Shown: piece after piece, positions 1-64,000 of the stretch
Layout of the letters: each line of letters starts with the position of its first letter
Position numbering within the stretch: the first letter of the stretch is position 1
Source: Acidobacteriaceae bacterium
GTDB taxonomy: Bacteria > Acidobacteriota > Terriglobia > Terriglobales > Acidobacteriaceae
Assembly (NCBI GenBank): GCA_003139795.1
Contig: PLGM01000293.1
Location: 1-64,000 of the forward strand
Reading direction: 5' to 3'
DNA: 64,000 nucleotides
Made by a program: the position numbers and the translations under genes
The notes under the pieces: model-generated
Database searches by the model: none
What the model was told of the DNA's origin: nothing
What the model saw: only the letters and a program-made list of their open reading frames with translations

Positions 1-789
1 AGAACCTGGCACTGTCCAGGTGTCTAACAATGCAGTGCGAATATTGTCGCGGATAAAATTGAGTAGAATCACAGACCCGTAAAGCGGAGGCTTTTCATAG
101 TCATCCGAATTCCGCGACGAAGCGTGCGCCATGATTTCATAGGCCTGATAAGTTGGATAGTCAGGGTTATCGACGGAGAAAAGACCGCCCGTCGATGGGT
201 CTTGTTCAAGAGAACTTGGGATCCCCATCCTCTCGAACTTCTCAATCAGAGCTCGATGCAACTCGCCGGCAAGCAAGGCAAGGAAAAGAAACTCCAGAGC
301 CCCATGGGAAAGTGAATTCAGGTATTCGCCGAATACGGCAATTGGAGTTTTTTCGTCATATCCAGCCCGGTATGGTAATACAGAAAAACCGCTCCAACGC
401 CATTCAAATGTTAGATAGGAGAGATGCCAAGTTAAGCGGGCGGTATAGTGAGAAGCCAAGGTTGCAATTCGGTTAGCATAATGCTGATTGATCTCTCCTG
501 AAGGCGCGGAATCGCCAAACTCTGCTTTGAACCGTTCGCATTCCGTTTCGATCCGTTCCAGCGCTCTTTCGATCAAAACATCGTGGAGGGTCCGGATCCT
601 GGACTCAGCATCCGGATAGTTCGTCCAGCAAAAATGGCAAAACTGCAAATGTTCGTACGGAATATTTAAGAAGCCGGGCTCGCCTTGATAATAATCGGCA
701 AGTTTCCGTAGGTCTTCAGATTTGCAGATCAGCGCAATTTCGTTTCCAGCACCGTCGGGTTCTGTACATTCAAGCTCGTCGTCTTCCAC
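1..789 (-). CDS. Hypothetical protein, 3' part truncated by the window edge
   Basis: Absent from the ORF track. The reverse complement is open from GTG at 789 to the window edge (263 codons, VEDDELECTEPDGAGNEIALICKSEDLRKLADYYQ...LLDTWTVPGS). AAGGAGAA lies about 8 nt upstream of the GTG. Confidence 0.75.
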   Translation of the reverse strand, partial: MEDDELECTEPDGAGNEIALICKSEDLRKLADYYQGEPGFLNIPYEHLQFCHFCWTNYPDAESRIRTLHDVLIERALERIETECERFKAEFGDSAPSGEINQHYANRIATLASHYTARLTWHLSYLTFEWRWSGFSVLPYRAGYDEKTPIAVFGEYLNSLSHGALEFLFLALLAGELHRALIEKFERMGIPSSLEQDPSTGGLFSVDNPDYPTYQAYEIMAHASSRNSDDYEKPPLYGSVILLNFIRDNIRTALLDTWTVPGS

Positions 790-820
790 TCCGGTTCTCC
801 TTACAGTTCATGGATTGCTC

Positions 821-850
821 GGTGCCCCAAGTCTCGGCTTTGAGACCTGG
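821..850. repeat. Dispersed palindromic repeat copy 1 (GGTGCCCCAAGTCTCGGCTTTGAGACCTGG)
   Basis: Same core as copies at 37951, 42058 and 44725. Inverted repeat of the form CCAGGTCTC...GAGACCTGG. Confidence 0.75.
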
Positions 851-904
851 AACAGCACGACCCTCCCGCGAGCGGCGAGCGAGCGTTTGCCCTGCCGCAG
901 GTGG

Positions 905-3820
905 TTACTTCGTCGCCAACTGCCGCAGCACATACTGCAGAATGCCCCCGTGCTCGAAGTAGAGGATTTCCTGCGGCGTATCGATGCGTATCCTGGCCTC
1001 GAACGTCTTTTTCTTCCCGTCTGCGGACGATGCCACCACCGCTACCGTGCGCCCGATCTCGAACTTCGAGTCCAGCAGCTCACGAAACCCGAAAATGTCA
1101 TAGGTCTCTTCGCCGGTAAGTCCGAGCGACTCCGCATTCTTGCCCGCCTCAAACTGCAACGGCAGAATGCCCATCCCCACCAGGTTCGACCGGTGAATCC
1201 GCTCGAAGCTCTCGGCGATCACCGCCCTCACCCCGAGCAGCTTCGGCCCCTTGGCCGCCCAGTCGCGCGACGACCCTGAGCCGTACTCTTTCCCTGCCAG
1301 AATAATCAAAGGCACGCCCCGCTCGGCGTACTTCACGCTGGCGTCGAAGATGGACATTCCCTCGCCCTCGGGCAGCAGCCGCGTAACGCCGCCCTCGGTC
1401 CCCGGCGCCAGCCTGTTCCTCAGCCGCACGTTGGCAAAGGTCCCGCGCACCATCACTTCGTGATTGCCGCGCCGCGACCCGTAGCTATTGAAGTCCGCCG
1501 GCTTCACCCCGTGCTCTACCAGATATTTTCCCGCCGGCCCGTTCGCTTTGATGTTGCCTGCCGGTGAGATGTGGTCGGTGGTCACCGAGTCACCCAGCAC
1601 CGCCAGCACCCGCGCCCTTGAGATTTCCGTCACCGGCGCGGGCGTCCTGGTAATCCCGTCGAAGTACGGAGCCTTGCGGATGTAGGTCGAGTCCGGCTCC
1701 CACTGGTACACATCGCCGGTCGGAAAGTTCAGCCCCTGCCAGTTCGTGTCGCCCAGGCTCACCGCCGCGTACTCCCGGCGGAAGCTCTCGCTGCTCAGCC
1801 CCCGCTCAATAGCCTCGGCCACCTCTGCCTGAGTAGGCCAAATGTCCTTGAGATAAACGGGCTGGCCTGCCTCATCGACGCCCAGCGGATCGGTCTCGAA
1901 GTTATGGCCGATCTTCCCGGCCAGCGCATACGCCACCACCAGCGGCGGGCTCATCAGGTAGTTGGCACGCACGTCCACGTTCACCCGGCCCTCGAAGTTG
2001 CGGTTGCCGCTCAGCACGCTCACCGCCACCAGCCCGTGTTCGTCGATGCTTTTCGAAACATCGGCGGGCAACGGTCCCGAGTTACCAATACAGGTGGTGC
2101 AGCCGTAGCCCACCACGTTGAAGCGCAGCTTTTCAAGGTAGGGCAGCAAACCGGCCTTGGCGTAGTAGTCGGTCACCACGCGCGAACCGGGCGCCAGAGA
2201 TGTCTTTACCCACGGCGGCACGGTCAGCCCCTTTTCGACTGCCTTCTTGGCCAGAATCCCCGCCGCTACCATGACGGAAGGATTGGAAGTGTTGGTGCAG
2301 CTGGTAATGGCCGCAATCACCACCGAGCCGTGATCGAGATACGTGTCCGGATCGACGCCGAATCGCTCCTTGACGGTCGTCGTCACCCTCAATGCACTGT
2401 CATCCTGAGCGACCGAAGCGCGAGCGGAAGGAGTCGAAGGACCTGCTGTTTCTTTTCCAACGCCCGCATCGGTCACCGCTCCACGCTGCCAGGCAGCCGC
2501 CGTGCGCGACCCCAGCGGCTTGGCCGTCGGCGCCAGCAGGCTGGGCAGTTGAAGCTGAAAACTGGCCGCCGCGTCCTTCAGCAGCACGCGGTCCTGCGGA
2601 CGCCTGGGTCCGGCCACGCTCGGTTCCACGGTGGCCAAATCCAGCGCCAGCGTCTGCGTGTACTCGGCCTCCGCCGAGCTGGCCGTGTGGAACAGATGCT
2701 GCTCCTTGTAGTAGGCCTCCACCAGCGCAATCTGCTCCTCGCTGCGCCCCGTGAGCCGCAAGTAACGCAGCGTCTCGGCGTCCACCGGGAAAATGCCGCA
2801 CGTGGCCCCATATTCCGGAGCCATATTGCTGATCGTCGCCCGATCGGCCAGCGGCAACTCCGCAACCCCGGGCCCGTAGAACTCCACAAATTTGCCCACC
2901 ACGCCCAGCTTGCGCAGCGCCTGGGTCACGGTCAGCACCAGATCGGTCGCCGTCGCGCCCTCCCGCAGCTTGCCGGTCAGCCTGTAGCCCACCACCTGCG
3001 GAACCAGCATGGAAACAGCCTGCCCCAGCATCGCCGCCTCGGCCTCGATGCCGCCCACGCCCCAGCCCAGCACGCCCAACCCGTTAATCATGGTGGTGTG
3101 CGAATCGGTGCCCACCACGGTATCAGGATAGGCGAACCGCTCTCGGGTTGGTCGCAGGTTGGCAAATTCGTTGCTCGGATAGCCAGTCAGTTCGGTCGGG
3201 AATTCTGGGGCGGCCAGTTGGTCCTGTTTCGCCTCTTCATCCTCCGTCGTAAACACCACGCGCGCAAGATATTCGAGATTCACCTGATGGCAGATACCCA
3301 TCCCCGGCGGAACCGCCGAGAAGTTGCGAAACGCCGTCTGTCCCCACTTCAAAAACGCATAGCGCTCCCGATTGCGCTGGAACTCCAGCAGCGTATTGGC
3401 ATCAAAAGCCCCGGCGGTGCCGAACTCATCCACCTGGACCGAATGGTCGATCACCAGTTCGGCCGGCACCAGCGGATTCACGCGCTCCGGGTCGCCGCCC
3501 AGCGTCCTGATGGCGTCGCGCATCGCGGCAAGATCCACCACTGCGGGCACGCCGGTAAAGTCCTGCATCAGCACCCGCGCCGGCATGTAGGCAATCTCCC
3601 GGCTGGGCTCGGCCTTGGCGTCCCAGTTGGCCAGAAACTCAATGTCCCCGGCCGTCACATTCACGCCATCCTCGCGGCGCAACAGGTTTTCAAGCAAAAT
3701 CTTCAGGCTGAAAGGCAGCTGGCTCAGGTTGAATCCGCGCGCTTCGAGGGCGGGAAGCCGATACATTGTGTAAGACCGATTGCCGGAGGTCAGCGTGCTC
3801 CGGCTGTCAAAGCTGTTCAT
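905..3820 (-). CDS. acnA: Aconitate hydratase, AcnA type
   Basis: Full-length aconitase motifs (VVGTDSHTTMINGLGVLGWGVGGIEAEAAMLGQ, ITSCTNTSNPSVM, GYGCTTCIGNSGPL, YGSGSSRDWAAKG). Carries an unusual linker insert. Confidence 0.97.
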   Translation of the reverse strand: MNSFDSRSTLTSGNRSYTMYRLPALEARGFNLSQLPFSLKILLENLLRREDGVNVTAGDIEFLANWDAKAEPSREIAYMPARVLMQDFTGVPAVVDLAAMRDAIRTLGGDPERVNPLVPAELVIDHSVQVDEFGTAGAFDANTLLEFQRNRERYAFLKWGQTAFRNFSAVPPGMGICHQVNLEYLARVVFTTEDEEAKQDQLAAPEFPTELTGYPSNEFANLRPTRERFAYPDTVVGTDSHTTMINGLGVLGWGVGGIEAEAAMLGQAVSMLVPQVVGYRLTGKLREGATATDLVLTVTQALRKLGVVGKFVEFYGPGVAELPLADRATISNMAPEYGATCGIFPVDAETLRYLRLTGRSEEQIALVEAYYKEQHLFHTASSAEAEYTQTLALDLATVEPSVAGPRRPQDRVLLKDAAASFQLQLPSLLAPTAKPLGSRTAAAWQRGAVTDAGVGKETAGPSTPSARASVAQDDSALRVTTTVKERFGVDPDTYLDHGSVVIAAITSCTNTSNPSVMVAAGILAKKAVEKGLTVPPWVKTSLAPGSRVVTDYYAKAGLLPYLEKLRFNVVGYGCTTCIGNSGPLPADVSKSIDEHGLVAVSVLSGNRNFEGRVNVDVRANYLMSPPLVVAYALAGKIGHNFETDPLGVDEAGQPVYLKDIWPTQAEVAEAIERGLSSESFRREYAAVSLGDTNWQGLNFPTGDVYQWEPDSTYIRKAPYFDGITRTPAPVTEISRARVLAVLGDSVTTDHISPAGNIKANGPAGKYLVEHGVKPADFNSYGSRRGNHEVMVRGTFANVRLRNRLAPGTEGGVTRLLPEGEGMSIFDASVKYAERGVPLIILAGKEYGSGSSRDWAAKGPKLLGVRAVIAESFERIHRSNLVGMGILPLQFEAGKNAESLGLTGEETYDIFGFRELLDSKFEIGRTVAVVASSADGKKKTFEARIRIDTPQEILYFEHGGILQYVLRQLATK
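2396..2455. repeat. Short dispersed-repeat-like sequence (TGTCATCCTGAGCGACCGAAGCGCGAGCGGAAGGAGTCGAAGGACCTGCTGTTT) inside acnA
   Basis: Resembles the GTCATCCTGAGCGA...GTCGAAGGACCTGC type repeats seen across acidobacterial genomes (recalled, not searched). Read in frame as part of the acnA linker. Confidence 0.65.
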
Positions 3821-4161
3821 AACGGAACGACCTTTCTATCCGCGCACCCGCGGACGGATCTGAAGAAATCTCATTGCGAGCCTCCCAGCGACGGAGACTC
3901 GACCGGACACCTCGGCGCACAGTCCGAGGCCGTCCCGAAAAACTCTCAACAGAAAAGATTACTCAGAGGGGAGAACGCCGTCCACGGTCGGGCCGGCCGC
4001 GGTGAAAGCGCTTCAGCACCGGCGTCGATGAGATTCGGACTGCGGAACGGCTGAACATAGCAGACACTTGGATTTTAACGCGAAACTGCCAACCAGGGGA
4101 ACAGGGGGCAACGGCGCAGCCTGCGCCTTATTTCGATTACCATTGAAGACGAGGGCGCAGC

Positions 4162-4374
4162 ATGGAGAAGAGATCGGCCAACCCCTTTCGCCGTGGCCTG
4201 GGAGGAAAGGACGACTTTATCGCCGAGCGGTTTGTGCCGGGCGAGCAGTACAAAGCCAGGCAGTTGGAAATGGCTCAGAAGTTGATTGCCTCGGGCGTGG
4301 ATCCCAAAGAAGTCGCAGAGATGTTCGCCGTTCCATTGGACCTGCTCGTTCCGGAAAGAGACGCTGAACTTTAA
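4162..4374 (+). CDS. Small hypothetical protein (70 aa)
   Basis: ORF MEKRSANPFRRGLGGKDDFIAERFVPGEQYKARQLEMAQKLIASGVDPKEVAEMFAVPLDLLVPERDAEL with coding-like composition. The end resembles a small HTH. Confidence 0.5.
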   Translation: MEKRSANPFRRGLGGKDDFIAERFVPGEQYKARQLEMAQKLIASGVDPKEVAEMFAVPLDLLVPERDAEL

Positions 4375-4567
4375 CTCTATATCGCGCTACTGTACACCAT
4401 GCCCCGAATGGCCCCGGCTATTTATCTGGATTCGATCCACTCTACGTAAGAGTGGGGCCGAGACCAAAGCCAACAGCCTTGGAGGCGAACCGGCCCAAGA
4501 CATGAGCTATCCTTACGAAAAGGGCAAGTGGGGCTGTGCTCAAATCAAAGACATGAGGAACCCTGGC

Positions 4568-5701
4568 ATGAACCTGTGCGCACGTTGGATTCACTTGACG
4601 GCGACCCTCTTGATCGGCGCCGTTGCCTATAGCCAAACCATGTCGCTCTCCCCGGCCAATCCCCCAGCGGCTGCTCAAGCGCCTGCTCACACTTGGCCCA
4701 CGGTCGATGGCGCCGTCGTGCTGGCAAACTTCCGCTTCGGCGCCGGAGAGACGCTGCCGCAACTCAAGCTGCACTACCTCACCCTCGGCACGCCCCACCG
4801 CAACGCCGCCGGCCACGTCGATAATGCCGTGCTCCTGCTCCATGGCACCGGCGGCAGTGCCCACTCGCTGTTGAACCCCCTGTTCTCGAATGTGCTCTTC
4901 GGCCCCGGCCAGCCGCTCGACATCACGAAGTATTTCCTCATCCTGCCCGACGACATCGGCCACGGCGAGAGTTCCAAGCCCTCCGACGGCCTCCACGCGC
5001 ACTTCCCCGCCTATGACTACGACGATATGGTGCGCAGCCAGCGCATGATGCTCGACGACATGAAGATCGACCATCTGCGCCTCATCCTCGGCACCTCAAT
5101 GGGCTGCATGGAGTCGTTCGTCTGGGGCGAGACCTACCCCGGCTTTGCCGATACATTGGCGCCGTTCGCCTGCCTGCCGGTCCAGATCGCCGGCCGCAAC
5201 CGCATGATGCGCTATATGGCCATCCAGGCCATCAAGCAGGACCCCGCATGGATGGAAGGCGAGTACAAGACAGAGCCCGTCCAAGGCCTGCGCAGCGCAA
5301 ACGAAATGCTCCTGGTGATGGGCTCCAGCCCGCTGCAGATGCAGAAGCAAGCGCCTACGCGCGAGCTGGCGGAGAAGTATGTGGACCAGTACCTGGCGCG
5401 CACTGTATCTGCCACCGATGCAAACGACCTGATCCTTTACGTCAACGCCAGCCGCAACTACGACCCCAGCCCGCACCTGGACCGGATCACCGTGCCGGTG
5501 CTGTGGATCAACTCCGCCGACGACTATATCAACCCGCCGGAGTTGGGTATTGCCGAAAAGATGGTCAAGCGCATGCCCAACGCGCGTTTCATTCTTCTTC
5601 CCATCTCCGACGCCACCCGGGGCCATGGAACCCATACAGCCGCCGCAGTATGGAAGGACTACCTGATCGAATTCCTGCGCGCCACAGAGCCCAAACCGTA
5701 G
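4568..5701 (+). CDS. Alpha/beta hydrolase, homoserine O-acetyltransferase-like, with signal peptide
   Basis: Hydrophobic N-terminus MNLCARWIHLTATLLIGAVAYSQ, nucleophile elbow GTSMGCMESF, RGHGTHT near the C-terminus. The start is placed internally in ORF 4286..5701. Confidence 0.8.
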   Translation: MNLCARWIHLTATLLIGAVAYSQTMSLSPANPPAAAQAPAHTWPTVDGAVVLANFRFGAGETLPQLKLHYLTLGTPHRNAAGHVDNAVLLLHGTGGSAHSLLNPLFSNVLFGPGQPLDITKYFLILPDDIGHGESSKPSDGLHAHFPAYDYDDMVRSQRMMLDDMKIDHLRLILGTSMGCMESFVWGETYPGFADTLAPFACLPVQIAGRNRMMRYMAIQAIKQDPAWMEGEYKTEPVQGLRSANEMLLVMGSSPLQMQKQAPTRELAEKYVDQYLARTVSATDANDLILYVNASRNYDPSPHLDRITVPVLWINSADDYINPPELGIAEKMVKRMPNARFILLPISDATRGHGTHTAAAVWKDYLIEFLRATEPKP

Positions 5702-5820
5702 CTCGACCGGGAATCTCCCGGATCCTTGCAATTGAACCCCGCGCCGGAGTCCCTGCAATCCCGATCGGCATTTCCGCACCGCAAGACCTCGCACTGCACT
5801 GCTTCTATACTGGTGTTGTG

Positions 5821-7272
5821 ATGCCTCCAACCAGCGAGGAACCGCCAAAGTCCAGCTATTGGGTCGGTTTCCAGGGTCTGTACTCGCGTTTTTACGCCTG
5901 GCTGCTACGCCGCATGCCAACAGAGCGGCAGCGCCTGCTGGCGGTCACCATCCTGGCCGGCGGGCTCTGCGGCCTGGCCGCCGTGGCCTTTCACCTGAGC
6001 ATCATGTGGTTCGAGACGCTATTCATCGACCGCGCCAACGCCGCCCCCGGCCACAGTTGGATCTGGTGGACCATCCTCTCCCCTGCCATCGGCGGCCTGG
6101 TTGCGGGTGTTGGGCTCACCTACTTTGCCCCCGCCGCAGCGGGTAGCGGAATTCCCCAGGTCAAGGTGGCCTACACCCTGCGTTACGGCCTGGTCACTGT
6201 TCGAGAGACGATCGGCAAGTTCATCCTCTGCGCCACCCAGATCGGCTCCGGCGCTTCGCTGGGCCTTGAAGGACCCACCGTGCAGGTCTGCGCAGGCGTC
6301 AGCAGCATGCTGGCCCGCATGGCCCGGCTCAGCCCCAAAAACTCTCGCCGCATGGCCTCGGTGGGCATGGCGGCCGGCATCGCCGCGGCCTTCAACGCCC
6401 CCATCGCCGCCGTCACGTTCACCCTCGAAGAGCTGGTCGGCGACCTGGACCAGACCATGCTCTCCGGCGTTATAGTCGCCGCCGCACTCGCCGCCGTCGT
6501 CGAGCACTCCGTCCTCGGTTCCACCCCCATCTTTCATGTGCAGGCCAACTACACGCTGAGCAAGGCCTCATCCCTCGTCTGGTACGCGCTTCTTGGCCTG
6601 CTGGCAGCCATTGTCTCGGTAGCCTTCACGGATTCGCTGCTCGGTCTGCGCGCCTGGTTCCAGCGGCTCTCGGCGGTGCCCCGCTGGGTCCAGCCGGCCA
6701 TCGGCGGCGCGGCCACGGGCGGGATGGCCGTAGCGGCGCTCGCCCTCTTCCATCTGAACGGCATCGCCGGCGATCCCTACAGGACCCTCACCATGGCTCT
6801 CACCGGCAAGATGACGGTGACTGCCATGGCCGTCTTTTGCCTGCTCAAACTCGCTGCCACGGTCAGCTCCTACTCCAGCGGCGGCTCGGGCGGCATTTTT
6901 GCCCCGGCGCTCTTCATGGGCGGCATGCTGGGCGGCGCGGTCGGCTACCTTGATGTCTCGGTCTTCCATCACCCCGCCGACTCCATCGGAGCCTTTGCCG
7001 TGGTCGGCATGGGCGCGGTCTTTGCCGGCATCGTCCGCGCCCCCATGACCTCTGTGCTCATCGTCTTCGAGATGACCGGCGGCTACGGCCTGGTGCTGCC
7101 GCTGATGATCGCCAACATGAGCGCCTTCGCCCTGGCCCGCTACTGGCGCCGCATCCCGGTCTACGATGCTCTTCTGGCGCAGGACGGCATCCACCTGCCC
7201 CACGGGAGCGGACCGTTTGACCCGCACGATAACGACTACCTACCCGTGATCGATGCCGAGGCAGCCCACTAG
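5821..7272 (+). CDS. ClC-family chloride channel/transporter
   Basis: ClC motifs: GSGIPQVK, GxSLGLEGPTVQ, GMAAGIAAAFNAPIAAVTFTLEE, SSGGSGGIFAPALFMGGMLGG. Start placed internally in ORF 5248..7272. Confidence 0.92.
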   Translation: MPPTSEEPPKSSYWVGFQGLYSRFYAWLLRRMPTERQRLLAVTILAGGLCGLAAVAFHLSIMWFETLFIDRANAAPGHSWIWWTILSPAIGGLVAGVGLTYFAPAAAGSGIPQVKVAYTLRYGLVTVRETIGKFILCATQIGSGASLGLEGPTVQVCAGVSSMLARMARLSPKNSRRMASVGMAAGIAAAFNAPIAAVTFTLEELVGDLDQTMLSGVIVAAALAAVVEHSVLGSTPIFHVQANYTLSKASSLVWYALLGLLAAIVSVAFTDSLLGLRAWFQRLSAVPRWVQPAIGGAATGGMAVAALALFHLNGIAGDPYRTLTMALTGKMTVTAMAVFCLLKLAATVSSYSSGGSGGIFAPALFMGGMLGGAVGYLDVSVFHHPADSIGAFAVVGMGAVFAGIVRAPMTSVLIVFEMTGGYGLVLPLMIANMSAFALARYWRRIPVYDALLAQDGIHLPHGSGPFDPHDNDYLPVIDAEAAH

Positions 7273-7409
7273 CGCGTCTCCAATTCCCGTGCCCTTGCCA
7301 GCTGTGTGCAAGGTGGCGCAGTTCCACACCGGAGGAGGACAAGCCACTCTCTCGCAGCCCTCGCATTTCCTCGCCAGCTCGACTGAACGACAACTCCGCT
7401 GGCTTACCG

Positions 7410-8516
7410 CTACCGCGGCTCCATGTTGTAAAGGAAGAACGCCCGCAGCTCCAGGTACGGCCCGTGAAAATCCCTGGGCAGCGGCGGATAGTCTGACCCC
7501 GTCAGTGCTCCCCACGCCGCCCGATCCAGAGCTGTGTCGCCGGAGCGGCCCTCCAGCACCAGGCTCCCATCCATCAGCCGCCCGTTGGGCAGCACCTTGA
7601 ACCGAATCGCCACCATCCCCGACTTCAGAATTGGCGGATTCACTTCGTCGGGAATGAGCGGGTCCCAGGTGTGCTCCGTCTCCCAATGCCAGCGCTGCAG
7701 CCAGGACCGAAAATCCACGCCCTGCGTGTCCGACAAAACCTCGACGCCGCCTGAGCCGGCCCCAGGATGACGAGCCAATCCACCCCCTCCCAGGTTGCCC
7801 GCGCTGCCCGAGCCAGGAGCGCGCGAGGCGCCCTTCATCGCATCCCGTAGCTGGTCGGCCGGGTTTTGCGAACCCATGGCAAAGTTCGGCCGCGCCGGTA
7901 CCGCCGCCGGACGCGGCGCCTCCACCTGAGGCTGCTGGTTCGCCGGAATTGGTTGCGGAGCCGGAGGCTCTGCAGGAGCCGGCGTGGCTGGCTGCGGCGC
8001 TGGCGCCGGCGCGGGTGGCGGCGTGGCCCGGTTCAACGCCTCCAGCGTCTTCTTGTCGATCATGGGCTGATGTTCCGGAACCGGCTTGATGGTCGCCTTG
8101 GGCGGCACTTTCAGAAAAGCCTCCGGCGGCGAATCCAGATAGGTGAAATCCTTGTGCTGCTTGATCGCGTTCTGATCGACGACCTGCGGCACCTTGAATA
8201 CATACTTCGGAATCCATGTTACCGCCGAGAGCAGCGCCAGGTGAAACAGAATCGCAATCCAGAACCCCTCGCGCAACCGTGCCCAGCGCCGCTCGTCCTC
8301 GAGCTCGCTGATCATCTCCAGCAATTCGTGCGTGTCGTAGTCCACCCAGCGCGAACCCCGAGCCACCGGAGACGCAGGCTCGCGCGGTTCCCCGCCCTGA
8401 GCCGGACTGCCCCGCTCTGCGCTGCCGGTCTCCTGGCTCGTCTCCGCCGGCCCCTTGGGCTCGTTCACGTTGGTTGGCGCTTCGCTGGTGGGCATTCGTT
8501 TCTGAGGAGCCTCCAC
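7410..8516 (-). CDS. TonB-like energy transducer family protein
   Basis: One N-terminal TM segment, Pro/Ala-rich middle, TonB-like C-terminus (PPILKSGMVAIRFKVLPNGRLMDGSLVLEGRSGDTALDRAAWGAL). Confidence 0.7.
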   Translation of the reverse strand: MEAPQKRMPTSEAPTNVNEPKGPAETSQETGSAERGSPAQGGEPREPASPVARGSRWVDYDTHELLEMISELEDERRWARLREGFWIAILFHLALLSAVTWIPKYVFKVPQVVDQNAIKQHKDFTYLDSPPEAFLKVPPKATIKPVPEHQPMIDKKTLEALNRATPPPAPAPAPQPATPAPAEPPAPQPIPANQQPQVEAPRPAAVPARPNFAMGSQNPADQLRDAMKGASRAPGSGSAGNLGGGGLARHPGAGSGGVEVLSDTQGVDFRSWLQRWHWETEHTWDPLIPDEVNPPILKSGMVAIRFKVLPNGRLMDGSLVLEGRSGDTALDRAAWGALTGSDYPPLPRDFHGPYLELRAFFLYNMEPR

Positions 8517-8657
8517 GGGCGCGCCCGCGCCCTGCCGGCTCCCTTTCGAGTCCTTTCTATCTATTCTCTCATTCCACGGAAATCCGTGCGCTTGAGCCCC
8601 GCCCCGTACAATGTTACCTGACCATAAGACGGACTACCTGCCGGAAGGGGACCCTGT

Positions 8658-9278
8658 TTGAAGTCGTTTTTTGCTCGCATCATGGCCAAGTCGAAGCTCC
8701 TGCTCCTGCCGTTTGCAGCTAAATTCGGCTTTTGGGGCATCGGCGCGCTCGCTCTGCTGGACTCCTCCACCATCCCCATTCCCATGGATTTTTTTCTGGC
8801 CGGCTATGTGTGGGCCGACAAGAACCACTTCTGGCTCTATTGCCTGCTGGCCTCCGTCGGCTCTGCGCTGGGCGCCCTCCTCCCCTACGGCCTGGGCCGC
8901 GCCGGCGGCGAACTCTTCCTCCTCAAGCGTGTCAACCGCGAGCGATTCGAGAAGATGCGCACCCGCTTCGAGCGTCAGGAGTTCCTGGCCATGATGATTC
9001 CTTCCATGCTGCCGCCGCCCACTCCATGGAAGGCCTTCGTCTTTGCCGCCGGCGTCTTCGAGATGCGCGTTGCGCCCTTCATGCTGGCCGTCTTTTGCGG
9101 CCGCATGGTCCGCTGGCTGGCGCTCTCGCTTCTGGTCCTCAAACTGGGGCCCGGCGCGGTGCAGGTTGTCGAACACCACTCCCTCACCCTGGTCGCCATC
9201 GTCGGCGCCGTTGCTGTGGTTGGTTTTGCCTGGTGGTGGTTCAGAAAAAAACGCGCCGGCAAGCTGCTCGAAGACTAG
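8658..9278 (+). CDS. YqaA/DedA-like (VTT domain) membrane protein
   Basis: Multiple TM segments and DedA-like motifs (LDSSTIPIPMDFFLAGYVWADK, GSALGALLPYGLGRAGGE). Confidence 0.78.
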   Translation: MKSFFARIMAKSKLLLLPFAAKFGFWGIGALALLDSSTIPIPMDFFLAGYVWADKNHFWLYCLLASVGSALGALLPYGLGRAGGELFLLKRVNRERFEKMRTRFERQEFLAMMIPSMLPPPTPWKAFVFAAGVFEMRVAPFMLAVFCGRMVRWLALSLLVLKLGPGAVQVVEHHSLTLVAIVGAVAVVGFAWWWFRKKRAGKLLED

Positions 9279-9296
9279 CAAGCCTTCAAATCCAGT

Positions 9297-9857
9297 TCAA
9301 TCAAGCAACTTTTCAATCTCCGCCAGATCGAATCGGCAGGCGCTTCCGGGAAGATCGAATGCGGCAGAAGGCAGCTTCCCCAGTTCTCCCCCGCTGTAAC
9401 GGAAATGCGTCCCATTGGGGTCGAGAACCAGAATTGTCTGAATGCCCATCCGTTCATAGTCGGCGAGCTTGTTCATCATTCGCGAGACCGTATCCTCCGG
9501 CGACAGAATCTCGAACACGGCAATGGGCGGATGGGTAATCACCTGCTCTACGGGAAGGTTGCGGTCGAGAACCGTAACATCGGGAACACGAAAGTTCCCG
9601 TGAGACACCTGCACGCGCAACTCGGGGCGAACTCGAACCCGCCACTCCTTTGCGTGTTGTGCAAACCAAAGCTCAATCGCATGCTGCCAGGAAGAATGGT
9701 CGAATTCGCCCATGGGCCTTTCCTCGATCACGCCGTCCACATACTCCGCGTCCGGCTCGTAGGAGCTGCTCAGGTAGACTTCGACCGGCACGCGCGTAAC
9801 CTGCGCTGAGGCTGCCATGGCTCCTCCTCCCACGTGAATTCGATCGGAAGCATCCAA
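9297..9857 (-). CDS. Uma2 family endonuclease (DUF820)
   Basis: Uma2 pattern: YVDGVIEERPMGEFDHS, RVRPELRVQV, RVPDVTVLDRN, PPIAVFEILSPEDT. Confidence 0.85.
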   Translation of the reverse strand: MDASDRIHVGGGAMAASAQVTRVPVEVYLSSSYEPDAEYVDGVIEERPMGEFDHSSWQHAIELWFAQHAKEWRVRVRPELRVQVSHGNFRVPDVTVLDRNLPVEQVITHPPIAVFEILSPEDTVSRMMNKLADYERMGIQTILVLDPNGTHFRYSGGELGKLPSAAFDLPGSACRFDLAEIEKLLD

Positions 9858-9902
9858 CCGCGGAACCTGGCGGATTACGGCTCGTCGAACCGTTCCCTGG
9901 CG

Positions 9903-10439
9903 TCAGGACCCCAAAATCGCCTCAGCGGCCGGCGCCGCATGCATCCGCCGCACCAGCACCGGAACCCCAAACGCCACTCCGGCCACGAGCGCCGTCGAGA
10001 GCAGGTCGTTCCGGTAAAAAGGCAACGCCGCCACAAAGCACGCGCCCAATCCGCCCAGCGTCCGCGGATACATTCCGCCGCCCACCCAGACCGCATAGTT
10101 CGAAAGCACGAAGAACGACGTCGGCCCCAGCAGCGCTCCCGCCGCCACGCGCACAAACGTCGTCCGGCTCCGCAGCAGAATCTGCCCCAGCGCCATCGCC
10201 ATCAGGTACCACGCCCATGTCGTCACATACCACTGCCAGCGGAAGCTGTAGTGGTAGGCATACACGGTCAGGTAGTAGTCGGTGGCCACCAGCACCGCCA
10301 GCGGAGCCAGCATCTCCCGCCACGGGCGCCGCGCGCCAAAGTACAGCAGCGCTCCGCCCACCGCGGTAAAGTTCCACCACCCCGCATGGGGCAGCAAACG
10401 GCTCAACACGGCAACCAGCAAAAGCAGATAAGCGGACAT
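9903..10439 (-). CDS. Integral membrane protein, DUF6580-like
   Basis: MSAYLLLLVAVLSRLLPHAGWWNFTAVGGALLYFG... with several TM segments. Confidence 0.65.
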   Translation of the reverse strand: MSAYLLLLVAVLSRLLPHAGWWNFTAVGGALLYFGARRPWREMLAPLAVLVATDYYLTVYAYHYSFRWQWYVTTWAWYLMAMALGQILLRSRTTFVRVAAGALLGPTSFFVLSNYAVWVGGGMYPRTLGGLGACFVAALPFYRNDLLSTALVAGVAFGVPVLVRRMHAAPAAEAILGS

Positions 10440-10722
10440 GAACACCTCAATCTCAGGATTTCCGGAAGCATTTCACAGAGTAGGGAAAGCGGTCCGGCAG
10501 GGCGATAGCGCTCTCTTCATTCTGCGGTCCGCACGCCTCCGGGTCAACATATACTATTTCACCCGGTAAACAATTCTTTTCATTGGAGACAAACAGCCGC
10601 GCTGGGCGCACGCGCGCCAGCACCGATAAGCCTCAGAAAAACGGATTCTCGCGCCACCGGCAGGGTTCGATTTGCACCTGGATGAGAGGCAGGCGCCTTC
10701 CACCGGCCTTGCAAAAAAACTC

Positions 10723-10756
10723 TTGCAACGAGTGTACTATCTGTTATAGTACACAC
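10723..10756 (+). promoter_or_regulatory. Promoter TTGCAA-16-TATAGT overlapped by the operator-like inverted repeat GTGTACTAT-ctgtt-ATAGTACAC
   Basis: Perfect 9-bp inverted repeat at 10732-10754 straddling the -10, ending 2 nt before the ATG of a GntR regulator. Confidence 0.78.
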
Positions 10757-11194
10757 ATGGTTCCATTCCGAGTTACATTCCGCGCCGGCGTCTCGATCTT
10801 CGAGCAGGTCGTCTACGCGTCGATAAAAGCCATGGTCTCCGGTCAATTGCACCCCGGCGACCCCTTTCCCTCCGTCCGCGCCTTGAGCAAGGAGCTCAAG
10901 ATCAATCCCAACACGGCCCACAAGATCGTTGCCCATCTGGTCAATGAAGGACTGCTTGAAACTCGTCCCGGCATCGGCACCGTGGTCGCCGTCCTTCCCG
11001 ATTCCACCCGGAAAGAGCGCACCCAACTGCTGGGTCATGAGATCGAGGAGTTGGTGGTTGAAGCCAAGCGCCTGGGAATCGAACTTGCGGAGATGCTCTC
11101 CTCGATCTCCGCTCACTGGAAGCGCCTCAGCGGCGATTCAACGCGCGCCAACAGCGCCGCCAAGCCCACAGATGGAGGTAGCGAGGAACGATGA
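10757..11194 (+). CDS. GntR family (YtrA-like) transcriptional regulator
   Basis: GntR HTH: IFEQVVYASIKAMVSGQLHPGDPFPSVRALSKELKINPNTAHKIVAHLVNEGLLETRPGIGT. Short C-terminal domain and located upstream of an ABC transporter. Confidence 0.9.
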   Translation: MVPFRVTFRAGVSIFEQVVYASIKAMVSGQLHPGDPFPSVRALSKELKINPNTAHKIVAHLVNEGLLETRPGIGTVVAVLPDSTRKERTQLLGHEIEELVVEAKRLGIELAEMLSSISAHWKRLSGDSTRANSAAKPTDGGSEER

Positions 11195-11826
11195 ACCCCA
11201 CGATCCGTACACAGAGTCTCTCCAAACGATTCGGCCGTACCATCGCCGTCGACAACGTCGGTCTGGCCGTGCCCGAGGGCGCCATCTATGCCCTGGTCGG
11301 CGCCAACGGCGCGGGAAAAACTACCCTGATCAAGCTATTGATGAATATCCTACGCCCCAACGCGGGCAGTGCGCAGGTGCTCGGCATCGATTCTCACCGC
11401 CTCACGGGCGAAGCCTTCAACCGCATCGGCTATGTCTCTGAAAACCAGGAATTGCCCGACGGAATGACCGCCGGCGGAATGCTCGATTACTTCCGCGCAT
11501 TCTATCCCAACTGGGACCGCGCCCTGGAACAGCAACTCGTCCGCCAGTTCGATCTTCCGCTCAAGCGCAAGCTTAAGCATCTGTCGCGCGGTATGCGCAT
11601 GAAGATCTCCTTCGCCAGCTCGCTTGCCTACCGTCCGTCGCTCATCATCCTCGACGAGCCTTTCTCCGGCCTCGATCCGCTGGTGCGCGATGAATTGATC
11701 GAAGGCCTCATCGAGCGCGCTCCGGAAACCACAATCTTTCTCTCCTCCCATGATTTGGCGGAGATCGAAAGCTTCTCCAGCCACATCGGCTATCTGCAAC
11801 AGGGCCGCTTGCTCTTTTCCGAATAA
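11191..11826 (+). CDS. ABC transporter ATP-binding protein, ended by an in-frame TAA
   Basis: Walker A GANGAGKTTLIKLL, signature LSRGMRMKISFA, Walker B LIILDEPFSGLDPL. Overlaps the GntR stop. Confidence 0.92.
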   Translation: MNPTIRTQSLSKRFGRTIAVDNVGLAVPEGAIYALVGANGAGKTTLIKLLMNILRPNAGSAQVLGIDSHRLTGEAFNRIGYVSENQELPDGMTAGGMLDYFRAFYPNWDRALEQQLVRQFDLPLKRKLKHLSRGMRMKISFASSLAYRPSLIILDEPFSGLDPLVRDELIEGLIERAPETTIFLSSHDLAEIESFSSHIGYLQQGRLLFSE

Positions 11827-12120
11827 ATGTCAGCCCTCAGCAATCGCTTCCGTGAAGTCACCGTAACGCTCAGCAACCCGGCGCCACTCGCCGCCAATCT
11901 TCTCGCCTCGTGGCTCGAACCGCAGACCGTCGACTGCGTCCTCCGCTTCGTCCACAGCGACTTCAACGAAGGCAACTCTCCGCGCGAACTGTCAGAACGG
12001 TTTTCGTCCGCACGCGACATTTCTTTCGAGCCCATGTCTCTGCGCCAAATCTTTCTGGCCATCGCCAAATCAAATCGCGGCGCGGCCAACCAGAATCCCA
12101 CTCAGGAGAAAGTCGCATGA
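11827..12120 (+). CDS. C-terminal segment of the ABC ATPase, same frame immediately after the stop
   Basis: MSALSNRFREVTVTLSNPAPL... in frame with the upstream NBD (offset 636 nt), typical of the accessory C-terminal domain of YtrB-like ATPases. Confidence 0.6.
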   Translation: MSALSNRFREVTVTLSNPAPLAANLLASWLEPQTVDCVLRFVHSDFNEGNSPRELSERFSSARDISFEPMSLRQIFLAIAKSNRGAANQNPTQEKVA

Positions 12121-13652
12121 AACAAATCCTGCATATTTTTGTCAAAGACGTTCGCCGCTTTTGGATTGAGATTGCCGTCCTGCTGGCGCTGATCGCCGCC
12201 GGTGTCGGTATCTACTCTTACGTTGAGACCATTGATCCAATGGCCAAATTCGGTTCCAGCGGTGCCATCAATGTCGCCAATAATCTCAAACAGACACTCA
12301 TCCTGTTTGTGGCTCTGGTTCCCATCGGCTGGTGGCTCCTGATCTCCCGCGTCATCCATGCGGAAAGATTGGTGGGCGACACGCAGTTCTGGATCACGCG
12401 ACCTTACGAATGGACCAAGCTGCTGGTGGCCAAGCTGCTCTTCCTGGCGGCGTTCATCTATCTGCCCCTCCTCGTGGCGCATGGCATCATCCTCGCAGAG
12501 ACCGGCTTTTCACCGCTCGCCTATACGCCCGGCCTGCTCTACAATCTGCTGCTCTATACTGGCCTGTTTCTGCCGCTGACAGCCCTGGTCACCGTCACCT
12601 CGAACTTTGCGCGATTGACGCTCACCCTGCTCGGCGCGCTGCTCGCGATCACTCTGGCCAGTGTCATTCCGCCCCTCGTAATGAGAGAGACGTACGCCCT
12701 GGAGTTGCACGCGCGTATCGAGTTCATCCTCGCGCTGGTGATTTCCATTGCGGTGATTCTGCTCCAGTATTGGCTTCGCAAAACGCGGCTCTCGATCCTG
12801 CTGCTGATTGCCTTTCCGCTCCTGATTTGCGGGATCAACTTCATCGACCTCGACAGCCTGCTGATGAATCGCAACTATCCGTCCACTGCCACAACAACGT
12901 TGCAGGTTTCTTTCACACAAGACAGAGACCACGCACCCAACATCTGGACGGGGATGGGCGGTGGCCATCAGATGTTTCTGCAACTTCCCATTCAGGCCTC
13001 CGGCATCGCAGATGGCACTGGAGTCATCAGCGATAGCGCCCGGATCGAGATCGTTGCTCCCGACGGCTCACACTGGACTTCCAAGTGGGACTCGCAATTC
13101 CATTGGAAGATCTTCGCCAGCCACAGGGAAGAGACGCCGATTGTCATGATTCCAAAAGCAGTCTATGAAGAGTACAAATCCACACCGCTGACCGTGCATG
13201 TGACGATGGCCCTCACACAGATGAAAGCCGGTAAGGTCACGCAGATTGCGCTGCCCGCACCGAATCATGAGTTCGCCGTTCCAGGCTTCGGGCTTTGCGC
13301 TATGCCGTGGGACAACCACCATCTCTCTTGCATCTCCGCCATGCCGCAGCCGCTGGTCTACGTCAGCGCCCATACGGCAGCGACACCGTGCGCAAATCCA
13401 ATTCCAACCCGTGTACCGGACAGAGAGGATCGCAGCCGCGCCTGGGCGGGCTCCATCGATCCTGCTCCGGCAGAGTTGGTATTTATGCTCAGCGGCTCCT
13501 TTCCAACGATTTGGAATGAGGACGAAGACAAGCAGCTACGCACGGAGTGCGCAGGCTTGCCCATCACATTCACCGAGTACGAGAAGACGGGCCGCACACA
13601 AACCAGCTTCACCATCAACGACTTTCATTTGCCCGCGCAGGGGACGAACTAA
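12117..13652 (+). CDS. ABC-2 type membrane permease
   Basis: MKQILHIFVKDVRRFWIEIAVLLALIAAGVGIYSY..., about six TM segments. ATGA overlap with the upstream ORF. Confidence 0.8.
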   Translation: MKQILHIFVKDVRRFWIEIAVLLALIAAGVGIYSYVETIDPMAKFGSSGAINVANNLKQTLILFVALVPIGWWLLISRVIHAERLVGDTQFWITRPYEWTKLLVAKLLFLAAFIYLPLLVAHGIILAETGFSPLAYTPGLLYNLLLYTGLFLPLTALVTVTSNFARLTLTLLGALLAITLASVIPPLVMRETYALELHARIEFILALVISIAVILLQYWLRKTRLSILLLIAFPLLICGINFIDLDSLLMNRNYPSTATTTLQVSFTQDRDHAPNIWTGMGGGHQMFLQLPIQASGIADGTGVISDSARIEIVAPDGSHWTSKWDSQFHWKIFASHREETPIVMIPKAVYEEYKSTPLTVHVTMALTQMKAGKVTQIALPAPNHEFAVPGFGLCAMPWDNHHLSCISAMPQPLVYVSAHTAATPCANPIPTRVPDREDRSRAWAGSIDPAPAELVFMLSGSFPTIWNEDEDKQLRTECAGLPITFTEYEKTGRTQTSFTINDFHLPAQGTN

Positions 13653-13736
13653 AACGAAAGCGAGTAAATCGAAAGTGGAATGTGCTTTGAAAGTGTGCGA
13701 CCTTAATCGTGCCCTTTCAAAACAAGCGGGAGTGGC

Positions 13737-17073
<3,337 letters not shown>

Positions 17074-17212
17074 ACGGCGCCTCACGCACCTCGGGACGAA
17101 GGCTTCTGGAGCTCCGCAGGCGAGACCGGCCCCAGGGCAGCAACGGAAACACGACCACGAGAATCAGCAACACGTCCATCCGCACGGCAGCCTCCCACTC
17201 GGCCAACCCCTC

Positions 17213-17764
17213 TCAGGAACCGGACCGGCGGCGAGCGGCGATGTCCGGACGCCGCTCGACGGCGCGCAGCTCCCGCTCCCGCTCCCGCTCCCAGGCTTCG
17301 GCGCGCCAGTTGCGCGACGCATACCGAGGCGGCTCGTCTGCAGCCGCGGGCTCCTCGGCTTGCAGCCTTCCCGGCATGGCAACCAGTTCAGCCTGAGCCC
17401 TGAGCGGCAGCCGCTTGGGCAAAACCGGCACCGGCGGCGTCAGCAGCCGCGAGGACGACTCAACCTCTACAAATGCCGCGTCCGAGGTCAGGCTGCAATC
17501 GGTGGCCACCGTCTGCTCCGCCACCTCGCTTTCCTCCGCGGCCCCAGGCTGCACACGCACCGCAATCGTCCTGGCCATGAATTCGTCCACCAGCTTGTGC
17601 AGGCAGGTCTGCCCGCACAGATGCTTCATCCCGGGACGCAGCCGGTTGCGCGAATTCCACCCACTCACCCGCAGTTCCCCGCCTTGGTCATAAGCTACAA
17701 ACCAGTGGTTCGTCTGCTTCTTCTCCGTTCCGCAGATGTCGCACGATATCGCCTGCCGGATCAC
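17213..17764 (-). CDS. Conserved hypothetical protein with cysteine motifs
   Basis: VIRQAISCDICGTEKKQTNHWFVAYDQGGELRVSGWNSRNRLRPGMKHLCGQTCLHKLVDEFMARTI. Probable GTG start at 17764 inside ORF 17213..17908. Confidence 0.65.
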   Translation of the reverse strand: MIRQAISCDICGTEKKQTNHWFVAYDQGGELRVSGWNSRNRLRPGMKHLCGQTCLHKLVDEFMARTIAVRVQPGAAEESEVAEQTVATDCSLTSDAAFVEVESSSRLLTPPVPVLPKRLPLRAQAELVAMPGRLQAEEPAAADEPPRYASRNWRAEAWERERERELRAVERRPDIAARRRSGS

Positions 17765-18165
17765 CGCATTTCCCCCAGTCCGCACAGCCTTCCCGCGGCT
17801 TGGCCGACTCCGATCGTCCCTTCCCGCCTCGGCGCGCGGACACGGGCGGTTACCCGCAGCCAACGCGGGCAACCCTATTGGAGAACTTTCCGAATCGCCC
17901 TCCTCCATTTCATCGCGTCTCCGAGGAAATCGGTGAGATCGAAGGGGAAAGAATCGGAAGGTGGGTCAAATCAGAACAATCGAAAGCGGAAACGTCCTGA
18001 AACGGAACACTCAGCCAGATGCGATTGAAAGAACGGGGGGAGAAACTGGTCGCCCTCTCAATACCCGCGCCCAGCCCTGGCTGTGGCTTCGGCTGAACGC
18101 GCCGGAAAGGCTTCCGGTGCTCAGAAATCCCTTGCCCAACTCAGCTTTTCCGCAGCCCACTGGAT

Positions 18166-19233
18166 TTACTGCCGTGGCGCGAAGTACCCCTTCTTGGCGC
18201 GCGCCTGGTAGCGCCGGTCGTTGCAATAAAGATAGATCGTGCGAAAGGCCCCGTCGTATTTGAAGTCGGCGGGCGTATAGGTCAGCGCGTACTGGCTGCG
18301 CAGCTCTTCCTCGATTTCGTGGAAGCTGTTCGACATTTCCTCGACCGAAGGCGGGAAGAAGACCTGCCCGCCGGTGGCCTCTGCCATCTGCGTCAGAACC
18401 TTGTCGCCCTGGCCGCGGCTGGGCGTCCAGTTGGTGCTGATGGCGTAGATGATGGTCTCTGCCCGCTCGCACTCCTTGATGACCTCGTCCGGGTGGACCC
18501 GGCTCTGGTTGTCGTCCCCGTCGGAGAGCAACACAATAGCCTTGCGTACCGGCTCGGGGCCGCGCTCTGTAAGCAGCTTGTCCCTGCACGCCGTGTAGAC
18601 CGCGTCGAACAGCGCCGTCCCGCCGCCGGGGCGCAGCCGGTTCACGCCCGTCTCCAGAGCGTCGATGTTGTTGGTCCAGTCCTGCGTCACCGTGGGCGTC
18701 ACATCGAATCCCATCACGAAGGCGCGGTCGCTGCGCGCCTTCAGAATCTGCAGCAGAAACTCGCTCGCGGACTGCTGCTCGAACTGGAACCGGGAGCGAA
18801 TCGACGTGCTGGCGTCGATCACAATCCCCACCCGTAGCGGCAGATTGATTTGCTGGTGGAAGGAGTTCACCTTTGCTGGCGCCTTCTGGTCGTCGAGCAG
18901 CGCAAAGTCGCTTTGCTGGAGGTTGGCAATGTAGTGCCCACGCTTGTCCGATACGGTGAAGATGAGGTTGACCTCATTCACACCCAGCCGGACGATTGTG
19001 GGCGCATTCACATCGGCCTGCGATTCGGTGGACTGTGCCCCCGTCGGCTGCGGCGCCCGAGCTTGCGCAGGCTGCGGCGCCGGAGTTTGCGCGGGCGGTG
19101 CCACTGGCGGAGTTGCTGTTTGCTGCGCTGAAGCTGCGGCCCAGGAAAACGCCGCCGCAAGCACGAGGCCGAATACCCGGGGTCCCCAGCGATGGGTCTT
19201 TGTCGCTGGGGTGGTTTTGATCTTTCTGTTCAT
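18166..19233 (-). CDS. VWFA-related (acidobacterial-type) secreted domain protein
   Basis: VGIVIDASTSIRSRFQFEQQSASEF, SRVHPDEVIKECERAETIIYAIST. Signal-like N-terminus followed by a PA-rich linker. Confidence 0.88.
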   Translation of the reverse strand: MNRKIKTTPATKTHRWGPRVFGLVLAAAFSWAAASAQQTATPPVAPPAQTPAPQPAQARAPQPTGAQSTESQADVNAPTIVRLGVNEVNLIFTVSDKRGHYIANLQQSDFALLDDQKAPAKVNSFHQQINLPLRVGIVIDASTSIRSRFQFEQQSASEFLLQILKARSDRAFVMGFDVTPTVTQDWTNNIDALETGVNRLRPGGGTALFDAVYTACRDKLLTERGPEPVRKAIVLLSDGDDNQSRVHPDEVIKECERAETIIYAISTNWTPSRGQGDKVLTQMAEATGGQVFFPPSVEEMSNSFHEIEEELRSQYALTYTPADFKYDGAFRTIYLYCNDRRYQARAKKGYFAPRQ

Positions 19234-19305
19234 AGCTCCCTCATTTTAGCAATCGCGCCCGCCCCACCGCATCCGTCTGTATCCGTCCGAGTCCGCTCTA
19301 GCCCG

Positions 19306-20343
19306 TCAGTCGCTGCCGGCGCCGGTTCCCCCGCCCTCCAACCGTCCCAGAAACCTCTCCAGTTCCTCCGGCAGCGCCGCTTCCAGTTCCAGCAGCTTGC
19401 CCGTCCTGGGGTGCGCGAACTCGAGCCGCGCCGCGTGAAGGAAATTCCGCCCCAGCCTCAGCCTTTCCGGCTCCGCCCTGCGCCGCGCGGCCTTGGACTG
19501 CGCAGCCTGCGCCGCCACCTGGTCCGTCAGTTGGCCCGCGCCGCCATAGAGCGTGTCTCCCACCACCGGGTGCCCGATAGACGCCATGTGCACGCGTATC
19601 TGGTGCGTGCGGCCGGTCTCGATGCGCACCCGCACCAGCGTGAACTTGCCAAAACGATTCGTAAGCCGCCGCACCACTTCGTAATGCGAAACCGCCGCGC
19701 GCGCGTTCTCCTGTGGCTGCGCCGTCATGCGCGTCCGCCGCACCGGATCGCGGCCCACGCCGGCGTTGATCGTTCCCTTGTCCCGCTCCAAAGCCCCCTG
19801 CACCAGCGCGATGTAGGTCTTCTTGATGCGGCGGCTCGCGAACATCTCTCCCAGCGCCGCGTGCGTGCGGTCGTTCTTGGCCACCACGATCAGCCCGCTG
19901 GTGTCCTTGTCCAGCCGGTGTACGATGCCCGGCCGCAGTTCGCCTCCGGTCGACGAAAGGTCCTTGAACCGCCACAGCAGCGCGTTCACCAGCGTCCCCC
20001 GGCTGCGCGCGTCCTCGTTCTGCCCCGACCCCGCGTGGACCATCATCCCCGCCGGCTTGTTCACCACCGCCAGGTCGGCGTCCTCGAAAACCACATCCAG
20101 CGCGATGTCCTCCGGCGTTGCCTTCAGCGGCGCCGGATGCGGCTCGCCGGTCAAAGCAATCCGCTCGCCGCCGCGCAGCTTCATTGACGCCTTCTCCCGC
20201 TCGCCGTCGACCAGCACATCGCCCTGTTCCATGAGCAGTTGCACCCGCGAGCGGCTCACGCCCTCCAGTTGCGCGGCCAGGAACTGGTCGAGCCGCTGTC
20301 CCGCAGCCTCTGCGGGTACTTCGATGGTCCGCACTTCAGCCAT
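19306..20343 (-). CDS. RluA/RluD family pseudouridine synthase
   Basis: S4-like N-terminus plus HRLDKDTSGLIVVAKND and GRTHQIRVHMASIGHPVVGDTLYG. Confidence 0.93.
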   Translation of the reverse strand: MAEVRTIEVPAEAAGQRLDQFLAAQLEGVSRSRVQLLMEQGDVLVDGEREKASMKLRGGERIALTGEPHPAPLKATPEDIALDVVFEDADLAVVNKPAGMMVHAGSGQNEDARSRGTLVNALLWRFKDLSSTGGELRPGIVHRLDKDTSGLIVVAKNDRTHAALGEMFASRRIKKTYIALVQGALERDKGTINAGVGRDPVRRTRMTAQPQENARAAVSHYEVVRRLTNRFGKFTLVRVRIETGRTHQIRVHMASIGHPVVGDTLYGGAGQLTDQVAAQAAQSKAARRRAEPERLRLGRNFLHAARLEFAHPRTGKLLELEAALPEELERFLGRLEGGGTGAGSD

Positions 20344-21226
20344 TTGCGGCCTCTTCTTTCTCTCGCCGTCCTTCCAATGCCCCGTGCCCCATCCTTTCGC
20401 CTTTTTCCTGGCGAAAGAGTGGGAAAGCTCGACCCTTGCCCGGTCCGCTGCGCTCACGCAGCACCAGCGCCCCGGCAAGCACAAACAGGATCGCCGCCAC
20501 CTGCGGCCCATCCAGCGCGCCGCCCAGCAGCGCGCCGCGGCCCTCCGGATCGCGCCACAACTCGGTCATGTAGATAGCCACGCCCGCTCCCAGCAGCCAC
20601 AACCCGGCCACATCGCCCTGCTGCCGCCGCGCCGGCAAACCCACCAGCAGAACAATCGAGAGGGTCAGGAAAGCCAGCGCCGCGTAGGCCTGCACCGGAT
20701 GCAATGGAATGCCCAGCGGGGTCCCGCTCCAGCGCGCGGCCAGCGGATTGGTGTACGTCACCGCCCACCGCGCTTGAGTTTCCGTCCCATACCCCGACCC
20801 GGCCAGCAACGCGCCCAGTTGCTCGAACGCCAGTCCCAGGGCCAGCGGCGCGGCCAGCGCATCGGCCGTCGTCGCCAGCGGCATCCTCTGCCAGCGGGCA
20901 TACGCGGCAGCCGACCCCACGCCCGCCAACGCCCCCGCGGCCGCCAACAGGGGATGATGAATCATGGCCAGCCCCAGCATCCATTCTGGATGCCGGCGCA
21001 GTTCGCTCCAGTTGACCAGCACCAGCAGCAGACGTTGACTCAAGAGCGCCGCAAACAACGCCACCACGCACAGGTTCCACACCTGCCCGGCATTCACGCC
21101 CGCAATCCGCGCCGTCCGCTGCGCAAGAAACAGCGCCAGCAACACCCCCAGCGCCGACAGCGCGCCGTAGGACGGGATCAGAATTGCTCCGATGTGAAAG
21201 AAAACGGGATGCACCTGAGTCAGCAT
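20336..21226 (-). CDS. lgt: Prolipoprotein diacylglyceryl transferase
   Basis: MLTQVHPVFFHIGAILIPSYGALSALGV..., YTNPLAARWSGTPLGIPLHPVQAYAAL. Overlaps the pseudouridine synthase start. Confidence 0.88.
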   Translation of the reverse strand: MLTQVHPVFFHIGAILIPSYGALSALGVLLALFLAQRTARIAGVNAGQVWNLCVVALFAALLSQRLLLVLVNWSELRRHPEWMLGLAMIHHPLLAAAGALAGVGSAAAYARWQRMPLATTADALAAPLALGLAFEQLGALLAGSGYGTETQARWAVTYTNPLAARWSGTPLGIPLHPVQAYAALAFLTLSIVLLVGLPARRQQGDVAGLWLLGAGVAIYMTELWRDPEGRGALLGGALDGPQVAAILFVLAGALVLRERSGPGKGRAFPLFRQEKGERMGHGALEGRREKEEAANG

Positions 21227-21272
21227 ACGGCATTTCGACTTCAGTCGCAGCCGCCGCAATTTCGAAGAAAGG

Positions 21273-21467
21273 TAGAATCCGGCCCACGGGGCCGTGAGCA
21301 ATGCGCTGGTGAACCCGTCCTAAGACGGTGGAGCTCTCCGCGGTTCGTTAGGCATTCCGGACTGGCGGACACGGCACACGGAACCGATTATCGAGTCGAG
21401 CCCCTGTTCATTGAATGTTGGTTCAACCAGCGTTGACCGCTTCACCTGCTTTGCAGGCCGGTTTCTA
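21273..21467 (-). ncRNA. ssrS: 6S RNA candidate
   Basis: Directly downstream of zapA. Promoter TTGTAA (21502-21497), 17 bp, TACTAT (21479-21474). Ends pair TAGAAaCCGGCC/GGCCGGaTTCTA, with inner helices CTGGTtGAACC/GGTTCACCAG and GGGGCTC/GAGCTCC giving a ~195-nt rod. Confidence 0.8.
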
Positions 21468-21742
21468 TTGCGGATAGTATGGGTCCCGGCGAGAAATTAC
21501 AAGTCTTGTGCAAGATGGCCGCGATGTGCTACGTTTTATCCCCCTGATTTTGGTCCAGCAGGCCCAAAACGGGAACCGCCCGCCAACTGCTAATTTCCGC
21601 CACCGGGAGACGAGTCCGCCGCCACCGGCGCTGGCTTGCGATTGCCCACCTCCACCGCCCGCGCAATCAGTCTTTTCAGCTTCCCCTCGATATCCGCGTC
21701 GGCCATGTGCTCGAAAGATGCTCAGCGGCAACCCCGCGGAGC

Positions 21743-22066
21743 CTACGACCCCGTCTTCCACTCTTCCTCAAGCACTTCGTCCAGCAACCCGCGCAGGCTG
21801 GCTGCGCGCGCATGGCCCAGCCGCGCATCGACCCCGCCGGCCTGGGTCAGCTCATCGGCCAGATTCAAGGCGGCCAGCACCGCCACCCGCAGCGAGTCCA
21901 CGGTGCGGCCATGCGCGGCCACGGCGCGCATCTTGGCGTCCACCCGCGCCGCCAGATCGCGAATGTGCTCCGCATCCTGGCCCGACAGGTGATAGACCTG
22001 GTCGTAGATCTCCACAGTCACATAACCGCTTGTATTGCCGCCCGCCGCGGCGGGTTCCTCAGCCAT
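21743..22066 (-). CDS. zapA: Cell division protein ZapA
   Basis: VTVEIYDQVYHLSGQDAEHIRDLAARVDAKMRAVAAHGRTVDSLRVAVLAALNLADEL. Confidence 0.9.
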   Translation of the reverse strand: MAEEPAAAGGNTSGYVTVEIYDQVYHLSGQDAEHIRDLAARVDAKMRAVAAHGRTVDSLRVAVLAALNLADELTQAGGVDARLGHARAASLRGLLDEVLEEEWKTGS

Positions 22067-22086
22067 GCCTCATCTCCCCGTCTTCC

Positions 22087-22419
22087 TTACAGTTCCAACG
22101 CGTCCAGTTGCCCCAGCAGCCGCTCCACGCGCTCCCGCACCTGGTCCCGCTCGGCGTGCAGCGCGTTCAGTTCCTTCTGCAATTGCTCCACCAGCGGCGC
22201 CTGCTCGCGCAGTTGGGCCTCGGCCTGGGCCGCGCGTTCTTCCGCCTTCACGCGAGCCTGTCGCTCCCGGCGCACCACTTCCACCGCACGCAGAATCCGT
22301 TCCTCCAGCGCCGAAAAATCGTTCACGTTCAGCGTCAGGGTTCCCGGCTCCGCGGTTTGTCCTTGCGGTTGGGTTTCATGCTGCGCTTCTTTTCCACCTT
22401 CCCAGGCAAACTCCGACAT
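22087..22419 (-). CDS. Small coiled-coil protein, ZapB-like position
   Basis: MSEFAWEGGKEAQHE...LEERILRAVEVVRRERQARVKAEERAAQAEAQLREQ...LLGQLDALEL. Coiled coil between pheT and zapA. Confidence 0.7.
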   Translation of the reverse strand: MSEFAWEGGKEAQHETQPQGQTAEPGTLTLNVNDFSALEERILRAVEVVRRERQARVKAEERAAQAEAQLREQAPLVEQLQKELNALHAERDQVRERVERLLGQLDALEL

Positions 22420-22486
22420 CGAAAAACCTCCGCTCAAATGCACCTTATCGGTGCCAGTATAGCGCCGATCGAGCCTGTTTCCATCG

Positions 22487-24610
22487 CTAACTCCGCAGCC
22501 GCGCTCCCGCCTTGCCAACAGCTTCCACCACCCGCTCCTGGAAGCTCTTGAGCTCTTCCTCGCGCAGCGTGCGGTCTGCCGCCTGGAAGGTCGCGCCCAG
22601 CAGCAGCGAGTACTCCCCCGCGCCCAGCCGCGCATCGCGAAACACCTCCCGCACCCGCCACTCCACCAGTTCGGGAATCTGCAATCCCGCCAATGCCTGG
22701 TCAATCTTCTCCCAGCCAATGCTCTCGTCCAGAACCAGCGAAAAATCGCGCCGCACCGGCTGGAAACGCGAAATCTCTCTTGCAATCGGTTTGCGCAACG
22801 GCAGCTTGTACAGCCGGTCCAGATAAAGCTCGCCCACCAGCACCGGCTCCTTCAGCTTGCGGGCCGCGGCCTCGCGCGGATGCAGTTGCCCAAACCACCC
22901 CACCGTCGCTCCCTCCACTGCAACCCGCGCTGCCCGGTAAGGGTGCAGCCACCCCGGCGTGAGCCCGGCCTCCGCTGGAAAGCGGTCAAAGTAAACGCCC
23001 CGTGCCTGGAACCGCGCTAGCACCTGCTCTACCGCGCCCTTCACGTCATGGAAATCGATAGCCCGCGCCGGATGCAGCGGTCCCTGTTCCGGCAAACTGC
23101 CTACCGCGCCGAACGCCACCGCCGCCCGCTCCTCCACCTTCTCCGTCGTCCCGCTGAAGACCGTGCCCAGCTCGAACAGCCGCACGTCGCTCACGTCGCG
23201 GTGCAGGTTCCCGGCAATCATCCCCAGCATCCCCGGCACCAGCGACGGCCGCAGCACGCCGGCCTCCTCGCTGAGCGGATTGCCCAGCGGAACCGTGAGC
23301 CCCGGTTGCGGCGCCGTCAATGCAGCCTCCGCCGCCGAGCAGAAGGTGCTCGCAATCGCCTCATGGAACCCCGCCGCAAGCAGCGTTCGCCGCACCGCCG
23401 TCTCGCTCTCCGCCCACGGCAGCGCGCGCACCCCTTCGCCAAACTCCGGCAGCGTGTTGGCAAAGCGGTTATACCCGTAAACCCGCGCGACCTCCTCGAT
23501 CAGATCGATCTCCCGCTCCAGATCAAGCCGCCAACTCGGCAAACTCACCAGCCAGGCCGCATCGGCCTCACTCGCTACCCCCGCGAACTCCGCTAACGTG
23601 CATCCCAGCGCCGTCAGCACACCCTCCACGGTCGCCGCGGTAATCCCTTCCTCATCCACGGTCTTGCCTAGAATCCGCCGCACCTCGCTGAGCGCCAGCG
23701 CCACCGGCTTGCGGTTGGCGGTCCGCGCCTCAAGCTCCGCGACCCGCACGTCCACCAACTCGCCCTCAATCCACCCCCCGTTGGCCAGCAGAATCTTGCT
23801 CACCAGCGCGGAAGCCACCGGCGCCGCATGGAAGTCCGCCCCGCGCTCGAAGCGATGACTCGCATCCGTGTGCAGCCCGTGCCGCCGCGCCGTCCGCCGC
23901 ACCGCCATCGGTTCAAACCACGCCGCCTCCACCAGCACGTTCGTCGTCGCCGGCGTAATCATCGTGTCCCAGCCGCCCATCACCCCAGCCAGACCCAGTG
24001 GCTTCGCATGATCGGCCACAACCAGGTCTTCCGCATCGAGCGTCCTCTCCACGCCGTCCAGCGTCTTCAGCCGCTCGCCCTTGCGCGCCCGCCGCACCAC
24101 GATGCCCCCCTCGATCTTGTCCAGGTCGAAGACGTGCGTCGGCTGCCCCATCGCCAGCCAGGCAAAGTTCGTAGCGTCGACAGCATTCGAGATCTGTTTC
24201 TGTTCCAGCAGCCCAAAGTAGGTAGCCACCTCAGCGCCCGCAAACCAGTCCCGCGAGTCGCCTATAGCAATGCCGCGCAGCACCCGCGCCGTAAATCGTC
24301 CGCACGCGTCCTGGGCCTCGATCCGCACCGGAAAGGGCCCCGCGGCAGCCCGCGCCTCAGGCAGCGCGAAATCAAGCCCCGCCAGCCGAAGCCCATAGAT
24401 CGCCGCCGCCTCCCGCGCCACCCCGTAGTGGTTCATCGCATCCACACGGTTGGTCGTAATGTCCGTCTCGTAGAGCGACCCGTTCCCGCCGCCTAGGTCG
24501 AAAACCCCCTCGACGGCGATCCCGCGCAACGTCAGGTCTTCCGCCAGCCGCGCATCGTCCACCGGCAGTCCCGGTAGATACGCTCTAAGCCATTTCGTAA
24601 GTATTTTCAT
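22487..24610 (-). CDS. pheT: Phenylalanine--tRNA ligase beta subunit
   Basis: MKILTKWLRAYLPG start, B3/B4, B5 and anticodon-binding-type C-terminus (FQPVRRDFSLVLDESIGWEKI). Confidence 0.96.
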   Translation of the reverse strand: MKILTKWLRAYLPGLPVDDARLAEDLTLRGIAVEGVFDLGGGNGSLYETDITTNRVDAMNHYGVAREAAAIYGLRLAGLDFALPEARAAAGPFPVRIEAQDACGRFTARVLRGIAIGDSRDWFAGAEVATYFGLLEQKQISNAVDATNFAWLAMGQPTHVFDLDKIEGGIVVRRARKGERLKTLDGVERTLDAEDLVVADHAKPLGLAGVMGGWDTMITPATTNVLVEAAWFEPMAVRRTARRHGLHTDASHRFERGADFHAAPVASALVSKILLANGGWIEGELVDVRVAELEARTANRKPVALALSEVRRILGKTVDEEGITAATVEGVLTALGCTLAEFAGVASEADAAWLVSLPSWRLDLEREIDLIEEVARVYGYNRFANTLPEFGEGVRALPWAESETAVRRTLLAAGFHEAIASTFCSAAEAALTAPQPGLTVPLGNPLSEEAGVLRPSLVPGMLGMIAGNLHRDVSDVRLFELGTVFSGTTEKVEERAAVAFGAVGSLPEQGPLHPARAIDFHDVKGAVEQVLARFQARGVYFDRFPAEAGLTPGWLHPYRAARVAVEGATVGWFGQLHPREAAARKLKEPVLVGELYLDRLYKLPLRKPIAREISRFQPVRRDFSLVLDESIGWEKIDQALAGLQIPELVEWRVREVFRDARLGAGEYSLLLGATFQAADRTLREEELKSFQERVVEAVGKAGARLRS

Positions 24611-24624
24611 CGTTATTACCTGGT

Positions 24625-24675
24625 AGCAAGTTAGCGTGCGCTGCGCACACAATCGCAAGTTAGCAAGTTAGCGGG
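24625..24675 (+). repeat. Left inverted repeat of the IVS-like element
   Basis: AGCAAGTTAGCGTGCGCTGCGCACACAATCGCAAGTTAGCAAGTTAGCGGG. Confidence 0.88.
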
Positions 24676-24691
24676 TTCCCTCGTTTCCCGA

Positions 24692-25072
24692 TCAGGGCTC
24701 CAATTTCCCTAACAGTCCGTTGATGAGCTTCGCGGTTTCCGTCGCCAGTTCGAGTAACTTCCGGGAAGAATCCTGGTCAATGAACCTCAGACCACACGCC
24801 AACTCATTCTGCGTTTCAAATTCATACAACGACCCACGCGCCGACCCAAGCGATCTGCGCAACTCAGCGTCCGTCAGCTTCCCATGGCCTTCGGCAATAT
24901 GGCTTGCGACCGAAACGGCCGACCGGCGCATCTGCATTCGCAGGCCGAAGGTTTCGGATTTTGGAAACTCCTCCGTCCGTAGGTAAACCTCACGGGCCAA
25001 CTCCATCGCCCTCTGCCAGACGAGTAAATCGCGAAAATGCCGGGTCCTTGCCATAAGCGACCGTTCCCCCAC
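24692..25072 (-). CDS. Four helix bundle protein (23S rRNA intervening-sequence/S23 family)
   Basis: FRDLLVWQRAMELAREVYLRTEEFPKSETFGLRMQMRRSAVSVASHIAEGHGK...EFETQNELA matches the S23/IVP family pattern. ATG at 25054 is an alternative start. Confidence 0.93.
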   Translation of the reverse strand: MGERSLMARTRHFRDLLVWQRAMELAREVYLRTEEFPKSETFGLRMQMRRSAVSVASHIAEGHGKLTDAELRRSLGSARGSLYEFETQNELACGLRFIDQDSSRKLLELATETAKLINGLLGKLEP

Positions 25073-25076
25073 AACC

Positions 25077-25127
25077 CCCGCTAACTTGCTAACTCGCCAA
25101 TGTGCGCGCAGCGCACGCTAACTTGCT
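25077..25127 (-). repeat. Right inverted repeat of the IVS-like element
   Basis: Reverse complement AGCAAGTTAGCGTGCGCTGCGCGCACATTGGCGAGTTAGCAAGTTAGCGGG. Confidence 0.88.
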
Positions 25128-25132
25128 GCTTC

Positions 25133-26239
25133 TCACGCAAACTGCCCCAGAAACCGCATATCTCCCGCAAAAAACTGCCCCATCTCGCTCACTCCATACT
25201 TCATCATGGCAATGCGGTCGGCGCCCATGCCAAAGGCAAAGCCTGAAATCTTCTTCGCATCGTATGCAGCCTGCTTTTCGGCGGCGAACGCAAACACCGC
25301 GGGGTCCACCATGCCGCAACCCAGCAGTTCAATCCACCCCGAATGCTTGCACTTGCGGCAGCCCTTCCCGCCGCAGAAGATGCAACTGATCTGCAAGTCG
25401 GCGCTCGGCTCGGTGAAAGGGAAGAATGAAGGAAAAAACCGCGTCTTCACCGCCGAGCCGAACAGCGCCTTCATGGCGTGGTCCAGCGTACCCTTCAGGT
25501 CGCTGAAGGTGATGTTCGTGTCCACGCAGAGCCCCTCCACCTGGTGGAAGATCGGCGAATGCGTCGCGTCGGCCGCGTCGTTGCGGTGTATCTTGCCGGG
25601 AATGATGATGCGCACCGGCGGCGGTTGCAACTCCATGGTCCGCATCTGCACCGGCGAAGTGTGCGTGCGCAACAGCAGCCGGTCGCGCAGCGGCCGCCGC
25701 TCCTGCCCGGCCACCACCAGCGTGTCCTGCGTATCCCGCGCCGGATGGTCCGGCGGAAAGTTCATGCTCTCGAAGTTGTAGTAATCGGTCTCGACCTCCG
25801 GCCCCACGCCCACCGAGTAGCCCAGCGCCGCAAACACCTGCGTAATCTCGTTCAGCGTCCGCGTAATCGGATGCTCGGCCCCGGTCAGCCGCCGCGTCCC
25901 CGGCAGCGTGATGTCGATCGACTCAGCCGCCAGAGCCGCATCGCTCGGCCCCGCACCGGTCGCCTCGTGGAGCAAACGCTCCACCAGTTCCTTGAGTTTC
26001 TTGAAGCGCTCGCCCACTGGCTTTTTGAACTCAGGCGGCGCAGAGTTGAGCCAGCGGCTGGAGATCTCGTTTAGCAGGCCCTGCTTGCGGCCAAACCACC
26101 GCAGGCGAAAAGCTTCGGCCGCCTCGGGACTGTCGAGCGATGCAGCGTTATTGCGCGCCTGTTGCCCCACCACGCCGAACGCCTGGTCCAGCGCGGCCTC
26201 ATCAAAGGCCGTCAGATTGGGAATCGCTTCGTTCGTCAT
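25133..26239 (-). CDS. pheS: Phenylalanine--tRNA ligase alpha subunit
   Basis: MTNEAIPNLTAFDEAALDQAF start, HPITRTLNEI, RDTQDTLVVAGQ, TEPSADLQISCIFCGGKGCRKCKHSGWIELLGCGMVDP, FGMGADRIAMMKYGV. Confidence 0.96.
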   Translation of the reverse strand: MTNEAIPNLTAFDEAALDQAFGVVGQQARNNAASLDSPEAAEAFRLRWFGRKQGLLNEISSRWLNSAPPEFKKPVGERFKKLKELVERLLHEATGAGPSDAALAAESIDITLPGTRRLTGAEHPITRTLNEITQVFAALGYSVGVGPEVETDYYNFESMNFPPDHPARDTQDTLVVAGQERRPLRDRLLLRTHTSPVQMRTMELQPPPVRIIIPGKIHRNDAADATHSPIFHQVEGLCVDTNITFSDLKGTLDHAMKALFGSAVKTRFFPSFFPFTEPSADLQISCIFCGGKGCRKCKHSGWIELLGCGMVDPAVFAFAAEKQAAYDAKKISGFAFGMGADRIAMMKYGVSEMGQFFAGDMRFLGQFA

Positions 26240-26293
26240 GTGTAAACAGCAGGATAAACCACCGCCTGTGCAAGTTCCGGTATTCTCATTTCC

Positions 26294-27286
26294 ATGAAGC
26301 TCCCACGCCTGGCTCTCGTCCTCGTTCTTGCCGCCTCTTCCGCCGCCTTCTCCACCCCGGCCGCCGCTCAACCCTCCGTCTACCCCCAGCAGGAGGGCTA
26401 CGTGGACGCCCACGGCGTGCTCATCTATTACGTGGCTTTCGGCGACGGCTCGCCGCTAGTCGTCGTCCACGGTGGTCCCGGCGCCAATCATGACTACTTC
26501 CTCCCCTGGCTGCTCCCGCTGGCCCGCGCCCATCGCCTCATCTTCATCGACGAGCGCGGTTCCGGCCGCTCCCAGCGCCTCCAGGACGCAAGTCTCTACA
26601 CCGTCGAAGCCATGGTCGAAGACGTCGAAGACCTCCGCGTAGCTCTCAACCTGGGCAAGATCTCGCTGCTCGGCCACAGCTACGGCGGCGTCCTGGCCCA
26701 GGCCTACGCCCTCAAGTACCAGCAGAACCTCACCCGCCTCATCCTCGACAGCACCTTCCCCTCCACCCGCCAGATGAACGAAGTCCTGGCCCGCGAAAAG
26801 GCGCAGATGCCGCCCGCCAAACTCGCCCGCCTCAACCAGCTCGAACAGGCCGGTCTTTTCGGCAAAGGCGAAGCCTGGGAGCACGGCCGCTACCCCGCCG
26901 AATATGCCACGCTGGCCTGGGGTCCCGGCTATTTTCCATTCCTCTACGGCGCCCGCCCCGACTCCACCTACGACCCCGCCACCGGCGCCCCCACCAACTG
27001 GGAGCTCTACCGCGCCATGTGGGGCGAGCACGGCGAGTTCGTCATCGACGGCAACCTCAAATCCGTCGAGTACGTCGACCGCTTGCCCTCCATCCACGTC
27101 CCCACGCTCATCCTCGCCGGCGACCACGACGAGTGCGATCCCTCCCTCAGCCGCGAGATGCACGAAAAAATCGCCGGCTCACAGCTGGTCATCCTCCCCA
27201 ACAGCGGCCACATGAACTTCGTCGACCAACCAGACCTCTGGCAGCAAGCTGTCGAAGGGTTTTTGAGTGGAAAGTCTGTGCAATAG
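26294..27286 (+). CDS. Alpha/beta hydrolase, proline iminopeptidase-like, secreted
   Basis: VVVHGGPGANHDYFLP, IDERGSGRSQR, LLGHSYGGVLAQAYALKY, LAGDHDECDP, signal peptide. Confidence 0.87.
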   Translation: MKLPRLALVLVLAASSAAFSTPAAAQPSVYPQQEGYVDAHGVLIYYVAFGDGSPLVVVHGGPGANHDYFLPWLLPLARAHRLIFIDERGSGRSQRLQDASLYTVEAMVEDVEDLRVALNLGKISLLGHSYGGVLAQAYALKYQQNLTRLILDSTFPSTRQMNEVLAREKAQMPPAKLARLNQLEQAGLFGKGEAWEHGRYPAEYATLAWGPGYFPFLYGARPDSTYDPATGAPTNWELYRAMWGEHGEFVIDGNLKSVEYVDRLPSIHVPTLILAGDHDECDPSLSREMHEKIAGSQLVILPNSGHMNFVDQPDLWQQAVEGFLSGKSVQ

Positions 27287-27300
27287 GCGAAAATCTCGGG

Positions 27301-27354
27301 GCTATTCTTGCGTTTTCGACGTTAATTGCCGAAAACGCGAGAATAGCTGTTTTT
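27301..27354. terminator. Bidirectional intrinsic terminator between convergent hydrolase and rplT
   Basis: GCTATTCTTGCGTTTTCG...CGAAAACGCGAGAATAGC (17 of 18 paired) followed by TGTTTTT. Confidence 0.82.
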
Positions 27355-27434
27355 CGCCACCTTATCCCAAACGCAGAACGGCCCGGAACCATGTGGATTC
27401 CGGGCTGTCTTATCTACCTGCAACTGCCGAACCG

Positions 27435-27809
27435 CTAAGCTGCCTTCGTCTCCGCAGCCAGCGCCGCCTTGGCCTGCTCCACCAGCTTGGTGAAGCCAGC
27501 CGCGTCCTTCACGGCAATGTCAGCCAGAATTTTGCGGTCCAGCTCGATCCCGGCCTTCTTCAGCCCGTTGATGAACTGCGAGTAGCTGGTGCCGTTCAGC
27601 TTGGCCGCGGCCGAGATGCGCACGATCCACAGCGAGCGGAACTGCCGCTTCTTCTGCTTGCGGCCGGTGTAGGCAAACTTCAGGCCGCGCTCCACGGCTT
27701 CCTGCGCTGCCTGGTAGAGCTTCGATTTCGTCAGGAAGTAGCCGCTTGCCCGGTCGAGAATCTTCTTCCGGCGGTCACTCCGCTTGGTACTGCGTTTTAC
27801 GCGGGGCAT
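27435..27809 (-). CDS. rplT: 50S ribosomal protein L20
   Basis: [65 protein letters not shown]. Confidence 0.97.
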
Positions 27810-28034
27810 TGGGGTTCTCCATTTTGCGTTCGTCGGTTACGCGGCTGGAGGCAGGAGGCCCTCACCCGTCAGGGTGGGAGCGGGAAGCCTCTTCGCTCGC
27901 TTCTACAAGCCTGGATCTCTCGGCTTTCTCCGGACTCCAACAAACCGTCCGTTCTGCCGGGGGCCCGCGTCCGCCGCGGCGGATTCGCTCGAGCCCTGAA
28001 GCGCCGATTCCGTCTTATGGGATCGGCGCAGCGA

Positions 28035-28232
28035 TCAGGCGTAAGGAATCATGCGCGCCACCTTCGCGTAGTCGCCGTCTGAAACCAGCAGGGTCCGTCC
28101 CAGCTTGCGTTTCACCTTTGGCGGCTTCGACGTTAGGATGTGCCGCGTCTTCGTCTGGCCCCGCTTGATCTTGCCGGTACCAGTCTTGCTGAAGCGCTTG
28201 GCCGCGCCCGTATGGGTCTTTAACTTGGGCAT
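28035..28232 (-). CDS. rpmI: 50S ribosomal protein L35
   Basis: [50 protein letters not shown]. Confidence 0.96.
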
Positions 28233-28569
28233 TGTCTTCTCTTTGTCCGCCAGAGTGGGTCGACTCCAGATTGGATCACTCTGGCGCATGGCCTGTGAGA
28301 CAGAAATCTCCCTGCCCTCTTGAGGCTTCCATAAGTATACCGCAGCCCCGTTCTCCCCGCCACAGGTCCTCGATGCCAGGCTGAAAGGCCACCCGCCCGC
28401 CTCGTCCGTGGCCCACTTCCGACAGAAACCGCCCCCTTGCCGGCGTCCAACGACGGGCCGTCAACCACGCTGTCCCGTTTCGGCCCCCGGTTTCAATTGC
28501 GTCAAATTCCACCACAATTTGCTCCAATCCTCCATGGTCCTCGGCCTCAGCCCGGCGTAGTGTTAGCGC

Positions 28570-29433
28570 GTGGCCGTCCTCTCCGTCGATCTCGCCTACC
28601 GCCGCTGGTCCGATCTCGGCATCGTCCTGCTGGACCGTGCGCGCCCGCCGCAGTCCCGCAATCAGGTCGAATCCGGCCCCGGTCTACCGCTCCCGCCGCT
28701 GTTCACAAGCCCGGAGCAACCCGGCTCGGCCGACTGCCCCATCGCCTGCGAAATCATCCCCTCCATGCCTCTCGAAGACGACCCCGGCCCCGTGGACGCC
28801 AATATCCTCGCCGGCCGTCTCAACCACCTCTGCGCCGTGCGCGGCATCCGGGTCATCCTGCTCGACGGACCTCAGGCCTGGAAATCCTGCTCCAACGGCC
28901 TCGAACACGCCAGGGTCAGCGAGCGGCAGCTTAACACCGCCGCCAAAACCGGCCTGCCCGGCATGGTCAAGCCCCTCACCTACCGCCCCTTCGCCGAGTT
29001 CTGCCTGGATGTCTACGACGCCCTCTGCCGCCGCGGCTGGCGACGCCTCGAAACGCGGGACCAACCCGGCTCGCCCCAGGAGCGTGTCCTCGTCGAGAGT
29101 TATCCTCATGCCGCCTGGAAGTCCCTGGGCCTCAAACCCCTGCCCTCCAAGCGCCGGGCAAAAGTCAGCGATCTGGCTGAAGCCTATGGCGCCCTGCGCT
29201 CCCTGATCCCGATCACGACGGACCGTCCGCCCAACCACGACCAGCTTCAGGCCATCGTCGGCGGCCTGCCCGGCCTGGCCCTCGAGGAGCGCAACACCGC
29301 CGCCGCCCGCATTGTCGGCAATCCTCCCCGCCGCGAAGACGGCCACTGGCGCGAAGGCTTCATCGTCCTGCCAGTGCCCCCGCCCCGGCCTCTCAACCTG
29401 GGTTGGCTCAACAGCATGCGCTGGCTGGACTAG
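28570..29433 (+). CDS. DUF429-like hypothetical protein
   Basis: MAVLSVDLAYRRWSDLGIVLLDRA...ILLDGPQAWK...VLVESYPHAAWKSLG resembles the DUF429 RNase H-fold layout. Confidence 0.6.
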   Translation: MAVLSVDLAYRRWSDLGIVLLDRARPPQSRNQVESGPGLPLPPLFTSPEQPGSADCPIACEIIPSMPLEDDPGPVDANILAGRLNHLCAVRGIRVILLDGPQAWKSCSNGLEHARVSERQLNTAAKTGLPGMVKPLTYRPFAEFCLDVYDALCRRGWRRLETRDQPGSPQERVLVESYPHAAWKSLGLKPLPSKRRAKVSDLAEAYGALRSLIPITTDRPPNHDQLQAIVGGLPGLALEERNTAAARIVGNPPRREDGHWREGFIVLPVPPPRPLNLGWLNSMRWLD

Positions 29434-29449
29434 GAAGCAGATTGGCCCC

Positions 29450-29485
29450 CAATAAAAGCAAGCCGCCCGAGCGGGCGGCCTGCTT
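29450..29485 (-). terminator. Intrinsic terminator of infC
   Basis: Minus strand AAGCAGGCCGCCCGCTCGGGCGGCTTGCTTTTATT. Confidence 0.85.
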
Positions 29486-29507
29486 GGATGCTGTCGAGCC
29501 TCGAGCG

Positions 29508-30101
29508 CTATTGCGCCTGTGGAACCGGAGCACTGGCTGGCGCCGCCGGCTTGGCCTTGGGAGCTTCCTGCTTCTTCGCCGGCGCCAGAATCGCGTGCAG
29601 AATCGTCCCCTCCATGCGCGGCATGAACTCCACGATCCCCGCCTCGCCAATGTCCTGGATCAACCGGTTGATGATCGCGTAGCCCAGTTCGCGGTGGGCC
29701 ATCTGCCGGCCGCGGAAGCGAAGGCTGGCCTTCACCTTGTCCCCATCGACAAGGAACCGCACCGCCTGGTTCTTCTTGGTCTGGTAATCGTGTTCGTCCA
29801 CGGTCACTGAAAACTTGACCTCCTTGACCGTGATCACCTTTTGCTTCTTGCGCGCCGCCCGTTCGCTTTTTTCCTTCTCGTAGAGGTACCGCCCGTAGTC
29901 CTGGATGCGGCACACCGGAGGGACCGCATTGGGTGAAACCTCCACCAGGTCCAGCCCGCGCTCTCGGGCAATCTTCAGCGCCTCAAAGGGCGGAAGAATA
30001 CCCATCTGTTCGCCGTTTTCGTCGATGACGCGAATTTCGCGCGCGCGAATTCGATCGTTAATGCGGATAAAAGACTTTGCCGAACGTTTATCGAGTGCGA
30101 T
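29508..30101 (-). CDS. infC: Translation initiation factor IF-3, probable AUC start
   Basis: SFIRINDRIRAREIRVIDENGEQMGILPPFEALKIARERGLDLVEVSPNAVPPVCRIQDYGRYLYEK. TGGAGGAGCACC-ATC places a strong SD 6 nt before ATC at 30101. The ORF-track start at 30164 is GTG with no comparable SD noted. Confidence 0.9.
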   Translation of the reverse strand: MALDKRSAKSFIRINDRIRAREIRVIDENGEQMGILPPFEALKIARERGLDLVEVSPNAVPPVCRIQDYGRYLYEKEKSERAARKKQKVITVKEVKFSVTVDEHDYQTKKNQAVRFLVDGDKVKASLRFRGRQMAHRELGYAIINRLIQDIGEAGIVEFMPRMEGTILHAILAPAKKQEAPKAKPAAPASAPVPQAQ

Positions 30102-30369
30102 GGTGCTCCTCCAAAAGTCATTGCTTCCCGCCTCCGGGGTCTTCCGGAATCGCCGCGGGTACACGAACGCACACTGAGTATAGCATTGGCTTGGCTGCGC
30201 CGAACGAATGGTTTACGGCAGGTTTGCGTTTGCGATGTGCAGAATTGACCGCCAGCCCGCCGCGGAGTGGTCCCGTTCCCGCAATCGCCCCGGAATCCGT
30301 CCAGCCAGCAAGCCGTACCTTCTCTTGTGATATCGTATATATAGGTAGATAAACAGGAGGACAGGCACC

Positions 30370-30627
30370 ATGCCCATCAGTATCAAAACCCCCGAAGCCG
30401 ACCGGCTCGCCCGCCAACTTGCAGCCACCACCGGGGAGACCATCACCGTTGCGGTGATCATTGCCATGCGCGAGCGCCTCGCCCGTGAAGAGCGCAAACG
30501 GCAGAACACGGACGCTTTACTTGAGGAGGTTCGGGCCATCAGCCATCATTGCGCGTCGCTGCCCGTGTTGGACACACGCACTGACGACGAAATCCTCGGT
30601 TACGACGAGAACGGGATTCCTTCATGA
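30370..30627 (+). CDS. VapB-type antitoxin (PSK operon/Rv0623-like)
   Basis: [40 protein letters not shown], directly upstream of a PIN toxin. Confidence 0.88.
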
Positions 30628-31016
30628 TCGTTGACTCCTCGGCTATGCTCGCAATCCTGTTTGAGGAGCCGGAGGGGCGGCTGCTCGATGCCTACATTGC
30701 CAGGAACCCCGTCTGCCGCATGTCCTCTGCGGGCTTCCTGGAGGCTTCCATGATTCTGCAATCGCGAAGAGGTGTGGATGGCGTACGAGACCTCGATCTG
30801 CTGATCGTGCGATTCAGAATCGAAATCGTCGCCTTTACCGAATCCCAGGCGCGCTTGGCTCGCGAAGCCTTTAAACGCTACGGCAAGGGCCGCCATCCAG
30901 CCCAGCTCAACTTCGGCGACTGCATTGCCTATGCCCTGGCCAAGGAAACCGGCGAAGAGCTTCTCTTCAAAGGAATCGATTTTGCTCAAACGGATATTGC
31001 CGCTGCGTCCTATTGA
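30624..31016 (+). CDS. VapC-type PIN domain ribonuclease toxin
   Basis: [60 protein letters not shown] overlap with the antitoxin. Confidence 0.93.
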
Positions 31017-31062
31017 ATGCAGCTCTGCTGGCCCAGGATTCCAGGTCTGCCGTTTGCTCCGC

Positions 31063-32205
31063 CTACTTCCCCAGGACATCCCCGATCGGCGCGCCTGACT
31101 TCGTCACCGCCGCATGGTAGTCCTCGCCCAGCAGCGCCGCCAGCGTGGCCGCAATCTGGCTCTCGGTCACCGGTCCAACCTGTTTGCGTTCGCCCAGCCC
31201 AGCCGTATCCGGGCCCAGAAAGGCCATCCACGTCTCCTTCGACGCGGGAATCTTCTCCCCGTGACTGGTCCACTCGGCGCCCACGCCGCGCCCGTGATCC
31301 GGCAGCGCGATCAGCGTAGTCTTGCCCCGATACTCCGGCATCGACTGCACCAGCTCCCACAGTTCTTTCAGGTAGCTGTCGCCCAGGTGAGCAGAGTTCA
31401 GGTACTCGGGGTAAGAGCCGGTGTGCGCCCAGTCGTCAGTCTCGCCCAGTCCCACAAACAGCACCCGCGGCTTCTTCACCTTCAGGTATTCGACCGCCGT
31501 ATGATACGGGATGGGATCGAAGGGCTCATCGAGCCAGATGCGCACCGTCTCCGCCTTCAGAGCGTTCAGCAGTGCCAACTCCGGCGTGGCCGGAATCGCC
31601 GTCAACGGATCGTAGCCCGCATTCACCACGAACCCGCACCGTTCCCGGTTGAAGATGCCATTGAACACATCCCACGCCCCAAAGGCTGCCACCTTGCCGG
31701 CAAACTCGGGCTTCGCGTTGAGCCATTCGAAAACGGTCACATTGGGGTTGGGCACGTTGTCGTTGGAATGCACCCGCGGGTCGGCAAACCCGGTCAGCGT
31801 CTCGTTGTAGCCCGGATAGCTGAAGTTCAGCCCGTTGGTCACATGCGAGTCCGAGCCCAGATCGCGGTTGCCGAAGATCTGCCCCTCGCTGGCCACCACG
31901 CTCCACAAAAATGGCATCAGCGCCTGCCGGCGTTCCTGGGCGGTCTCGCGCCAATAATGCTTTTGCGCGTTAGCCGCCCGCCCCTTGGGATCGTCGAGCG
32001 CCTCCGGTCCCGGCGCTTTGATCAACTCCGGGTCGGCGCCGCGAAAAACCTCCTGCCAGCGCAGCCCATCTATCATCACCACAATCACGTTTTCCGTCTT
32101 GTGCGCAGCGGGTGTCTGCGCCATCCCGGCCAGCCCGCAGGCCAGGCACATCCCGGCCAGCCATCCGCCGGAAACAAGTCCCTCGACAATCCTTTTGATC
32201 TTCAT
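31063..32205 (-). CDS. Alkaline phosphatase/phosphodiesterase superfamily protein
   Basis: ENVIVVMIDGLRWQEVFRGADPE, TTLIALPDHGRG, signal peptide. Confidence 0.82.
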   Translation of the reverse strand: MKIKRIVEGLVSGGWLAGMCLACGLAGMAQTPAAHKTENVIVVMIDGLRWQEVFRGADPELIKAPGPEALDDPKGRAANAQKHYWRETAQERRQALMPFLWSVVASEGQIFGNRDLGSDSHVTNGLNFSYPGYNETLTGFADPRVHSNDNVPNPNVTVFEWLNAKPEFAGKVAAFGAWDVFNGIFNRERCGFVVNAGYDPLTAIPATPELALLNALKAETVRIWLDEPFDPIPYHTAVEYLKVKKPRVLFVGLGETDDWAHTGSYPEYLNSAHLGDSYLKELWELVQSMPEYRGKTTLIALPDHGRGVGAEWTSHGEKIPASKETWMAFLGPDTAGLGERKQVGPVTESQIAATLAALLGEDYHAAVTKSGAPIGDVLGK

Positions 32206-32209
32206 CGCT

Positions 32210-33727
32210 CTAGACTCCCACTGCTATGTTTCCGCCATATGAATGTGCGGCGAAAGAACCAGCCGGCCCCTGGGCAGACGCTGCCGGCACCGCCTCCAGC
32301 GTCCCTTCGCCGTTCAACCCGCGCACCCGCAACCTCACCAGCCGGTTTGCCGCCAGCCGTCCCTGAATCTCCACGGGCAGAAAATTTTCCGTTAGCCCCA
32401 GCGTTCGCCCCGCATCCGCCACAACCGTCGGCGTATTCAGCGTGATCGCCTCCAGTTCCCGGCCCACGAACCGCTCCCGGTGCGCGCGGCTCTTTTCCTT
32501 GGCCAGCGCCCGCAGCGCCGCCATCCGCTCCTCCACCACCGCAGCCGCAACCGGCCGCTCGGCATGGAGCGCCCATCCCCGCGTCCCCGGCCGCGCCGAA
32601 AACGGAAACAAGTGCAAATAACCGAACGGCAGCTCCCCCACCAGCTCCAGCGTCTCCTCGAATTCGCCGTCCGTCTCCCCAGGAAAGCCCACCATCACGT
32701 CCGCGCCCAGCGTCAGCTCCGTCCCGGCAGCCTCCACCAGCGCCCAAACCTTTTCCACGTAGTGCCAGGGCCGGTACCGCCGGTGCATCCGCCGCAGCAC
32801 GGCGTCCGAGCCGGACTGCAGCGGTAAATGCGCGTGTCGCGCCAGCCGCGGCCCGGCATTCCTCGAATGGGCAAACTCCGCCATCAGCCCGATCAGCTCC
32901 CCGTCCCAGTCCATTGGCTCGATCGAGCTGAGCCGCAGCCGGGGCAGCGCCGTCTCGTCAAGAATCCGCCGCACCAGCCCCGCCAGCGTCCTCCGCAGCA
33001 ATCCCACTTCGCATGCATCCGGAGAACCGGAAAAATCCCGGCCCCATCGCCCCAGGTTGATCCCCGAAAGCACCAGCTCGTTACCCCCGGCCGCCACAAA
33101 CCCTTCCACCTGCCTCAGAACGCTCGCAATGGGCAGACTCCTGGAGGATCCGCGCGTCTGCGGAATCACGCAAAACGTGCATCGATTCGCGCACCCCTCC
33201 TGAATCTTCAGGTTGGGCCTGGTCTGCGCCCCCGGCACAACCTGCGCCTCCTCCAGAAACGAGTGCGCAAAGCGATCATCCACCCAGACCTGCGCCGCAC
33301 TTGCCGCCGAACCAGCCAGCAGCGACTCCACGCGCACTAACTCCGGCCGCGCAACCGAACCATCGCCAGGTCGGCCTGCAGCCCCGCTTCGAACCAACTG
33401 CAAAACAATCCCCGGCGCCAGCGCCTTGTGGCTGTTGCCCACCACAGCGGCCACGCCCTTGAGCCCCGCCAGTTCCTCCGGCGCGCGCTGCGCATAGCAG
33501 CCGGTGACCACAATCCGTGCCTCCGGGTTCTGCCGATGCGCCCGCCGGATATACGCCCGCGCCGCCCGGTCGGCCTCCGCCGTCACGCTGCACGTGTTCA
33601 CCACCACCACTTCGGCCGCCGACGGATCCCCTTCGCCCAGTCCCGCGGCGCGCAGCCGGTCGCTCACCGCCTCGCCATCCGCGCGCGCCGCCCTGCATCC
33701 GAAATGCTCAACGTGAAATCCCGGCAT
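32210..33727 (-). CDS. mtaB: tRNA (t6A37) methylthiotransferase MtaB
   Basis: FGCRAARADGE, VVVNTCSVTAEAD, VVTGCYAQ, radical SAM CANRCTFCVIPQTRGSSRS, HLPLQSGSDAVLRRMHRRY. Confidence 0.93.
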   Translation of the reverse strand: MPGFHVEHFGCRAARADGEAVSDRLRAAGLGEGDPSAAEVVVVNTCSVTAEADRAARAYIRRAHRQNPEARIVVTGCYAQRAPEELAGLKGVAAVVGNSHKALAPGIVLQLVRSGAAGRPGDGSVARPELVRVESLLAGSAASAAQVWVDDRFAHSFLEEAQVVPGAQTRPNLKIQEGCANRCTFCVIPQTRGSSRSLPIASVLRQVEGFVAAGGNELVLSGINLGRWGRDFSGSPDACEVGLLRRTLAGLVRRILDETALPRLRLSSIEPMDWDGELIGLMAEFAHSRNAGPRLARHAHLPLQSGSDAVLRRMHRRYRPWHYVEKVWALVEAAGTELTLGADVMVGFPGETDGEFEETLELVGELPFGYLHLFPFSARPGTRGWALHAERPVAAAVVEERMAALRALAKEKSRAHRERFVGRELEAITLNTPTVVADAGRTLGLTENFLPVEIQGRLAANRLVRLRVRGLNGEGTLEAVPAASAQGPAGSFAAHSYGGNIAVGV

Positions 33728-33872
33728 GATCTCAGTCTAGAGCCTGTCCACTCTGAGTTGGGCATGTCCACGGAAACAGGCCCCAGGAACGATTCATGCG
33801 CGCCGATGCCGCACATCGCCTCCGATATACTAAGCCGTGGCCCTGCTCATCCGCAGGTACAAACCCTGAATC

Positions 33873-35084
33873 ATGCAGACCCCCGCCAGTGTCAGCTTTC
33901 CATCCTCATCATCCCTCGCCTCCAGCGGTGCGGTCCGTTCCATCCTCGGTTTCGTCTACTTCACCTTTATCTGCTATCTCTCCATCGGCCTGCCGCTCGC
34001 TGTCTTGCCCGCCTTTGTGCACCTGCGCATGGGCCTGCACGCCGCTCTGGCAGGCCTGGTCGTCAGCATCCAGTACATCGCCACTTTCCTCAGCCGGCCC
34101 TGGGCCGGCCGCATCTCCGACCGCGCCGGCGCCAAAATCTCCGTCCTCCGGGGCATGGCCGCCTGCACCCTCAGCGGACTGCTTCTTCTCGCCGCCGTGG
34201 CCCTCCACTTCAAGCCCTGGCTCACCTTTTCCGCGCTCATTTTGAGCCGCCTGGCCCTGGGAGTGGGCGAAAGCCTCGGTTCCACCGGCGCAACTCTCTG
34301 GGGCATCACCAGCGCCGGACCCCAGCACACCGCCAAAGTCATCTCCTTCAACGGCGTCGCCACCTATGGCGGACTGGCCCTCGGCGCGCCCCTCGGTGTG
34401 GTTCTCGATCAGCGCTGGGGACTGGCCTCGCTCGGCCTGTTGACCACCCTGCTCGGCGCGGTCAGCTTCTTGCTCGCCCTCCGCAAGAGTCCCGTCCCCG
34501 TCACTCCCGGCGAACATCTGCCCTTTCGCCATGTGCTTGGCCGCGTCGCCCCCCACGGCATGGCCCTGGCTCTCGGCGGCGTCGGTTACAGCGTGCTGGC
34601 CACCTTTGTTACCCTCTACTACCTCAGCCGCCACTGGAGTCCGCACGGCGCTGCCCTTTGCCTCACCGCCTTTGGCCTCGCCTTCATCGCCGCGCGCCTG
34701 CTCCTCATCCAGACCATCAATCGGTTTGGCGGATTTCTGGTGTGCATCGCCTGCCTGGTGGTCGAATCGGGGGGCGTCCTGCTGCTGTGGAGCGCGGCCT
34801 CGCCCTGGATGGCCTCCGCTGGCGCCGCGCTGACAGGCTTCGGCTTTTCGCTGGTCTTTCCCGCTCTCGGCGTTGAAGCCGTCAAGCGCGTGCCCATGCA
34901 CAACCGCGGCACCGCCCTCGGCATCTTCACTGGCTTCTCCGACGTCTCTTTTTTCCTCGTCGGTCCCATCGCCGGAGCCGTGATCGGCTCCTGGGGCTAC
35001 TCCAGCGCCTTTCTCTTCGCGCTGTCCAGCGTTCTCACCGCGTTGGGAATCGTCATCGTTCTGCGGCAGACGCAGAAGGACTGA
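33873..35084 (+). CDS. MFS transporter
   Basis: 12-TM MFS pattern, RPWAGRISDRAGAK, NRFGGF. Confidence 0.88.
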   Translation: MQTPASVSFPSSSSLASSGAVRSILGFVYFTFICYLSIGLPLAVLPAFVHLRMGLHAALAGLVVSIQYIATFLSRPWAGRISDRAGAKISVLRGMAACTLSGLLLLAAVALHFKPWLTFSALILSRLALGVGESLGSTGATLWGITSAGPQHTAKVISFNGVATYGGLALGAPLGVVLDQRWGLASLGLLTTLLGAVSFLLALRKSPVPVTPGEHLPFRHVLGRVAPHGMALALGGVGYSVLATFVTLYYLSRHWSPHGAALCLTAFGLAFIAARLLLIQTINRFGGFLVCIACLVVESGGVLLLWSAASPWMASAGAALTGFGFSLVFPALGVEAVKRVPMHNRGTALGIFTGFSDVSFFLVGPIAGAVIGSWGYSSAFLFALSSVLTALGIVIVLRQTQKD

Positions 35085-35178
35085 TCATTCAGCCGGTCCG
35101 CCGTCTTCCCGTCTTCTATCAAGGATGGGAATCGTACAATTCTTTTCGTTCCCTCACCCGATCACCGGCCATTGACGC

Positions 35179-35204
35179 AAAACGGCCACCCCGAAGGGTG
35201 GCCG
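35179..35204 (-). terminator. Intrinsic terminator of rpsA
   Basis: Minus strand CGGCCACCCTTCGGGGTGGCCGTTTTGCG. Confidence 0.75.
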
Positions 35205-35232
35205 TCGCTGTCTACACCTGTGAAAAAGCGCC

Positions 35233-37470
35233 CTACCGCTCCGTCTTCCGCCAGTGGATCAGGTCGCCAAGGGTCGTGGTGGAGGAGGAGACCGGCGCCT
35301 TGTGGCTGTCGGCCTTGTAGTGCTCCACCTGGGCGCGGCTGGCCTCGTGGCCCACGGCGCGCAGGCTCAGGCCCACCTTCTTCTCTTCCACGTTGATCTT
35401 GATGATCTTGAAATCGTGCTCCAAACCGGTTTCCAGCTTCGACGGTCCGCCGCCGTCGTCGCCGGCCTCGGAGATGTGGCAAAGTCCCTCCACGCCCTCC
35501 GCGATCTCGACAAATGCGCCAAACTGCGCCGTCCGCAGCACCTTGCCGTGGACCACGTCGCCCACCCGGTGCTGGGCAAAGAAGCTTTCCCACACGTCGG
35601 GCTGCAACTGCTTGATGCCCAGGCTCAGACGGCGATTCTGCGGCTCAACGCCCAGAACGACAGCCTTCACCTTCTCGCCCTTCTTCACCACTTCCGAAGG
35701 GTGCTTCACGCGCTTGGTCCAGCTCAGGTTCGACACGTGAACCAGCCCGTCGATGCCGTCCTCGATCTCGATGAAGGCGCCAAAGTCGGTCAGGTTGCGC
35801 ACCCGGCCCTCCACCACCGTCCCGGCCGGATACCGCTCCGTCAGGTTCTCCCACGGGTTGTCGAGCAACTGCTTCATGCCCAGCGAAATGCGGCGGTCCG
35901 CCGGATTCACGCTCAGCACCACCGTCTCCACCTCGTCGGCCGGCTTCACCAGCTTCGACGGATGCTTCAGACGCTTCGACCAGGTCATCTCCGACAGGTG
36001 TACCAGCCCTTCGATGCCCTGCTCCAGTTCCACAAACGCACCGTAGTCGGTCACCGAAAGAACGCGGCCCTTCACGCGCGCGCCCACCGGGTAGCGTTCC
36101 GATGCATCCAGCCACGGGTCCGGCGTCAACTGCTTGAAGCCCAGTGAAACCCGCTGCTTATCCTTGTCGAACTTCAGCACCTTCACCTGGATCTCGTCGC
36201 CCACATTCACCAGGTCCCGCGGATGCGTCAGCCGGCCCCAGCTCATGTCGGTAATGTGCAGCAGCCCGTCAATGCCGCCCAGGTCCACAAACGCGCCGTA
36301 GTCGGTCAGGTTCTTCACCGTGCCGGTCAGCACCGCGCCCTCGCCCAACTGCTCCAGCGTCGACGACCGCTTGGCCGTCTGCTCTTCTTCCAGAATCTCT
36401 TTGCGGCTTACCACCACGTTGCCGCGCTTTTTGTTGAGCTTGATGACCCGGACTTCAATCTGCTGGCCCAGATACCCGTCCAGGTTGCGAACGGGGCGAA
36501 TCTCAAGCTGCGAGCCGGGCAAGAATGCCTTCAGCCCGATATCCACGGTCAGACCGCCCTTCACGCGGCTCACCACCGTGCCCTTCACCGGCGTTTTGTC
36601 GTTGGCGGCCTTCTCGATCACGTCCCACACCCGCAGGCGCTGGGCCTTCTCGAAGCTCGCCAGGTAGCCGCCTTCCGGCTCCTCGCGCTCGATCACCACG
36701 TCGATCACGTCGCCCGGTTGGAACTTCACCGCTCCGGTGTGATCCAGAACCTGCTCCAGAGGCACCAGGCCCTCGGACTTCAGGCCCACATCGATCACCA
36801 GGTGCTTCTCCGTCTGCTTGATCACCGTGCCGGAGACAATCTTGTCGCCGTAGGCTTCAACGGCTGCAGCCTCGGCGGCCTGCTCCCGTTCAAACGCCGC
36901 CAATGCGGCGGAGAAATCGTCCATGGACTCCAGTCCATGCGTTTCGTGCGCCGGCGCTGCGGCTACGGGCGCGGCCTCCACGGCACGCTCGCCTTCGGCA
37001 ACCGGCGCGGCCTCCACGGCAGCCTCAGCTTCGGCAACGGGCGCGGCCTCCACGGAAGCCTCGGCTTCGGCTACGGGCGCGGCCTCCACGGCAGGCTCGG
37101 CTTCGGCAACGGGCGCGGCCTTCGCGGCAGGCTCGACTTCAGCCACGGGCGCGGCCTCCACCACGGCTTCCGCCACAGGCTCGGCGTGCGCGGCAACTTC
37201 CTTTAAAACCTCGGCGGCGGGCGCAGCCTCTGCCGTGGCTTCCGCGTGTGGTTCTTGCTCCACAGGCGCGGACTCGGCGACAGGCTCGGTTAGGGCATCG
37301 GCGTCCAGCGCGGCCAATTCAACTGCTACGGCAACTTCGGCGGTCTCGGTGTTGGACGTGGATTCGGACGACGGCTGCTCCAACTCCGTCGCAGGCTCTA
37401 GGGTGGGCATTTCCAATTCGGTGTTCAGGGTTATGCTCTCGGGTTCGGGATTGAGGACGTTTGCCATCAC
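35233..37470 (-). CDS. rpsA: 30S ribosomal protein S1 with an Ala/Glu/Val/Pro-rich N-terminal extension
   Basis: Repeated S1 domains (GAFVDLGGIDGLLHITDMSWGR, GAFVELEQGIEGLVHLSEMTWSK, GAFIEIEDGIDGLVHVSNLSWTK). Confidence 0.95.
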   Translation of the reverse strand: MMANVLNPEPESITLNTELEMPTLEPATELEQPSSESTSNTETAEVAVAVELAALDADALTEPVAESAPVEQEPHAEATAEAAPAAEVLKEVAAHAEPVAEAVVEAAPVAEVEPAAKAAPVAEAEPAVEAAPVAEAEASVEAAPVAEAEAAVEAAPVAEGERAVEAAPVAAAPAHETHGLESMDDFSAALAAFEREQAAEAAAVEAYGDKIVSGTVIKQTEKHLVIDVGLKSEGLVPLEQVLDHTGAVKFQPGDVIDVVIEREEPEGGYLASFEKAQRLRVWDVIEKAANDKTPVKGTVVSRVKGGLTVDIGLKAFLPGSQLEIRPVRNLDGYLGQQIEVRVIKLNKKRGNVVVSRKEILEEEQTAKRSSTLEQLGEGAVLTGTVKNLTDYGAFVDLGGIDGLLHITDMSWGRLTHPRDLVNVGDEIQVKVLKFDKDKQRVSLGFKQLTPDPWLDASERYPVGARVKGRVLSVTDYGAFVELEQGIEGLVHLSEMTWSKRLKHPSKLVKPADEVETVVLSVNPADRRISLGMKQLLDNPWENLTERYPAGTVVEGRVRNLTDFGAFIEIEDGIDGLVHVSNLSWTKRVKHPSEVVKKGEKVKAVVLGVEPQNRRLSLGIKQLQPDVWESFFAQHRVGDVVHGKVLRTAQFGAFVEIAEGVEGLCHISEAGDDGGGPSKLETGLEHDFKIIKINVEEKKVGLSLRAVGHEASRAQVEHYKADSHKAPVSSSTTTLGDLIHWRKTER
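36961..37155 (-). repeat. 36-bp (12-aa) tandem repeat in the rpsA N-terminus
   Basis: About five units of AAPVAEAEPAVE-type peptide. DNA unit of the form GGCGCGGCCTCCACGG...TCGGCAAC. Confidence 0.85.
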
Positions 37471-37950
37471 TGCTGCTCCGGAATTCCTTGCTCCCGCGAC
37501 GGATTTTGCCTGCCGCTGGGGGGTGCCTCCCGCACCGTCCGCCGTGGCGGACCGCTGGCAGGGAAGCCTTCAGACCGTATCCATGCAGGTTAGCCTGGTG
37601 ACCGTAACGGTGCGTCTTCACAAGGGACAGCCATCCCAGCCTGTTGCGCTGGATTGCTGAGCGACTGGTCTCCTTGGGAAACACCCGGCAGGCAACGGCT
37701 TGCTCGAGGGCGGCCGCAACTCACTGCCGGAATCCGCGCAGTAAGCTACGCTCTCAAGTGTAGCAACCTCAGCTTTCCTGCGTCAATCCAACAGCTTGGA
37801 CCCGCCACGCCACAACCCGCATTGCAACCGCAAATTCACACACCGCGCCCCAATTAATGGACTTGCGCCCCGCGCAATTTCCACAGCCAACTCCAACCGT
37901 CGTCCCGCAAAGTGAGAAACCGCAAATTCAGGGTCCAGTGCGTAGCCCCC

Positions 37951-37983
37951 GGGTGCCCCAGGTCTCGATTTTGAGACCCGGGA
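37951..37983. repeat. Dispersed palindromic repeat copy 2
   Basis: GGGTGCCCCAGGTCTCGATTTTGAGACCCGGGA. Confidence 0.8.
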
Positions 37984-38064
37984 GGCCATCCATCCTCAAT
38001 CCCCCACCCCGGCAGGAATCCCCCCTTTACTGGCCCTCTATACTATTTGTACGGCGCAACTTTA

Positions 38065-38637
38065 ATGGACCATCTCTGGACCCCCTGGCGCTTTGCCTAC
38101 GTCACCGCGGCGGAAACCGCGACGCGCCCCGGCGTTCCCTCACGCCTCGCCGCCTGGCCCGGCGACTTCGGCTGCGTCTTCTGCAACCTCATCGCCTGCA
38201 TCGATTTCGCTATCGCCAACGGCATGAGTCCAGACCAGGCAGAAGCCGCCGGCGGCCTCATCCACCGCGGAAAGCACTGCTTCATCTGCCTTAACGCCTT
38301 CCCCTACACCTCCGGCCACGTCATGGTCATGCCCTACGCCCACCTCGACCGCCTCGCCGAACTCCCCGTCGAAGCCGCCCATGAACTCATCGATCTCGCC
38401 CAGCTCACCGAACGCGCCCTCCGGCGCCTCTACAACCCCCACGGCTTCAACTTCGGCATCAATCTAGGCCAGGCCGCCGGCGCCGGCGTCGCCGGACATC
38501 TCCACCTCCACGCCCTGCCCCGCTGGGCTGGCGACACCAACTTCATGACCACCATCGCCGAAACCCGCATCCTTCCCGAAGACCTCGAAACCACCTGGAA
38601 GCGCATGCGCCAAGCGTTCGCGGAGGAGCGAGGTTAG
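38065..38637 (+). CDS. HIT family protein
   Basis: MDHLWTPWRFAYV, CVFCNLI, GHLHLHALPRWAGDTNFM (HxHxH motif). Confidence 0.9.
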   Translation: MDHLWTPWRFAYVTAAETATRPGVPSRLAAWPGDFGCVFCNLIACIDFAIANGMSPDQAEAAGGLIHRGKHCFICLNAFPYTSGHVMVMPYAHLDRLAELPVEAAHELIDLAQLTERALRRLYNPHGFNFGINLGQAAGAGVAGHLHLHALPRWAGDTNFMTTIAETRILPEDLETTWKRMRQAFAEERG

Positions 38638-38643
38638 CCGCGC

Positions 38644-40164
38644 TTATTCGGACTCGTCAGAAGTCTCTATCTCCTCGGAACTTTCCTCTACCGACGCGGC
38701 CAGTGTCAGACTATTCTCCTCTACACCCGCGGCAGCAAGCCACTTGATTGGTATTGTTTTTTGAGACTTCGGCTTGACGCCGATTTGAGGCTTCCGCTTG
38801 ACTTTGAGTTTGCGAAGCTCTTCCACCTGGACAACAAGATTGCCGCGGCCCTCACTCAGTTTCTTTCTCGCTTCCTCGTAGCTCTGGCTTGCGCCTCGAA
38901 GGTTCTTTCCCAATTCCTCCAAATCCTCGATGAATCCCACGAATTTTTCATATAACTTTGATCCGCGATCCATAACCTCGTCCACGTTGCGGACCGAAGC
39001 ATCCTGATCCCACAGGACACTCACGATCCGAATCACGTAGAGCAGAGTAGTCGGCCCCACAAGCAAGATTTCCTGCCTATAGGCATCTGCCCACAACGTA
39101 GGGTCGTTTTGCAATGCAATTAGGAAGGCCGGCTCAACGGGAACAAACATCACTACGAAATCTGGAGACTCGATGCCCGGCAAACTGTGATATCCGGCCT
39201 TGGCAAGACCGGCAATATGCCCGCGCATACTCTTCAAGTGTTCGCGTAGCGCAACCTTCCGTTGCTCCTCCGTCTCTGCATTCACCAAATCCGTGTAGGC
39301 ATTCAACGAAACCTTCGAATCAATTACCAAGTGACGACCGCCGGGCAATAAAACAATCACATCGGTTATCGCCGTCTTTGTCTTTTCTCCCTGTTCGCCT
39401 TCCAAGCCAGAAAATCTCTGCTGGAAACTATACTGGTCTCCCTCGTGCAAACCTGCCTTCTCCAGCAAGTCGCGCAAGATGAACTCACCCCAGTCGCCCT
39501 GTGCCTTGGACGAGCCGCGTAACGCGGTAGTCAGATTTCGCGCTTCTTCTGTTAACTGTTGATTCAGCCCGCCAAGGGTTCCGATCAGCGTTTCGAGCTT
39601 GGTGACGCCGGTCTTCGAGTCGCTCTGCGCCTCCTCGACCTTCTTGCGGAAATCCTCGATCTGCAATTTGAGCGGAGTCAGCAGCGTTCCCAACTTCTCC
39701 TGGCTACTCTCGGTGAAACTATTCGATTTCCTTTCGAGAATCTCGTCAGCCAACGCCTTGAACTGGTTGGCCAACGCCTCCTTGGCCGTGTCCAACAGCG
39801 CCAGCTTTTCCGCCAGATTCTTTCTTTCGCCTTTTAGCTCGGTATCCAGCCCTTGGATTTGCTTCCCCTGCGTGCGCACAACTTCGGATTCGGCTTTCAA
39901 TTCTTGTCGTAATCCATCCCGCTCGGCGGTCAACTGCTCTATCGTCTTTGTCCGCTCGCCCGCCAGCGACTCAAACCCCGCCCGCGCCGCCGACTCGGCC
40001 TGCGCCTGCGCCAGTTCGGCCCGGACGCCCGTCAGTTCCCCCGTCAGTTCCTGGGCACGCCGCTCCAGTTGCGCCTTCTCAGCTTTGGTAGAGACAACTC
40101 TCAACCAAAATCCCAGAACAATTCCCACAAATGCGGCGGCAATTCCGGCAATTAAAGGCTGCAT
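38644..40164 (-). CDS. rmuC: DNA recombination protein RmuC
   Basis: Coiled coil then LTTALRGSSKAQGDWGEFILRDLLEKAGL, ITDVIVLLPGGRHLVIDSKVSLNAYTD, DFVVMFVPVEPAFLIAL. Confidence 0.95.
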   Translation of the reverse strand: MQPLIAGIAAAFVGIVLGFWLRVVSTKAEKAQLERRAQELTGELTGVRAELAQAQAESAARAGFESLAGERTKTIEQLTAERDGLRQELKAESEVVRTQGKQIQGLDTELKGERKNLAEKLALLDTAKEALANQFKALADEILERKSNSFTESSQEKLGTLLTPLKLQIEDFRKKVEEAQSDSKTGVTKLETLIGTLGGLNQQLTEEARNLTTALRGSSKAQGDWGEFILRDLLEKAGLHEGDQYSFQQRFSGLEGEQGEKTKTAITDVIVLLPGGRHLVIDSKVSLNAYTDLVNAETEEQRKVALREHLKSMRGHIAGLAKAGYHSLPGIESPDFVVMFVPVEPAFLIALQNDPTLWADAYRQEILLVGPTTLLYVIRIVSVLWDQDASVRNVDEVMDRGSKLYEKFVGFIEDLEELGKNLRGASQSYEEARKKLSEGRGNLVVQVEELRKLKVKRKPQIGVKPKSQKTIPIKWLAAAGVEENSLTLAASVEESSEEIETSDESE

Positions 40165-40237
40165 CGTTCTCCCTTTTCCCCGCTTCGCCTAATGTACGCC
40201 TTCCCCCTGTGCATTTCCCGCCCATTCCGGCCGTTTT

Positions 40238-40293
40238 CTGTTCCCTGTTCCCTGTTCCCTGTTCCCTAGTCCCTGGTCCCTAGTCCCTCGTCC
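40238..40293. repeat. Heptanucleotide tandem array, 8 units of CTGTTCC/CTAGTCC
   Basis: (CTGTTCC)4-CTAGTCC-CTGGTCC-CTAGTCC-CTCGTCC. Confidence 0.9.
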
Positions 40294-40465
40294 TTTACAC
40301 ACCCCCACCCGCCCGTTTAACTTGAAATCTCGGGGCCATGCGCATTTTTTTGGCGCGATGGTTGTGTTCCCCTGCCAAGAACCGGTATCGTAGGCTGGCG
40401 GAACGGGATTGAACTTTAGCCCCGGACAGACTCTCAAGTCCCAAACAATACGAGGAGAAGCACGC

Positions 40466-40717
40466 ATGGCCGTAGAAGAGAAAGTCAAGCAGATCATCGT
40501 CGAGCAGTTGCAGGTGGACGAAGCCGAGGTTACCCCTGGCGCCAGCTTCCAGGAGGACCTGGGCGCCGATTCGCTCGACGTGGTCGAGCTCGTGATGCAA
40601 TTCGAGGAAGCCTTCGATCTCGAGATTCCCGACGAAGACGCCGAGAAGATCAAGACCGTCAAGGACGCCATCGACTACATCGAGAAAAACGAGAAGAGCG
40701 CGAAAGGCGGCAAATAG
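40466..40717 (+). CDS. acpP: Acyl carrier protein
   Basis: [51 protein letters not shown]. Confidence 0.97.
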
Positions 40718-40720
40718 CCC

Positions 40721-41968
40721 TTGGCCCGCAGAGTCGTCATCACCGGCCTGGGGCTGGTGTGCGGTGTGGGCAACACCGCCCCCGAGGTCTGGCGGCAACT
40801 CCTGGCCGGCGCCAGTGGCATGGGCCCCATTCAGGGCTTCGATACCACCGGCTTCCCGGTCACCTTCGCCGCCGAGGTCAAGAACTTTGACCCGCTCGAC
40901 TTCGTGGACAAAAAAGAGGCCCGCAAAATGGGCCGCTTCATTCATTTTGCTTTCGCCGCCACCCAGGAGGCCATCGCCCAGTCCGGCCTCGAAATCACCC
41001 CGGAGATTGCCGACCGGGTGGGCGTCTTTATCGGTTCCGGGATCGGCGGCTTTGAGATCATCGAGCGCGAGCACTCCAACCTGCTGGCTGGCGGCCCGCG
41101 CAAGATCTCGCCATTCTTTATTCCTGCGGTCATCGTGAACATGGCGGCTGGCAATATCAGCATCCGTTACGGCGCCAAGGGCCCCATCTCGGCCACTGCC
41201 ACGGCCTGCGCCACCTCGGCCAATTCCATTGGCGACTCGGTGCGCATGATCATGCACGGCGACGCCGAGGTGATGATCGCCGGCGGCGCGGAGGCCTCTG
41301 TCACGCCTTTGTCCGTGGGCGGTTTTGCCGCCATGCGCGCGCTCTCCACCCGCAACGACGACCCCACCCGCGCCAGCCGTCCCTTTGACAGGGACCGCGA
41401 CGGCTTCGTCATCGGCGAGGGCGCCGGGATCCTCATCCTTGAAGAACTGGAGTTCGCCAAAGCCCGCGGCGCAAAGATTCTCGCCGAGGTGATCGGCTAT
41501 GGCATGAGCGCCGATGCCTTTCACATGACCGGCATCGCCCCCGAGGGCCAGGGCGCCCAGCGCAGCATGAGGGCAGCCCTCAAGGACGCAGGCATCGCCC
41601 CGGAAGAGGTCGGCTACGTCAATGCCCACGCCACCGCCACTCCCGCCGGCGACGGCAACGAATCCCGCGCCATTGAGCTGGTTTTCGGCGAGCACGCCCT
41701 CAGCCACAAGCTCAAAATCAGCGGCACCAAGTCCATGACCGGCCACCTGCTCGGCGGCGCAGGCGGCCTCGAAGCCGGCATCTCCGTGCTGGCGCTGGTC
41801 CACCAGCAGCTTCCGCCCACCATCAATCTCGACAATCCCGACCCCAAATGCATCCTGGACTACGTGCCCAACAAGGCTATCCACCACAGCTTCGATGTGG
41901 CCCTCTCCAACTCCTTCGGCTTCGGCGGCATCAACGCCACCCTCATCATGCGCCGCTGGACCGAATAG
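40721..41968 (+). CDS. fabF: 3-oxoacyl-ACP synthase II
   Basis: RRVVITGLGLVCGVGN, TACATSANSIGD, VNAHATATPAGDGNE, GTKSMTGHLLGGAG, NSFGFGGINATLI. Confidence 0.97.
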   Translation: MARRVVITGLGLVCGVGNTAPEVWRQLLAGASGMGPIQGFDTTGFPVTFAAEVKNFDPLDFVDKKEARKMGRFIHFAFAATQEAIAQSGLEITPEIADRVGVFIGSGIGGFEIIEREHSNLLAGGPRKISPFFIPAVIVNMAAGNISIRYGAKGPISATATACATSANSIGDSVRMIMHGDAEVMIAGGAEASVTPLSVGGFAAMRALSTRNDDPTRASRPFDRDRDGFVIGEGAGILILEELEFAKARGAKILAEVIGYGMSADAFHMTGIAPEGQGAQRSMRAALKDAGIAPEEVGYVNAHATATPAGDGNESRAIELVFGEHALSHKLKISGTKSMTGHLLGGAGGLEAGISVLALVHQQLPPTINLDNPDPKCILDYVPNKAIHHSFDVALSNSFGFGGINATLIMRRWTE

Positions 41969-41995
41969 TCCCGGCAATCGCCCTCAAACAAAACA

Positions 41996-42021
41996 GCGCG
42001 AATCCCAAACGGGGCTCGCGC
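41996..42021 (+). terminator. Hairpin downstream of fabF
   Basis: GCGCGAaTCCC-AAAC-GGGGcTCGCGC stem-loop. The T-tract is weak. Confidence 0.5.
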
Positions 42022-42057
42022 CGTTCTGTCTTCTGCACTTTCTCAGCCACAAACTCA

Positions 42058-42090
42058 GGGTGCCCCAAATCTCGTCTTTGAGACCCGGAA
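42058..42090. repeat. Dispersed palindromic repeat copy 3
   Basis: GGGTGCCCCAAATCTCGTCTTTGAGACCCGGAA. Confidence 0.8.
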
Positions 42091-42133
42091 AACCGCAAAT
42101 CTCATTCCGCCCCGCGTACGCCAATCTGCGGCC

Positions 42134-42904
42134 TCAGCCCATCGCCGCCGCCCAGCCCACCCCGATCAGCACAAAAATCGCCCACCAGCCGAACACCGCG
42201 ATGTAGCCCGAGCTGCGCTTCACCTTTGCCACGATCGCCGTCCCCATCCCCAGCAAAACCAGCGTCCAGATGGTAATCACGTCCAGCGAACTCGCCAGCG
42301 AGTAGAGCGCCTTGTTGGTCTCCATCACAGGCAGAAACGCCGCCACATTCGTGGGCGCGAAGTTCTTGATGTTGAACGTCTCCGGCGTCGCCCCCGCAAA
42401 GATCACCACAGTCCCCAGCAGCGACTTGATCAATCCCGGCAGGCTGGCGTAGAACCACACCGAAAAAATGCTGCCGTAGCTGGCCTTGCCGCCAAAAACA
42501 AAGTTAATCGTGCCCCACAATCCAAGCGTCAGGAGCGCAACCCCTGCCAGAACGAAGAGGGGGCTGGCGATGAACGACCCCTCGACGGCGTACAACGTAA
42601 ACTTGTTGGCAGTTTCGCGCTGTTCCGCCGGTAGCTGCGCCATGCGGGCTTCCGCCTTCGGATCCATGCGGATCGTGTTGTCCACCACCGTGCCCCAGCC
42701 AATCTTCATCGTGATGGCCGCGAACAGAATGTAGGTGACCACCACAATCAGGACGAACGGCAGCCACCAGCTCTTGTTGCCCCGCTTGATGTCTTCAAAG
42801 GTCTTCGACGGCGCCGAAAACGTGTTCGTTACACGCTGCAGTTGCGACAGACCGGGGCCCCCGGGGGCTGGCTCGGCCACAGGTTGAACTTCCAGATCGC
42901 TCAT
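42134..42904 (-). CDS. Yip1-family membrane protein
   Basis: MSDLEVQPVAEPAPGG..., NTFSAPSKTFEDIKRGNKSWWLPFVLIVVVTYI, multiple TM segments. Confidence 0.75.
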   Translation of the reverse strand: MSDLEVQPVAEPAPGGPGLSQLQRVTNTFSAPSKTFEDIKRGNKSWWLPFVLIVVVTYILFAAITMKIGWGTVVDNTIRMDPKAEARMAQLPAEQRETANKFTLYAVEGSFIASPLFVLAGVALLTLGLWGTINFVFGGKASYGSIFSVWFYASLPGLIKSLLGTVVIFAGATPETFNIKNFAPTNVAAFLPVMETNKALYSLASSLDVITIWTLVLLGMGTAIVAKVKRSSGYIAVFGWWAIFVLIGVGWAAAMG

Positions 42905-43137
42905 GATTCCGCCTCTCCCATGCCACTTCACCTTGATGCGCATCCCCCACGCAGGTTCGCCGTGCCTGGGCGCCCGCGGTTGCATTTTCCTCTTGAAAGG
43001 CCGCGGCGCACTGGCTTGTTCCCGGCAACTCAGGAAAAGAAATGCGTTTGCCCGCGATTGTACCCTTGAATTGCGGAAAAGACGAAATCAATTTGCGTTT
43101 CCCGTCGCCGCGCCCCGTGCCGCCAGCAATGGCGTTC

Positions 43138-44568
43138 CTACCGCCCCAGCGAAGCCATCTCGCCAGTCGCGCCGGCCTTGCTCTGCCTAGCCTTGCCCGG
43201 CCCGCTCCCGGCCTGTCCCGGCTTCCGCTGCCCAGCCTTGCCCACCGGCTTCGCCGGCACATAGCTCTTATAGACCGTAATGTGGAAGCAGGCCTGTTGG
43301 AACTCTTCCTCCACGTCGATCTTGCCGGCGTTTTGCAAGGGCAGCAGCCAGCTCCGCATCCAGCCAATCTCCTGCCGGCTCATCCAGTTCTTGGCAATGT
43401 CTATGGTCGCCCCGGTCAGATGCGGGCTCACGATGTCTCCTTCCGCCGCTGCCGCATTCCCATTCGTCTCCATCAGCCGCTTCTGGTACTCCACTGTCCG
43501 CACCGCCGAGCTCACCTCCAGCGGCCGGTGAAACTGCGCTTCATGAACCCGCGCCAGATCGGCAAGAAAGCGCGCCGTCCACGGCCGGCAATAACGGTGG
43601 TGCTCGGGCAGGTTCTCATTCACGCCCAGCGCCGCCGAAGCCGGCACCGGCACAAGAAACTTCCGCGCGATCCGGTCCGCCAGATCCTCTTCGTCCTCGA
43701 TCCGTTCCAGATTGTCTGCCTCCGACCTTTCGTTTTGCCGCTCCAGCGACCCGTACGACCCCTTGAGCGGCGGCGGCATCGCAGTCCGCGTCCTGTTGAG
43801 CGAGGCAGCCTTAGTCACAGCCCGCCGGCGAGGCGCCTTTGACTCCTGGGCAGGAATCTCGGACTCACTGGAGGCAATTTCCGGCTCCCTGACGGGAATC
43901 TTCGCCTCTGTCGCCGGAACCCTTGCCGCGCTGGCGGGAATCCTGGCCGCTCCAGCAGGGGTCTTGGCGGCTCCGGCAGGTTTCTTTGCCTCCTTGGCGG
44001 GAACCTCCGCCTCTATTGTTGGATTCCTTGCCTCTCCTGCGGGAATCTTCGCCTCCCCGGCGGGAATCTTCGCCTCTCTGGTCGGATTCCTAGTCTCCCC
44101 GGCAGAAATCTTCGCCTCCCCGGCGGGGATCTTCGCCTGTCTGGTCGGATTCCTTGTCTCCCCGGCAGGAATCTTCGCATCTCTGGTTGGAGTCTTTGTC
44201 TCCCCTGCGGGAGTCTTCGGCGCACTGGCCTGATGGGATCGCGAACGCTCCTTCAATCGCGCCGTGTTCGTTCTCCCGCCCGTCTCGCGCTTCCGCGCGC
44301 CGGATTGCCCCGTCCCGCGCCCAACCGCGCCATTGGCCGGGCTGCCAACCGTCCGTCCAGCCCGATGCCCTGCCGCATGGACAACTGAGTGCGCAGTCGT
44401 ACGCCCAGCCGAACGGGGCGTCATGTGTTGTGTTTTTTTCCTGGCGCCGTGGGTTGTCTGCGCGACCGGGGCGGTCCTGTTGGTCTGGGCCAGCGAAGCC
44501 GGCGAACTGCCGGCCGTCGTCACAAAGACCACTGCCAGCACAAGAACCATGGTTGAGGTTCGGCGCAT
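43138..44568 (-). CDS. Secreted DUF5715-like protein with heptapeptide repeat linker
   Basis: Signal peptide MRRTSTMVLVLAVVFVTTAG, about 18 heptapeptides (AKIPAGE type), then SSAVRTVEYQKRLMETNGNAAAAEGDIVSPHLTGATIDIAK resembling M15/VanY-like folds. Confidence 0.72.
   Translation of the reverse strand: MRRTSTMVLVLAVVFVTTAGSSPASLAQTNRTAPVAQTTHGARKKTQHMTPRSAGRTTAHSVVHAAGHRAGRTVGSPANGAVGRGTGQSGARKRETGGRTNTARLKERSRSHQASAPKTPAGETKTPTRDAKIPAGETRNPTRQAKIPAGEAKISAGETRNPTREAKIPAGEAKIPAGEARNPTIEAEVPAKEAKKPAGAAKTPAGAARIPASAARVPATEAKIPVREPEIASSESEIPAQESKAPRRRAVTKAASLNRTRTAMPPPLKGSYGSLERQNERSEADNLERIEDEEDLADRIARKFLVPVPASAALGVNENLPEHHRYCRPWTARFLADLARVHEAQFHRPLEVSSAVRTVEYQKRLMETNGNAAAAEGDIVSPHLTGATIDIAKNWMSRQEIGWMRSWLLPLQNAGKIDVEEEFQQACFHITVYKSYVPAKPVGKAGQRKPGQAGSGPGKARQSKAGATGEMASLGR
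43839..44223 (-). repeat. 21-bp (7-aa) tandem repeat, about 18 units
   Basis: AKIPAGE/TRNPTRE/AKTPAGA-type units read directly from the translation. Confidence 0.9.
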
Positions 44569-44724
44569 GAGAAGGTATGCGGAGAATCCAGAGCATCTCC
44601 AGTGTAGGCTCATCCGCCCCCAGTTCCGAGTGCCTTCAAAGGTGCGCCTGCGTCCGATAATTGGATCCTGCGAGGATGAAGGGCTTGATCGTGGAGGATT
44701 GGACGGACTAGGCTATTTTGGGCC

Positions 44725-44758
44725 GAGTGCCCCTGGTCTCGCCTTTGAGACCTGGGAA
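44725..44758. repeat. Dispersed palindromic repeat copy 4
   Basis: GAGTGCCCCTGGTCTCGCCTTTGAGACCTGGGAA. Confidence 0.78.
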
Positions 44759-44770
44759 GCCTCCAACCTC

Positions 44771-44841
44771 ACTGCAACAGCGTCGGCTCCTCGTCCTTGC
44801 CGTTGATTTCCTCCGGCGGAATGATCACCGCCGCGGCAACC
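44771..44841 (-). repeat. Direct duplicate of the gyrA 3' end (repeat A)
   Basis: 69/71 identical by eye to 45469-45539. Encodes the tail [22 protein letters not shown]-stop. Confidence 0.93.
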
Positions 44842-45295
44842 GCGTCGCCTGCTCAACGGCTCGTAACTTCTTCACATCGAGAAGATCCTGGTCGCGTCCG
44901 CTGGCGAGTTTGTTACGGATCAAATCGTCCCTCGATATAACCAGCGCTGGAGTATGTTCGTCGATGAACCCTTCCAGGCGGTGCTCCCAAGCAGTATCAA
45001 AGGCCAGCCCTGAAATCTGCTGCAGAATATCGATGCGATTCGGCGTTTGGCCCATTTGAAAGACCGTGCCGTCCATAAAATCCTGCGGCGTCATTCCAGC
45101 TATCGGTGCGCCGAATTCAGCGAGCGCATCAAAGACCGCCTTTGCGTTCTCCGGGTCTGTGCGAATCCAGAGGTCGATATCCTTCGTGGTGCGCGGTTCC
45201 AAGTGCACACCGAAGGCGAAACCTCCAACAACCAGGTACTTAACTTTGTGGGCGTCGAATGCGCGCAGAATGTCTTGAAAGTCCTTGCTCATCAT
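44825..45295 (-). CDS. Nucleotidyltransferase (DUF6036-like)
   Basis: MSKDFQDILRAFDAHKVKYLVVGGFAFGVHLEPRTTKDIDLWIRTD (GG...PRxTxDxDLW), ISRDDLIRNKLASGRDQDLLDVKKL. Its stop codon lies inside the gyrA-tail duplicate. Confidence 0.82.
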   Translation of the reverse strand: MMSKDFQDILRAFDAHKVKYLVVGGFAFGVHLEPRTTKDIDLWIRTDPENAKAVFDALAEFGAPIAGMTPQDFMDGTVFQMGQTPNRIDILQQISGLAFDTAWEHRLEGFIDEHTPALVISRDDLIRNKLASGRDQDLLDVKKLRAVEQATRLPRR

Positions 45296-45455
45296 GGGCC
45301 GGCACTCCTTTGAATGCGGCTGCAAAGGCGTAAGCTTCTTGGCTCAATTCTGAAACGGCAATCAAACGAGCGCCGATTGACTGGCTCTGCCAATAACGAT
45401 ACGTCTCGGCTTGCTGCTCATCAGGATCAGTTACGCGGCGAAGGGTCTTGTCCAT
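45240..45455 (-). CDS. Small partner protein of the nucleotidyltransferase
   Basis: MDKTLRRVTDPDEQQAETYRYWQSQSIGARLIAVSELSQEAYAFAAAFKG.... GGAG follows the gyrA stop directly. Overlaps the nucleotidyltransferase start. Confidence 0.68.
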   Translation of the reverse strand: MDKTLRRVTDPDEQQAETYRYWQSQSIGARLIAVSELSQEAYAFAAAFKGVPAHDEQGLSRHSARIRRPQS

Positions 45456-45466
45456 ATGATGCTCCA

Positions 45467-48049
45467 CTACTGCAACAGCGTCGGCTCGTCGTCCTTGCCG
45501 TTGATTTCCTCCGGCGGAATGATCACCGCCGCGGCCACCTTGTCTTCCGGCTCCAGGTTCAACAGCCGAACCCCCTGCGTAGCCCGTCCCGCCGCGCGAA
45601 TGGTCTTCGTGTCGATGCGGATGATCTTGCCGAACTGGCTGATCACCATCAGCTCCGACGTATCGTCGACCAGTTGAATCGTGTTCACGCGCCCAATCCG
45701 CGGCGTCACGTTCATGTTCTTCACGCCCTTGCCGCCACGGGTCTGCAACCGGTACTCCTCTACGTCGGTGCGCTTGCCAAACCCGTTTTCGGTCACCGCC
45801 AGAATCCTGTAGTCGCCCGGCTCATGCTCCTTGGGCGTAATCGCCACGCCCACCACAAAGTCATTCTTGGCCAGGTCGATGCCGCGCACCCCGTAGGCCG
45901 GCCGGCCCATCGACCGCACATCGTTCTCGTCGAAACGGATGGCCATGCCCAGATGCGTGGCCAGGAAGACGATCTGCGACCCGTCGGTAATGCGCGCCTT
46001 TACCAGCTCATCGTCCGTGTCGATCCCGATGGCGATGATGCCGCGCGCCATCACGTTCGAGAAGTCCTTCAGCGGCGTCTTCTTCACCGTCCCCTTTTGC
46101 GTGGCGAAGAAGATGAACTTGCCTTCTTCTTCGAGATCCCGCACCGGCAGAATGGCGCGCACATTCTCGCCCGGCTGCAAGTCCAGCAGGCTCTGCATCG
46201 ATTTGCCCTTGCCCGCCGCGCCTACGTCCGGGATCTCATACACCTTCAACCAATACACGCGCCCGGTGTTGGTAAAGCACAGCAGAAACGCGTGCGTCGA
46301 ATTCACAATCAATTGCGCAACGAAATCCTCTTCGCGCGTCTTCATGCCCATGCGTCCCTGCCCGCCGCGCCGCTGCTGGCGATAGATCGAGATCGGCGTC
46401 CGCTTCAGGTAGCCCTGGTGGCTCACCGTCACTGCTACCTGCTCGTCGGCAATCAGGTCCTCAAGCTGCAACTCGGCGCTCTCGTCGATGATCTGCGTTC
46501 GCCGCGCGTCGCCATACTTGTCCCTGACCTCTTCGAGCTCCTTCACAATCACCGCGCGCAGCTTCGACTCGCTGGCCAGAATCGATTCGTACTCGGCGAT
46601 CCGCTCGCGCACCTGCTTCAGCTCGTTCAGCAGCTCGTCGATCGAAAGTTGCGTGAGCCGGTAGAGTTGCAACTCCAGAATCGCGTCGATCTGCCTGAGC
46701 GTCAGGCCGCGCTCCTCGTGCGTCAGGCGCTCACGGTCCAGCGTAACCACAATCTCCGTGCCCTTGCCCCATGCATACAGGTTCTCGCGAGCCTCCGCGC
46801 GCGAACTTGAAGCGCGAATGATGCGGATCACCGTATCGAGATTGTCGAGCGCGATCTTGTAGCCTTCCAGAATGTGCTCGCGCTCGCGAGCCTTCTTGAG
46901 CAGGAACACCGTCCGCCGCTGCACGACATCGATGCGGTGATTGATGAAGCAGCGAATGGCCTCGTCGAGACCCAGCTCCCGCGGCTGCCCGTTCAGCACC
47001 GCCAGGAAGATCATCGAGAAACTCTCCTGCATCTGCGTGTGCTTGTAGAGCTGGTTCAGCACAATCTCAGGCTGCGAGCCGCGCTTCAGCTCGATCACGA
47101 TGCGCATGCCGTCGCGGTCGCTCTCGTCGCGCACGTCGCTGATGTCGTCCACGATCTTGTCGTTCACCAGCTCGGCGATGCGCTCGATCAGCTTGGACTT
47201 GTTCACCTGGTACGGAATCTCGGTGACGATGATGGCCTGCTTTTCCTTGGTCAGGTTCTCCGTCGCCACCTTGGCCCGCATCATGAACCGCCCGCGTCCG
47301 GTCTTGTACGCCTGCGGAATACCGGACTTCCCGTAAAGGAAACCGCCGGTCGGGAAGTCCGGCCCCTGCACGTGCTTCAACACCTCGGCCAGCCCCGCGC
47401 TGGGGTTCTTCACCAACTCGATGGCGGCATTGACCACCTCGGTCAAGTTGTGCGGCGGAATGTTAGTCGCCATGCCGACCGCGATGCCGCTGGAGCCATT
47501 AACAATGAGATTCGGTATCCGCGTAGGCAGAACCACCGGCTCAAACGTGGACTCGTCGTAGTTCGGCGTAAAGTCCACCGTCTCCATCTCGATGTCGGCC
47601 ATCATCTCGCCGGCAATGCGCGCCATGCGGCACTCGGTATAGCGCATCGCCGCCGGCGGATCGCCGTCCACCGAGCCGAAGTTTCCCTGTCCGTCCACCA
47701 GCGTATAGCGCAGCGTAAACGGCTGCGCCATGCGCACCAGCGTGTCGTAGATGGCCGAGTCGCCGTGGGGATGGTAGACGCCCATCGCCTGGCCCACCAC
47801 CTTGGCGCATTTGGCGTATTTCTTGTTGTACTCCAGGCCCATCTCGCTCAGCGTGTAGAGCACCCGCCTATGCACCGGCTTCAGCCCGTCCAGCGCGCTC
47901 GGCAGCGCCCGGCCGATGATCACCGACATCGAGTAGTCGAGATACGAGCGCCGCATCTCCTCTTCGATGTTGATGGGAATAAGGTTCGTGCCGCTGCCTG
48001 GCGGCGTGCCGCCTTCAAGGGGAAGCTGGGGGTTTTGATCGTCTGGCAT
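45467..48049 (-). CDS. gyrA: DNA gyrase subunit A
   Basis: [55 protein letters not shown], GyrA box-like [11 protein letters not shown]. Confidence 0.97.
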
Positions 48050-48236
48050 AGGGTCTTTTCTTGGCCCGCCGGAGGGCGGCAGAGAGGGTCCGGTGAAAGC
48101 GGGGCCGGGTCCGCGGGCTTCGCTTTTATTTTACCCGTTCAATGCCGGTTTCAGCAAGGCCAAACGAAACAAATAAGTCCTTATATTGCTTGAATTTATA
48201 CACTATCTTCGGCGCCCCATCCAGCGCTTTCGTTCC

Positions 48237-48608
48237 TCACGCCGCGCGGCGCGTCCAAGCCCTCGACTTGCCCGCGGCCCTGGCCTTCTTTTTGGCACTC
48301 TTTTTGGCCTTGGTTTCACCCTTGTCCCGGCCCGCATTCTCACCCAATTCAGCCAGAATCACCGGCGGCTGGCCGGGGAAGGTCACTTTGAGCCGGAGGG
48401 TGCCGCCTTTGCGCTCGACATATTGGCGCAGGATCGTCAGGTAAAGGTCCGTGCGCTTTTCAGCACGTCGAATCGTCTCCTTGCTCACCTTGAGCTTCCT
48501 CGAGAGACTTGCACGAGTCCGCTTGCGTGCCCTGGCCAGCTTCTGCCGGGTTTGCTCATCTGCAAGTGACTCAGGAATGCCCTGCTGATCCCTTTGATCT
48601 TCGGTCAT
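48237..48608 (-). CDS. XRE-like HTH protein, possible orphan antitoxin
   Basis: ARARKRTRASLSRKLKVSKETIRRAEKRTDLYLTILRQYVERKGGTLRLKVTFPG. Confidence 0.68.
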   Translation of the reverse strand: MTEDQRDQQGIPESLADEQTRQKLARARKRTRASLSRKLKVSKETIRRAEKRTDLYLTILRQYVERKGGTLRLKVTFPGQPPVILAELGENAGRDKGETKAKKSAKKKARAAGKSRAWTRRAA

Positions 48609-48689
48609 TCAGCCCTCCCACAGACTTCAAAGCCGGACGGTACTTCCTCGTTGCCCGACAAGCTCCTTATCGGCCAGGCCGCCCAACTC

Positions 48690-50015
48690 CTACAGCAGCC
48701 CCGGCAAGCTCACCACACAGAACACTGCTTGCAGCACCAGGATCGCCCCCGCCGCGCCCAGCGCCAGCCGTCCCCTCGGCCCCTCGTACGCGTCCGCAAA
48801 CACCCCGCCCACAAACGTCAGCAGAAACGGCAGCGCCCACAGCCACGGGCTCCCCGGAACCCCCGTCATCACCAGCACCATCAGCACCAATGTGTAAAGC
48901 AGCGGAACTGTGTTGCCGAAGTACCGCGACTTCTTCAGCCCCGCATACAGCACCAGGGCCGCAGCCGCGGCCACCGTGATCCCCGCATTGGCCATCGTCG
49001 AAAAGAACCGCCTCGCCGGGTCCAGTGAAACCCACAGGAACCCCGCCGCCGAGCGGAAAACATAGCTGAACGCATCCGGCGAAAACCCGTAGCAGGCGAA
49101 CACCAGCACCAGCGCCCCGGCCACGGCCGCCAGCACCACCGGCAGCACTTGGGCTCGGCGCCCCTCGGCCACCCACAGCATCGCCGCCAGCCCCAGCAGC
49201 GCCACCACCGGCAGCGCCGCAATATGTGCCGCCGCCGCCGCCCCAAAGGCTGCTGTCAGCAGCACCGTCCGCAGCCGCCACTGCCGCCGTGGTCCCTGCA
49301 TCGCGTGCGCCACGCCGATGCAGCAGTACACGCCCCCATACACCCCCAGGCCGGCGAGCACCTCCGCATTCGGCGCCACGCATGCCCTGAGCATCGCAGG
49401 AGAAAAGCAATAGAGTCCCAGCGCCGTATAGCCCCCCAGGTTGCCGTAAAGCCGCCGCGTCACCCACCACAACCCGCCGCCCAGCACGCACCCCGCCAGC
49501 AAAAACGGCAGCCTTAACAGCAGCAGCACGTGCGTAAGCTGGTGCCGCAGCTCCCATGTACTCAACTCCGACGCCCTGGTCTCGCCACCGGCCTCCCACC
49601 CCACGGACGAATCCGCCGCGGCGGACGTGGGGACCCCGGCCTCCCACCCCCCGGACGAAGACCTGTCCGTGGGGACCCCGGCCTGCTGAAACACGCGATC
49701 CTCCGGCTTGCGAAACAGGTCCAGACCCCGTTCCGCCCAGAGGTTCAGCGTCAGCGGCAGCCCCGCCAGCCGGTATCCCAGTATCCCATCGTGAATATTC
49801 CCGCAGGTAGTGTAGTAGCCGGTCAGCGCCGAAGGCCGCTCCCACGTCTCGCGCCCGCACCGTGCATATTGATAATCGCGATCGGTCAGCGTCTGGTGAC
49901 CCGTAAGCCACAGCCCCTGGACGAAAAAAAGCGCCAGCAGCCCCGCCGCCATGCGCTGGGGAAGATTGAACCGAAAGCGGCGAATCATGCCAAACCGGAG
50001 TGTCATCACGTTCAA
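48690..50015 (-). CDS. Multi-TM membrane protein, GT39-like organisation
   Basis: LTDRDYQYARCGRETWERPSAL...many TM segments. Contains a repeat-derived hydrophilic insert. Confidence 0.62.
   Translation of the reverse strand: MNVMTLRFGMIRRFRFNLPQRMAAGLLALFFVQGLWLTGHQTLTDRDYQYARCGRETWERPSALTGYYTTCGNIHDGILGYRLAGLPLTLNLWAERGLDLFRKPEDRVFQQAGVPTDRSSSGGWEAGVPTSAAADSSVGWEAGGETRASELSTWELRHQLTHVLLLLRLPFLLAGCVLGGGLWWVTRRLYGNLGGYTALGLYCFSPAMLRACVAPNAEVLAGLGVYGGVYCCIGVAHAMQGPRRQWRLRTVLLTAAFGAAAAAHIAALPVVALLGLAAMLWVAEGRRAQVLPVVLAAVAGALVLVFACYGFSPDAFSYVFRSAAGFLWVSLDPARRFFSTMANAGITVAAAAALVLYAGLKKSRYFGNTVPLLYTLVLMVLVMTGVPGSPWLWALPFLLTFVGGVFADAYEGPRGRLALGAAGAILVLQAVFCVVSLPGLL
49590..49679. repeat. Imperfect direct repeat (48 bp + 42 bp) inside the membrane protein gene
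   Basis: GGCCTCCCACCCCACGGACGAATCCGCCGCGGCGGACGTGGGGACCCC then GGCCTCCCACCCCCCGGACGAAGACCTGTCCGTGGGGACCCC. Confidence 0.88.
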
Positions 50016-50219
50016 ACGAGTCGATTCCAGTCTAAACGCCCCTGCAGCTTTTCATCTCGACCCCTCCGCGATAGAAATCTGTGCCCCAGGTCTTGTCCGC
50101 CGTGGCGGAGAGGCCTGTGATTTCGCCCTGTCGCCGTCCCGAACGTTCCATTGTCCCAAAAGCATCGGGACCTGCCGGCAGGGCAGGTCCCGATGGTGAA
50201 TCGCCGAGCTGAGATGAAT

Positions 50220-52175
50220 TCAGAACCGAACCATGATGGCCAGAATCGTCGCCGTCTGGTTCGTCCGCAGGTCGGGCCACCAGATTGCCTTCACGCCCGT
50301 ATTGCCGGGAGTCGCGCAAGCCGCCTCCGCCAGGCCCAGGTTCCCGTAGCCATAGCCGGAGTCGATGTTGCCGCCGGCGCACACATAGTCCGCCGGATTG
50401 TTGTTGTTGCCGCCCGTAGGCGTGATCCCGCCGCGGCCGGTCCAGTAGGGCACATCGGAGTACCGGTAGCTCTCTTCCAGCCGGAAGGTGATGAACTGGC
50501 TCGGCATGTAGTCGAGGGTCACGGTTCCGTCGTGCATCCGGGCCCGATCGCCCGCGTTCTCGGTAAAGTACGGCGTGCCCGTGATGGCCGTCGCGCCGTT
50601 GATCGGCGGCAGCAGGGTCAGGTAACGGCCGGGGTTGTTCATCTGCCCGCCGCCCAGGGTAACCGCGAACAAATCTTTCTTGAACCAGTAGCGGTTGTAG
50701 GCCATCCAGCCTATGAACATCTGCTTGGGCCTGCCGTCCTTGCTGTTGTGGCAGTTGACGCCCCCGGTGTACGTCGAACTCGATCCCTGCTCCGGAGAGG
50801 CGCCCGTCGGGCTGTACGGTCCGCTGGATGGACCGCCGCCGTATTCGCAGCCGGCATCGCCGGTAATGGTAAACGCGATCTTGTCCAGAAAGGCCTTGGG
50901 CTTGTCGTAGTACTTGACCTGCGCGCTATAGTCGGCGTGGACACGCGAGCGTCCGGGGAAGCCGGCATCGTCTTCACCCATCCCGTAGTCGTTCCACACG
51001 AGATCCAGGTACGGCTTGGGCCGCCATAGAATCTGTCCGCCCAACCCCCCGTGGCCGTTGTAGCGCGCATACGACTGCCAGCCGTTGATGATCCACGGCT
51101 CGATCTTCAGCTTCGCCGTCGGAAAATACTGGATGCGAAGCCCGTTGAAGAACCACGGCGTGTTGGAGGAAACAAACGAAGGCTGATAGGTCCAGTTGTC
51201 GAAGTTGTAGTAGCTGAACAGGCCGATGTAGGAAACGAAAATGCCCGCGTCCACGTTCAGGCCGTGCTTCACGTCCCAGTGATAACCGCCCCACGCCTCC
51301 GAAACGTACCGGTAAGCGTTGGCCAGATTCCACTGCCCGCGGTTGGGGCTGCCGTCGTTGCGCGGCGTGGTCGTGGCAAACAAACCGTTCATGAACAGAA
51401 TGCGTCCGCGCACATTGTCGATGCGGATGTCGCCGCCGATGCTGATCTGTTCCAGTTGCCATTCGTCGGAGCGGAACATCTCCGTCGAGCCGCCCATCGA
51501 GTCGTCCTCGGGGTGGTTGTAGTCCAGGATATAGTTCGCGTCGGCGCGAAACTCGGGCGTGAAATACTTGGTCGACATCGGGCTGTCGCTGTTGTGCCCG
51601 CCGCTGTTCAGCCACGTCCAGTCGCCGGGGAACGGCGTGGACTTCGTGAGTCTCTCCGCCGAAATCTCCGGGGGCGCCGGAGCCGCGGCCGGAGCAGCCG
51701 ATGCCGCAACCTGGCCCACCAACCCCGCCGAGCCTCCGGCGCCGGTTGCATCGCCCTCCGCCTTCCGCAACGCGCTGGCGTCCCGCTCCGCGTCCGCGGC
51801 GTCGTCCGCTCCGTTGCGCGCCTTCAGCTCGGCCTCCAGTTGCGCGATCCGCGCCTTCATCTCTGCCAATTCCTTGAGCACCGCATCGCGGCTCACGGGC
51901 ACTGCAACGGAAGCCGTTGCCGCGGTGGTTGAGGCCGGAGCAGTCGCGGCCGTCGCGTTTGCAGGCGCAGTACCGGCCGCGGCCGCTGTGGTCGCCGCTT
52001 CGTTGCCCGGCGTGCCGGTGCCCGATTCCGCATGAACCACGGCCGGAGACTCAACCAAAGCCATTTCTACCGGGTTTGCGGTCTTCGCGGCCTGTTGCGC
52101 CATCGTGCTCAACGGCGTCAGTCCGCAACAACAAATCGCCAGGGCGGGAATGGCTTTCCATGGATTCCTTATCAT
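50220..52175 (-). CDS. Putative outer membrane beta-barrel/porin-like protein
   Basis: Signal peptide, coiled coil AELKARNGADDAADAERDASALR, long aromatic-rich region, C-terminal TATILAIMVRF. Confidence 0.7.
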   Translation of the reverse strand: MIRNPWKAIPALAICCCGLTPLSTMAQQAAKTANPVEMALVESPAVVHAESGTGTPGNEAATTAAAAGTAPANATAATAPASTTAATASVAVPVSRDAVLKELAEMKARIAQLEAELKARNGADDAADAERDASALRKAEGDATGAGGSAGLVGQVAASAAPAAAPAPPEISAERLTKSTPFPGDWTWLNSGGHNSDSPMSTKYFTPEFRADANYILDYNHPEDDSMGGSTEMFRSDEWQLEQISIGGDIRIDNVRGRILFMNGLFATTTPRNDGSPNRGQWNLANAYRYVSEAWGGYHWDVKHGLNVDAGIFVSYIGLFSYYNFDNWTYQPSFVSSNTPWFFNGLRIQYFPTAKLKIEPWIINGWQSYARYNGHGGLGGQILWRPKPYLDLVWNDYGMGEDDAGFPGRSRVHADYSAQVKYYDKPKAFLDKIAFTITGDAGCEYGGGPSSGPYSPTGASPEQGSSSTYTGGVNCHNSKDGRPKQMFIGWMAYNRYWFKKDLFAVTLGGGQMNNPGRYLTLLPPINGATAITGTPYFTENAGDRARMHDGTVTLDYMPSQFITFRLEESYRYSDVPYWTGRGGITPTGGNNNNPADYVCAGGNIDSGYGYGNLGLAEAACATPGNTGVKAIWWPDLRTNQTATILAIMVRF

Positions 52176-52613
52176 TTGGCCTCTCACTTTCACTCGAAAT
52201 TTTGCATCAGGGTATGAATGCCCTTCGAACTGCCGCGGCAAAAGACAGGAATCTCCTCTGCTGCTCCGCAGCCACTCTTGGTCGAGCCGTGATTGGGTCT
52301 TGGCTAAAGGAAGAGCGAAGGATTCGGACCTGGTTGTCTGCCCAAACTCATTTCTCCTGCTCCCCCAAAAAACAGCGGGGCGAAGATTGCATGCATTCGC
52401 TCCAGATAAGGAACGAAACGATGATTCCCTTTGACATTAAGACGAGGTCCGTAAAGATCCTATATATGTTTTTCAGAAAGTCATGAGTAGCTCGTGAAGA
52501 TACCATAAGGAAGTTATATGGAATAACTCGCCTGCAAGTCTCCGTCCCGCTCGACCCGGCGCTGAGCCGCGCCCTTTACCCCGCAATCCCCCAAAAGGTA
52601 CACTGGCTCCGCC

Positions 52614-54140
52614 ATGCTCACTCGCCGCCGCTTTGTCCTGAATACCGCCGCCTCCGCGCTCGTACTCGCTCCCAAGGCCCGCTTTGTCCTGGCGCAATCC
52701 GTCAACGTCTACCGCAATCCCATCCTCGGCGGCGACCACCCCGACGCCAGCCCCATCCGCGTCGGCGACGACTTCTACCTCACTCATTCCAGCTTCGATT
52801 ACGCTCCCGGACTCCTCATATGGCACTCACGCGATCTTGTCAACTGGCGTCCCGTCGCCGCCGCCCTCCGCCGTTACCATGGCAACGTCTACGCCCCCTA
52901 CCTTTGCCAGTACCAGTCCCGCTTCTACATCTACTTCCCCGCCGACGGCCGCCTTCGCGTCGTACACGCCGGCCACCCCACAGGCCCTTGGTCCGAACCC
53001 ATCGACCTCGGCATCGACGCCATCGACCCCGCCCACATCGCCGAAAACGGCCGCCGTTTCCTCTATATGGCGGGCGGCCAGATGGCCGAACTCACCCCCG
53101 ACGGTCTGGCCGTAAAGACCCCTCCCCGCACCGTCCTCGAACCCTGGCCCATCCCCGCCACCACCCGCATGGAATGCACCTGCCTCGAAGGCCCCAAGCT
53201 CCTCGAACACAACGGCTGGTTCTATCTCAACGTCGCCGAAGGCGGCACCGCCGGTCCCGCCACCAGCCACTCCGTCATCTCTGCACGCAGCCGCCATGCC
53301 GACGGCCCCTGGGAGTTCTCGCCCTACAATCCCGTCGTCCACACCCCCTCCCGCGACGACCGCTGGCTCTCGCTCGGCCATGGCCGCCTGGTCGACACGC
53401 CGCAGGACAAGTGGTACATCACCGTCCACTCCTACGAGAACGGCTACCGCACCCTCGGACGGCAGCTTTTGCTGCTGCCCATCGAGTGGACCGCCGACGG
53501 CTGGTTCCGCGTCTCCCCTGAGGTGGCCGCCGACTCCACCATCCCCATGCCCATTCCCGGCGCAACCCAACAGCCGTTCCTCGACCCCTCCGACGGCTTC
53601 ACCACCCCCGAACTCAGCCTCCAATGGGGTTTCTGGCACGAGTTCGACCCCTCTCGCTTCACCACCGGCAACGGCGCCCTCATCCTTCAGGCGCGCGGCA
53701 AGTCCCTGGCCGACACCTCCGCCCTCACCATCCCCGTCGGCGGCCACTCTTACACCGTCGAAATCGACCTCGAAGTCGACCCCGCCTGCGAGTCCGGCCT
53801 GCTGCTCTTCTACGACCCCAATCACGCTGCTGGCATCCTGCTCGATTCCCAAGGCATCGGCGTCCGCCTCGCCAACGGCTACATCCCCAACCGCCGGCAC
53901 CAGGGCACCACTCGCGCCACCCTCCGCATCGTCAACGACCGCCAGGAGATCGACTTCTACTACCGCCTTCCCGGCCAACCCTGGCAAAAGACCCCCGAAT
54001 CCGCCGAAATCTCCGGCATGAACCACAACGTCCTCAACGGATTCCTCGATGTCCGCCCCGCCCTCTACACCGTCGGCCAGGGAAAGGCCACTTTCCGCAA
54101 CTTCCGCTACTGGCCATCCGTCCAGGCGCCCGCCATCTGA
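52614..54140 (+). CDS. Glycoside hydrolase family 43 protein, Tat-like signal
   Basis: TRRRFVLNTAASALVLA, NPILGGDHPDASPIRVGDDFYLTHSSFDYAPGLLIWHSRDLVNW, C-terminal beta-sandwich. Confidence 0.92.
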   Translation: MLTRRRFVLNTAASALVLAPKARFVLAQSVNVYRNPILGGDHPDASPIRVGDDFYLTHSSFDYAPGLLIWHSRDLVNWRPVAAALRRYHGNVYAPYLCQYQSRFYIYFPADGRLRVVHAGHPTGPWSEPIDLGIDAIDPAHIAENGRRFLYMAGGQMAELTPDGLAVKTPPRTVLEPWPIPATTRMECTCLEGPKLLEHNGWFYLNVAEGGTAGPATSHSVISARSRHADGPWEFSPYNPVVHTPSRDDRWLSLGHGRLVDTPQDKWYITVHSYENGYRTLGRQLLLLPIEWTADGWFRVSPEVAADSTIPMPIPGATQQPFLDPSDGFTTPELSLQWGFWHEFDPSRFTTGNGALILQARGKSLADTSALTIPVGGHSYTVEIDLEVDPACESGLLLFYDPNHAAGILLDSQGIGVRLANGYIPNRRHQGTTRATLRIVNDRQEIDFYYRLPGQPWQKTPESAEISGMNHNVLNGFLDVRPALYTVGQGKATFRNFRYWPSVQAPAI

Positions 54141-54203
54141 ATCCGCCATCCATCTCAGCCTGGTGTATCGTGATGGGTAGCTATCGGTAGAGGTTCCGCT
54201 TTC

Positions 54204-54707
54204 GTGACCATCCCCGGCATCGTCGATCTCCTTAAGCATTTCAAGTGGAGCTCGTTTCATTCCTGGTTATCCCTTCACAACCTGGTCGCGCTCGTCGCGG
54301 GATCGCTCGCTGGCCTCTGGCGCCAGCAGATCAAACGCCGGCGCGCCCGCCTGGCGCAAAACTGGCCTTCGGTGCAGGGCCAGGTTCAATCCATCAACGT
54401 AGCTGCTGGAACCAAGTTCTTTGGCAAGCCGCGTCAATACTCGGCCTCGTTCACTTACTCCTATTCCGTCAGCGACGAAAGCGAGACCAACTATTTCTCC
54501 GGAGACTTTTCGCGCCCCTTTCCGGACAAGGACCGCGCGTGGGAGTGGCTGGAACTGCTGAAGAACAAGCGAATCCGTGTCCACGTCCAGCCCGGCCGCC
54601 CTGAAGTCTCCGCAGTCCTGGCCGCCGATCTTGACGCCCACTTCCCCCTCCCCGTGCGGACTCCGGAAGATCTCGTCTTTGCCAGGCCGGAAATCTATCC
54701 TCAATAG
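54204..54707 (+). CDS. Hypothetical protein, DUF3592-like
   Basis: WPSVQGQVQSINVAAGTKFFGKPRQYSASFTYSYSVSDESETNYFSGDFSRPF. Confidence 0.6.
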   Translation: MTIPGIVDLLKHFKWSSFHSWLSLHNLVALVAGSLAGLWRQQIKRRRARLAQNWPSVQGQVQSINVAAGTKFFGKPRQYSASFTYSYSVSDESETNYFSGDFSRPFPDKDRAWEWLELLKNKRIRVHVQPGRPEVSAVLAADLDAHFPLPVRTPEDLVFARPEIYPQ

Positions 54708-54771
54708 CGCTGCCCCGGACCTCGGCCGTATCCGTTCATGAAGTGCTATCCTCCTTGCCAAGGGCACGCGC

Positions 54772-55362
54772 ATGGGCAATTTTTTCACCCTCGGCCACTC
54801 CAACCACGCCATCGAAACCTGGCTTGCCCTTGTCCGCCGGCACGGCGTTGAGGTGGTGGTGGATACGCGCAGCTCTCCCTACTCCAAATACGTCCCGCAA
54901 TTCGACAAGGAACTCATCCAGCGCTCTCTGGAGGAGGCCGGAATTCGCTACCTCTTTCTCGGCGCGGAACTGGGTGGCCGCCCCGCCAATCCCGCCTATT
55001 ACGACGCCTCCGGCCGCGTCCTTTACAGCCGCCTCCGCGACGACGCCCGTTTCCAGGCAGCCATCGCCCGCCTTGAGTCCGGCATGGAGCGCTTTCGCGT
55101 AGCCCTGCTTTGCGGCGAGGAAGACCCCGCCCACTGCCATCGCCGCCTGCTCATCGGCCGCGTCCTCACCGAACGCGGCCACACCATGCTCCACATCCGC
55201 GGCGACGGCCGCCTGGAACCCGACTCCACCGTTGCCACCGAATCCGGCAAGCCGTTGGTCGCCGACCAGCCCGCGCTTTTCGCGGAACTTGACGAGGACA
55301 AATGGAGATCTACAGCATCGGTTTTACCCAAAAAAGCGCCGGCGAGTTCTTCGGCACACTGA
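54772..55362 (+). CDS. DUF488 domain protein
   Basis: FFTLGHSNHAIETWLALVRRHGVEVVVDTRSSPYSKYVPQFDKELI, LLCGEEDPAHCHRRLLIGRVL. Confidence 0.92.
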   Translation: MGNFFTLGHSNHAIETWLALVRRHGVEVVVDTRSSPYSKYVPQFDKELIQRSLEEAGIRYLFLGAELGGRPANPAYYDASGRVLYSRLRDDARFQAAIARLESGMERFRVALLCGEEDPAHCHRRLLIGRVLTERGHTMLHIRGDGRLEPDSTVATESGKPLVADQPALFAELDEDKWRSTASVLPKKAPASSSAH

Positions 55363-55739
55363 AAGCTCACGGCATCGAGCGCCTCCTCGATGTGCGCCTG
55401 AACAACACCTCCCAGCTCGCCGCATTCGCCAAGCAGGCCGACCTGGCTTACTTCCTCCGCGAGATATGCGGCGCGGAGTATGAGCATGAACCCCTCCTCG
55501 CCCCCACGCAAGAGATTCTCGACGCCTATAAAAAGCACAAGGGCAGTTGGGACGCTTATGAACAGGCATTTCTTGCCCTTATGCAAGCCAGAAACATCGA
55601 GTCCACGATCGATAAAGAGAGCTTCGCGCGAAAAACCGTCCTGCTGTGCAGCGAGCCAACCGCGGAGCACTGCCACCGCCGCCTGGTCCTTGAGTATTTA
55701 CAGAAGCGTTGGGACGGCGTAGAAATTCACCATCTCTAA
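55302..55739 (+). CDS. Second DUF488 domain protein
   Basis: MEIYSIGFTQKSAGEFFGTLKAHGIERLLDVRLN, LLCSEPTAEHCHRRLVLEYL. Start lies 61 nt inside the previous ORF. Confidence 0.9.
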   Translation: MEIYSIGFTQKSAGEFFGTLKAHGIERLLDVRLNNTSQLAAFAKQADLAYFLREICGAEYEHEPLLAPTQEILDAYKKHKGSWDAYEQAFLALMQARNIESTIDKESFARKTVLLCSEPTAEHCHRRLVLEYLQKRWDGVEIHHL

Positions 55740-55767
55740 TGCAGACCCTGAAGGTGAGTCCAACGCC

Positions 55768-56451
55768 ATGGGACTAGACCGGATTCTTTGTCTCGCCAAC
55801 TCCTACAAGCATGACCATCGCTGTGTCGCCGGAATCAGCCTTGCCACAAAAGAGTGGGTCCGGCTGGTCGGCAGGCAAGTCCCCGGCTGCCTCACCGTAA
55901 GAGAAGCCTCCTATACAGATGGTAAGCAGGCTGCTCTCCTGGATGTATTCGAGGCCGAGCTCGCCGAACGCTGTGGCTCCAGCGCCCATCCGGAAGATGT
56001 GTATGTAACCGAGAGGCCGTGGCGTCGCGTGCAGCGCTTCGATGGGACTGCCGCCGCTTCGTTTCTTGCAGAATTCGTAAGTAAGGAATCCGTTGTCCTG
56101 CAAGGATACTCCGACCGGGTTCCTGCGGACCGCTTTGAAAAAACCCCGGCAAAATGCTCACTCGGGCTCACTCATCCCGATGACCTTTGGTGGTGGATTC
56201 GAGAAGAGAACGGCAAGCGCAGGAATCGCGCCCTTTTCCGTCTCGGTCATCTTGGCCGCGTCCGCTACGACCTGGCCGTCACCGATCCAGTTTGGCTGGA
56301 TCAACTAAACCTCATGCCCGCCGGCATCTACCCCCACGCACTCCTCTGCGGCGGCAAATCTTCTAATACCTTCCTCACCGTGAGCCTGAGCGAGCCTTTC
56401 GAGGGTTTCCACTACAAGCTCGTAGCCGCTGTCGTGTGCCTGCCCGCCTAG
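55768..56451 (+). CDS. Dual OB domain-like protein
   Basis: MGLDRILCLANSYKHDHRCVAGISLATKEWVRLVGRQVPGCLTVRE...DLAVTDPVWL. Confidence 0.65.
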   Translation: MGLDRILCLANSYKHDHRCVAGISLATKEWVRLVGRQVPGCLTVREASYTDGKQAALLDVFEAELAERCGSSAHPEDVYVTERPWRRVQRFDGTAAASFLAEFVSKESVVLQGYSDRVPADRFEKTPAKCSLGLTHPDDLWWWIREENGKRRNRALFRLGHLGRVRYDLAVTDPVWLDQLNLMPAGIYPHALLCGGKSSNTFLTVSLSEPFEGFHYKLVAAVVCLPA

Positions 56452-56516
56452 CTTACCCTTCATCGCAGGCCCCTCCGGTTGCAGCCGCAACCCCAGCCCG
56501 TTAGACTTCCTTCAGC

Positions 56517-57554
56517 ATGGCCATCGCCCGCGACACCCCCCCCGAACGCCTCGTCAGCGCCTCCCGCGCCGAAGAAGAGCAGGGCTTCGAACTCAAACTC
56601 CGCCCCCGCTGGCTCCGCGAGTTCATCGGCCAGTCCAAGGCCAAGGAGCAGCTCGCCATCGCCCTTGAAGCCGCCAAATCCCGCGGTGAAGCCCTCGATC
56701 ACGTCCTCCTCTTCGGCCCACCCGGCCTGGGCAAGACCACCCTGGCCACCATCATCGCCAATGAACTCGACGTCGGCTTCCAGCAGACCTCCGGCCCGGC
56801 GCTCCAGATCCAGGGCGACCTCACCGCCATCCTCACCAACCTCCGCGAGCGCCAGGTCCTCTTTCTCGACGAAATCCACCGCATGCAGCCGGTCCTCGAA
56901 GAAAAGCTCTACACCGCCCTCGAGGATTACAAGCTCGACATCATCATCGGCCAGGGCCCCGCGGCGCGCACCCACGTCATGGAGATCCGCCCCTTCACCT
57001 TTATCGGCGCCACCACCCGCCCTGGCCTGCTCAGCTCGCCCTTGCGTTCCCGCTTCGGCATTCTCCTCCGCCTCGAGTTCTACACTGAAGAGGAACTCCG
57101 CTTCATCGTCGAGCGCTCCGCCGAAGTCATGCAGGTGCCTATCGACACCGACGGCGCCTCCGAAATCGCCCTCCGTTCCCGCGGCACCCCCCGCATCGCC
57201 AACCGCCTGCTCCGCCGCGTCCGCGACTACGCCCAGGTCCGCGGCTCTGGAACCATCGACCGCCCCACCGCCAACGCCGCTCTCACCATGCTTGAAGTCG
57301 ACGCCCACGGCTTCGACGAAATCGACCGCCGCCTGCTGCTCACCATCATTCAGAAGTACGACGGCGGCCCCGTCGGTCTCGGCACTCTCGCCGCAACCCT
57401 CGCCGAGGAGGAAGACGCCCTCGAAGAGGTCTACGAGCCGTTCCTCATCCAGATCGGCTTTCTCGACCGCACACCCCGCGGCCGCATGGCCACGCGCCTC
57501 GCCTACGAGCACTTCGGCCTGACCATACCCGGCCGCCAGACGCCCCTGTTTTAG
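56517..57554 (+). CDS. ruvB: Holliday junction branch migration helicase RuvB
   Basis: [71 protein letters not shown]. Confidence 0.97.
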
Positions 57555-57600
57555 CCCGGACAGGAGTTGTGGCCGACACGCAAACCGGCGGACGATGCTA

Positions 57601-57680
57601 TTTGCTGATTCGCTGACTTGTTAACTCGCTGAGTTGCTGACTCGTTAACTTGCTAACTCGCTAACTTGCTAACTTGCTAA
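57601..57680. repeat. Octanucleotide tandem array, 10 units near CTTGCTAA
   Basis: TTTGCTGA TTCGCTGA CTTGTTAA CTCGCTGA GTTGCTGA CTCGTTAA CTTGCTAA CTCGCTAA CTTGCTAA CTTGCTAA. Confidence 0.92.
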
Positions 57681-57708
57681 CATCCCGACCAACCCCAGGA
57701 GGACTCCC

Positions 57709-58266
57709 ATGGCACTCACTGAATCCACCATGCTCAAACTCGGTACCACCGCACCTGACTTCGCACTCACCGACGTAGTCAAGAGGAAGCTCGTGAGCCG
57801 CGATGACTTTCGCGACCAAAAGGCGCTGCTCGTCTTCTTCATCTGCACCCACTGCCCCTACGTCAAGCACGTCAATGAAGGCCTCGCCGCGCTCGGCCGC
57901 GACTACGCCGCCCAGCCCATTGGCATCGTCGCCATCAGCAGCAACGACGTCACCACCCACCCCGAGGACAGCCCCGCCGGACTCAAGCGGCAGGCTGAAA
58001 CCTACGCCTTCGTCTTTCCCTACCTGTACGACGAAACGCAAGCTGTAGCCCACGCCTACAAAGCCGCCTGCACCCCGGACTTCTTCCTCTTCGACGCCGA
58101 CCGGCGCCTCGTGTATCGCGGCCAATTCGACTCCAGCCGCCCCGGCAGCGGCATTCCCGTCACCGGCGAAGACCTTCGCGCCGCAATAGACCAGGTTCTC
58201 GCCGGCCAACCGGTCCCCGCCGACCAGCGCCCCTCCATCGGCTGCAACATCAAGTGGAAGGCATAA
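57709..58266 (+). CDS. AhpC/TSA-type thioredoxin-fold protein
   Basis: APDFALTDVVKRKLVSRDDFRDQKALLVFFICTHCPYVKHV. Confidence 0.88.
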   Translation: MALTESTMLKLGTTAPDFALTDVVKRKLVSRDDFRDQKALLVFFICTHCPYVKHVNEGLAALGRDYAAQPIGIVAISSNDVTTHPEDSPAGLKRQAETYAFVFPYLYDETQAVAHAYKAACTPDFFLFDADRRLVYRGQFDSSRPGSGIPVTGEDLRAAIDQVLAGQPVPADQRPSIGCNIKWKA

Positions 58267-58269
58267 GCA

Positions 58270-58355
58270 AAGCGGAGTTAGCGGGGTCGGCGGAGTTAGC
58301 GGAGCTACTGCGGAAGCACTGTCAACTAACTCCGCTAACCGCGCTAACTCCGCTT
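58270..58355. repeat. Inverted repeat of 9-mers (GCGGAGTTA) between convergent genes, possible bidirectional terminator
   Basis: Left GCGGAGTTAGCGGGGTCGGCGGAGTTAGCGG, right CTAACTCCGCTAACCGCGCTAACTCCGC. Confidence 0.8.
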
Positions 58356-59230
58356 CACAACCCCAACCCCTTCAAATACTCCCTGAACTTCGGCCCAAGA
58401 TCGGCTCGCTTCAGCGCAAACTCCACCGTCGCCTGCAGCATCCCGAACTTGTCGCCGGCGTCGTACCGCTTGCCCTCGAACGTGTAGCCGAAAACCTTCT
58501 CTTCCTGCACCAGCGCCTTGATCCCGTCCGTCAGTTGAATCTCGCCGATTGCGCCGGGTTTCGTCTTCTCCAGCAGCTCGAACACGCGCGGCGTCAGCAC
58601 ATATCGCCCGATAATCGCCAGCTTTGACGGTGCATCTTCAAATTTCGGCTTCTCCACCATCCCCGTGCAGTTGTAAATCCGCCAGTTATCCGGGTCCTGT
58701 TCGCCGGCCAGCACGCCATACGCGCTGATCCCCGGCCCTTCGATCGTCATCGTCGCCAGTACCGACCCGCCACGTTCTTCGAACACCCCGATCATCTGCT
58801 TCAGGCAAGGCGTCTCGGCATCGATCACATCGTCGGGCAGAATCACCGCAAACGGCTCATCCCCCACCAGGTCCTTCGCGCACCACACCGCGTGCCCCAG
58901 ACCCAGCGGCTCCTTCTGCCGCACATAGCTGATCCGCGCCATCGAGGACACGCCTCGCGACACCGCCAGCAGTTCATCCTTGTGCTTCCGTTCCAGGGTA
59001 GCGTCTAACTCGTAACTGATGTCGAAGTGATCCTCCATCGCGCCCTTGCCCCGGCCCGTCACAATGATGATGTGCTCGATCCCCGACGCGACCGCCTCTT
59101 CCACCCCGTACTGGATGATGGGCTTGTCCACCAGCGCCAGCATCTCTTTGGGAATTACCTTGGTCGCCGGCAAAAACCGCGTGCCCAAACCGCCTGCGGG
59201 GAATACCGCCTTCCGAACATGCTTGCTCAT
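58355..59230 (-). CDS. galU: UTP--glucose-1-phosphate uridylyltransferase
   Basis: KAVFPAGGLGTRFLPATKVIPKEMLALVDKPIIQYGVEEAVASGIEHIIIVTGRGK. Confidence 0.96.
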   Translation of the reverse strand: MSKHVRKAVFPAGGLGTRFLPATKVIPKEMLALVDKPIIQYGVEEAVASGIEHIIIVTGRGKGAMEDHFDISYELDATLERKHKDELLAVSRGVSSMARISYVRQKEPLGLGHAVWCAKDLVGDEPFAVILPDDVIDAETPCLKQMIGVFEERGGSVLATMTIEGPGISAYGVLAGEQDPDNWRIYNCTGMVEKPKFEDAPSKLAIIGRYVLTPRVFELLEKTKPGAIGEIQLTDGIKALVQEEKVFGYTFEGKRYDAGDKFGMLQATVEFALKRADLGPKFREYLKGLGL

Positions 59231-59595
59231 TCCGCCTTCCTCGTGTCGTTCTCATTCAGTGTAGACTCATCGTCTTCATCGTCATTCGCCCATTTTGGCA
59301 GGGCGCAATTCTGACATTCTTCGCGAATCCCGCCGATGCCGAAGCGCCCATTGAACCGTTCGCCACAGCGGGGACACGGCCAGATATAACGGCAATAATG
59401 AAAATACGCCACCGCAAGGAAAAGAACGACTATCACGGGGTCAAGTGGCCAGCTTAAGTTGAGCAGAAAGAGTATCGGGAGAAGCAGTATAGAAATCAAA
59501 ATGATCCCAACCACAGCAAAAAGCTCATATCCAGCAAGTCTCTTGTATCCCGCCCAGTTCTCTGCGTATTTGCCCTCCATCGTACCTTTCTCCAT
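59227..59595 (-). CDS. Two-TM protein with zinc-ribbon-like CPRC...CQNC
   Basis: Two hydrophobic helices followed by CPRCGERFNGRFGIGGIREECQNC. ATGA overlap with galU. Confidence 0.68.
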   Translation of the reverse strand: MEKGTMEGKYAENWAGYKRLAGYELFAVVGIILISILLLPILFLLNLSWPLDPVIVVLFLAVAYFHYCRYIWPCPRCGERFNGRFGIGGIREECQNCALPKWANDDEDDESTLNENDTRKAE

Positions 59596-59607
59596 GTGCC
59601 ACCCACT

Positions 59608-61368
59608 TCACAGCGTCGGCGAATCGTCCCCCAGCATCGCCTCCCGCACAATCTTGATCGGCGGAAACCCCTCGCGCAGGAAGTCGTCGTGAAACTTCTC
59701 CAGAGAAAACGCCGCGCCCTGCTTCTTCTTCACGTCCTCGCGCAGCTTCATGATCTCCAGCTTGCCCAGCGTGTAGTAGAGATAAGTCGGGTCGCTGGTG
59801 CCGCGCTTGGTTTCCACCATCGCCGTCTCTTTCGACTGGTAACCTTCCTTCTGAAAGAACGCGACCGCCTCGTCGAAGCTCATCTTGCCGGTATGCATCT
59901 CAATGCCCACGATGAAGCGCGCGTTCCTGAGCAGCGCGTCCTGCAGTTGCCCCAGCCGCAGGAACTTCGCTTCGCGCTCATCCTTGGCTCCAACTCCCGA
60001 CTGCCCATACCCTTCGTCCAGCATCATCTGCTCGGTGTAGTGCGCCCATCCTTCGATGTCTGTGTTTGCCCCCAGCAGCTTGCGCACCTTGCTCGGCGCC
60101 TGCGGCAGCCAAAGGAACTGAATATAGTGCCCCGGATAAGCCTCGTGCACCGCCGTCGAAATCACTGTGCCGATGTTGAACGAGTGCATGAAGCCTTCCA
60201 CTTCCTCGGGCTTCATCGATGGGTCGGGTAACGTCACGTTGAAGTACGCCTCTGTCGCGTGCTTCTCAAACGGCCCCGGCGTATCCATGCTTGCAAAGGT
60301 CGTCGCCCGCATGAACGGTGGCGTCTCTTCCACGATCGGCCGCACATCGGAAGGAATGGTCACAATATGGTGCGACCGGATGAAGCTCACCAGCCCATCG
60401 AATGTCGCGCGGAAAGCGTCCAGCAGATGATCCGGCGCGGGATGATTCTCGCCTAACTCCTCCACCACCGCGCGCGCATCCTTCGCCGGCTCCAGCTCCT
60501 TCGCGATCTCGTTGAAGTGCGCCTGATTCTTTTTCAGGTCCGCCCAGCCAATCTCCAGCAGCTTGTCCAGCGGCAGGTCCACCATCTCGTCGTAGGCAAG
60601 CTTCTTCTGGAACGCCTCCGCGCCAATCCGGAAGTCCCCGTTCGACCTCGCCAGCAAATCCGTCTTCAGCCAGCCCAGATAACTCTTCAGCTCCGCAATC
60701 ACCGCCGCGTTCGTCTGGGCAAACTCGGCCTTCAGCGCCGCGTCCTGCGCATCCGCAAACGCCAGCGGCACATCCTTCTCAAAGAAACTCACGATGTCCG
60801 GCAACTGCTCAATGGCAATCTCCGTGTACACGCGTGGCGGATTCTTCAGGTTTACTCGCGCCGCGTCCAGCAGCGCCGGCATCTGCTTCTCGCGCGCAAC
60901 CAGCGACCTTAGCCGCTCGTCCGGCGACGCGAACTTCCGCTCCATCAGCACAAACGCCCCATTCGCGCAGGTGCTCGAGTAGTTATCCGCATTCTTCTCC
61001 CACGGCCGTATCGTTTCCAGTGTCAGCAGTTGCGAGCGAATGTTGGATAGAACAATCTCCCGGTCGCTCCGCGCTACAAAATCTGCCGCCGCATCATCGG
61101 GATGAATCGCCTCGATGCGCTTCTCGAAGCTCTTGAGCGCGGCAATCTCGGCGTCCACGTTCTTGCGCGAGTAATCCTCCAGTTGCCCGTCGAACTGGTG
61201 ATACCCCACCAGCGTCCCGTTCGTCGGACCATAGTGAAAATACACCTGGTCGAAGTACGCATCGGAAGCCTTCTCGAACTTCTGCTTCCAGTTCTCTTGC
61301 GCAGCGTACGCAGTAATCGCAGAACACATACAAGCTCCAATCGCAAACAACACAAAAAGCTTCTTCAT
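59608..61368 (-). CDS. DUF885 family protein
   Basis: Signal peptide MKKLFVLFAIGACMCSAITAYA, VHEAYPGHYIQFLW, GWAHYTEQMMLDEGYG. Confidence 0.9.
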   Translation of the reverse strand: MKKLFVLFAIGACMCSAITAYAAQENWKQKFEKASDAYFDQVYFHYGPTNGTLVGYHQFDGQLEDYSRKNVDAEIAALKSFEKRIEAIHPDDAAADFVARSDREIVLSNIRSQLLTLETIRPWEKNADNYSSTCANGAFVLMERKFASPDERLRSLVAREKQMPALLDAARVNLKNPPRVYTEIAIEQLPDIVSFFEKDVPLAFADAQDAALKAEFAQTNAAVIAELKSYLGWLKTDLLARSNGDFRIGAEAFQKKLAYDEMVDLPLDKLLEIGWADLKKNQAHFNEIAKELEPAKDARAVVEELGENHPAPDHLLDAFRATFDGLVSFIRSHHIVTIPSDVRPIVEETPPFMRATTFASMDTPGPFEKHATEAYFNVTLPDPSMKPEEVEGFMHSFNIGTVISTAVHEAYPGHYIQFLWLPQAPSKVRKLLGANTDIEGWAHYTEQMMLDEGYGQSGVGAKDEREAKFLRLGQLQDALLRNARFIVGIEMHTGKMSFDEAVAFFQKEGYQSKETAMVETKRGTSDPTYLYYTLGKLEIMKLREDVKKKQGAAFSLEKFHDDFLREGFPPIKIVREAMLGDDSPTL

Positions 61369-61396
61369 GTTTTCTCTCTCAATCGAGGGTGAATTC

Positions 61397-64000
61397 TTAT
61401 GCGTTGACCGGCGCCGGAGCCAGTTTGTCAAGCACCTCGTGAATCTCAAGCAGAACTTCGTCGGGCCGCGTGGCAGTCAAAGGATACTTCAACAGCCCCT
61501 GCGGCGTGAACTGCGCCCCACGCTTGGCGTTCTGCGCCACCAGCCGCATCAGTTGCCGCGGATCGACAACAGCGTTCTCCATGAACCGTATCTGGAGCTC
61601 GCCCCGCTTGCGATCCACCTGCGCAATGCCCATCCGCTCGCATTCCAGGCGCACCATCGCCGCTTCCAGCAGGTACACGGTCGCGTCCGGCGGCGCTCCA
61701 TAACGGTCTTCCAGTTCCGCGCGCACCTCGGCCAGTGCCGCCTCGCTCGCCGCCCCCGCAATCTTCTTGTAGAGCCGCAGCCGCTGATTCTCTTCCGGCA
61801 CATAGCTCTCGTCGATGCGCAGTGCTATGCCTAAGTTAAGCTGCGTCGCGGGCCGCTCCTCGCTCGTTTCGCCCTTCATCTCCTTCACCGCGGCTTCCAG
61901 CATCGACGTGTACAGTTCGAATCCCACCGCCTCGATGTGCCCGCTCTGTTCGCCGCCCAGCATGTTGCCCGCCCCGCGCAGTTCCAGGTCCAGCGCCGCA
62001 ATCTTGAACCCCGCGCCCAGGTCGCTGAACTCCTTCAGCGCCGCCAGCCTTCTGCGCGCAATCTCCGTCAGCTCATTCTCCGGCGGAATGAGTAAATACG
62101 CATAGGCCCGCCGGTTCGACCGCCCCACTCTCCCGCGTAACTGGTATAACTCGCTCAGCCCATGCCGGTCCGCGCGGTTGATCAGAATCGTATTCGCCAG
62201 CGGAATGTCCAATCCGTTCTCGATGATCGTCGTAGCCACCAGCACGTCAAAGTCGTGCCTCATGAAGGCCAGCATCACCCTCTCCAGTTCCGTCTCGCTC
62301 ATCTGCCCGTGGGCCACCGCCACCCGCGCCGCCGGAACAAGCTCCTGAATCCGCGCCGCAATTTCGTAAATCGACTCCACGCGGTTGTGCACAAAATAGA
62401 CTTGGCCGCCGCGCTCCAGTTCCACCTCCACCGCCGAGCGCACAATCTTCTCGTCGAACTTGGCCACCACCGTTTGAATCGCCATCCGGTCCTTCGGCGG
62501 CGTCTCGATCACGCTCATGTCCCTCAGCCCCACCAGCGACATATGCAGCGTCCGCGGAATCGGCGTCGCGCTCATCGCCAGCACATCGATCTCCTTGCGC
62601 ATCTGCTTCAGCCGTTCCTTGTGCCGCACGCCGAACCGCTGCTCCTCATCCACCACCAGCAGGCCCAAATCCTGAAACTTGATGTCCTTCGACAGCAGGC
62701 GATGCGTGCCGATCAGGATGTCTACCTTGCCCGTCTCCACGCGTTCCACAATCAGTTTCTGCTCCTTCGCCGTACGGAACCGCGAGATCATCTCAACATT
62801 GATCGGGAACTGCGCAAACCTCTGCTTGAACGTCTCGAAATGCTGAAAACTCAAAATCGTTGTTGGCGTCAACACCGCCACCTGCTTGCCGTCCTGCACC
62901 GCCTTGAACGCCGCCCGCATCGCCACTTCAGTCTTGCCATAGCCCACGTCGCCGCATAGCAGCCGGTCCATCGGCGTCGTCGATTCCATGTCGTACTTGA
63001 TCGCCCGGATCGCCGTGATCTGATCGTCCGTCTCGCTGTAGTCGAACGAGTCCTCGAACTCCCGCTGAAACTCGTTGTCTTTGGAGAAAGCCGTTCCCTG
63101 CGCCGTGTGCCGTTCGGCGTATAACTTCAGTAACTCGCCGGCCATATCCTGCATGGCCCTGCGCACCCGCGCCTTGGTCTTGGTCCATTGCTGCGAGCCC
63201 AGCCTGTTCAGCACCGGAGCCGGCCCGGCGTCCGTCGAGCGGTACTTCTGGATCAGGTCCAGCCGAGTTAGCGGTACATATAACTTTGCAGCCTCGGCAA
63301 ACTCCAGAATCATGAATTCGACGGAGAGCCCATCCTGCGCAATCTCCCTTAGCCCCTGGTATTGCGCAATCCCGTGCTCCACGTGAACCACGTAATCGCC
63401 CAGCCCCAAGTCGCGGAAGTCCGAAACAAACGCCGCCGTCTTCGATCGTTTCGGCTCCGGCCGCGCCGCCACATCCGCCTCGTCCGATAGGTCGTTGGCC
63501 CCGAACACAATCAGGTTCGAGTCCGCAAAACTCACGCCTGCCGCCAATGGCGTCCTTACAATCACCGGCACGCGCAAGTCGCCCGCCAGATAGCTGCCCT
63601 CATCCAGCATCGTCTCGCCCGGATGCGGATTGCGGCTGCCCAGCCGGTACGGAATCTCGTACTCGCGCAGCACCGTCGCCAGTCGCTCCACGTCGCCCTG
63701 GTGCGGCGCGGCCAACACAATCCGCGTCTCCGCCGCCATCAGGTTTCTCAGTTGCTCAGTCAGCGCCGGAATCGACCCATGAAACCTGAGAGTAGGCCGC
63801 GTATTCAGCTCGATCTCGCCCAGCGTGTTGTCTTCATCCAGCACGTCCACCACGCCCAGTTGATCCAGATCCAGCCCCATGTGCGAGTCGAGCGCTACTT
63901 GCAACACCTCCGGCCGCAGGTAGATGTCCTCTGGCCGGATCAGCGACCCGATCCCCGACCGCTCATGCCGCTGTTCCACCTTGCTCCACCAGCGATCGAT
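61397..64000 (-). CDS. mfd: Transcription-repair coupling factor Mfd, N-terminus beyond window
   Basis: [82 protein letters not shown]. Frame stays open to the edge. Confidence 0.96.

Follow-up and report, generated by a model that had tools for sequence, protein, structure and literature searches.

Inverted short-tandem-repeat arms around S23 genes: a cassette between pheS and pheT and its relatives across phyla

The S23-family gene that lies between pheS and pheT in the window (the whole stretch of 64,000 nt of Acidobacteriaceae DNA analysed here) is bracketed by inverted arrays of short tandem repeats, and it probably belongs to a widespread family of small cassettes of ~490 bp, i.e., a transposase-less mobile or spreading element with MITE-like derivatives. 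The evidence comes from the tight association of S23 genes with such arms across genomes, from the matching of repeat unit to S23 lineage, and from the presence, absence, inversion and miniature forms of the cassettes at orthologous junctions.

The S23 cassette in the pheS-pheT junction

The arms of the window cassette (Table 1) are 51 nt each, 92% complementary and separated by 401 nt. Their local-alignment score is 82, far above what the rest of that locus gives (mean 19, maximum 20), so the arms are not due to chance. A preliminary description of this DNA had reported these arms, an S23/IVP-type ORF enclosed by them, and the distances of the cassette from the pheS stop (5 nt) and the pheT ATG (14 nt) and of the ORF from the two arms (4 nt and 16 nt), and all of this is confirmed. 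The ORF matches the PF05635 profile at 111.8 bits (cut-off 33.8), which is the sole Pfam match of the protein, and the TIGR02436 profile at 102 (cut-off 24). The gene is transcribed in the same direction as pheS and pheT; GTG at 25072 is the mechanical start of the ORF, while the fit to homologues favors the in-frame ATG at 25051 (MARTRHF...) as the better candidate start.

The make-up of the arms had not been mentioned: each is an array of octamers (GCAAGTTA type) broken by a GC hairpin of 13–15 nt. Nor had the dispersed copies: the window arm type recurs elsewhere in the host genome, with internal hairpins that vary among copies. The two solo arrays in the window consist of units that also build S23 arms in the host genome.

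Table 1. Positions of the cassette, its neighbors and the solo arrays in the window.
Feature	Position	Strand	Comment
pheT	22487..24610	-	downstream neighbor of cassette; ATG 14 nt past cassette end
3′ arm (relative to S23)	24625..24675	-	inverted array of GCAAGTTA-type octamers with internal GC hairpin
Internal hairpin of 3′ arm	24636..24648	.	GTGCGC-T-GCGCAC; sequence differs among dispersed copies
S23 / 23S_rRNA_IVP four-helix-bundle gene	24692..25072	-	126 aa; likely start ATG 25051
5′ arm (relative to S23)	25077..25127	-	inverted copy of octamer array with internal hairpin
Internal hairpin of 5′ arm	25102..25116	.	GTGCGC-GCA-GCGCAC
pheS	25133..26233	-	upstream neighbor of cassette; cassette starts 5 nt past pheS stop
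Solo heptamer array (CTGTTCC)	40238..40293	+	without S23; unit as in arms of S23 gene L003, same genome
Solo array of window octamer (GCTAACTT)	57600..57681	+	without S23 gene

Inverted arrays around S23 genes in other genomes

The host genome has four S23 genes, all near inverted short-tandem-repeat arms with a different unit for each; the arms of L003 lie 784 nt from each other, with more than the S23 gene between them. S23 genes are present in 113 of 151 genomes of the family and in 62 of 119 genomes examined in the phylum. At a score cut-off of at least 26, inverted flanks were found at 89% of 111 S23 loci; among 419 control genes, each 150 aa or longer and taken from these loci, the share was 2.1% (Mann-Whitney p=4e-54). 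Matches in direct orientation differed little (11.7% for S23, 8.6% for controls). The preliminary description had asked whether other S23 genes carry similar arms, and in an enlarged set, which leans to the best-scoring S23 genes, 92.4% of 158 non-pheST cassettes passed the same cut-off. Outside Acidobacteriota the arms were found at 23 of 28 S23 loci; armed S23 genes occur in Acidobacteriota, Chloroflexota, Nitrospirota, Bacteroidota, Patescibacteria and Planctomycetota. On plasmids, 7 of 10 S23 loci had clear arms (four or five cyanobacteria, Gemmatirosa of the Gemmatimonadota, and Azospirillum), including TAGGGAG arms on a Nostoc plasmid; a search of phage records for S23 gave no match. On cyanobacterial plasmids (L214, L211, L216, L209), S23 genes sit between cas10 and cmr3, between cas6 and cas4, between an AAA ATPase gene and parB, and, in antisense, between two ribonucleotide reductase genes.

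The cassettes have a common anatomy. The arms are arrays of ~4.4 degenerate units, usually of 7 nt and sometimes, as in the window, of 8 nt; the best period per arm (n=268) was 7 in 228 arms, 8 in 26, 9 in 8 and 6 in 6. Under three scoring schemes the mode of array length was 30–31 nt, which equals 4 × 7 + 2–3 nt, i.e., five anchors. The median cassette measures 489 bp and S23 is the only gene inside, with no known transposase or nuclease encoded. Cassettes fit closely between genes: the 5′ arm starts a median of 2 nt past the upstream stop codon, the cassette ends a median of 3.5 nt ahead of the downstream start, and 114 of 136 cassettes follow a co-directional gene. They are also polar, with the AG/G-rich strand 5′ of S23 in 44 of 50 S23 protein clusters (p=3e-8). 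TAG serves as the upstream stop in 55 of 112 cases (49%) against 140 of 456 control genes (31%; p=3.5e-4), an excess due in part to arrays that run into the gene end. A frame-independent stop-codon role of the 7-nt units, which we considered, would be only one possible cause of this excess, since the array often overlaps the stop.

Arrays with a period of 7 are not confined to cassettes. In 0.4-Mb samples there were 175 per Mb in G262, which has 10 S23 genes, and 18 per Mb in G270, of the window's genus, and other periods, multiples of three excepted, were near zero; none was found in 0.8 Mb of the S23-free genomes G017 and G183, a contrast that, drawn from two S23-free genomes, is suggestive only. 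Five further S23-bearing genomes gave 8 arrays per Mb pooled, two of them having none in 80 kb. The G262 samples (L297-L316) hold many CAGGTCT-like units and many arrays longer than five units.

The repeat unit differs between S23 lineages and is common to close S23 relatives at unrelated sites. For pairs with non-homologous flanks, arm similarity was flat at 0.17 up to 50% S23 identity and then rose to 0.26 (55–60%), 0.34 (60–65%), 0.53 (65–75%) and 0.70 (>75%). The trend by identity bin is clear; the Mantel rho of 0.110 exceeds the maximum of 500 label permutations (0.101) by a narrow margin. One pair first taken as non-homologous, L040 and L042, proved on inspection to be a single site with the cassette inverted, and is therefore not evidence for two sites; L272 and the other close-S23 pairs have different flanks by the same measure, with a further check made on L272 only.

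A reading in which slippage and recombination scattered the arrays as repeats in their own right, with S23 genes as captured passengers, is very unlikely in the light of these data. Solo arrays are indeed far more numerous than S23 genes, and the two arms of one element in G008 have different internal hairpins (see below), but the 92% association with one gene family, to which the control genes offer nothing comparable, and the fixed polarity and unit-to-S23 matching argue against it.

Presence, absence and orientation at orthologous junctions

At the pheS-pheT junction, S23 was found in 6 of 30 genomes examined (G000, G008, G019, G048, G031 and G035) and in twenty named records (L061-L079 and L089), of which L076 is the cultured Terracidiphilus gabretensis S55, and an array alone, without S23, in G051 and G030. 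The comparison of relatives for an empty site, suggested in the preliminary description, yielded one: in 8 genomes pheS and pheT meet in a bare ATGA overlap. Of the findings that, by that description, would together speak against it, one, gene and arms as an old orthologous feature, is what we observe in ~25 relatives; another, other S23 genes without matching flanks, is not, since those genes have arms. The pheS-pheT cassette is best read as an old insertion, followed by loss or by repeated gains, that one clade has retained and others lack; it would have entered the junction in the ancestor of some members of the family and been inherited since. The records L061-L079 were considered as evidence that the window subtype is mobile and rejected as such, all being pheS-S23-pheT orthologues. 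Among them the S23 frame is truncated in L074, L078 and L079. In L091 (G008) the two arms of the one pheS-pheT cassette have different internal hairpins, which indicates that hairpin and array evolve separately. In L112 (G023) and L114 (G022) the junction, with a spacer of ~480–500 bp, holds a related small non-S23 gene, whose protein starts near IEE..STLPNGFHDAE.

Other junctions are more variable. Across 19 congeneric genomes, the L002 junction was bare in two, held a repeat-free spacer in one and full cassettes of two unit types in five; others had mini-elements without S23, either two inverted arrays or one array, and these comprise at least three unit types. A tree test for independent S23 insertions at this junction did not establish them: the S23 genes there are not monophyletic in the best tree, although monophyly is not rejected (pAU 0.21), so replacement of the unit in place is possible there. 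At the moxR junction of genus g28, full cassettes lie in opposite orientation in G148 and G128, which may reflect recombination between the arms. The same junction in G028 holds a 130-bp S23-less inverted pair of the unit found in the G148 and G128 cassettes, and G028 has its own full cassette of this type ~4.5 kb from the mini-element; the unit is dispersed in ~6–26 copies per genome in g28. Inverted terminal repeats, dispersed coding and non-coding copies, and empty sites, which are among the marks of an IS/MITE pair, are all seen for S23 cassettes. By eye, no consistent target duplication was seen at the pheS-pheT, L002 or moxR junctions, and we saw no case of an insertion that sets nearly identical strains apart.

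The preliminary description had interpreted the window feature as an IVS-like element whose transcript would fold into a long stem, with possible RNase III cleavage parting pheS from pheT. We consider such an RNA element, with the stem as the selected feature, unlikely as the explanation of the cassette, although RNA folding predicts that the transcript can form a stem round the ORF (z = -7.4 for pairing of the arms), the ends of S23-bearing rRNA IVSs are complementary and cut by RNase III (PMC4990558), and most pheS-S23-pheT orthologues retain inverted arms. Mismatches between arms, read in the transcript sense, comprise 144 G-U and 141 A-C (38 and 28 for pheST alone); without a G-U excess, the complementarity would more likely have arisen at the DNA level, and selection on a sense-strand RNA stem, of which there is no sign, was rejected on this test. 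The arms are weak in several orthologues (L075, L065, L077 and L079), and opposite orientations at one site and antisense insertions occur. What stands of the IVS-like design is an S23 gene in complementary termini, placed outside rRNA in a protein-coding operon; what does not stand is the nature of the arms, which are inverted short-tandem-repeat arrays and not IVS-type ends. The interpretation is thus partly supported, and the phenomenon is much wider.

The S23 protein, a proposed mechanism and known systems

The AF2 model of the window S23 protein is a four-helix bundle (pLDDT 92) that superimposes on 2GSC, an entry of five chains, with a TM of 0.82–0.87; 2GSC is a homopentamer (PMC4990558). 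Seven polar residues (Q, R, R, S, N, E and E) are near-invariant over 175 S23 proteins, which suggests a shared binding or active site. The cassettes thus consist of an S23 gene with an inverted array on either side, each of about five anchors that are 7 (sometimes 8) nt apart. In the mechanism we propose, a putative binding of the arrays by the S23 homopentamer would serve to mobilise or maintain them, perhaps with one S23 subunit per 7-nt unit, and mini-elements and solo arrays would be non-autonomous derivatives. That the pentamer reads five anchors, one per subunit, is a testable guess from the length mode and the known stoichiometry.

The same features could be read as regulation, with S23 as a sequence-specific TRAP-like ring protein on NAG repeats of its own mRNA and of dispersed copies, so that the family would be a regulatory network and not a mobile element. 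The fixed polarity, with an AG-rich array in the S23 5′ UTR, the five-anchor length together with pentameric homologues, and the near-invariant polar residues are consistent with it, as is purifying selection on a few pairs (dN/dS of pheST S23 0.05–0.21, from three usable pairs only, nearly saturated). However, it leaves unexplained the second inverted array, the presence and absence at orthologous junctions and the same-type cassettes at unrelated sites, and as a replacement for mobility we judge it improbable; TRAP-like regulation and mobility could exist side by side. Least probable is a retroelement in which S23, like Avd, partners a reverse transcriptase supplied in trans: the S23 model matches Avd, alone and in the DGR ribonucleoprotein (4DWL/8UB7; TM 0.72–0.75 by query length), and there is a weak NCBIfam Avd match, but this partnership was rejected for lack of co-occurrence, since reverse transcriptase (PF00078) is not associated with S23 in 151 genomes (61 of 113 S23-bearing versus 16 of 38 other genomes, p=0.26) and G025, with 11 S23 genes, is not among the 77 genomes with a match.

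The mobile-cassette reading can be set beside several known systems. The 23S rRNA IVSs of Leptospira and Coxiella, selfish by the current view (PMC4990558), likewise enclose an S23-family ORF in complementary ends that could fold into a long stem, and have a patchy distribution; S23 cassettes differ in lying in mRNA operons (the window copy between pheS and pheT, not in a 16S/23S rRNA helix), in their short-tandem-repeat arms and in their signs of DNA-level mobility. REP/REPIN-RAYT systems also pair a gene with flanking inverted copies of a repeat that occurs elsewhere too, both singly and in pairs (for REPINs, PMC3116915), but S23 is unrelated to RAYT/HUH transposases, S23 arms are arrays of 7–8 nt units that change by lineage, and the window cassette has no RAYT (Y1 transposase), its sole protein being the PF05635 one. 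S23 mini-elements resemble MITEs in being short, non-coding and framed by inverted repeats, and in having a coding counterpart; here, in contrast, the coding version lacks a transposase, the ends are arrays and no consistent target duplication is seen. Avd of diversity-generating retroelements shares the fold, whereas S23 shows no RT association and its loci presumably lack RT, template and variable repeat.

To our knowledge, heptamer short tandem repeats of bacteria have been reported repeatedly and their origin is unexplained, and we know of no function of S23 proteins beyond 'IVS protein'. X. campestris encodes the S23 protein 2GSC (XCC0516). Heptamer repeats comparable to S23 arms include GGGAATC of Xanthomonas, GGGGAYT of Nostoc, the cyanobacterial STRR and TAACTGA of Beggiatoa. 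The arrays of Xanthomonas and Anabaena have the same geometry as S23 arms: those of Xanthomonas are mostly of four units, sit on the coding strand 0–50 bp past stop codons and include 70–75 convergent pairs, and in both organisms heptamers also occur before starts on the opposite strand (PMC4692102). The authors of that paper found these repeats unassociated with mobile elements (PMC4692102), and S23 is absent from the text of PMC4679880. The stems of Nostoc tRNA-Leu introns consist of seven-nucleotide repeats that were repeatedly replaced (PMC4476775), and may be another footprint. We found no prior link between S23 and heptamers in open-licence papers, preprints not included; novelty is provisional because the literature covered is incomplete.

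A broader proposal, which we hold tentatively and with less confidence than the cassette family itself, is that S23 cassettes form a phylum-spanning mobile class without a transposase, whose pentameric ring protein would recognise five heptanucleotide anchors per inverted end; the scattered heptamers of Xanthomonas, cyanobacteria, Acidobacteriota and others would be its non-autonomous offspring, and the rRNA IVSs a specialised branch. S23 and heptamer repeats are here statistically tied across phyla, so that both questions, the function of the one and the origin of the other, become directly testable. The results suggest a transposase-less mobile family whose insertions fall where core genes of an operon meet (pheST, an NADH-dehydrogenase-like operon, cas10-cmr3, parAB). 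S23 cassettes look like an undescribed family of spreading DNA, which could explain the 7-letter repeats of bacterial genomes.
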